Shown piece after piece: positions 1 through 32,319 of a DNA stretch of 32,319 nt. Numbering within the stretch: position 1 is the stretch's first letter; every line of letters starts with the position of its first letter. Source of the stretch: Flavobacteriales bacterium (GTDB lineage: Bacteria > Bacteroidota > Bacteroidia > NS11-12g > UBA955); the NCBI GenBank assembly GCA_024643755.1, contig JAHEMG010000208.1:6363-38681 (forward strand). Reading direction: 5' to 3'. A program made the position numbers and the translations under genes. The notes under the pieces are model-generated. The model did no database searches, was not told where the DNA came from, and saw only the letters and a program-made list of their open reading frames with translations.

Positions 1-756
1 AACCGCGATACCATCATCATGATCGGACTTGAGCCCACTGGCTCTCGCTTCGAAATAGCCCAAGTAGATGCCTCTAAAATGGAGGATTACCTCACCACCT
101 TGGACCGCTGCATGTTCTATCCCCACAAATTGGGATTCTTTAGAACCTTGAGCATGGACGATGATTTCTCCCATGACTTGATGAATGGAACCCTCCACAC
201 GTTCATGTTCTACTTGGCGAGAAATGGATTTGCCATTCATTACGTGGAATATTTCGACCTCGATGCTGCGGGTAACAAAGTGGCCGTGAAAGACGGTGCA
301 GCACCCATAGGCATGAAAATTGGCTTCAGTGGCGCCGGCGACAATGCCGTTCGGGAGCTCGTTTACATGAGCAAAGACATCAGCAATACCGGTAATAAAA
401 AAGACCCCAGTGTATTGAACTACCTCAAGCACCGTGGCAATGTGGTGTCATTCTTCAAAGCCGCCAGCTACCTGATGTACAAAGACTACTTCTCAGACAT
501 CACCAATGTGGTGTTGGGACAGTCGAAAATCATCTTGCAAGACGATAGCGGAATGCCATTGGCTACCATGCAACAAGGGGGTTTTCAAGCTGAAGTCTTG
601 GGCGAATACACCAAAACAATCAACCTGTTCTCGAACTACTTCCAGAAAGATATGCGGGCCGAGTACGAAGCGAAAAAACCCGCCAAACTGCCTTTTACCA
701 TTGGCTACAACGCCGAATTTGGCGAGTGTAATCTGCAGTTGGGCACCAAAAAATGA
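1..756 (+). CDS. Unrecognised protein, 5' end outside the window
   Basis: The reading frame is open from the first base of the window, with six sense codons before the first ATG at 19, so this is probably the C-terminal part of a longer protein. At least 245 residues are visible. I do not recognise a family. I see no signal peptide, membrane segment or known catalytic motif in the visible part. The sequence is soluble-looking and aromatic-rich, with several Phe/Tyr-Met stretches and a run through residues 170-185 (from the ATG at 19) containing the pattern Gln-Asp-Asp-Ser-Gly. The stop TGA at 754-756 overlaps the prmA start by ATGA, which suggests translational coupling to prmA. The role is unknown. 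Starting at 19 is possible but less likely than a start upstream of the window. Confidence 0.75.
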   Translation, partial: NRDTIIMIGLEPTGSRFEIAQVDASKMEDYLTTLDRCMFYPHKLGFFRTLSMDDDFSHDLMNGTLHTFMFYLARNGFAIHYVEYFDLDAAGNKVAVKDGAAPIGMKIGFSGAGDNAVRELVYMSKDISNTGNKKDPSVLNYLKHRGNVVSFFKAASYLMYKDYFSDITNVVLGQSKIILQDDSGMPLATMQQGGFQAEVLGEYTKTINLFSNYFQKDMRAEYEAKKPAKLPFTIGYNAEFGECNLQLGTKK

Positions 757-1616
757 GTAATTTCATCTGTTTCAAAGCCGAATGGCAAAACACCGACCCC
801 GACCAGGGCGATATCATCACCGCGTATCTGAGCGAGTTTCCCTTCACCCATTTTGAGTCGGAAGGAAACTGGCTAAAGGCCTTTGCCGACGAGAACGACA
901 TTGCCGAGAGCGAGTACGAAGGCATCGAAGAGGCCGTGATGGACTACTGCGACCGCATTGAGTGGAGCATCGTAGAGCGCGAAAATTGGAACGAACTGTG
1001 GGAGAAGAATTTCTTTGACCCCCTGCAAGTGGGCGATTTTTATGTAAGGGCAACTTTCCATCCCGAGGCCCCGGAGGGGACGAGGGCCATCACCATTGAG
1101 CCGCGCATGAGCTTCGGTACCGGACACCACGCCACCACCCGTTTGATGCTCACCGAAATGCAAACCGAACGCGCCGTTTTTCAGGGCGATGGGGGCTGCA
1201 AAGTGCTCGACATGGGTTCTGGTACCGGCATCTTGGCCATCGCAGCGGAATTTTTGGGCGCCACCGAAGTCCTCGGCGTAGAAATCGATGATTGGGTGGT
1301 CGACAATGCCAACGACAACCTAAAAATCAACCAAACCCAGCACAACACCATGGTGCATGGCGATGTCAAAGCCCTATCTACCGTGGCCGATGCCTATTTT
1401 GATGTGGTTTTGGCCAACATCCACCGCGAAGTGATTCTGGCCGATATGGCTGAGTACGTGAGGGTGCTGAAGCCCCAACACAAACTCTTTTTGAGCGGCT
1501 TGCAACAGGCCGATGAAGCCCTGATCGTGAACCACGCCCTAGGGTTGCAAATGAAGCACCTGAAAACGGAAACCATCGACGGTTGGTTGATGATTCTGTT
1601 GGAAAAAATTGCGTGA
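753..1616 (+). CDS. prmA: Ribosomal protein L11 methyltransferase
   Basis: PrmA trimethylates ribosomal protein L11 in the cytoplasm using S-adenosylmethionine. The 287-residue protein has an N-terminal substrate-recognition region (about 1-100) and a class I Rossmann methyltransferase domain. Diagnostic features are the PrmA signature around residues 117-130 (EPRMSFGTGHHATT), SAM-binding motif I at 152-163 (LDMGSGTGILAI), the acidic ribose-binding position in EID (177-179), and a post-motif ANIHREV at 221-227. Length is normal for the Bacteroidota form. The ATG overlaps the previous stop by four bases, which fixes the start. No other family combines the FGTG-HHxTT signature with this motif I. 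Confidence 0.95.
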   Translation: MSNFICFKAEWQNTDPDQGDIITAYLSEFPFTHFESEGNWLKAFADENDIAESEYEGIEEAVMDYCDRIEWSIVERENWNELWEKNFFDPLQVGDFYVRATFHPEAPEGTRAITIEPRMSFGTGHHATTRLMLTEMQTERAVFQGDGGCKVLDMGSGTGILAIAAEFLGATEVLGVEIDDWVVDNANDNLKINQTQHNTMVHGDVKALSTVADAYFDVVLANIHREVILADMAEYVRVLKPQHKLFLSGLQQADEALIVNHALGLQMKHLKTETIDGWLMILLEKIA

Positions 1617-1624
1617 GGGTGCGG

Positions 1625-1632
1625 TAATTTTG
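1625..1632 (+). promoter_or_regulatory. Possible -7 box upstream of mutL
   Basis: TAATTTTG matches the Bacteroidota -7 consensus TAnnTTTG. It lies 25 bases before the mutL start codon. No TTG at the expected -33 spacing is obvious, so this may be chance in a T-rich gap. It would give mutL its own promoter separate from prmA. Confidence 0.3.
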
Positions 1633-1657
1633 GGGTATTTTCGTACCTTTATTACCC

Positions 1658-3547
1658 TTGAGCAGTGTCATTAAATTATTGTCGGATGCGGTAGCCAACC
1701 AAATTGCTGCTGGAGAAGTTGTGCAACGTCCGGCCAACGCCATCAAGGAGTTGCTGGAGAACAGTTTAGACGCGGGCGCCACCAAAATTCAGGTGTTGAT
1801 CAAAGACGGGGGGAGTACGCTGATGCAAGTGATCGACAACGGCAAAGGCATGAGCGAAACCGATGTGCGATTGTGCTGGGAACGTCACGCCACCTCCAAA
1901 ATTCAAAAAGCCGAAGACCTATTTCAACTAAATACCTACGGGTTTCGGGGCGAAGCGATGGCTTCCATCGCGGCGGTCGCCCAGGTTGAGATGAAGTCGA
2001 GAAGAGCCGAGGACGACGTAGCCCAATACATCCGCATAGAAGGCAGTGAAGTGCTAGAACAACGCGCCGATGCGGGGCCGGTAGGCACCAACATTTCGAT
2101 TAAGAACCTGTTTTACAACCTACCGGCTCGCAGGAATTTCCTCAAGAGTATCGCCGTGGAAACCAAGCACATCGTGGAAGAGTTTCTGCGACAAGCCATG
2201 GCCAACCCCCACGTAGAGTTTGTGTATCACAACAATGGTCAGCTCGTCTACCAATTCCGCAGCCAATCGCCCAAGGAACGGGTGATGGAAACGCTGGGGA
2301 AGAAGCAAGCCAATGAATTACTGGCCGTAGAGGAAATCACCGATATCGTGGAGATTCAAGGGTTTGTGGGTGCACCGGGCTGGGCGAAGCGCACCCGGGG
2401 CGAGCAGTATTTTTTCATGAACGGCCGATTCATCCGCTCCAGCTATTTTCACCATGCGGTGAGTTCGGCCTATGAAGGATTGATTGAGTCGGATGCCCAT
2501 CCCACCTATGCCATCTACCTCAAAGTGCATCCCGGGAAAGTGGATGTGAACGTGCATCCCACCAAAACGGAGGTGAAATTTGAGGACGAAAAACACATTT
2601 ATAACTTGATCAAAGCGGCCGTGCGCAGGGCTTTGGGGTCGTTCGTGGTGCAGCCCAACCTCGACCTGGGTGATTTCGATCACCTCGATGCGTTTTTGCG
2701 TCAGCCCATTGCGCCGCGAAGCGGCGCAACACCACCGCAATGGCAGAGCGGCACACCCCCAAGCACAGAAAAACGCAACCCCGCCTATAACCCCTTCGGC
2801 GATAATGGCGGCTCCTACCAACGCAACAGTCACCAAGATTGGCAAAAAGTGCTGGGCTCTGTGGAACTCACAGCACGCAGCCACCACTCCAGCGGCAATG
2901 CCCCCGCTGAACAACAAACCCAACCCCTGTTCAAGCAAGCGCAGCAAGAAACCCCATCGCAAAGCAACATCCAAGGCGTGTTCGCTCTCGGTGAGTCCTA
3001 TGCCGTGGCCAACGTCAACAGCCAACTCTGGGTCGTGCACAAACAACGCGCCCAACAGCATATCTACTACCACGAATACCTACAGCAGCTCCAAGCCCAG
3101 TCCGGCCTCAGCCAGCACCTGCTGTTTCCCCGCACCGTGGAACTATCGCCCGCCCAAATCCCTGTGGTCCTGGAAATCCTCCAAGAGCTGCAATGGCTTG
3201 GCTTCGATATCTCCCACTTCGGCGGCAATACCCTCATCGTCAACGGCGTCCCCGCCATCCTTTCCCAGGGCGATGAACAAAAACTCATCGAAACCCTCCT
3301 CGAAGACTACCAAAATACCCAAGGCGATGTCAAACTCGCCAAATACCCCAGCATGGCCCTCACCATGGCCCGCCATGCCGCCAAACGCAACCCAGTGCAG
3401 CAGTCGCCCGAGGAACTTCAATCCCTCCTGCAACGCCTGCTGGCCCTGCCCAACCCGCAAACATCGCTCAACGGCAAAACCATCTACATAGAAATTTCGG
3501 CCACCCAGTTGTTCGATACCTTTCAATCCCAGAAATTCAAAGACTAA
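1658..3547 (+). CDS. mutL: DNA mismatch repair protein MutL
   Basis: MutL is the ATPase that links mismatch recognition by MutS to strand removal. The GHKL ATPase domain is intact: ELLENSLDAG at 31-40, DNGKGM at 60-65 and the TYGFRGEA lid at 93-100. A second domain follows to about residue 330, then a Gln/His/Ser-rich linker (about 350-430) and a C-terminal dimerisation domain, 629 residues in all. The start is TTG: an in-frame TAA at 1625-1627 and no ATG before the conserved N-terminus (SVIKLL...AVANQIAAGEVV) force it. The C-terminal endonuclease motifs are degenerate. The usual DQHAxxE region reads HKQRAQQH at 461-468, the ACR-type motif reads MARHAAKR (570-577), and the CPHGR region reads NPQTSLNGK (599-607). 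The rhomboid gene starts two bases after the stop. Confidence 0.95.
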   Translation: MSSVIKLLSDAVANQIAAGEVVQRPANAIKELLENSLDAGATKIQVLIKDGGSTLMQVIDNGKGMSETDVRLCWERHATSKIQKAEDLFQLNTYGFRGEAMASIAAVAQVEMKSRRAEDDVAQYIRIEGSEVLEQRADAGPVGTNISIKNLFYNLPARRNFLKSIAVETKHIVEEFLRQAMANPHVEFVYHNNGQLVYQFRSQSPKERVMETLGKKQANELLAVEEITDIVEIQGFVGAPGWAKRTRGEQYFFMNGRFIRSSYFHHAVSSAYEGLIESDAHPTYAIYLKVHPGKVDVNVHPTKTEVKFEDEKHIYNLIKAAVRRALGSFVVQPNLDLGDFDHLDAFLRQPIAPRSGATPPQWQSGTPPSTEKRNPAYNPFGDNGGSYQRNSHQDWQKVLGSVELTARSHHSSGNAPAEQQTQPLFKQAQQETPSQSNIQGVFALGESYAVANVNSQLWVVHKQRAQQHIYYHEYLQQLQAQSGLSQHLLFPRTVELSPAQIPVVLEILQELQWLGFDISHFGGNTLIVNGVPAILSQGDEQKLIETLLEDYQNTQGDVKLAKYPSMALTMARHAAKRNPVQQSPEELQSLLQRLLALPNPQTSLNGKTIYIEISATQLFDTFQSQKFKD

Positions 3548-3549
3548 CC

Positions 3550-4212
3550 ATGCCCCAACTGCCGCCCGCCCTCAAGAATTTGCTTATCGTAATGGCCCTG
3601 TTTGGTCTCGCCCAAATTGCCCTGCCCAACATCGGCATCAACCCCCACCAACTCTACCTGTTTTACCCAGATAGCTACCATTTTCAGCCCTGGCAACTCG
3701 TTACCCACGTGTTTTGTCATGGCGATATCGGCCACTTCATCTTCAACGGCATCGCCCTGTTTAGCTTCGGCATCATCGTGGAACTTCGCCTGGGTACCAA
3801 CCGCTTTTTGCAGCTGTTTTTCCTCGCTGCCCTCGGTGCTGTGCTATTTCACTACGCCGCCATGGCCTATTCCCTCTACAGCCAAGTGCATACCCTCATC
3901 CCCAACCACCTGGCGGGCTTCGAAGCGGTGAACTATCCCCCCATGCTGGGGGCCTCGGGTGCCGTGTATGGCGTGATGGTGGCCTTCGCCGTGCTTTACC
4001 CCAACGAAACCCTATTATTCCTCTTCATCCCTTATCCCATCAAAGCCAAATACCTGGTGCCGATCATGGTGGGATTGGATATCGTCCTGGGCCTTGGCAG
4101 TTTCAGTGGCGATAACGTGGCCCACTTCGCGCACATCGGTGGGGCGGCCACAGGATTGGCACTGATCTTTTTGTGGAAGCGGCTCGACCGCAATCGTTAC
4201 AGTCGGTTTTAA
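3550..4212 (+). CDS. Rhomboid-family intramembrane serine protease (first of a tandem pair)
   Basis: Rhomboids cleave membrane proteins within or next to their transmembrane helices. This 220-residue protein is mostly hydrophobic with about six membrane segments. The catalytic serine is Ser136 in LGASG (133-137), and its partner is His195 in AHIGG (194-198). The His-x3-Asn motif that helps form the oxyanion hole is His62/Asn66 in HFIFN. All residues needed for activity are therefore present. It starts two bases after mutL and is followed 15 bases later by a second rhomboid gene, so it is probably co-transcribed. The two proteins differ strongly in sequence, so this is an old pair and not a recent duplication. 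Substrates are unknown. Confidence 0.93.
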   Translation: MPQLPPALKNLLIVMALFGLAQIALPNIGINPHQLYLFYPDSYHFQPWQLVTHVFCHGDIGHFIFNGIALFSFGIIVELRLGTNRFLQLFFLAALGAVLFHYAAMAYSLYSQVHTLIPNHLAGFEAVNYPPMLGASGAVYGVMVAFAVLYPNETLLFLFIPYPIKAKYLVPIMVGLDIVLGLGSFSGDNVAHFAHIGGAATGLALIFLWKRLDRNRYSRF

Positions 4213-4227
4213 CCCATCATTGCACTA

Positions 4228-5073
4228 ATGTCAGCCCTGCGCTCCTGGATCCAAGGTCCCAAACCCGCGGTACAGCAACTCATCTTCTTGTGTTTGCTGG
4301 TGTTTGTGCCATCCCTGCTGCTGCAGTTGTTTCGCCTTGAAACGCCCCTATATTTCCTTACTTATACGCCCTCGGTGTGGTATAAGCCCTGGTCGCTCGT
4401 GACCTATATGTTCCTGCACCTGAGTTTCTGGCACCTGCTGGGAAACCTCCTCTGGCTCTACTTTGTGGGCAGCATTTTGGAGGATTTGGTGGGATCAAAA
4501 CCCATTTATTGGCTGTTCCTCGGTGGCGGAATCCTCGGCGCGCTGGTCTTTCAGGTTGTGTATTCCTTTTCGACCTATAGCGATGCCCACCTACCCATGC
4601 AGTTGTTGGGTGCCTCGGGTGGGGTGTCGGCCGTGGTGATCGGCACCGCCGTGTTTACGCCCCGCTACAAACTGTTTTTGTTTGGCCTCGTGGAGGTGGA
4701 GCTGCGCTGGATTGCCGTGGCCAAAATATTGCTGGATCTGGCCGGATTGGGCAGTGGCAGCAACCTCGGTGGGTATACCGCCCACCTGGGTGGTATCCTT
4801 TGGGGTGCGGGCTATGTTTGGTTTGCGCTGAAATCCGGCGCCCCCGAGTGGCTCAGTACCGTTTTTGCAATGTTCACAAAAAAATCGCCCAGAAAATCCA
4901 CCCTCCGTTTTGAAAAAGGCGATAAACCGCTACATTCGAAAAAAACCCAACAGCAAAACGGTCCTTCCGAAGCCGAGGTGAATGCCCTGCTCGACAAAAT
5001 ATCGCAGGTGGGCTACAACAACCTCACGGCCAAAGAGAAGGAAACGCTGTTTAAAGCCAGCAAAACAAACTAA
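4228..5073 (+). CDS. Rhomboid-family intramembrane serine protease with C-terminal soluble tail
   Basis: Second rhomboid of the tandem, 281 residues. About six membrane segments lie in residues 18-205. Catalytic Ser130 sits in GASGG (128-132) and catalytic His186 in AHLGG (185-189). The oxyanion motif is His69/Asn73 in WHLLGN. A basic linker (about 215-245) leads to a short conserved C-terminal module (about 248-281) with the pattern EVNALLDKISQxGYxxLT. I recall this tail from other Bacteroidota rhomboids, where it is annotated as a small domain of unknown function. The start ATG follows the first rhomboid gene by 15 bases, and the next gene starts one base after this stop. The enzyme should be active; its substrate is unknown. 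Confidence 0.93.
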   Translation: MSALRSWIQGPKPAVQQLIFLCLLVFVPSLLLQLFRLETPLYFLTYTPSVWYKPWSLVTYMFLHLSFWHLLGNLLWLYFVGSILEDLVGSKPIYWLFLGGGILGALVFQVVYSFSTYSDAHLPMQLLGASGGVSAVVIGTAVFTPRYKLFLFGLVEVELRWIAVAKILLDLAGLGSGSNLGGYTAHLGGILWGAGYVWFALKSGAPEWLSTVFAMFTKKSPRKSTLRFEKGDKPLHSKKTQQQNGPSEAEVNALLDKISQVGYNNLTAKEKETLFKASKTN

Positions 5074-5074
5074 C

Positions 5075-6259
5075 ATGAAACTGCTCAACATCATCGCCTT
5101 TCCTGCCACCGTGGTCTTGGGATTGCTGTTGATGGTATCGGGCTTGGTGCCCAGCATTTCACCGGCCACCAACTCGTGGTTGCCGCTATTGGGTCTGGCG
5201 TTTCCCGTTTTCTTTTTGTTGATGTCGCTCCTGTTTTTGTTTTGGCTGATCCAACGCAAATGGCGGAGTTTGTTTGCCCTGTCTTGCCTGTTGTTGAATT
5301 TGGGCCAGGCGAGCTTATACGTGCAGTGGAATGATACCACCGCAGAGGAAAAGGCCTTGGAAGACCGGAAGGAGTCGCTCGACGAAGTGGTCAATTTTGG
5401 CACCCAAACCTTCAAGGTGGCGAGCTACAATGCCCAGTTGTTTGGGTTGTACAACGACGAGTCCTCAGTGGGGATCGTGAACACAGAGTATATGCCGGCT
5501 ATGGATTCTTTTTTGCGGGTGCTGAAGGCGGAATCTGCCGATGTGGTCTGCCTGCAGGAGGTGTATGCAAAGGCGGGTGGATTGAAATTACTCTCCCGGT
5601 TTTTAAAAGCAGAAGGCGGGTATGACTATAGTCAATCGTACACGTTGAGTGCGAACCGACCTTATGGCATGTTGGTATTGAGTAAGTACAAGATCAAACG
5701 CTGGCAGCCGATTTCTTTCGGACCGAATACGGGGAACATGGCGATGTGGGTGGATGTAGAGATTACAGATTCCCAATATCAGCGAAAGAAGCCACGGATT
5801 CGAATTTACAATTTGCATTTGCAGTCGTTCCGATTTGCAAAACAAGACTACGCAGTAATGCAAAAACAGACGAAGCAACAACAGCTCGACATTGAAGGAA
5901 GCAAGGGCATCATCACCCGCTTGCGGCTGGGATACGAGCGCAGGGCAGAACAAGTAAATTTGGTGAAGGAGAGTATGCTGGCTTGCGATTTTCCGAAAAT
6001 TGTGTGCGGGGATTTCAACGACATCCCAGTGAGTTACACATACCGCGAGCTGAGTGCAGGGATGAAGGACGCGTTTGGTGAGGCGGGGCGGGGCTTGGAA
6101 ACCACCTACAAAGGAAGTATGCCCAGTTTTCGGATTGATTATATCCTGTTCGACAACCCAATGCGGGCAATCCACTACGAGAGTGTGGCTGAGGTACCGT
6201 CAGACCACAAGTGGATTGCCGCCAAACTGCAAATTGGTGGGTTATTTCAAGGAAATTGA
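5075..6259 (+). CDS. Membrane-anchored endonuclease/exonuclease/phosphatase-fold hydrolase
   Basis: The 394-residue protein has two or three N-terminal membrane segments (about 5-25, 36-60, 64-84), then a metal-dependent hydrolase domain of the EEP superfamily (DNase I, exonuclease III, inositol phosphatases). Catalytic positions visible are Asn119 (SYNAQ), Glu162 (LQEVY), His248 (NLHLQS), Asp313 and Asn315 (GDFND), Asp355 (RIDYILF) and the closing Ser-Asp-His at 376-378. The chosen ATG at 5075 lies one base after the rhomboid stop. The frame is open further upstream, but that part overlaps the rhomboid gene and looks non-coding. The mutL - rhomboid - rhomboid - EEP order recurs in Bacteroidota as I recall it. 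Substrate (nucleic acid or phospho-lipid) cannot be told from sequence. Confidence 0.9.
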   Translation: MKLLNIIAFPATVVLGLLLMVSGLVPSISPATNSWLPLLGLAFPVFFLLMSLLFLFWLIQRKWRSLFALSCLLLNLGQASLYVQWNDTTAEEKALEDRKESLDEVVNFGTQTFKVASYNAQLFGLYNDESSVGIVNTEYMPAMDSFLRVLKAESADVVCLQEVYAKAGGLKLLSRFLKAEGGYDYSQSYTLSANRPYGMLVLSKYKIKRWQPISFGPNTGNMAMWVDVEITDSQYQRKKPRIRIYNLHLQSFRFAKQDYAVMQKQTKQQQLDIEGSKGIITRLRLGYERRAEQVNLVKESMLACDFPKIVCGDFNDIPVSYTYRELSAGMKDAFGEAGRGLETTYKGSMPSFRIDYILFDNPMRAIHYESVAEVPSDHKWIAAKLQIGGLFQGN

Positions 6260-6343
6260 GGTTCTTTTTAACAAAGTAAACGCCATCATTGGCGAAATTA
6301 CTGATGCGATTCTTCTAACATACAGATATCTTCGTGATGTGCG

Positions 6344-6351
6344 TATATTTG
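6344..6351 (+). promoter_or_regulatory. -7 box of the metK-glmS promoter
   Basis: TATATTTG exactly matches the Bacteroidota -7 consensus TAnnTTTG. It ends 13 bases before the metK ATG, so the mRNA leader would be only a few bases long. No clear TTG is seen at the -33 position. It lies in a 105-base gap after the EEP gene, consistent with a new transcription unit starting here. Confidence 0.55.
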
Positions 6352-6364
6352 CATAATTTTACTT

Positions 6365-7624
6365 ATGCCTTATTTCTTTACCTCAGAATCTGTGTCGGAA
6401 GGACACCCAGACAAAGTCGCTGACCAAATTTCAGACGCACTGATTGACCATTTTTTGGCTTATGACCCCGATAGCAAAGTAGCTTGTGAAACGTTGGTTA
6501 CCACCGGACAAGTGGTTTTGGCGGGTGAGGTGAAATCAGAGGCTTACTTGGATGTGCAAAAAATTGCCCGTGACGTTATTGCGAAAATTGGTTACACCAA
6601 AAGTGAATACATGTTCGATGCCAACAGTTGTGGCATCTTGAGTGCCATTCACGAGCAAAGTCCAGATATCAACCAAGGCGTAGAGCGTAAAAACCCAGAA
6701 GATCAAGGTGCCGGTGACCAAGGGATGATGTTTGGCTATGCCAACAACGAAACAGATACCTTGATGCCATTGCCTTTGATGTTGGCACACTTGCTCCTAG
6801 AAGAGTTGGCTGCCATGCGCAGAGAGGCAACCGCCATTCCGTATTTGCGTCCCGATGCCAAAAGCCAGGTAACCATCCAATATTCTGATGATCACAAACC
6901 GGTGAACATCGATACCATCGTAATCTCAACCCAGCATGATGATTTCGATGAGGATGCAGCCATGTTGCAAAAAATCCATGACGATATTGTAAACTTGTTG
7001 ATCCCCCGTGTAAAAGCCAAATTGCCCGTTCACATTCAGGCACTCTTTGGTAGCGACATCAAATACCACATTAACCCCACTGGCAAATTTGTGATTGGTG
7101 GTCCTCACGGCGATACGGGTTTGACCGGCCGTAAGATCATCGTAGACACCTATGGCGGTCGTGGTGCCCATGGGGGTGGTGCTTTTTCTGGTAAAGACCC
7201 CAGCAAAGTAGACCGTTCAGCGGCCTACGCTACCCGCCACATTGCCAAAAACTTGGTGGCTGCTGGCGTGTGCGACCAAGCCCTGGTGCAGGTGAGTTAT
7301 GCCATTGGTGTAGCAGAACCCGTGGGTTTGTTCGTAGATACCTACAACACCGCAAAAGTGAATTTGACCGACGGTGAGATTGCGGCTAAAATCTTGGCTA
7401 TGCCAGAATTTAGTTTGCGCCCTTACCACATTGAACAGCGTTTTCAATTGCGTACCCCCATCTATTTGGAAACTGCGGCCTATGGCCACATGGGCCGTGA
7501 GTGCAAAACGGTAGAAAAGGTGTTCAATGCCGGCAAGAAAAACGAAAAGAAAGTCATTGTGAAATTGTTTCCTTGGGAAGAAACCAACGCAGTTGCGGCG
7601 GTAAAAGCCCAATTTGGACTATAA
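6365..7624 (+). CDS. metK: S-adenosylmethionine synthase
   Basis: MetK makes S-adenosylmethionine from methionine and ATP in the cytoplasm and supplies methyl donors, including for PrmA and for the methyltransferase in the polysaccharide locus. The 419-residue protein is full length for the Bacteroidota form. Signatures are [16 protein letters not shown] (13-28), [12 protein letters not shown] (115-126) and the P-loop-like [14 protein letters not shown] (270-283). The ATG at 6365 gives the expected N-terminus, [17 protein letters not shown]. glmS follows nine bases after the stop, suggesting co-transcription. I see no SAM riboswitch in the short leader. Confidence 0.97.
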
Positions 7625-7633
7625 AAAAAGCCT

Positions 7634-9475
7634 ATGTGTGGAATCGTTGCCTATATCGGACAAAAGCAGGCCTATGACATTGTGATCAACGGCCTCAAGC
7701 GCTTGGAATACCGCGGTTATGACAGTGCCGGAGTGGCCCTGTTGAATGGCGATATGCGCATTTACAAGAAAAAAGGCAAGGTGGCCAACTTGGAAGAGGA
7801 AACGGCGGGACAAGATGTGAGCGGCGGTATGGGTATGGGTCATACCCGTTGGGCCACCCACGGCGAACCCAACGATAAAAATTCCCATCCCCATTTGAGT
7901 GAAAGCGGGGATTTGGCCATCATCCACAACGGAATCATTGAAAACTATGCCACGCTAAAAGCGGGCATGATGTTGAAGGGTCATACCTTTCATTCAGATA
8001 CCGATACAGAAGTATTGGCCCATTTGATTGAAGACGTCATGCAAAACAGCGGCCTGCCTTTGGCAGACGCAGTACGTTCGGCCTTGAAGCAAGTCAGTGG
8101 CGCTTATGCCATCGTAATCTTAAGCAAAAACCACCCAGAGCACCTCATTGCTGCCCGTAAAGGCAGTCCGTTGGTGGTGGGTTTGGGCGAAGAACGCGGT
8201 GAATTTTTCTTCGCTTCAGATGCCACACCCATCGTGGAATACACCAACAAAGTCATTTATCTCAAAGATGGAGAAGTAGCCATTGTGGAGAACCAAGAAT
8301 TGATGGTGAAGAACATAGACAATGTGGTGCAAGTGCCCTATGTGCAAGAGTTGGAGTTGAGTTTAGAGCAATTAGAGAAAGGGGGATACCCCCATTTTAT
8401 GCTCAAAGAAATTTACGAACAACCCCGTTCCATTTTTGACAGTTTTCGGGGTCGTTTTGATGTAGAAACCGGAGAAATCCACATGCGTAGCATGGAAGAT
8501 TACCAGCAGCGCTTGAAAGAAATAAAACGCCTGATTTTGATCGGTTGTGGCACCAGTTGGCATGCTGCTTTGGTTGGCGAATATTTGTTTGAAGATTTGG
8601 CACGGGTACCGGTGGAAGTAGAATATGCTTCTGAATTTAGATACCGCAACCCCGTGTTGTATGCCGATGACCTGGTCATGGCCATTTCTCAGAGTGGTGA
8701 AACCGCCGATTCCTTGGCGGCCATGGACCTGGCCAAACGCAAAGGCGCATCAGTTTTTGGTATTTGCAACGTGGTAGGGTCAAGCATCCCCAGGTTGAGT
8801 GATGCAGGCGCCTATACCCATGCCGGTCCAGAAATTGGGGTGGCCAGCACCAAAGCCTTTACCGCCCAAGTCACTGTTTTGGCCCTCATGGCCGTGGGCA
8901 TGGCCAAACTCAAGGGTACCATGAATTTGGTGGCCATTAAGTCCTTCTTCGAAGAACTGGAGAGCATTCCCGAAAAGATTGAAAAAGCCCTGTTACTCAA
9001 TGACCAAATCATTGCCCTGGCAACAAAATTCAAAGACGCCAAGAACTTCTTGTATTTGGGCCGTGGATACAACTTCCCCGTAGCGCTGGAAGGTGCCCTA
9101 AAACTCAAAGAAATCAGTTACATCCACGCTGAGGGTTACCCCGCCGCAGAGATGAAACATGGGCCCATTGCCCTCATTGATGAGGAAATGCCCGTGGTGG
9201 TGATTGCTACTTATTCAGAACACTATGAAAAAGTGGTGAGCAACATCCAAGAGGTAAAAGCACGGAAAGGACAAGTGATTGCCTTGGTGAGCGAGGGCAA
9301 CCGTGATTTGGATAACCTCGTAGACCACGTGATAGAAGTGCCCGAAACCATTGAACCATTGAGTCCGTTGGTAAACACCGTGCCCCTGCAACTGTTGAGC
9401 TATCACATAGCTGTAATGCGCGGTTGCAACGTAGATCAGCCTCGCAACTTGGCAAAATCTGTCACCGTAGAGTAA
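7634..9475 (+). CDS. glmS: Glutamine--fructose-6-phosphate aminotransferase (isomerising)
   Basis: GlmS converts fructose-6-phosphate and glutamine to glucosamine-6-phosphate, the first step to UDP-GlcNAc for peptidoglycan, lipid A and surface polysaccharide. The 613-residue protein has the Ntn-type glutaminase domain (about 1-225) with catalytic Cys2 exposed after Met removal (MCGIVAYIG) and the GHTRWATHG motif. Two SIS sugar-isomerase domains follow (about 290-430 and 460-600), with GCGTSWHA near 304 and SQSGETADS further on. The C-terminus NLAKSVTVE is the invariant GlmS end. It begins nine bases after metK and is the last gene before the polysaccharide export genes, which would use its product. 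No glmS ribozyme is possible in so short a gap. Confidence 0.97.
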   Translation: MCGIVAYIGQKQAYDIVINGLKRLEYRGYDSAGVALLNGDMRIYKKKGKVANLEEETAGQDVSGGMGMGHTRWATHGEPNDKNSHPHLSESGDLAIIHNGIIENYATLKAGMMLKGHTFHSDTDTEVLAHLIEDVMQNSGLPLADAVRSALKQVSGAYAIVILSKNHPEHLIAARKGSPLVVGLGEERGEFFFASDATPIVEYTNKVIYLKDGEVAIVENQELMVKNIDNVVQVPYVQELELSLEQLEKGGYPHFMLKEIYEQPRSIFDSFRGRFDVETGEIHMRSMEDYQQRLKEIKRLILIGCGTSWHAALVGEYLFEDLARVPVEVEYASEFRYRNPVLYADDLVMAISQSGETADSLAAMDLAKRKGASVFGICNVVGSSIPRLSDAGAYTHAGPEIGVASTKAFTAQVTVLALMAVGMAKLKGTMNLVAIKSFFEELESIPEKIEKALLLNDQIIALATKFKDAKNFLYLGRGYNFPVALEGALKLKEISYIHAEGYPAAEMKHGPIALIDEEMPVVVIATYSEHYEKVVSNIQEVKARKGQVIALVSEGNRDLDNLVDHVIEVPETIEPLSPLVNTVPLQLLSYHIAVMRGCNVDQPRNLAKSVTVE

Positions 9476-9535
9476 GCAGATTTCATTCACATGCCGAAAT
9501 GGTGTGTTCACAAATTTGGTATTGAATTGATATTC

Positions 9536-9558
9536 AACCCTTCAAGATTGCAAGGGTT
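9536..9558 (+). terminator. Terminator-like hairpin after glmS
   Basis: AACCCTT (9536-9542) and AAGGGTT (9552-9558) are a perfect 7-base inverted repeat with a 9-base loop, about 60 bases after the glmS stop. A proper run of T residues does not follow, so termination is uncertain. The position between two transcription units supports the call. Confidence 0.4.
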
Positions 9559-9564
9559 TGGTCA

Positions 9565-9572
9565 TATATTTG
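9565..9572 (+). promoter_or_regulatory. Candidate -7 box, distal promoter of the polysaccharide locus
   Basis: TATATTTG matches TAnnTTTG exactly and begins seven bases after the post-glmS hairpin. Transcription from here would produce a leader of about 120 bases before the exporter gene, including the hairpin at 9610-9646. The nearest upstream TTG (9548-9550) is spaced too closely for a standard -33 element. Confidence 0.4.
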
Positions 9573-9609
9573 TATGTAGGCAAACAATACATTTTTTGGT
9601 TTGTTTATG

Positions 9610-9646
9610 CGCCCCCATCAAGGTCGTTCCTGTGACCCAAGGGGCG
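9610..9646 (+). promoter_or_regulatory. Structured leader element upstream of the exporter gene
   Basis: CGCCCC (9610-9615) pairs perfectly with GGGGCG (9641-9646), and inside it GGTC (9622-9625) pairs with GACC (9634-9637), giving a two-tier hairpin in a locally GC-rich patch of an AT-rich gap. If the promoter at 9565-9572 is used, this would sit in the 5' leader. I cannot tell whether it is a regulatory RNA, a protein site or chance. A T-run follows at 9669-9676, too far away for an ordinary intrinsic terminator. Confidence 0.3.
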
Positions 9647-9680
9647 AAGCCATGGATGCCCAGCACCATTTTTTTCTGAC

Positions 9681-9688
9681 TATCTTTG
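9681..9688 (+). promoter_or_regulatory. Candidate -7 box, proximal promoter of the exporter gene
   Basis: TATCTTTG matches TAnnTTTG and ends 10 bases before the ATG at 9699. Transcription from here would give an almost leaderless mRNA, the same geometry as at metK. A T-rich tract (9669-9676) lies just upstream; no exact TTG is found at -33. Confidence 0.5.
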
Positions 9689-9698
9689 TCGTTTTACA

Positions 9699-12155
9699 AT
9701 GAATAAAAAATACAACGTACTGATTATCTTTTTTTTAGGAGTGCTGTCTTTGTTGGCCCAACCCGGGTTTTCTCAGAATCCAGCGACCGTAAAAGCTTCA
9801 GACTTTACCGATGCCCAAATCCTGGATTTGCTCAAACAAGCCCAAGACGCCGGATTGGGCATTGAGCAAGCCGAAAAACTCGCCATTGCCAAAGGTCTGC
9901 CCGCCTCTGAAGCCCAAGCATTCAAAGACCGCCTAAACAAAATACAAGCCAATACCCCCGCCATGGCTGGCTCCCCAGCCCAAGCCATCTCACAAGCCAC
10001 CGAAGCCAAAGGCAAACAAGCCCTTGTAGAAGCCGCCACCCCAGTTACTGGGTCTGAAATTGTGGCCGATAAACCCAATTTGCCCGTGACGGTATACGGA
10101 CAGGAACTCTTCCGACGTGGTGATCTGAAAATTTATGAACGCAGCCTTGATGCCAAAGCCCCCGCCAACTATGAATTGGGTGTGGGTGATGAATTGGGCA
10201 TCTCCATCTTTGGGGTAAGTTACTACAACAGCGTGGTCAAAGTTGATAACCGCGGTCGCATTGAACTGGGACAGTTGGGCAGCATCTACGTCAAAGGCAT
10301 TGCCTTTGACAAAGCCAAAGTATTGATCAAAACCGCCCTGAGTAATAACTTCAACATGAGTGCCAACCAACTGGAAATCAGTTTGGCCTATAGCCGAAGC
10401 ATCACGGTGAACATTGTGGGTGAAGTTTTCCAGCCTGGTTCTTACAAGATCCCGGCCCTGAATACGGCCTTCAACGCCTTGATTGCCGCTGGCGGCCCCA
10501 CCGATATTGGAACGTTGCGTAACGTGCAACTGCGCAGAAATGGAAAAGTCATTAAAACGTTCGACGTGTATGCCTACTTGCAAAATCCGGGTTCAGAAGA
10601 CGATTTCTTTTTGCAAGACAACGACTACCTGGTGGTAGGAACCACAGGCAAACGGGTGAGTATTGCGGGTTCTGTGAAACGCCCCCTTACCTACGAACTA
10701 TTGCCCCAAGAACAATTGACCACCCTGCTGCGTTTTGCGGGTGGTGCCCAAGCCAATGCCTTGTTGGCCAACATGCGTGTGCAGCGCTATGTAGGCAAAA
10801 ACCGACTGCTGATTCCAGTAAACTTCGACAGCTTGTTAACCCTGAAACAAGATTTTGCTTTGCAAGATGGCGATGGGGTAACGCTCGGACAAGTCAATGA
10901 CGACGTAGAAAACCAAGTGGAAATCAAAGGCCCCGTCTATTTCCCAGGCACGTATGCGTTGTTGCCAGGATACAGGGTGGCTGACCTCATTCAAAAGGCG
11001 GGTGGACTCCGTGAGCAGACCTTGCTCAAACGCGCTTATGTGGTGAGAACCGAAAAAGACGAAACCCGCAGGTACATTCCCCTGAACATTGAAACGTTGA
11101 TGGCCAACCCCAGCGACCCGGGAAACATTCCATTGTACAAAAACGATGCGCTGCTGTTGTACACGGAAGCCAGTTTCGTGGATACGTTTGCTGTGAGCGT
11201 GAATGGTGAAGTAAAAAACCCCCGCAGCTTGCCCTACAAGGAAGGGTTGACCTTGGGCGACGTGTTGGTGTTGTCTGGCGGATTGAAGATCTCAGCCGAA
11301 CTCACCAAAATAGAAATTGCTCGCTCCAACATTTTCTCACCCAACTACAAACCGGGCGATGCGTACCAGTCTAATTTGATTGAACTCACCATACCCAAGG
11401 ACATTACCGAAAACGAGGATGTGCTGAAAACGGGGTTGATGCCCTTTGACATTGTGTCTGTGCGGAGAATTCCCAACTTTGAATTGCAAAAAGTGGTGGA
11501 ACTGAGAGGTGAATTCAAATATCCTGGCACGTATGTAATCCAAGACAAAGGATTCACGGTACAAGATGCGGTGAAGTTGGCGGGTGGACTCACCCCTTAT
11601 GCGTTTGAAGAAGGCGCCCGATTTGACCGACCCAATTTGCCGGGTGGGTTTTTGGTGTTTGACTTAAAAAGGGCCCTCAAACGACGTGGTTCCATGTACA
11701 ACTACACCTTGAAAGAAGGCGATGTGATTTCGGTGCCCAAGGTGATTGATTATATCAGTATTTACGGCACCGGCATTCAATACATTGAGAATTTGATAAA
11801 TTTGGACACATTGACTGATTATGCGGTCATGAATTCACCCTTTGTTTCAGGCAAGCGGGCGGGCTACTATATACGTACGTTTGGCAATGGCTACACGGCC
11901 GATGCTTGGCGTTCCAAGACCTATGTGGTAGAGGCCAATGGCCGTGTGCGGAGAACAGTAAATTATTACCTGTTCAGAGTATCCCCAAAAGTAAAAAAGG
12001 GCAGCGCGGTATATGTGATGTCCAAAGAGAAAAAAGCCAAGGCCGCATTGAAAGACCGGGTGAATAAAATACCTACTGATTGGAACAAAGTGATTCAAGA
12101 CATTACAGTAAAATTGACCGGTTTGGCAACGTTGTGGGCCATTTTGTCAAAATAA
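9699..12155 (+). CDS. SLBB-domain polysaccharide export protein (Wza-like)
   Basis: Outer-membrane/periplasmic polysaccharide exporter of 818 residues, about twice the length of E. coli Wza, as is usual in Bacteroidota. A signal peptide is visible (KK, hydrophobic 8-20, cleavage near 20-26). A helical Ala/Gln-rich segment (about 35-115) precedes the polysaccharide export domain (about 155-235; ELGVGDELGISIFG at 159-172, RGRIELGQLGSI). Several SLBB repeats follow, each marked by a GxVxxPGxY-like turn: GEVFQPGSYK at 241-250, GSVKRPLTY near 324, a third near 407-415 and GEFKYPGTY near 605. The C-terminus ends in a hydrophobic stretch. It is followed four bases after the stop by the Wzz-like gene, so the two are an export operon. 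It is AT/GC-balanced like the housekeeping genes, unlike the genes after 13225. Confidence 0.92.
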   Translation: MNKKYNVLIIFFLGVLSLLAQPGFSQNPATVKASDFTDAQILDLLKQAQDAGLGIEQAEKLAIAKGLPASEAQAFKDRLNKIQANTPAMAGSPAQAISQATEAKGKQALVEAATPVTGSEIVADKPNLPVTVYGQELFRRGDLKIYERSLDAKAPANYELGVGDELGISIFGVSYYNSVVKVDNRGRIELGQLGSIYVKGIAFDKAKVLIKTALSNNFNMSANQLEISLAYSRSITVNIVGEVFQPGSYKIPALNTAFNALIAAGGPTDIGTLRNVQLRRNGKVIKTFDVYAYLQNPGSEDDFFLQDNDYLVVGTTGKRVSIAGSVKRPLTYELLPQEQLTTLLRFAGGAQANALLANMRVQRYVGKNRLLIPVNFDSLLTLKQDFALQDGDGVTLGQVNDDVENQVEIKGPVYFPGTYALLPGYRVADLIQKAGGLREQTLLKRAYVVRTEKDETRRYIPLNIETLMANPSDPGNIPLYKNDALLLYTEASFVDTFAVSVNGEVKNPRSLPYKEGLTLGDVLVLSGGLKISAELTKIEIARSNIFSPNYKPGDAYQSNLIELTIPKDITENEDVLKTGLMPFDIVSVRRIPNFELQKVVELRGEFKYPGTYVIQDKGFTVQDAVKLAGGLTPYAFEEGARFDRPNLPGGFLVFDLKRALKRRGSMYNYTLKEGDVISVPKVIDYISIYGTGIQYIENLINLDTLTDYAVMNSPFVSGKRAGYYIRTFGNGYTADAWRSKTYVVEANGRVRRTVNYYLFRVSPKVKKGSAVYVMSKEKKAKAALKDRVNKIPTDWNKVIQDITVKLTGLATLWAILSK

Positions 12156-12159
12156 TACC

Positions 12160-13224
12160 ATGGACAACCAAACACAAAATTCAGACGAAATTTCCCTCAA
12201 AGAATTGATCCAACAAATAAGAGAGACCTGGGGATATTTAAAAACCCAATGGGTAAAGTTATTGTTGATGGGATTGCTTGGCGGCTTGGGTGGTTTTTTC
12301 TACGCCAAGTACCAAAAACCAGAGTACACCGCCAAACTCACCTTTGCGTTGGCTGAAGGAGGGGATAAGGTGGGCGGGTTGGGTTCCATTGCTTCTCAGT
12401 TCGGGGTTGATATGGGGGGTAGTTCTGGTGGGGCTTTTAGCGGCGATAATTTGTTGGAGCTGATGAAGAGCCGTTTGTTGATAGAGAAGACCTTGCTCAC
12501 GGCAGTAGACAGCAATGGTAAGCAAAAGTTGCTGATCAACCAGTATATTGATTTTCACAAACCCACAAACCCGAAGCCCAGAAAACCCACAGACCCGGTG
12601 GCGGTAACATTTACGGCAGATAAGTTAGATCCGGAGCGGTTTTCATTGGCCCAAGATTCTTTTTTGGGTAAGGTATGTGCGGATTTGGCCAAGGAGCATT
12701 TAACGGTTTCCAAGGTAGACAAGAAACTGGCCATTGTTTCGGTGATATTTAAGGGGAAAGACGAGTGGTTTGCCAAGCATTTTACCCAGGTGTTGACGCA
12801 GAATGTAACGGAGTTTTATGTGGAGACCAAAACCCGGCAGATGCGTAAGAACGTTCTGATGATGGAGCACAAGGTCGACAGTGTAAAACAGGCCTTGGGC
12901 CGCGCCATGTATGGGGTGGCTTCTGAGGTAGATGGCAACCAATTTTTGGTGCGAGGGGTGGCTAAGGTACCCCAGGCCAAGAAGCAGTTGGAGATTCAAG
13001 TGTTATCGACCATGTACGGCGAATTGTTGAAGAATTTGGAATTGAGCCGCGCCTTGATGGCCAAAGAACAGCCCTTGATTCAATTGATTGATCAACCTAG
13101 GTTTCCTTTGGAAAAGAAGAAAACGTCGAATGTACTTATGTCAGCGGGAGGTTTGTTTTTATTGGTCTTCTTAGGTGTTCTTACACTTCTGTTTCGTCGT
13201 TGGTGGAAGATTCAATTTAATTAG
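12160..13224 (+). CDS. Wzz/chain-length determinant-like inner-membrane protein without kinase domain
   Basis: Polysaccharide co-polymerase of 354 residues. The layout is an N-terminal cytoplasmic stretch, a first membrane segment (about 31-49), a large periplasmic part with a Gly/Ser-rich patch near 70-100 and helical regions (about 180-300), and a second membrane segment (about 325-345) ending in a short basic tail (FRRWWKIQFN). This matches the Wzz family topology. There is no C-terminal Walker A motif or tyrosine cluster, so it is not a Wzc-type BY-kinase. It probably sets chain length together with the Wzy-like polymerase at 25724-26965 and docks on the SLBB exporter. It is the last gene before the sharp drop in G+C. 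Confidence 0.85.
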   Translation: MDNQTQNSDEISLKELIQQIRETWGYLKTQWVKLLLMGLLGGLGGFFYAKYQKPEYTAKLTFALAEGGDKVGGLGSIASQFGVDMGGSSGGAFSGDNLLELMKSRLLIEKTLLTAVDSNGKQKLLINQYIDFHKPTNPKPRKPTDPVAVTFTADKLDPERFSLAQDSFLGKVCADLAKEHLTVSKVDKKLAIVSVIFKGKDEWFAKHFTQVLTQNVTEFYVETKTRQMRKNVLMMEHKVDSVKQALGRAMYGVASEVDGNQFLVRGVAKVPQAKKQLEIQVLSTMYGELLKNLELSRALMAKEQPLIQLIDQPRFPLEKKKTSNVLMSAGGLFLLVFLGVLTLLFRRWWKIQFN

Positions 13225-13441
13225 ATTATTGCTACATTCGGGCAAATCATATTAATTTATATAGGTAAATCACCCTTGAATAGTTTTTGTTTATAGCAGT
13301 AGGATAAGCAAATTACTTAAAATAATTAGTTATTAGTGTTCAGGTTGGTACATAATGCTTGATGGCCCTAAAATACTCAACAATAGAATTTATCCTCCCT
13401 CCCCTCACACTCACTCTACTGCAAAAAAAGTAAACAAATTA

Positions 13442-14038
13442 ATGTGGCTGCTTAAAAACTTTTTTATTTCAACAATAATTTTTATTGTTTTATTTTTTTC
13501 TATTGTATTTTGGAATAGAAGTCAAATTAAACCAACAAAACAAGAAATTACTTTATTAAAAGAACAACTTGGTGACATTAATATTAGAAGCGAAAAAGAT
13601 ATTTTTCATATTTCCCAACAAGTTATTTCCAAAATATCCCACAAAGAAAATCTTGATTTTCCATTATCAGTAATTAATACATTGAAAAAAAAGAGTGGCT
13701 TTTGTTATGATAGGTCACTTCTTATGCAGAAGGTTTTTATCTATAATAATATTCCAATCAGGCCTGTTTATATTTATTATTCAACAAATGGAACTGATGT
13801 ATCTATTTTTAATCTATTCGATAAAAATTTATATTCTCATAATATTTTTGAATACAAATTGAATGGTAAGTGGTACATGATGAAAACAAATTATGTTCTA
13901 ACAAAAAGTATTACGTTAAGTGAATATTTAGATCAGGGTACAAGTGTGCCTAAAAACTCAAAATATATTAGATATTTAAATAATAGAAGTGGACAGTTTA
14001 TCTATCCATCATTTATTCCGGACATTTATTTTTTTTAA
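13442..14038 (+). CDS. Membrane-anchored transglutaminase-like protein (tentative)
   Basis: I do not recognise a named family with certainty. The protein has one N-terminal membrane segment (MWLLKNFF start, hydrophobic to about residue 24) and a soluble domain outside or in the periplasm. It resembles the transglutaminase/protease-like fold: GFCYDRS contains a Cys (residue 88 from this start) followed by helix-like LLMQKVFI, then IPIRPV, then SHNIFEYKLNGKWYMM with a His (residue 133). The usual third residue, Asp, appears to be replaced in the MKTN segment. The open frame reaches a first ATG at 13355 (227 residues), but that extension is Pro/His/Thr-rich and unlike coding sequence, so I prefer 13442 (198 residues). 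It stands alone, 217 bases after the Wzz-like gene, as the first gene of the AT-rich island. Confidence 0.6.
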   Translation: MWLLKNFFISTIIFIVLFFSIVFWNRSQIKPTKQEITLLKEQLGDINIRSEKDIFHISQQVISKISHKENLDFPLSVINTLKKKSGFCYDRSLLMQKVFIYNNIPIRPVYIYYSTNGTDVSIFNLFDKNLYSHNIFEYKLNGKWYMMKTNYVLTKSITLSEYLDQGTSVPKNSKYIRYLNNRSGQFIYPSFIPDIYFF

Positions 14039-14045
14039 AGTAATT

Positions 14046-15011
14046 ATGAAGATACTTATCACAGGAGGCGCTGGTTTTATTGGTTCCAATTTAACAGAGT
14101 ATTTCCTCAATAAAAATTACAAAGTAGTTTGTTTAGATAATTTTACTACAGGTCACCATCACAATATCGAAGAATTTCTCACACATCCAAATTATTACTT
14201 ACTAAAGGGAGACATACGGAATTTGAAAGATTGTCAGAATGCAGTAAATGGTGTTGATTACGTTCTGCATCAAGCTGCATTAGGGTCAGTGCCCCGTTCC
14301 ATTAATGACCCAATTACAACGAATGAGGTCAATATATCGGGTTTTCTAAATATCTTGTTGGCATCAAGAGATGCAAAAGTAAAGCGATTTGTCTATGCAG
14401 CTAGTTCATCTACTTATGGTGATTCTGAAAGTTTGCCTAAAGTAGAAGATGTAATTGGAAAACCATTATCACCATATGCTGTAACTAAATATGTTAATGA
14501 ATTGTATGCTGAAATATTTGGTAAAACTTATGGTATCGAAACTATAGGATTACGCTACTTTAATGTTTTTGGTCGTCGACAAGATCCACATGGTGCTTAT
14601 GCTGCGGTTATTCCTTTATTTGTAAAACAGTTAATGAAACACGAATCTCCTGTAATTAATGGCAATGGAGATTACTCCAGAGATTTTACTTATATTGATA
14701 ATGTTATTCAAATGAATGAATTAGCAATGTTAACAAATAATCCTGGAGCAGTAAATACGGTGTACAATACAGCTTATGGTGATAGAACAACGCTAAATCA
14801 ATTAGTGCAATTATTGAAAGAGAATTTAGCTGTTTTTGATTCTAAAATTGCGGAAGTCCAAATAAGTTATGGCCCTAATCGATCAGGAGACATACCTCAT
14901 TCATTAGCTAGCATTGAAAAAGCAAAAAATAAATTAGGATACAATCCCAAATATTCCATAGAACAAGGTATAAAAGAAGCCGTTACATGGTATTATACAA
15001 ATTTGAAATAG
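14046..15011 (+). CDS. wbpP: UDP-N-acetylglucosamine 4-epimerase (WbpP/TviC type)
   Basis: Extended SDR enzyme of 321 residues, predicted to interconvert UDP-GlcNAc and UDP-GalNAc (or their uronic acids) in the cytoplasm. NAD-binding GGAGFIG is at 7-13, the catalytic Ser lies in AASSSTYG (118-125), and the catalytic Tyr144/Lys148 are in SPYAVTK. The stretches KPLSPYAVTKYVNELYAE and LRYFNVFGRRQDPHGAYAAV are what I remember as hallmarks of the WbpP/TviC/WbgU group and not of GalE proper. The frame stays open to an ATG at 13989, but that part overlaps the preceding gene; the ATG at 14046 gives the canonical MKILITGGAG start. It is followed by the dehydrogenase that would act on its product. Confidence 0.85.
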   Translation: MKILITGGAGFIGSNLTEYFLNKNYKVVCLDNFTTGHHHNIEEFLTHPNYYLLKGDIRNLKDCQNAVNGVDYVLHQAALGSVPRSINDPITTNEVNISGFLNILLASRDAKVKRFVYAASSSTYGDSESLPKVEDVIGKPLSPYAVTKYVNELYAEIFGKTYGIETIGLRYFNVFGRRQDPHGAYAAVIPLFVKQLMKHESPVINGNGDYSRDFTYIDNVIQMNELAMLTNNPGAVNTVYNTAYGDRTTLNQLVQLLKENLAVFDSKIAEVQISYGPNRSGDIPHSLASIEKAKNKLGYNPKYSIEQGIKEAVTWYYTNLK

Positions 15012-15054
15012 CCATTTTAGAGCTCCTGCAAATTATAACTTTTAGGCAATTACT

Positions 15055-16332
15055 ATGCAAAAAATAGCAATTATAGGTTTAGGATATGTTGGTCTTCCTC
15101 TAGCAAGATTATTTGCTACAAAATTTCAAGTAGTAGGATTTGACATCAATCAAAAACGAATTAAAGAATTGTGCTCAGGTACAGATATTACTTTGGAAGT
15201 ATCTGACGAAGTTTTACAGAAAGTACTCGTAAGTAAGTTTAATAACAATGAAAACGGTTTGTTGTGCTCGTTTGCGTTACAAGATATAGTAGACTGCAAT
15301 TATTACATTGTAACTGTTCCCACACCTGTCGATAAAAACAATCGTCCAGATTTGAATCCATTGTACAAGGCCAGCGAAACGGTAGGAAAAGTTTTGAAAA
15401 AAGGGGATATTGTAATTTATGAATCTACAGTATATCCAGGGGCTACAGAGGAAGAATGTATTCCTGTTTTGGAAAGTGTATCCGAATTAAAATTTAATGA
15501 AGACTTTTTCGTGGGCTACTCACCCGAACGAATCAACCCCGGAGACAGAGAACATACCGTCGAAAAAATATTGAAAGTAACGGCTGGTTCCACGCCCGAA
15601 ATTGGTAATAGAGTAAACGACCTTTATAAAAGCGTAATTACCGCCGGAACTCATTTAGCACCTAGTATTAAAGTAGCTGAGGCTGCCAAGGTAATTGAAA
15701 ATTCTCAACGCGACCTAAATATTGCTTTTGTTAATGAACTTGCTAAAATATTCAATTTAATGAATATTGATACCCGTGCCGTTTTAGAAGCAGCTGGAAC
15801 CAAATGGAATTTTTTACCCTTTAGACCAGGTTTGGTAGGTGGTCATTGTATAGGTGTCGATCCATATTATTTAGCACAGCGAGCACAAGAATTTGGGTAC
15901 CACCCCGAACTTATTTTAGCTGGTAGACGCATGAATGACAGCATGGGGGAGTACGTGGCTTCTCAAGTAGTTAAACTGATGATAAAAAAAGAGATCATCG
16001 TTAATGGTGCAGAGTTGTTAATGCTAGGAATTACCTTTAAGGAAAATTGCCCTGATGTTCGAAACACTAAGATTAACGATGTGATTTCGGCACTCAGCGA
16101 TTATGGAATTAAGGTTGTCATTTATGACCCTTGGGCCAACCCAGTCGAGGTAAAGCATGAATATGACTTGGAGACCTCCAAATCTTTACCAAACCATAGA
16201 TTTGATGGGGTAGTATTAGGGGTGGCCCACAAGGAGTTTCTAGGTTTAAATTTTGATTCTTTGAAAAAGGAGAAAAGTGTTTTGTTCGATGTTAAAGGGA
16301 TTTTAACTAATGAAGTAGATGGTAGTTTATAA
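15055..16332 (+). CDS. wbpO: UDP-N-acetyl-hexosamine 6-dehydrogenase (WbpO/TviB type)
   Basis: NAD-dependent UDP-sugar 6-dehydrogenase of 425 residues, making a UDP-N-acetyl-hexosaminuronic acid by two successive oxidations. NAD-binding GLGYVGLP is at 8-15. The middle domain shows YESTVYPGATEEE and GYSPERINPGDREH. The catalytic Cys265 lies in VGGHCIGVDPYY, and the linker helix carries EAAKVIENSQRD. The sequence matches the Vi-antigen TviB and P. aeruginosa WbpO group better than UDP-glucose dehydrogenases or WecC, as I recall those sequences. Next to a WbpP/TviC epimerase, it most likely makes UDP-GalNAcA. The start codon is ATG 43 bases after the epimerase stop. Confidence 0.88.
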   Translation: MQKIAIIGLGYVGLPLARLFATKFQVVGFDINQKRIKELCSGTDITLEVSDEVLQKVLVSKFNNNENGLLCSFALQDIVDCNYYIVTVPTPVDKNNRPDLNPLYKASETVGKVLKKGDIVIYESTVYPGATEEECIPVLESVSELKFNEDFFVGYSPERINPGDREHTVEKILKVTAGSTPEIGNRVNDLYKSVITAGTHLAPSIKVAEAAKVIENSQRDLNIAFVNELAKIFNLMNIDTRAVLEAAGTKWNFLPFRPGLVGGHCIGVDPYYLAQRAQEFGYHPELILAGRRMNDSMGEYVASQVVKLMIKKEIIVNGAELLMLGITFKENCPDVRNTKINDVISALSDYGIKVVIYDPWANPVEVKHEYDLETSKSLPNHRFDGVVLGVAHKEFLGLNFDSLKKEKSVLFDVKGILTNEVDGSL

Positions 16333-16402
16333 AAATGGGGTAAAAATTTTTGGGGTAGTAATTTACTCATCATAGGAGTTGATGTTTTTTGGCAAATTTT
16401 AA

Positions 16403-17866
16403 ATGAAGTACTTGAATTTAAAGAATCAATCTTTAAATGCTACAATTTGGACAATAATTGATATTGTTTTCAATAAGGCAACTTTCTTTGTTGCAACATT
16501 AGTTCTAGCAAGATTGCTAGGGCCTAATGAATTTGGTTTGATAGGGATGATATGGGTGTTTTTTACAATAGGAACAACCTTGGTTGATAGTGGTTTGTCA
16601 GTTTCTCTAATTCGAACAGCAAATCCTGATGATGTGGAGTATTCTACTATTTTTTACATAAATTTAGTAATGAGTCTCATTGCATATTTAATTATTTTTA
16701 TTGCATCACCATTTATTGCAGATTTTTATGCTCAACCAATTTTGAAGTCGCTTATTAGAATATATTGTTTCGGTTTTATTATTACAGCACTGCGAATGAT
16801 TGCTCAAACAATGCTTATAAGGGAAATGAATTTCAAAAAGATTGCGATTTTAAATATACCCGGAAATATTGTTGGATTGATTATTGGAGTTTTTATGGCT
16901 ATGAATGAGTATAAAGTTTGGAGTATTGTAGGTTTATATCTTTCTAATCAAATTGTCGCTACAATGATGTATTTCATATTTGTCAAATGGAGACCTAAGA
17001 TAGTTTTTTCCATCGAAAAAATGAAGTATCATTGGAATTTTGGGTATAAATTAATGTTGTCAGCCCAGCTTAATACCGTTTTTGATAATATGTATAATAT
17101 AGTAATTGGAAAATTTTATAGTGTGCAATCATTAGGATATTATGAAAGGGCATATACATTTAATAATTACCCTGTTTCAATTTTATCAGGAATTATTAGT
17201 AAAGTTTCTTTGCCATTATTGTCTCAAATTTCAGAAGACAAACAAAGAACTTTACAGGTATACAGAAAAATCTCAATGTTGTCTTTTTATATTTTATCCC
17301 CGCTCATGCTTGGTGCCTTAGTATTGGCGAAACCTTTGTTCAGTTTGGTTCTGGGCGAACAATGGATACCCGCAGTGCCATTTTTTCAAATATTATGCCT
17401 AGGCTACATGTTGTATCCAATTCACTCCCTAAACATTAATATCCTATCAATATATGGCAAGAGCAATTTGTTTTTAAAACTGGAAATTATTAAAAAAGTA
17501 ATGTTAATAGTACTTGTTTTAGTTGCATTTAATTTCGGAATTTATGGACTGGTTTGGAGCAGTGTAATTAGTTCTTATATTGCCTTATTCATAAATACAT
17601 TTTACACTGGCGGCCTCATTTTATACTATACTAAAGATCAATTAATAGACCTGATACCAACATTAATCATATCCATTTTTATGGCAATTTTTATGTATAT
17701 CATTCATATATTACTTATAGATTATATCAATCTAATACAGATTGTTTTTCCCTCAATAGTTGGACTATTTTCTTTTGGTTTACTATCTTTCATTACAAGA
17801 AATGAATCATTCTATTGTCTAATTACACTGTTAAAAACAAAAAGTAGTAATGATACCAGTAACTAA
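16403..17866 (+). CDS. wzx: Wzx-type oligosaccharide flippase (MOP superfamily)
   Basis: Inner-membrane protein of 487 residues, almost entirely hydrophobic, with about 12-14 membrane segments. The N-terminus (NATIWTIIDIVFNKATFFVATLVLARLLGPNEFGLIGM) is typical of the WzxC-like branch of polysaccharide transporters. That family moves undecaprenyl-linked repeat units from the cytoplasmic to the periplasmic face. It overlaps the following aminotransferase gene by 17 bases, so the two are likely translationally coupled. The gap before it (16333-16402) holds no exact TAnnTTTG box. Confidence 0.9.
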   Translation: MKYLNLKNQSLNATIWTIIDIVFNKATFFVATLVLARLLGPNEFGLIGMIWVFFTIGTTLVDSGLSVSLIRTANPDDVEYSTIFYINLVMSLIAYLIIFIASPFIADFYAQPILKSLIRIYCFGFIITALRMIAQTMLIREMNFKKIAILNIPGNIVGLIIGVFMAMNEYKVWSIVGLYLSNQIVATMMYFIFVKWRPKIVFSIEKMKYHWNFGYKLMLSAQLNTVFDNMYNIVIGKFYSVQSLGYYERAYTFNNYPVSILSGIISKVSLPLLSQISEDKQRTLQVYRKISMLSFYILSPLMLGALVLAKPLFSLVLGEQWIPAVPFFQILCLGYMLYPIHSLNINILSIYGKSNLFLKLEIIKKVMLIVLVLVAFNFGIYGLVWSSVISSYIALFINTFYTGGLILYYTKDQLIDLIPTLIISIFMAIFMYIIHILLIDYINLIQIVFPSIVGLFSFGLLSFITRNESFYCLITLLKTKSSNDTSN

Positions 17867-18923
17867 ATCTTTTCTACCTACTTTTGAAGAATATTCAGCA
17901 CAAATTAAAAGAGTATTCGATAATCAATGGTTAACTAATCGTGGACCATTATTATTGGAATTAGAAGAAAAAATAAAAGAATATTTGTCTATTTCTAATA
18001 TCATTATTATGAACAATGGAACAATTCCATTGCAAATAGCTTTGAGGCTTCTTGGAAAAGGCGGAGAAATTATAACAACACCTTTTAGTTATGTCGCAAC
18101 TACAGCAGCTATAGTATGGGAAAACTGCACTCCTGTTTTTGTTGATATTAACCCAGAATTTTTAACTATTGATGTAACTAAAATTGAAGCAGCTATTACA
18201 AAAAAGACTACGTGTATTCTGGCAACTCATGTTTTTGGTAATCCTTGTAATGTGGAAGCCATTGAATATATTGCTGATAAACACAACCTCAAGGTCATTT
18301 ATGACGCAGCTCATTGTTTTGGAGTAACATACAAAGGGAAAAGCATATTTGAATATGGTGATATAAGTACTTGCTCTTTTCACGCAACTAAATTATTCCA
18401 TACTGGTGAAGGTGGGGCTTTATTTACTAAAGATCCTGAGCTATTTCATAAATGTTATTATTCCCATACCTTTGGTCATTTAGGTCCAATAGATTATCAT
18501 GGAGTGGGAATTAATGGTAAAATTTCGGAACTACAAGCGGCTATGGGATTATCCGTTATACCTTATATGGCCGTGATTTTAAATGAAAGAAAAAAAGTGA
18601 TTGATTTTTATTTGTGTCACTTAGATTGTGAAAAAATTAAAACAATTAAATTAGTTGATAATTCAAATTGGAATTATAGTTATTTCCCGATCATTTTTAG
18701 CTCTGAAGAAATTTTATTAAAGGCTCAAAAATTTTTAAATGATAACAATATTTTCCCCCGCCGTTACTTTTATCCATCATTAAATACAATCGAATATACT
18801 AAAGGTAACAAAATGCCTGTATCAGAGTCAATTGCTAAAAGGGTTTTGTGTTTGCCGCTTTATGTAGGTCTAAGCGAAATAGAACTTGATAAAATTGTTA
18901 ACTTAATTAACTCGACTCTGTAA
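17850..18923 (+). CDS. DegT/DnrJ/EryC1/StrS-family PLP-dependent sugar aminotransferase
   Basis: Transfers an amino group to a keto-deoxy nucleotide sugar. The 357-residue protein shows a PLP-binding Asp152 (VIYDAAH), the catalytic Lys181 that forms the internal aldimine (SFHATKLFHTGEGG) and a conserved NNGT near 55-58 that binds the phosphate. The N-terminus IPVTKSFLP...NQWLTNRGP resembles VioA-type enzymes, which make dTDP-4-amino-4,6-dideoxyglucose, but this is from memory and other C3/C4 aminotransferases cannot be excluded. No RmlA/RmlB-like genes for a dTDP-keto sugar are in the window, so the substrate must come from elsewhere. It overlaps wzx by 17 bases and abuts the WbqC-like gene with no gap. 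Confidence 0.9.
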   Translation: MIPVTKSFLPTFEEYSAQIKRVFDNQWLTNRGPLLLELEEKIKEYLSISNIIIMNNGTIPLQIALRLLGKGGEIITTPFSYVATTAAIVWENCTPVFVDINPEFLTIDVTKIEAAITKKTTCILATHVFGNPCNVEAIEYIADKHNLKVIYDAAHCFGVTYKGKSIFEYGDISTCSFHATKLFHTGEGGALFTKDPELFHKCYYSHTFGHLGPIDYHGVGINGKISELQAAMGLSVIPYMAVILNERKKVIDFYLCHLDCEKIKTIKLVDNSNWNYSYFPIIFSSEEILLKAQKFLNDNNIFPRRYFYPSLNTIEYTKGNKMPVSESIAKRVLCLPLYVGLSEIELDKIVNLINSTL

Positions 18924-19625
18924 ATGAAGATAGCCATAATGCAACCGTATTTCTTTCCATATATAGGGTATTTTCAATTAATAAATTCAGTTGATGAATT
19001 TGTTATCTACGATAATATACAGTTTACAAAGAAAGGTTGGATAAATAAAAATCGAATTTTAGTAAACGGATCTGATGTGTTGGTATCGCTTCCTCTTAAG
19101 AAAGATTCAGATTTTTTAAACGTGAACGAGCGATTTTTGGCGAATACTTGGGAAGTGGAGCGAAAAAAGATGCTTAATCGTATCACAGAATCATATCGGA
19201 AAGCTCCACACTTTAAGAATGTATACGCTGTCATCGAGGAATGTATTGTGTATGATGATCGAAATCTTTTTAAATTTATTTTACATTCTGTACAAACCTT
19301 AATGCAATATTTAAATATTGAAACTAACCTTGTAATATCTTCTTCTATTTCAATAAACCATCAGTTAAAAAGTGACGAAAAGGTAATGGCAATTTGCAAG
19401 GAAAGAGGAGCTGGTATTTATATTAATCCTATTGGCGGAGTTAATCTGTATGATAAGGAACACTTCAAGCAAAATAATCTTGAATTGCAATTTCAAAAGT
19501 CGAATAGTATCACCTATAAACAGTTTAATAATGAGTTCGTACCTTGGCTTTCCATTATTGATGTAATGATGTTTAATAATGAAGACCAGATTAAGTCAGC
19601 TTTGAGCAACTATTTATTACTATAA
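18924..19625 (+). CDS. WbqC-like family protein
   Basis: A 233-residue cytoplasmic protein with the WbqC family start, IAIMQPYFFPYIGYFQL (3-19), then VDEFVIYDNIQFTKKGWINKNRI, which are the family's conserved blocks. The biochemical role of the family is not established as far as I know. Members occur in O-antigen and capsule clusters, often next to sugar aminotransferases, and are suspected of acting on amino groups of sugars. Here the ATG directly abuts the aminotransferase stop and its own stop overlaps the next start by one base, so the products are made together, supporting a shared pathway. No membrane segment. Confidence 0.88.
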   Translation: MKIAIMQPYFFPYIGYFQLINSVDEFVIYDNIQFTKKGWINKNRILVNGSDVLVSLPLKKDSDFLNVNERFLANTWEVERKKMLNRITESYRKAPHFKNVYAVIEECIVYDDRNLFKFILHSVQTLMQYLNIETNLVISSSISINHQLKSDEKVMAICKERGAGIYINPIGGVNLYDKEHFKQNNLELQFQKSNSITYKQFNNEFVPWLSIIDVMMFNNEDQIKSALSNYLLL

Positions 19626-20479
19626 TGAAAGTAGCCATAGTTGGTCCAAATTCTTCAATCTCTCAAGCAATCATTCCGTTGTTTAGTAAAGAATACGAAA
19701 TCATTACGGTAGGTAGAAAAAATGCGGATATTAAATTGGATTTACAATCAATAGATGTTCCTATAAAATTACCTGAAAATATTGAGGTCATTATTCATAG
19801 CGCAGCCCATTTTGGAGGTAGTTCCTTAGAAGATACTTGTGATGCATTAAAGGTTAATATTTTGGGTACTTTAAGGCTTTTTGATGCGGCTGTTTTATCG
19901 AATGTAAGGCAATTCGTGTATGTGTCCAGTCTTTATAGTCATTTAACCTCCAATTCCAATCAATACAGCATGTATTCCTTATCCAAAAGATGTTCAGAGG
20001 ATATACTCAAGTTGTATTCAAAAGGGAAGAAAGTAAAATTGCTTATAATCAGACCTTCGCAGATTTATGGTAATTATTATTCAATGAGGAAACATCAACC
20101 TTTTTTTTATTCAATAATAGACAAGATAAAAAAGAATGAGAAGGTTGTATTTTGGGGCGGAAGGGACCCATCTAGAAACCTTATTCATATTGATGATTTG
20201 GCTAACATTATTTATCAATCTATAATCAATGGAATAGAGGGTGAATTTGATTGTGCTTTTCCCAGCAATGTTTCTTTCATCAAGATTGCCGAGGCTGCAA
20301 AAGCAGCCTTTAACAGTTCAAGTGAAATATATTTTGACACTTCCTTTCCTGATATTGAAGATATCAATATCGAATTTGAAACATCGCTTTATCCGAAAAT
20401 TAATTTTTACCCAAGAATTACGATTTGTGAAGGAATAAAAATGCTTTCTGATTTTATGAAAACCACACCGAATGAATAG
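19625..20479 (+). CDS. NAD-dependent epimerase/dehydratase-like SDR
   Basis: Extended short-chain dehydrogenase/reductase of 284 residues. The active-site Tyr117 and Lys121 are in MYSLSK, the catalytic Ser lies in YVSSLYSH (99-106), and a substrate-side motif IRPSQIYG follows. The N-terminal dinucleotide loop is unusual: VGPNSSISQAI (6-16) instead of GxxGxxG. Similar loops occur in some SDR sugar enzymes, so activity is not excluded. It may be a reductase, epimerase or dehydratase acting on the aminotransferase substrate. It overlaps the WbqC-like gene by one base and the ATP-grasp gene by eight. Confidence 0.85.
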   Translation: MKVAIVGPNSSISQAIIPLFSKEYEIITVGRKNADIKLDLQSIDVPIKLPENIEVIIHSAAHFGGSSLEDTCDALKVNILGTLRLFDAAVLSNVRQFVYVSSLYSHLTSNSNQYSMYSLSKRCSEDILKLYSKGKKVKLLIIRPSQIYGNYYSMRKHQPFFYSIIDKIKKNEKVVFWGGRDPSRNLIHIDDLANIIYQSIINGIEGEFDCAFPSNVSFIKIAEAAKAAFNSSSEIYFDTSFPDIEDINIEFETSLYPKINFYPRITICEGIKMLSDFMKTTPNE

Positions 20480-21452
20480 AACAATTTTAGTTTCTGGAGC
20501 AAGTGGCATCGTAGGATATGGTGTATTGAAGGCCCTTAAAAACACCGGAAAGAATTTGCTTCTTATAGGAACTACCATTTATGACGACTCTGTTGCTCAG
20601 GGATTTTGTGATGTTTTGGAAAAGGCAGTACCAACCAAGGACGAGAACTATATAAATTGGCTGCTGTCAATTATAAAGAAACATAATGTTGATTTAATTA
20701 TTCCTGGTATTGAGGCCGATTTGTATAAATGGTCCAGCCATAAAGATATGATTGAAAATGCTGGTGCCATTTTGGTAACAAATAATCTTTCTCTGATAGA
20801 GCTTTGTAAGGACAAATGGGTATTTTACAAAGAACTTTCCAAAATCAATTCTCCATACTTGATCCAAACCTCCTTAGTTACAGAATTCACGGAAATTGTA
20901 AAGATGTTTGGTTTGCCATTTTTATTAAAACCCAAAAGAGGATTTGCCTCTAAGGGTATTGTTAAAGTGATAAATGAGGATGTGTTTAATTTGCATAAAG
21001 GACAAATAGGAGAAATATTAATGGTCCAGGAAATAGTTGGAAATGAAGAGGAAGAGTTCACCACCTCTGCATTTTGTGATGGTAAAGGCTCATATTATGC
21101 CAGTATGACACTTAAAAGGAAGTTGGCCAAAGACGGTTATACGGATCGAGCGGAAACATATGTACTTGAGGATATTGATAAGGTATTGAATCATTTTTGT
21201 GTCTATCTTAAGCCAATCGGACCTACCAACTTTCAATTTAGGAGGCACAATGGTGAATTAAAATTGCTTGAAATAAATCCACGAATCTCATCTTCAACGT
21301 CGATTAGAACGGCTTTTGGATATAATGAATCTGAAATGATTCTGGATTATTATTTGGAAAACAAAGAACCTGTTCAGCCTCAACTCAGAACAGGTAAAGC
21401 CGTTAGGTACACAGAAGATAAAATATTCTTTGATGATAGGAATAATCTCTGA
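20472..21452 (+). CDS. ATP-grasp ligase
   Basis: ATP-grasp enzymes join a carboxylate to an amine through an acyl-phosphate. In this 326-residue protein the pre-ATP-grasp domain begins ILVSGASGIVGYGV (5-18), the ATP-binding Lys153 lies in LLKPKRGFASKG, and the metal-binding end of the domain is EINPRISSS (267-275). The layout is closest to carbamoyl-phosphate-synthase-like ATP-grasp proteins. In a polysaccharide locus next to an aminotransferase, it could couple an amino acid or other acid to a sugar amine; that is inference. It overlaps the neighbours on both sides (8 bases before, about 20 after), implying tight coupling. Confidence 0.88.
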   Translation: MNRTILVSGASGIVGYGVLKALKNTGKNLLLIGTTIYDDSVAQGFCDVLEKAVPTKDENYINWLLSIIKKHNVDLIIPGIEADLYKWSSHKDMIENAGAILVTNNLSLIELCKDKWVFYKELSKINSPYLIQTSLVTEFTEIVKMFGLPFLLKPKRGFASKGIVKVINEDVFNLHKGQIGEILMVQEIVGNEEEEFTTSAFCDGKGSYYASMTLKRKLAKDGYTDRAETYVLEDIDKVLNHFCVYLKPIGPTNFQFRRHNGELKLLEINPRISSSTSIRTAFGYNESEMILDYYLENKEPVQPQLRTGKAVRYTEDKIFFDDRNNL

Positions 21453-22104
21453 TATTCACGGAAATTACGAGGCTCTTAAAGTTGTACTTAAGGAGTTGGA
21501 TAATAAAGGTGTTTCAAAAATATACTGCTTAGGTGATGTTGTTGGCTATTTTTCTCAGGTAAATGAGTGTTGTGAAGTACTTAGAGAAAGAAATATAGAG
21601 TGTTTGATGGGCAACCATGATTGGTATATGAGTGCAGGAAGTTATTGTCCAAGGTCACAAAGTGTGAATGATTGTTTGGTATATCAGCGGAAAATTATCA
21701 CACCCGAAAATTTTAACTGGTTAAAAACATTTAAACTGCAGTTTGAATTTAACAATGTGAAAATGGTTCATGGTGGTTGGATAGATCCTATTGACGAATA
21801 TTTATATGAGCCCAGTGTCGAATATTTTGATAAAATTGAGGGGCAAGTATTTATATCTGGACATACGCATATTCAGCAACTTAGGCAATTTGGCAATAAA
21901 ACATATTGTAATCCAGGGTCTGTTGGAATGCCAAGGGATGATAATCCCCAATCGGCTTATGCAACAATTGAAAATGGTATTTTTACCCTTCACCGGGTTG
22001 AGTATGATATTGATAAAGTTGGCGAGTTAATGGATAAAGCAGGGTTTAATAGCTATTATTATGGTGGTCTAAAAACTGGATCAAGAAATCTTCGTAAACC
22101 TTAA
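21433..22104 (+). CDS. Calcineurin-like metallophosphoesterase (YfcE-like)
   Basis: Binuclear-metal phosphoesterase of 223 residues. All metal ligands are visible: Asp7 and His9 (SDIHGN), Asp35 (LGDVVG), Asn61 and His62 (MGNHD), His113 (MVHGG) and His144/His146 (SGHTHI), plus NPGSVG (160-165). This set is typical of the YfcE/MJ0936-like group that hydrolyses phosphodiesters or phosphomonoesters. A TTG three bases upstream (21430) would add one residue; the ATG at 21433 is preferred. It overlaps the ATP-grasp gene by 20 bases. A phosphoesterase within such a cassette may remove a phosphate from a sugar or coenzyme intermediate, but the substrate is unknown. Confidence 0.9.
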   Translation: MIGIISDIHGNYEALKVVLKELDNKGVSKIYCLGDVVGYFSQVNECCEVLRERNIECLMGNHDWYMSAGSYCPRSQSVNDCLVYQRKIITPENFNWLKTFKLQFEFNNVKMVHGGWIDPIDEYLYEPSVEYFDKIEGQVFISGHTHIQQLRQFGNKTYCNPGSVGMPRDDNPQSAYATIENGIFTLHRVEYDIDKVGELMDKAGFNSYYYGGLKTGSRNLRKP

Positions 22105-22119
22105 AGTAAAAAGAACGAA

Positions 22120-23079
22120 ATGTTTGAATGGGAAAAATTAGGTAGAATTTATAATCCTCATGATTTTGAGGAAAGGCCTGAATGGATGTTTGAATTTGCT
22201 CAGGCACCAAGTGTATTAATTTTCGATGAAATTGTTAGAGTTTTTTTTGGATCAAGGCCTAAACGAGATGCTAATGGACAGTATGTAACCTATTCTACCT
22301 TTATTGACCTCGATAGGAAGAACTTATTCAACATTATCAACATTGCCAAGGAACCAATATTAAAGTTGGGAAATTGTGGCTGTTTTGATGAGTTTGGAAC
22401 CTATCCACTCTCAGTTATTCGAAAAAATGATGAAGTCTGGGCTTATTATGCTGGTTGGACGAGATGCGAATCGGTGCCATTTAATGTAGGGATAGGATAT
22501 GCAATTAGTACAGATAATGGATTAACCTTTCAAAAACCTGGGGAGGGGCCAATTTTGCCTTATAGTTTAGACGAGCCTTTCACTTTAAGTGGGCCAAAAA
22601 TCCGAAAATTCGGAGAAACATATTACCTTTTTTATATTGCAGGGAAGGAATGGATTAAGGTTAATGGAAAGCCTGAAATAAGCCATAAGATTAGAATGGC
22701 TTATTCTGACGATGGGATTAAGTGGAATAAATTAAACAAGGATATTATTCCAAATGGATGGGATGAGGCTGAATCCCAAGCAAGTCCAGATGTGTTTTTT
22801 GCCAACGGAAAGTATCATATGTTTTTTTGTGGCTGGGTACCGGCTAATTTTAGGGTAACTCGAACCAGAATTATTGGATATGCCTATTCTGAGGATTTAA
22901 TTCATTGGACCCGTGATGACTCGAAAGTTGGGATTCATTTATCAACAGAAGGATGGGATTCAGAGATGTTGGCATATCCACATGTGTTTGAATTGGATGG
23001 GAATACTTATATGATGTATATTGGAAATGAGGTAGGTAGGTATGGATTTGGTTTGGCGAAGTTAAAAGGTAGTTTATAA
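22120..23079 (+). CDS. Five-bladed beta-propeller protein, GH32/43/130-like fold (copy 1)
   Basis: A 319-residue soluble protein made of repeated beta-blades with Trp/Tyr-rich motifs typical of the GH32/GH43/GH62/GH130 propeller fold: IGYAISTDNGLTF, MAYSDDGIKW, IGYAYSEDLIHW. Conserved blocks shared with the next gene include FAQAP (26-30), GCFDEFG (87-93) and the C-terminal YGFGLAKL. I see no signal peptide, so it likely acts in the cytoplasm, which argues against secreted polysaccharide hydrolysis. Similar proteins occur in LPS clusters and their function is not established to my knowledge. It lies 15 bases after the phosphoesterase gene and two bases before its paralogue. Confidence 0.8.
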   Translation: MFEWEKLGRIYNPHDFEERPEWMFEFAQAPSVLIFDEIVRVFFGSRPKRDANGQYVTYSTFIDLDRKNLFNIINIAKEPILKLGNCGCFDEFGTYPLSVIRKNDEVWAYYAGWTRCESVPFNVGIGYAISTDNGLTFQKPGEGPILPYSLDEPFTLSGPKIRKFGETYYLFYIAGKEWIKVNGKPEISHKIRMAYSDDGIKWNKLNKDIIPNGWDEAESQASPDVFFANGKYHMFFCGWVPANFRVTRTRIIGYAYSEDLIHWTRDDSKVGIHLSTEGWDSEMLAYPHVFELDGNTYMMYIGNEVGRYGFGLAKLKGSL

Positions 23080-23081
23080 TA

Positions 23082-24038
23082 ATGAATTGGAAAAAGCTGG
23101 GAAAGATTTTTGACCCGTGCGATCATGTTTGGAAAGATGATTTTATTGGATTCGCACAATCACCTCAAACGTTAGTTTTTGGTGATTTTGTGAGGGTATA
23201 TTTTTCCATTAGAAAAAATGATGGTTGTGGAAAATTTATCAGTCATATTCAATATGTAGATTTTGAGTTGGATATGAAAACCATTAGAAAGGTGTCTGAT
23301 CATCCTGTTTTTGGTCCAGGCAAACTTGGCTGTTTTGATGAACATGGTGTTTTTCCGATGAATGTTTTGAGGGTAGGGGATAAGATATTCGGGTATACAA
23401 ATGGATGGACCCGAAGGGTTTCAGTATCTGTAGAAACAGGAATAGGTTTTGCCATTAGTCACGATCAGGGAGAAACATTTGAACGAATTGGGGATGGACC
23501 AATAATGTCGGCAACAACCCGGGAACCTGTTTTGGTTGGTGATGCTTTTGTTCAGCAGTATGATGGATTGTTTCATATGTGGTATTTGTTTGGATTAGGT
23601 TGGAAGAAATATTCAGATGCACCCCCAGACAGGATATATAAAATTGCACATGCTACTTCCATCGATGGCATTAACTGGCAGAAAGAGGAAGCAATACAAA
23701 TTATATCTGATAAGCTCAATCAAGATGAGTGTCAAGCATTGCCTACGGTGATTTTCCACAATAATATTTATCATATGTACTTCTGTTACAGAAGTGCTTT
23801 TGACTTTCGAAAAAATAAAAGTAACGGTTACCGCATAGGATACGCTTATTCAAGTGATCTTAAAACATGGAAGAGAGCTGATAATCTTGCGGGAATTACA
23901 GTTTCCGAAAATGATTGGGATTCAGATATGCAATGTTATCCTCATATTTTTAAATTGAAAAACAAGGTGTACTTACTTTACAATGGTAATGAGTTTGGTA
24001 AAAATGGATTTGGTATCGCTGAATTAGTCGAAAGTTAA
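23082..24038 (+). CDS. Five-bladed beta-propeller protein, GH32/43/130-like fold (copy 2)
   Basis: Paralogue of the preceding gene, 318 residues, alignable end to end: WKKLGKIF against WEKLGRIY, GFAQSP, GCFDEHG (83-89), IGFAISHDQGETF, IGYAYSSDLKTW and the end NGFGIAEL. The copies differ at most positions, so the duplication is old or both were acquired together. The blade motifs place it in the same propeller group; catalytic residues cannot be assigned with confidence. No signal peptide. The ATG comes two bases after the stop of copy 1. The two proteins may form a heteromer or act on successive residues. Confidence 0.8.
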   Translation: MNWKKLGKIFDPCDHVWKDDFIGFAQSPQTLVFGDFVRVYFSIRKNDGCGKFISHIQYVDFELDMKTIRKVSDHPVFGPGKLGCFDEHGVFPMNVLRVGDKIFGYTNGWTRRVSVSVETGIGFAISHDQGETFERIGDGPIMSATTREPVLVGDAFVQQYDGLFHMWYLFGLGWKKYSDAPPDRIYKIAHATSIDGINWQKEEAIQIISDKLNQDECQALPTVIFHNNIYHMYFCYRSAFDFRKNKSNGYRIGYAYSSDLKTWKRADNLAGITVSENDWDSDMQCYPHIFKLKNKVYLLYNGNEFGKNGFGIAELVES

Positions 24039-24071
24039 TGTGGAAGGAATGAAAGAGATCAAATGAGAGTC

Positions 24072-24117
24072 AATATATTTTAACCAATTAATAACTAATA
24101 AAATATATTTAACCAAT
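24072..24117 (+). repeat. Near-perfect direct repeat before the methyltransferase gene
   Basis: AATATATTTTAACCAAT at 24072-24088 recurs as AATATATTTAACCAAT at 24102-24117, differing by one T, with 13 bases between. The second copy ends directly at the methyltransferase ATG. The 79-base gap is otherwise AT-rich and without a gene. It could be a local duplication at a cassette junction or a protein-binding site. Confidence 0.6.
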
Positions 24118-24858
24118 ATGATAAAACGTGATTTAAACAAAGAATTTCAGGATAATGAAGGTCGTAAATACACATATGGCTTTGATTTGGATGTGATGCA
24201 TCCATACATGATTAAATCTTTCAAACCATTTTTTAAGAAGGGTAACTTCCTCGAAATGGGTAGTTTTCAAGGTAATTTCACAAAAAGATTTTTAGATTAT
24301 TTTGATGACATAACCTGTTTAGAAGCTTCAGATGAGGCCATCAAAGTTGCAAAAGAATTAATTGGTGACAAGGTTAAATACGTCCATGGAATGTTTGAAG
24401 AAGTGACACTCCCAACAAAATACGAAAATATTGTTTTAACACATGTTTTAGAGCACATTACAGACCCAGTTGCTGTGTTAAAGAAAATCAACGATGAATG
24501 GTTATCTGATACTGGCAGATTATTTTTGGTTTGTCCGAATGCTAATGCACCTTCAAGACAAATTGCTGTTAAAATGGGATTAATTACTCACAATAGTGCT
24601 GTAACACCAGCAGAAAAAGAACATGGCCATCAGATTACTTATACACTGGATACTTTGGAAAGAGATGCTCGTTTAGCAGGATTGAACATCGTACATAGAT
24701 CTGGTGTTTTTTTTAAAGCATTGGCTAACTTTCAATGGGATCAATTGTTAAATACTGAAATAATTTCTAAAGAATATTTAGATGGATGTTATAAATTAGG
24801 TCAACAATATCCTGATTTATGTTCAAGTATATTTTTAATGTGTGAAAAAGGTAAATAA
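24118..24858 (+). CDS. Class I SAM-dependent methyltransferase
   Basis: A 246-residue cytoplasmic methyltransferase. SAM-binding motif I is FLEMGSFQGNFT (44-55), the acidic residue after strand 2 is Glu69 (CLEAS), and the Methyltransf_11/23-type motif is THVLEHITDP (108-117). The protein lies in the polysaccharide locus and its stop directly abuts the GT2 start, so the acceptor is likely a sugar, or a sugar-linked group, of the repeat unit. The 79-base gap upstream with a direct repeat sets it apart from the preceding cassette. Confidence 0.85.
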   Translation: MIKRDLNKEFQDNEGRKYTYGFDLDVMHPYMIKSFKPFFKKGNFLEMGSFQGNFTKRFLDYFDDITCLEASDEAIKVAKELIGDKVKYVHGMFEEVTLPTKYENIVLTHVLEHITDPVAVLKKINDEWLSDTGRLFLVCPNANAPSRQIAVKMGLITHNSAVTPAEKEHGHQITYTLDTLERDARLAGLNIVHRSGVFFKALANFQWDQLLNTEIISKEYLDGCYKLGQQYPDLCSSIFLMCEKGK

Positions 24859-25668
24859 ATGATTCAACCGTTATTATCTGTTTGTATTATTACTTATAAT
24901 CATGATAAATATATACGAGATGCAATAGAAGGTGTTTTAATGCAAAAAGTAAATTTCGATTATGAAATTATAATTGCAGATGATTTCTCTACAGATGACA
25001 CCAGAAAAATAGTACTAGGTTATTCTGAAAAATATCCGAATATTTTCAAGCTAATTTTTCAAAATAAAAATGTTGGAGCAGCTCAAAACTGGCTAGATTT
25101 GATTTCTTTTCCAAAATCTAAATATATAGCATATTTCGAGGGAGATGATTATTGGACGGACCCATTAAAACTTCAAAAGCAATTCGATTTTTTAGAGAAA
25201 AATAGTAGTTTTTCTTGTTGTTTTCACGATGTTAAAATATTACAAGCCCATAAAGAAGATTTCTTCAAATATGAATCTCCTCTATGCAATGAGTTGTCTT
25301 TTTCACAAGTATTAAAAAAACATTATATCCCATCTTCAAGTTTAGTTTTCAGGAATTATAAATGGCTAAAGAAAATGCCATATTTTTTTAAACATTCAAT
25401 TTCTGGAGATATTCCACTAGAATTGCTCTTAGCAAAGGAAGGTAAAATTAAATATATGAATGAAGTGATGTCTTGCTACAGGAGAAATTTAGGGAGTGTT
25501 ACCCAAAGTAATAGAACTGCTACGGAGATTTTAAACGGGTATGTATGGATGTATACACAGTTATCGAAACATGTACCAGTTAAATATGCTTTAATTGTTT
25601 ACTTGAAAGCAGTGAAATGTAAATTGCAGTTTTATAAATATAAATTTATAAATATTTTCCTCACATAA
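24859..25668 (+). CDS. Family 2 glycosyltransferase
   Basis: GT-A fold transferase of 269 residues that probably adds one sugar to the undecaprenyl-linked repeat unit at the cytoplasmic face. The N-terminal nucleotide-binding signature is LSVCIITYNHDKYI (6-19), with ADDFSTDDT (40-48) and the metal-binding DxD-type motif EGDDYW (94-99). Start ATG directly follows the methyltransferase stop. It has no membrane segment. Donor and acceptor cannot be told from sequence. Confidence 0.9.
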   Translation: MIQPLLSVCIITYNHDKYIRDAIEGVLMQKVNFDYEIIIADDFSTDDTRKIVLGYSEKYPNIFKLIFQNKNVGAAQNWLDLISFPKSKYIAYFEGDDYWTDPLKLQKQFDFLEKNSSFSCCFHDVKILQAHKEDFFKYESPLCNELSFSQVLKKHYIPSSSLVFRNYKWLKKMPYFFKHSISGDIPLELLLAKEGKIKYMNEVMSCYRRNLGSVTQSNRTATEILNGYVWMYTQLSKHVPVKYALIVYLKAVKCKLQFYKYKFINIFLT

Positions 25669-25723
25669 TTCAACAAAATATTTTCATTTCTATAATTGGG
25701 ATTTGTAGATTTTGAGTATCAAT

Positions 25724-26965
25724 ATGCTGCATTCATGCGATATTATTATATGTAAAAAAATGACATTTTGTAGCCATTCAAAATCACGCAAGCATGTTAT
25801 TAGCTTGGTGCTTATTTTTTTTATTATATATGATATTAGTTTTAGTTTTTTACCCTACCTTACGTCAGGTCGGATTGCTGTTCTTTTTTTATTGATCACT
25901 AATTTTAACACAACATCTTTAGATAAAATCTTCTATTGGGGTTTTGCAACATTTGGGCTTGCACTTTTTTATGCCTTGTTTCAGAGTATTTATAGTTGTG
26001 ATTTGACACAAGTTTCACGATTATTTTGGTTTATTATCTATGGATGGATCTTGCCTTGCGTCGTGTCGTTTTATTTAGAAAAAGCAGAGTATTTATACCG
26101 CTTACTTTTTTTTGCAGTTACGTTACAGGCAATAATTGTATTTGTAATGTTTTTTAATATTGAATTTCGTTTTCATATATTGGACATATTAGAAGTCGAT
26201 TCAAATATTAACCCATATGAAAATTTTCAGAGATCATTTGGATTTACTTCTTTAACGGGCTCTGCTTTTTCAATAGTTCAGGCTGGGGGCTTTTTCTCAG
26301 GGATTTATTATTTAACCATAAGTAAATTTAATTCTATTTTAATTAAATTGTTAATTTTTTTAGGATTAATGGTTATTTTATTATCAACCGTATTAATTGG
26401 ACGAACTGGGTTATTTATCTCAATATTTTTGCTTTTATTTTATATCGTATTTATATCTAATATAACACAGAAAATAATAATTTTACTTCTTTTATTTTAC
26501 TTCTTTCAATTAGATATCGAGTCTAGTTTCATTTTTATTACTGAGAATGTTGAAGGTTTTAAATCTGAATGGTTTATTACTTGGATTGAGGAAGCATTTT
26601 CGACTAGAAATAATTCAACTTTAACAGAAATAAATAATATGAATGTTCCACCAATATCATTAGAAACAATTGTTGGTATGGGTTTGGTCAAGTCAGAAAA
26701 TGGTTTTGGCAATGCTTCAATGAATGATTCTGGGTATATTCAGACATATTATAGTTTAGGATTAATTATATCAGTTGTGTTTTACTTAACATATTTTTGT
26801 TTAAGTTTTTTTCGATGGTTAAAAAGTAAAAGAAACCCACTTGTATTAATATTTCTAATTATTGTATTTTTAGTTGAGTATAAGGAGCCATTTATTTTTA
26901 AATATTCTTTACCTTTTTTATTAACAACTTTTTTAATTTATGAAAACAAATTGCAAGAAAGTTAA
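25724..26965 (+). CDS. wzy: Wzy-like O-antigen/capsule polymerase
   Basis: Integral membrane protein of about 413 residues with roughly 10-12 hydrophobic segments and a large loop (about residues 270-325) before the last segments, the layout of Wzy polymerases. Sequence conservation in this family is very low, so the call rests on topology, length and position between glycosyltransferases in a locus that has wzx and wzz-like genes but no other polymerase. Start is uncertain: TTG at 25712, ATG at 25724 or ATG at 25760; the last gives a clean start before the first membrane segment. This is one of the most AT-rich genes of the window. It overlaps the next gene by 26 bases. Confidence 0.8.
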   Translation: MLHSCDIIICKKMTFCSHSKSRKHVISLVLIFFIIYDISFSFLPYLTSGRIAVLFLLITNFNTTSLDKIFYWGFATFGLALFYALFQSIYSCDLTQVSRLFWFIIYGWILPCVVSFYLEKAEYLYRLLFFAVTLQAIIVFVMFFNIEFRFHILDILEVDSNINPYENFQRSFGFTSLTGSAFSIVQAGGFFSGIYYLTISKFNSILIKLLIFLGLMVILLSTVLIGRTGLFISIFLLLFYIVFISNITQKIIILLLLFYFFQLDIESSFIFITENVEGFKSEWFITWIEEAFSTRNNSTLTEINNMNVPPISLETIVGMGLVKSENGFGNASMNDSGYIQTYYSLGLIISVVFYLTYFCLSFFRWLKSKRNPLVLIFLIIVFLVEYKEPFIFKYSLPFLLTTFLIYENKLQES

Positions 26966-28010
26966 AGTTTTATTTTTTGTTCCCTCATTTAATGGAGGAG
27001 GCGCAGAAAAGGTAATGTCTCTATTAATCAATAAGTTTAATCGTGAATTATTTGAAGTAATTGTGGTTACACTTAAACAAACGGCGGTGGCTTATAACGT
27101 TTCTGCAGATAAGTTTATTGAGCTTAAGGTTAATAGAGTTTTATTCTCAATATTCGGCCTCTACAGGGTATTAAAAGATGAAAAACCTGATTTTCTATTT
27201 AGTACACTCACTTATGTAAACACATATATTGGTTTATTAGATTATATCATTAGATTCAAAACAGAACTAATTGCAAGAGAGTCTACAATTCCTTCAATTA
27301 ATAGTAAGCAGAGAAGATTGGGTTTTTTATATAATCTTCTTATGCTTGTTGGGTATAGAAGATTTAGGCTAATTATATGTCAGTCTGAATCAATGAAGAG
27401 AGATTTAATGGAGAATTTTTATATTTCAAATGATAAAATTAAAATTATTAATAATCCTGTAGTTAAAGAAATACATAATCTACCATTACGTCAACAATAT
27501 GATGTTCCAATTTTTGTTACTGTTGCCATGTTAAGAAAGGAAAAAGGAATTGACAGAATAATAGATGCATTAGCTTTAGTTACATGTGATTTTAAATATT
27601 TTATTGTAGGGGATGGTTGTGAGAGGGTCCTGTTGGAAAATAAAGTAAATGAGTTACAACTAACAGACAAGATTTTATTTACGGGGTTTACAAATAAACC
27701 ACATCAATATTTGAATATGGCAGATGTTTATCTTCATGGTTCATATTATGAGGGCTTTCCTAATGTTGTCTTAGAAGCTGGAATTTGTGGAATACCTTCC
27801 TTAGTTTTTGACAGTATTGGAGGGACTAATGAAATCATTAAAAATGGTTTAAATGGTTTTATAGTCAATGATATTTATAGTTTTTCGAATAAATTAATTA
27901 ATAAATTTTGGGTTGAATATGATAATTTTGAGATAGTTCGTCATACAAATTCACTATATAATTTAGAATTCATAACAGAAAAATATCAAAATATATTTTT
28001 AAATAAGTAA
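26940..28010 (+). CDS. Family 4 glycosyltransferase
   Basis: GT-B fold retaining glycosyltransferase of 356 residues. The N-terminal acceptor-side motif is FNGGGAEKV (17-25). The donor-binding half shows VAMLRKEKGIDRIIDAL, FIVGDGCER and the E-x7-E region around SYYEGFPNVVLEAGICG (about 266-282), all characteristic of GT4. It probably adds one sugar of the repeat unit. The ATG lies inside the end of wzy (26-base overlap), so the pair is translationally linked. It is followed by the asparagine-synthase-like gene after eight bases. Confidence 0.9.
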   Translation: MKTNCKKVKVLFFVPSFNGGGAEKVMSLLINKFNRELFEVIVVTLKQTAVAYNVSADKFIELKVNRVLFSIFGLYRVLKDEKPDFLFSTLTYVNTYIGLLDYIIRFKTELIARESTIPSINSKQRRLGFLYNLLMLVGYRRFRLIICQSESMKRDLMENFYISNDKIKIINNPVVKEIHNLPLRQQYDVPIFVTVAMLRKEKGIDRIIDALALVTCDFKYFIVGDGCERVLLENKVNELQLTDKILFTGFTNKPHQYLNMADVYLHGSYYEGFPNVVLEAGICGIPSLVFDSIGGTNEIIKNGLNGFIVNDIYSFSNKLINKFWVEYDNFEIVRHTNSLYNLEFITEKYQNIFLNK

Positions 28011-28018
28011 TTTAATAT

Positions 28019-29983
28019 ATGTGCGGAATTGCTGGATTTTATGCATTAAAAAAAGACTTCAATACTGAAAAGGGATCTGGAATCTTGGAAGACATGTGTG
28101 ATTCGATAATAAGTAGAGGACCAGATGCATTTGGATATTGGATTGACCAGAACGCATCAGTTTTTCTTGGACACAGAAGATTATCTATTTTGGAACTTTC
28201 CGATGCTGGTAAACAACCAATGACATCGATAAATAAAAAGTTTGTTATAATATTTAATGGGGAAATATATAATCATCTTTTAATAAGAAAAGAAATAGAA
28301 AAGCAAGTTGGAACGGTAAATTGGAAAGGCTTATCAGATACCGAAACTATACTGGCTGGATTTGAACTTTGGGGCGTTGAAAATACCATTCGAAAATTAA
28401 TAGGAATGTTTGCATTTGCCGTTTGGAATACGGAGGAAAGATCATTCACTTTAGGTAGAGATAGAGTCGGTGAAAAGCCTTTATATTATGGGTGGCTTTA
28501 TGATAATGAGAATGGCAAAATTTTGGTTTTCGGTTCTCAACTTAAATCAATTCGTAAACATCCTGCATTCATTTCGGAAATTGATAGAGATGCACTAAGT
28601 TTATATTTTAGGCATAATTATATACCCGCACCGTATTCTATTTATAAGGGAATAAACAAATTAGAGCCAGGAACTCTATTTGTTGTCTCGGATTCAAATG
28701 TAGATGGTAAAATAGTTAAGTATTGGTCAGCTGAAAGTGTTGTAAAGGTTGGGGTTCTAAATCCATTCGAAGGAACTTTGGGTGATGCTGTTACTGAGTT
28801 AGATGCTTTGCTGAACAATGCAGTTAAATTACAGATGATTTCTGATGTACCCGTAGGCGCGTTTTTATCAGGCGGGGTCGATTCTTCTACTGTTGTTGCA
28901 CTCATGCAGTCAAATTCTTCAAGAGCAGTTAAAACATTTTCGATTGGGTTTACAGACGAAATGTACGATGAAGCGAAATACGCTAAGCAAGTGGCACATC
29001 ATATTGGCACGGAACATACCGAATTGTATGTGACACCGGAACAGGCAATGATGGTAATTCACGAGCTTCCAGAAATTTATGACGAGCCATTTTCAGATTC
29101 TTCCCAAATTCCAACTTATTTGGTTTCAAAATTAGCAAAAACACAAGTTACAGTTGCTTTATCTGGTGATGCAGGAGATGAATTGTTTTGCGGATACAAT
29201 AGATATACATTCACAAAAAAATTATGGAACAATCTGAATTATTTACCAATAGGGGTAAGAAGCGGTATTGCACAGATGATTTCTAGCGTATCTCCGAACA
29301 AGTGGAATAATTTATTTAATAGTTTCCGTTTTGTAAATAATCATCGATATATAGGTGATAAAATCCATAAAGCTTCAGGAATTTTAACAAGTAGAACAAT
29401 AGAGGATTTATATTTAGGCCTGATTTCACATTGGAGTTCTCCATGTGACTTGGTATTAAATTCGTTGGAGCCTTCTGGGATTTATAAGTCTTACACATCA
29501 CTATTTAATGTTCTAGACGACGTTCAAAAAATTATGTTTTTAGATACAGTATCATATTTACCAGATGACATTTTAGTTAAGGTTGATCGAGCGGCTATGG
29601 CAGTGTCACTAGAAACTCGTGTCCCTTTTTTAGATCACAGAGTAGTTGAATTTGCATGGAGTCTACCTCAGAAGTATAAAATGAATAATGGATTTTCAAA
29701 GCTAGTATTACGGGAAGTTTTATATAATTACGTTCCAAAAAATATGATTGAAAGACCTAAAATGGGTTTTGGAGTTCCTTTGGGAGACTGGCTTAGAGGG
29801 CCTTTAAAACCTTGGGCAGAAGATTTAATTTCTGAAGATAAAATCAGGAAAGAAGGACTATTAAACTACGATTTAATAAAAGATAAATGGGATGATCATA
29901 TGAGTGGTAGAAGAAATTGGTCTTATCAGATTTGGGATGTGTTAATGTTTCAAGCTTGGTTTGAAAATCAAAAAAAGAATTAA
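28019..29983 (+). CDS. asnB: Glutamine-dependent asparagine synthase-like amidotransferase
   Basis: AsnB-family enzyme of 654 residues. The N-terminal Ntn glutaminase domain has catalytic Cys2 (MCGIAGFY) and the motifs RGPDAFGYW, GHRRLSI and FNGEIYN. The C-terminal synthetase domain has the PP-loop SGGVDSS (284-290) and SGDAGDELFCGYNRY, so both halves look functional. True asparagine synthases share these features, but the position inside a polysaccharide locus with a UDP-GalNAcA pathway suggests amidation of the uronate C6, as proposed for WbpS-like proteins in Pseudomonas O-antigen clusters. It is AT-rich like its neighbours. Confidence 0.92.
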   Translation: MCGIAGFYALKKDFNTEKGSGILEDMCDSIISRGPDAFGYWIDQNASVFLGHRRLSILELSDAGKQPMTSINKKFVIIFNGEIYNHLLIRKEIEKQVGTVNWKGLSDTETILAGFELWGVENTIRKLIGMFAFAVWNTEERSFTLGRDRVGEKPLYYGWLYDNENGKILVFGSQLKSIRKHPAFISEIDRDALSLYFRHNYIPAPYSIYKGINKLEPGTLFVVSDSNVDGKIVKYWSAESVVKVGVLNPFEGTLGDAVTELDALLNNAVKLQMISDVPVGAFLSGGVDSSTVVALMQSNSSRAVKTFSIGFTDEMYDEAKYAKQVAHHIGTEHTELYVTPEQAMMVIHELPEIYDEPFSDSSQIPTYLVSKLAKTQVTVALSGDAGDELFCGYNRYTFTKKLWNNLNYLPIGVRSGIAQMISSVSPNKWNNLFNSFRFVNNHRYIGDKIHKASGILTSRTIEDLYLGLISHWSSPCDLVLNSLEPSGIYKSYTSLFNVLDDVQKIMFLDTVSYLPDDILVKVDRAAMAVSLETRVPFLDHRVVEFAWSLPQKYKMNNGFSKLVLREVLYNYVPKNMIERPKMGFGVPLGDWLRGPLKPWAEDLISEDKIRKEGLLNYDLIKDKWDDHMSGRRNWSYQIWDVLMFQAWFENQKKN

Positions 29984-30109
29984 TAAATTTAACATATTTA
30001 ATAAGAAAAAGTCAATAGTTATTGTTATTACCATCTACCTTAAAAAAGTGTTTGTTTTAAACATTTTTAATAAAGAATTATTGAAAAAATAACTGAAATT
30101 ATCATTTTT

Positions 30110-31228
30110 ATGAAAAAGTTATTAATAGTTTCCAATGTGGACTGGTTTCTAATTTCCCACAGGCTGGAGATAGCAGAAGAAGCTCGAAGAAATGGATTTG
30201 AGGTTTTTGTGGCGGCTGAAGATACGGGGAGATCCCAGGAAATCATAGATAAAGGAATTCAGTTCATTAATTTGCCTATTTCTCGTTCAGGTATTAATCC
30301 AATCAAAGAATTCAAAACGGTATTGAATTTTTATAAAGTTTATTTGAAAATAAAACCGGACATTATACATCATATTACTTTAAAACCAGTAATATATGGT
30401 TCAATTATTGCTAAGTTGCTGAAAGTAAAGGGTGTGATTAATGCAGTTAGTGGGTTGGGATATAATTTTACTGAAGGCCGGAAGAATGTGATTGCTAAAA
30501 TCATGTTGGGGTTGATGAAATATGGTTTCAGCAATAAGATAACTGTTATTTTTCAAAATAAAGATGATTTTGAGGAATTATCTGAACTGAAAATATTGTC
30601 ATCTTTAAATAATGTTTATTTTATCAAAGGATCTGGTGTTAATTTAAACCATTTTTACCCAACTAATTTACCTAGTTTTGATAAAATAAAAATAGTCCTT
30701 CCAAGTAGAATGCTCCTAGACAAAGGTATAAGAGAATTTCATGAAGCAGCTCTCTTGTTAAAGGAAAAATATTTTGATAAAATTCAATTTTTTATGGCTG
30801 GAATGGCGGATGAAAATAATAAAGCTGGTATATCGTCTAGAATACTTAAACAGTGGGATGACTTAGATTATTTCAAGTGGTTGGGGCATCAAGAAAATAT
30901 TTTTAATGTTTATGACAATGCACATATAGTTGTGCTCCCTTCATACAGGGAGGGTATACCCAGGTCGCTAATTGAAGCTTGTGCAATGGGCCGAGCAATA
31001 ATTACAACTGATGCAAATGGTTGTCGAGAATGTGTTGATGAAGGCGTTAATGGCCTAAAGGTGCCAATAAAAGACAATAACAGCTTAGCTCAAGCTATTG
31101 AATTTTTAGTTAATAATCCAAACAAAATAATTGAAATGGGCATTGCATCACGAGCTAAAGCAACAAATGAATTTGATATCAATTGCGTTATCAAAACTCA
31201 TTTAGAAATATATAACGAGTGTGTATGA
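30110..31228 (+). CDS. Family 4 glycosyltransferase (PglA/WbnK-like)
   Basis: GT-B glycosyltransferase of 372 residues. The N-terminus LLIVSNVDWFLISHRLEIA (4-22), HHITLKPVIYGSIIAK and AVSGLGYNF are typical of the PglA/WbnK-like subgroup, which often transfers GalNAc or a related HexNAc. The donor half has PSRMLLDKGIREF and SYREGIPRSLIEACAMGRAI (about 278-297). A 126-base AT-rich gap (29984-30109) separates it from asnB; it contains no gene and no exact TAnnTTTG box. The stop overlaps the next start in an ATGA arrangement. The subgroup assignment is from memory. Confidence 0.9.
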   Translation: MKKLLIVSNVDWFLISHRLEIAEEARRNGFEVFVAAEDTGRSQEIIDKGIQFINLPISRSGINPIKEFKTVLNFYKVYLKIKPDIIHHITLKPVIYGSIIAKLLKVKGVINAVSGLGYNFTEGRKNVIAKIMLGLMKYGFSNKITVIFQNKDDFEELSELKILSSLNNVYFIKGSGVNLNHFYPTNLPSFDKIKIVLPSRMLLDKGIREFHEAALLLKEKYFDKIQFFMAGMADENNKAGISSRILKQWDDLDYFKWLGHQENIFNVYDNAHIVVLPSYREGIPRSLIEACAMGRAIITTDANGCRECVDEGVNGLKVPIKDNNSLAQAIEFLVNNPNKIIEMGIASRAKATNEFDINCVIKTHLEIYNECV

Positions 31229-32100
31229 TTTTTTTAACGGGTTCAACGGGTTTTATTGGATCTACACTACTTAGCTATTTTAAGTACGCGAAAATTATTC
31301 AAGCGCAACGAGGTCTCGATTTTAATCTCGATAAAGCTTTAATTGTCATAAATCTTGCTGGCAAATCCCACGATCTAAAGAAAAACTCGAATTTACAGGA
31401 ATACTTAAAGGTCAACACAGAATTAACCAAAAAAGTATTTGATGCGTTTTTGGCATCAGATGCTGAGGTTTTCATTACACTGAGTTCAGTCAAAGCGGTG
31501 GCGGATGAGGTACAGGGTGATTTAACAGAGGAACAGGAGCCGAATCCCATCACCCATTATGGAAAAAGTAAATTACTGGCAGAAAAGTATATCTTATCGA
31601 AGGAAATTCCCGCAGGTAAACGCGTGTACATTTTAAGGCCCTGCATGATTCACGGTCCTGGGAATAAAGGCAATTTGAACTTGCTGTATTCGTTGGTCTC
31701 TAAACGAATCCCATGGCCAATGGGCGCCTTTGAAAACAAACGTTCGTTTTGTAGTATAGATAATTTAATGTTCATCTTTAAAGAACTCATTGAGCGTGAA
31801 GATATTCCCTCAGGGGTTTACAATGTTGCTGATGATGAGCCCCTGTCTACCAATGATCTCATTGGTGTCTTGGCAGAAACGCAGCACAGAAAACCCTTGA
31901 TTTGGAATATCCCCAAACCCATCGTTCAGTTTGTGGCCAAATTGGGCAACACACTCAAACTCCCCCTCAACGAAGAACGATTGCAAAAACTTACCGGGTC
32001 TTATGTCGTCAGCAACAAAAAACTCATGAACGCCATTGGCAAACCTCTGCCTGTCTCCAGTAAAGCAGGCTTGATCAAAACATTTCAATCGTTCCAATAA
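31225..32100 (+). CDS. SDR-family NAD-dependent sugar epimerase/reductase (WbpV-like)
   Basis: Extended SDR of 291 residues with NAD-binding GSTGFIG (6-12), catalytic Ser in TLSSVKA (85-91), and Tyr112/Lys116 in HYGKSK. It ends in a typical substrate-binding half (LRPCMIHGPGNKGNLN, ENKRSFCSIDN). Proteins of this type sit directly before the initiating sugar-phosphate transferase in many clusters and act as C4 reductase or epimerase for the first sugar (QuiNAc or FucNAc-like), comparable with WbpV beside WbpL. A GTG at 31219 is also in frame, but ATG at 31225 gives the canonical four-base overlap with the previous stop. G+C rises along the gene, from about 38% near its start to about 48% near its end. 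Confidence 0.87.
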   Translation: MIFLTGSTGFIGSTLLSYFKYAKIIQAQRGLDFNLDKALIVINLAGKSHDLKKNSNLQEYLKVNTELTKKVFDAFLASDAEVFITLSSVKAVADEVQGDLTEEQEPNPITHYGKSKLLAEKYILSKEIPAGKRVYILRPCMIHGPGNKGNLNLLYSLVSKRIPWPMGAFENKRSFCSIDNLMFIFKELIEREDIPSGVYNVADDEPLSTNDLIGVLAETQHRKPLIWNIPKPIVQFVAKLGNTLKLPLNEERLQKLTGSYVVSNKKLMNAIGKPLPVSSKAGLIKTFQSFQ

Positions 32101-32105
32101 ACCCA

Positions 32106-32319
32106 ATGCGTTTTTTTGATATCCTATTCTCTTTTTTCGGGCTGCTGCTGTTGAGTCCATTTATATTACTGTTGTACATCATTGGCAAATTCGATACCGG
32201 CTCACCCCTGTTTAAACAAGAACGGGTGGGCCTCAACCAACAACCCTTTCAATTGCTTAAGTTTCGTTCCATGCATGTGAACACCCAAGCCGTTGCCACC
32301 CACCTGGTGCAAGTGAGTG
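32106..32319 (+). CDS. Initiating polyprenyl-phosphate sugar-1-phosphate transferase, 3' end outside the window
   Basis: The frame is open from ATG at 32106 to the window end (71 codons). The N-terminus has one hydrophobic segment (about 5-26), followed by the bacterial sugar transferase signature: GSPLFKQERVGLNQQPFQLL and KFRSM. This matches the catalytic domain of WcaJ/PglC/WbaP-type enzymes. The protein begins with the short single-membrane-segment form (PglC-like) and not the long five-segment form. It would transfer the first sugar-1-phosphate to undecaprenyl phosphate. It starts five bases after the SDR stop. G+C is back to the housekeeping level, so it belongs to the conserved flank of the locus. 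Confidence 0.9.
   Translation, partial: MRFFDILFSFFGLLLLSPFILLLYIIGKFDTGSPLFKQERVGLNQQPFQLLKFRSMHVNTQAVATHLVQVS

Follow-up and report, generated by a model that had tools for sequence, protein, structure and literature searches.

A tandem pair of five-bladed propeller proteins in a gene cassette probably used for building an amino sugar

The propeller genes and their locus

The window analysed here, a stretch of 32,319 nucleotides from a Flavobacteriales bacterium, contains two adjacent genes, designated PropA and PropB, that lie among genes for glycan synthesis. The pair and the genes relevant to it are all on the forward strand.

13989..16332, + strand: TviC-like epimerase and TviB-like UDP-sugar dehydrogenase (context)
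16403..17866, + strand: Wzx-type flippase (context, indicating an exported polysaccharide)
17850..18923, + strand: DegT/DnrJ/EryC1/StrS aminotransferase; the nearest NCBIfam model is DesI, with a score below its cut-off
18924..19625, + strand: WbqC-like protein (PF08889, 233.6 bits)
19625..20479, + strand: NAD-dependent epimerase/dehydratase family protein, present in 6 of 14 pair loci
20472..21452, + strand: ATP-grasp ligase, PRK12767-type, scoring slightly below the NCBIfam cut-off
21430..22104, + strand: calcineurin-like metallophosphoesterase, YfcE type
22120..23079, + strand: PropA (pair member A, 319 aa), a cytosolic propeller of five blades with a GH130/GH43-type fold
23082..24038, + strand: PropB (pair member B, 318 aa), likewise a cytosolic propeller of five blades; D154 is specific to its clade
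24118..24858, + strand: SAM-dependent methyltransferase, the best-kept partner in the cassette
24859..25668, + strand: GT2 glycosyltransferase

PropA and PropB are the only copies in the source genome. Their genes are 2 bases apart and their products share 39% identity over 316 aligned positions (E 2e-79), so that the initial annotation of the two as tandem genes alignable along their full length is borne out by the exact open reading frame coordinates. The blocks GCFDE(F/H)G and FAQ(A/S)P that it had picked out are present in both proteins; across 18 sequences the C of the first block is variable, whereas FDE and the next G are invariant, as are the Q and the P of the second. Signal peptides had been described as lacking, and this agrees with the models, in which the first beta-strand of the fold begins at residue 4 (PropA) or residue 2 (PropB) and leaves no space for one.

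The locus is biosynthetic, as had been proposed, with the Wzx flippase, nucleotide-sugar enzymes, glycosyltransferases and an AsnB-like amidotransferase around the pair, and a Wza-like SLBB protein and a weak Wzz match just 5' of the glycan genes. The source genome also encodes RmlB (470 bits), so a dTDP-4-keto-6-deoxy sugar should be available to it. The pair lies in a low-GC stretch (about 0.26–0.39) that starts near 13.0 kb and is preceded by a region of about 0.46–0.56; the fall at about position 13000 is sharp (from about 0.47 to about 0.29) and is located where the glycan-specific genes begin, a pattern that an exchanged locus would be expected to show. The AsnB-like amidotransferase (28019–29983), together with the TviB/TviC-like genes (13989–16332), could amidate a uronic acid in the same glycan.

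Fold and conserved residues

AlphaFold2 models built on an 18-sequence alignment are of high confidence for both PropA (pLDDT 92.5) and PropB (pLDDT 90.8), with a pTM of 0.91 each, and both are five-bladed propellers of the GH43/GH130/GH137 type, the fold expected of GH130. These models, and structural matches to GH137, GH130, GH43, GH32 and GH117, confirm the GH32/43/130-like fold that had been proposed from the sequence. The top structural match of PropA is BT_0996 (GH137, 5mt2; Z 28.5 over 293 residues, 17% identity), a likeness at the level of the fold; BT_0996 is a glycoside hydrolase that acts on plant pectin outside the cytosol. Other matches include the GH130 enzyme Teth514_1788 (Z 28.0), a GH43 enzyme (Z 27.4), the mannoside synthase Uhgb_MS (Z 26.3) and an N-acetylgalactosamine deacetylase (6n1a; Z 24.8, 288 residues aligned), and Foldseek returned a comparable list for PropB. 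Among known systems the GH130/GT108 beta-mannoside phosphorylases and transferases (7fip, 9gph, 9erg; Leishmania MTP, 6Q50) have the same five-bladed propeller, and the best sequence matches in the PDB are GH130 beta-mannoside phosphorylases (E 1.6e-12); GH130-type entries reach DALI-scale Z-scores of 26–28 with PropA, yet are only 13–15% identical to it in the structural alignment.

PropA scores above the Pfam cut-offs for GH130 (PF04041; 36.5 bits against 26) and GH32N (31.2 bits against 22.1), and PropB below both (21 and 13.3 bits). With GINT1_N (PF24793, cut-off 27 bits) PropA scores 22.2 bits and PropB is not listed. Profile comparison with six GH130 proteins (picked from 30 loci for an EDP motif and a length below 420 aa, with one strand read) indicates homology but in several blade registers, which because of the internal symmetry provides no residue correspondence. 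Taken with the locus, these results support the description of PropA and PropB as cytosolic paralogues of the GH32/43/130-type fold inside a synthesis locus.

Conservation was mapped in the 26 pair proteins, which have 47 invariant columns, and in a wider set of 49 aligned sequences, in which 12 columns are invariant: R46, W178, D280, Y286 and eight Gly or Trp positions. Despite the low overall identity the four residues R46, W178, D280 and Y286 are retained in 49/49, and presumably they line the central pocket. D280 is the one acid invariant in all 49 sequences; D90 is found in 43.

The acids familiar from related enzymes are not at their usual places. In GH130 the proton donor is the Asp of an EDP motif that precedes the inner strand of the second blade; at this position, with the register taken from a sequential structural alignment and not from a residue-level table, there is Tyr95 in 13/13 PropA and Phe91 in 13/13 PropB sequences. 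In GH43 enzymes the inner strands of blades 1–3 each carry one residue of an acidic triad at the tip, and the corresponding residues here are Ala or Ser (29/27), Tyr or Phe (95/91), and at 158/154 Gly in PropA, with Asp only in PropB. The residues before the inner-strand prolines in PropA and PropB are A29/S27, Y95/F91, G158/D154 and S222/L220, and these four are among only nine columns that are diagnostic for A versus B; the hypergeometric probability that four of five canonical positions would be diagnostic is 1.5e-6, for positions that were picked by what is known of the families, after the alignment had been seen. To judge from the sequences, the family keeps a conserved polar set and has lost the textbook acids, and the two copies differ exactly at those positions. 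An ordinary hydrolase overlooked in the initial annotation was considered and rejected, as there is neither a secretion signal nor a canonical acid set. That annotation had offered phosphorylases, transferases or scaffolds as options, and the first of these is weakened because the GH130 proton-donor position is Tyr or Phe in 26/26 pair proteins.

A cassette in several phyla and a related one in phage contigs

Fourteen loci with both propellers (the window, L001–L008, L012, L013, L016, L026 and L164) were compared, from Bacteroidota, Pseudomonadota, Mycolicibacterium and Gastranaerophilales. PropA, PropB, a DegT aminotransferase, a WbqC protein and a methyltransferase of the window's type occur together in all 14, with DegT just downstream on the other strand in L006, so that the suggested genome-neighbourhood survey reveals the pair as a fixed part of a cassette that spans phyla. 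The methyltransferase is 65–79% identical to that of the window in most loci and 47% in Mycolicibacterium; for DegT the range is 32–62%. Between PropB and the methyltransferase there is a GNAT gene in seven loci (by Pfam in L005, L012 and L164, by similarity or annotation in the other four) and a formyltransferase gene in one (L026), giving a dedicated soluble N-acyltransferase in 8/14. The window is among the remaining six (with L001, L002, L003, L004 and L008), in which an ATP-grasp ligase, always accompanied by a metallophosphoesterase, adjoins PropA instead; L002 has an AT3-type acyltransferase in addition. The two arrangements show zero overlap, 8 versus 6, although these are not 14 independent events because five of the six ATP-grasp loci belong to one PropA clade. 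A glycosyltransferase gene lies directly 3' of the methyltransferase in 10/14.

A tree of 13 PropA, 13 PropB and 7 single propellers places each of the three groups on its own side of a branch (support 100/98, 99/98 and 100/100), and this clean separation indicates that the pair arose by one old duplication. PropA and PropB of the pair loci are 35–49% identical. The genes are tandem in 12 of the 13 tree loci and in L164, overlapping by at most 4 bases or separated by at most 13, the exception being Mycolicibacterium (L003), where they are on opposite strands. The one comparison made, between the pairs of two Rhizobium plasmids, gave low dN/dS values (PropA 0.051, PropB 0.067), indicative of purifying selection. 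Two divergent copies had been taken to suggest distinct roles or a heterodimer, and distinct roles are likely in view of the separate clades and the nine diagnostic columns, four of them at canonical catalytic positions.

The genomic settings vary. In Rhizobium plasmids the cassette forms an operon of seven genes that stands alone amid unrelated ones, in Alginatibacterium (L006) it is accompanied by a Maf glycosyltransferase and NeuB in a flagellin-glycosylation island, in L008 it adjoins the flagellar gene flgT, and in L001 it is near a GT41 gene. Since polysaccharide, flagellar and stand-alone contexts are all represented, the common substrate is probably a cytosolic amino sugar and not a polymer; to judge from these contexts, the substrates shared by all would be that sugar and its first transfer product. 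A propeller homologue is present in 9 of 97 genomes of relatives, in none of 14 other genomes of the source genus and in 2/118 of the genus of the Mycolicibacterium genome. Across 296 genomes of the phylum the pair is found in two, and the methyltransferase (E <= 1e-40) in the same two and no other. On plasmids, the methyltransferase was found in 20 records, of which 17 also encode PropA (at 53% or above); the rest comprise two Cupriavidus records and one from Methylobacterium. A search of E. coli genomes whose O-antigens are known, as a key to the sugar, gave no match.

We also considered whether WbqC and the propeller always go together, and rejected this, as a propeller is within 1.5 kb in 1/29 non-self loci of a survey of the 30 best-scoring WbqC loci among those found; in newly found phage WbqC contigs, one is within 8 kb in 2/6. 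The dependence is one-way: N-acyltransferases, DegT and WbqC occur without the propeller, and the propeller is mostly found with them. No relative of WbqC with a solved structure was found, and in the available part of PMC5507510 WbqC appears as a domain name only.

Single propellers are found in both bacteria and viral contigs. The 15 bacterial loci have a hexapeptide acyltransferase nearby in nine cases (absent in six) and a GNAT in a tenth, with WbqC in six and PhyH in three. Scanning viral contigs identified 17 with a single propeller, 22–39% identical to PropA, and the 16 with a complete propeller gene have a hexapeptide acyltransferase (16), PhyH (15), WbqC (14) and DegT (14); in the same panel search a second methyltransferase type was found in five and the panel glycosyltransferases in none. 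Pfam assignments for 149 phage neighbour open reading frames include PhyH (17), Hexapep (16), WbqC (14) and DegT (14), as well as glycosyltransferase group 1 (six) and family 2 (five). The uncultivated viral contigs L175–L190 thus share a recurrent cassette of DegT, PhyH, WbqC, hexapeptide acyltransferase and propeller genes, and in 12/16 phage loci the acyltransferase gene is directly 5' of the propeller gene. Several of these contigs encode short DegT-like proteins of about 200–220 aa (L175:3441–4073, L180:4688–5338, L188:8946–9557 and others), 43–82% conserved among ten loci; those tested align with no more than the initial part of the family profile, and they may not be active aminotransferases. 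The phage identity of the contigs comes from the collection and a few genes (an endolysin in L186 and a weak tape-measure match in L185); seven of ten proteins checked had either no match or a match of unknown function. Named isolate phages had no match to PropA or to two phage propellers, PropB had none in the viral contigs in a scan with the window protein as sole query, which finds close relatives only, and Foldseek of viral structures gave low-identity propellers only.

Possible roles of the propellers

The cassette is probably used by bacteria of several phyla for building an unusual amino sugar, and the data suggest that a glycosidase-type fold was recruited for making, not breaking, sugars. 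The reading that we rank first, tentatively and at somewhat less than an even chance, is that PropA and PropB are a repurposed pair that recognises and transfers or tailors an N-acylated amino sugar within a synthesis cassette. Starting from the fold, pairing, phylogeny, cassette membership and conservation seen above, we infer the activity, sugar, step, chemistry and pocket lining as follows. PropA and PropB would form a separate, cytosolic branch among the five-bladed propellers of glycosidases and phosphorylases, one that has been taken over for synthesis, and would be an obligate pair in a horizontally spreading cassette for an N-acylated, methylated amino sugar. DegT would add the amine to a keto sugar, a GNAT, formyltransferase or ATP-grasp ligase would acylate it, the methyltransferase would then methylate the amino sugar, and a GT2 or other glycosyltransferase would usually be supplied. 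The propellers would come into play once acylation is done, when the N-acyl amino sugar is in its activated form or has just been transferred. Most likely they would be enzymes of sugar transfer or tailoring, with a pocket using D280, R46, Y286 and W178, and duplication would have given two different pockets; D154 of PropB, where PropA has Gly, points to different specificities.

That the propeller depends on amino-sugar genes, while these do not depend on it, is consistent with a step that follows N-acylation. Weighing against this reading, the glycosyltransferase after the methyltransferase in 10/14 loci may already cover the transfer step, the range of DegT identity implies that the sugar need not be one and the same across loci, and the missing canonical acids fit a binding protein as well. 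A more specific version, which we consider doubtful, is that the propellers constitute a new family of glycosyl-transferring enzymes of the cytosol, with N-acylated amino sugars as the ligands recognised and with the lone invariant Asp moved to blade 5. Two diverged copies would work as a pair in the surface-polysaccharide and flagellin cassettes of bacteria, and one enzyme alone in the cassette of the uncultivated phages.

The pathway of known product nearest to the cassette is the viosamine island for P. syringae flagellin (vioA, vioB, vioM, vioT, vioR, vioS and acp), which according to the available text of PMC3927599 yields an N-acylated, O-methylated 4-amino sugar. It is likewise small and combines an aminotransferase, an N-acyl step, a methyltransferase and a glycosyltransferase, although its acyl machinery, as described there, differs; the aminotransferase and methyltransferase characteristic of it are present in 14/14 pair loci. 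The words glycosidase and glycosylase are absent from the main text of PMC3927599, and a literature search for propellers in glycan synthesis gave nothing beyond a glycoside phosphorylase review. GT108, likened here by its description in the part of PMC8950772 consulted, is a precedent for synthesis on the propeller fold.

Ranked second is the possibility, rather unlikely in our estimate, that PropA and PropB have no catalytic role and instead bind sugar as subunits, offering the amino sugar or the growing glycan to one of the enzymes of the cassette (acyltransferase, methyltransferase or glycosyltransferase). The GINT1_N propellers, which occur alone or fused to a formyltransferase and may do likewise, have the same fold type and sugar-modifying enzymes nearby, and L093:3666–5288 encodes such a 541-aa fusion (Formyl_trans_N 37.2 bits, GINT1_N 148.9 bits). 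A binding role would accord with the separate formyltransferase gene 3' of PropB in L026, with the non-acidic residues at the canonical positions of PropA and with neighbours that are modifying enzymes. However, PropA is below the GINT1_N cut-off and PropB unlisted, GINT1_N has no match in the window genome and differs from the pair in genome neighbourhoods, no fusion is seen in the PropA/PropB family, the L026 formyltransferase is only weakly like the fused one of L093 (24% over 95 aa, E 4e-4), and D280, R46, W178 and Y286 are invariant in 49/49 sequences despite low overall identity.

It is improbable that the propellers work as phosphorylases or hydrolases of the GH130/GT108 kind, with a part in recycling or proofreading a cytosolic glycan or sugar nucleotide. 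The closest PDB sequences, the Z-scores with Teth514_1788 and the mannoside synthase, and the PropA score above the Pfam GH130 cut-off are all in keeping with such a role, and GT108 is described in that part of PMC8950772 as the same fold doing transfer plus phosphorolysis. Against it are the Tyr or Phe in place of the EDP acid and the lack of any recurrent mannan or storage-glycan gene in the loci examined, in which the recurring neighbours are amino-sugar enzymes. Action on the N-acyl group of the amino sugar (deacylation or acyl exchange), like that of the propeller-fold GalNAc deacetylase of F. plautii, has very little probability despite the match to 6n1a and the nearby N-acyltransferases, since the Z-score is below those for GH137 and GH130 and, judged within the propeller family alone, there is no conserved His-rich metal site (most single propellers lack H233).

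If the propellers do transfer or tailor an N-acylated amino sugar, a fold known chiefly for cutting sugars would have been turned into a dedicated part of synthesis, in parallel to GT108 in Leishmania but in bacteria and phages, and for sugars of another kind. Proteins annotated as 'glycosylase', 'exo-alpha-sialidase' or 'hypothetical' would gain a role, the unexplained WbqC family would enter a testable pathway, and there would be a bearing on the question, raised for cyanophages in the available part of PMC3037559, of whether the polysaccharide gene clusters of phages have a function or serve as stuffer DNA.

Propeller-free loci of related composition also exist. In the two that were examined of the three plasmid records with the methyltransferase and without PropA at that level, from Methylobacterium bullatum (L098:6799–9741) and Cupriavidus metallidurans (L099:8220–9738), DegT, WbqC, a PhyH dioxygenase and a window-type methyltransferase occur with no propeller, suggesting that the propeller is not required for every related sugar. 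The Methylobacterium locus has two window-type methyltransferases, which flank a GNAT.
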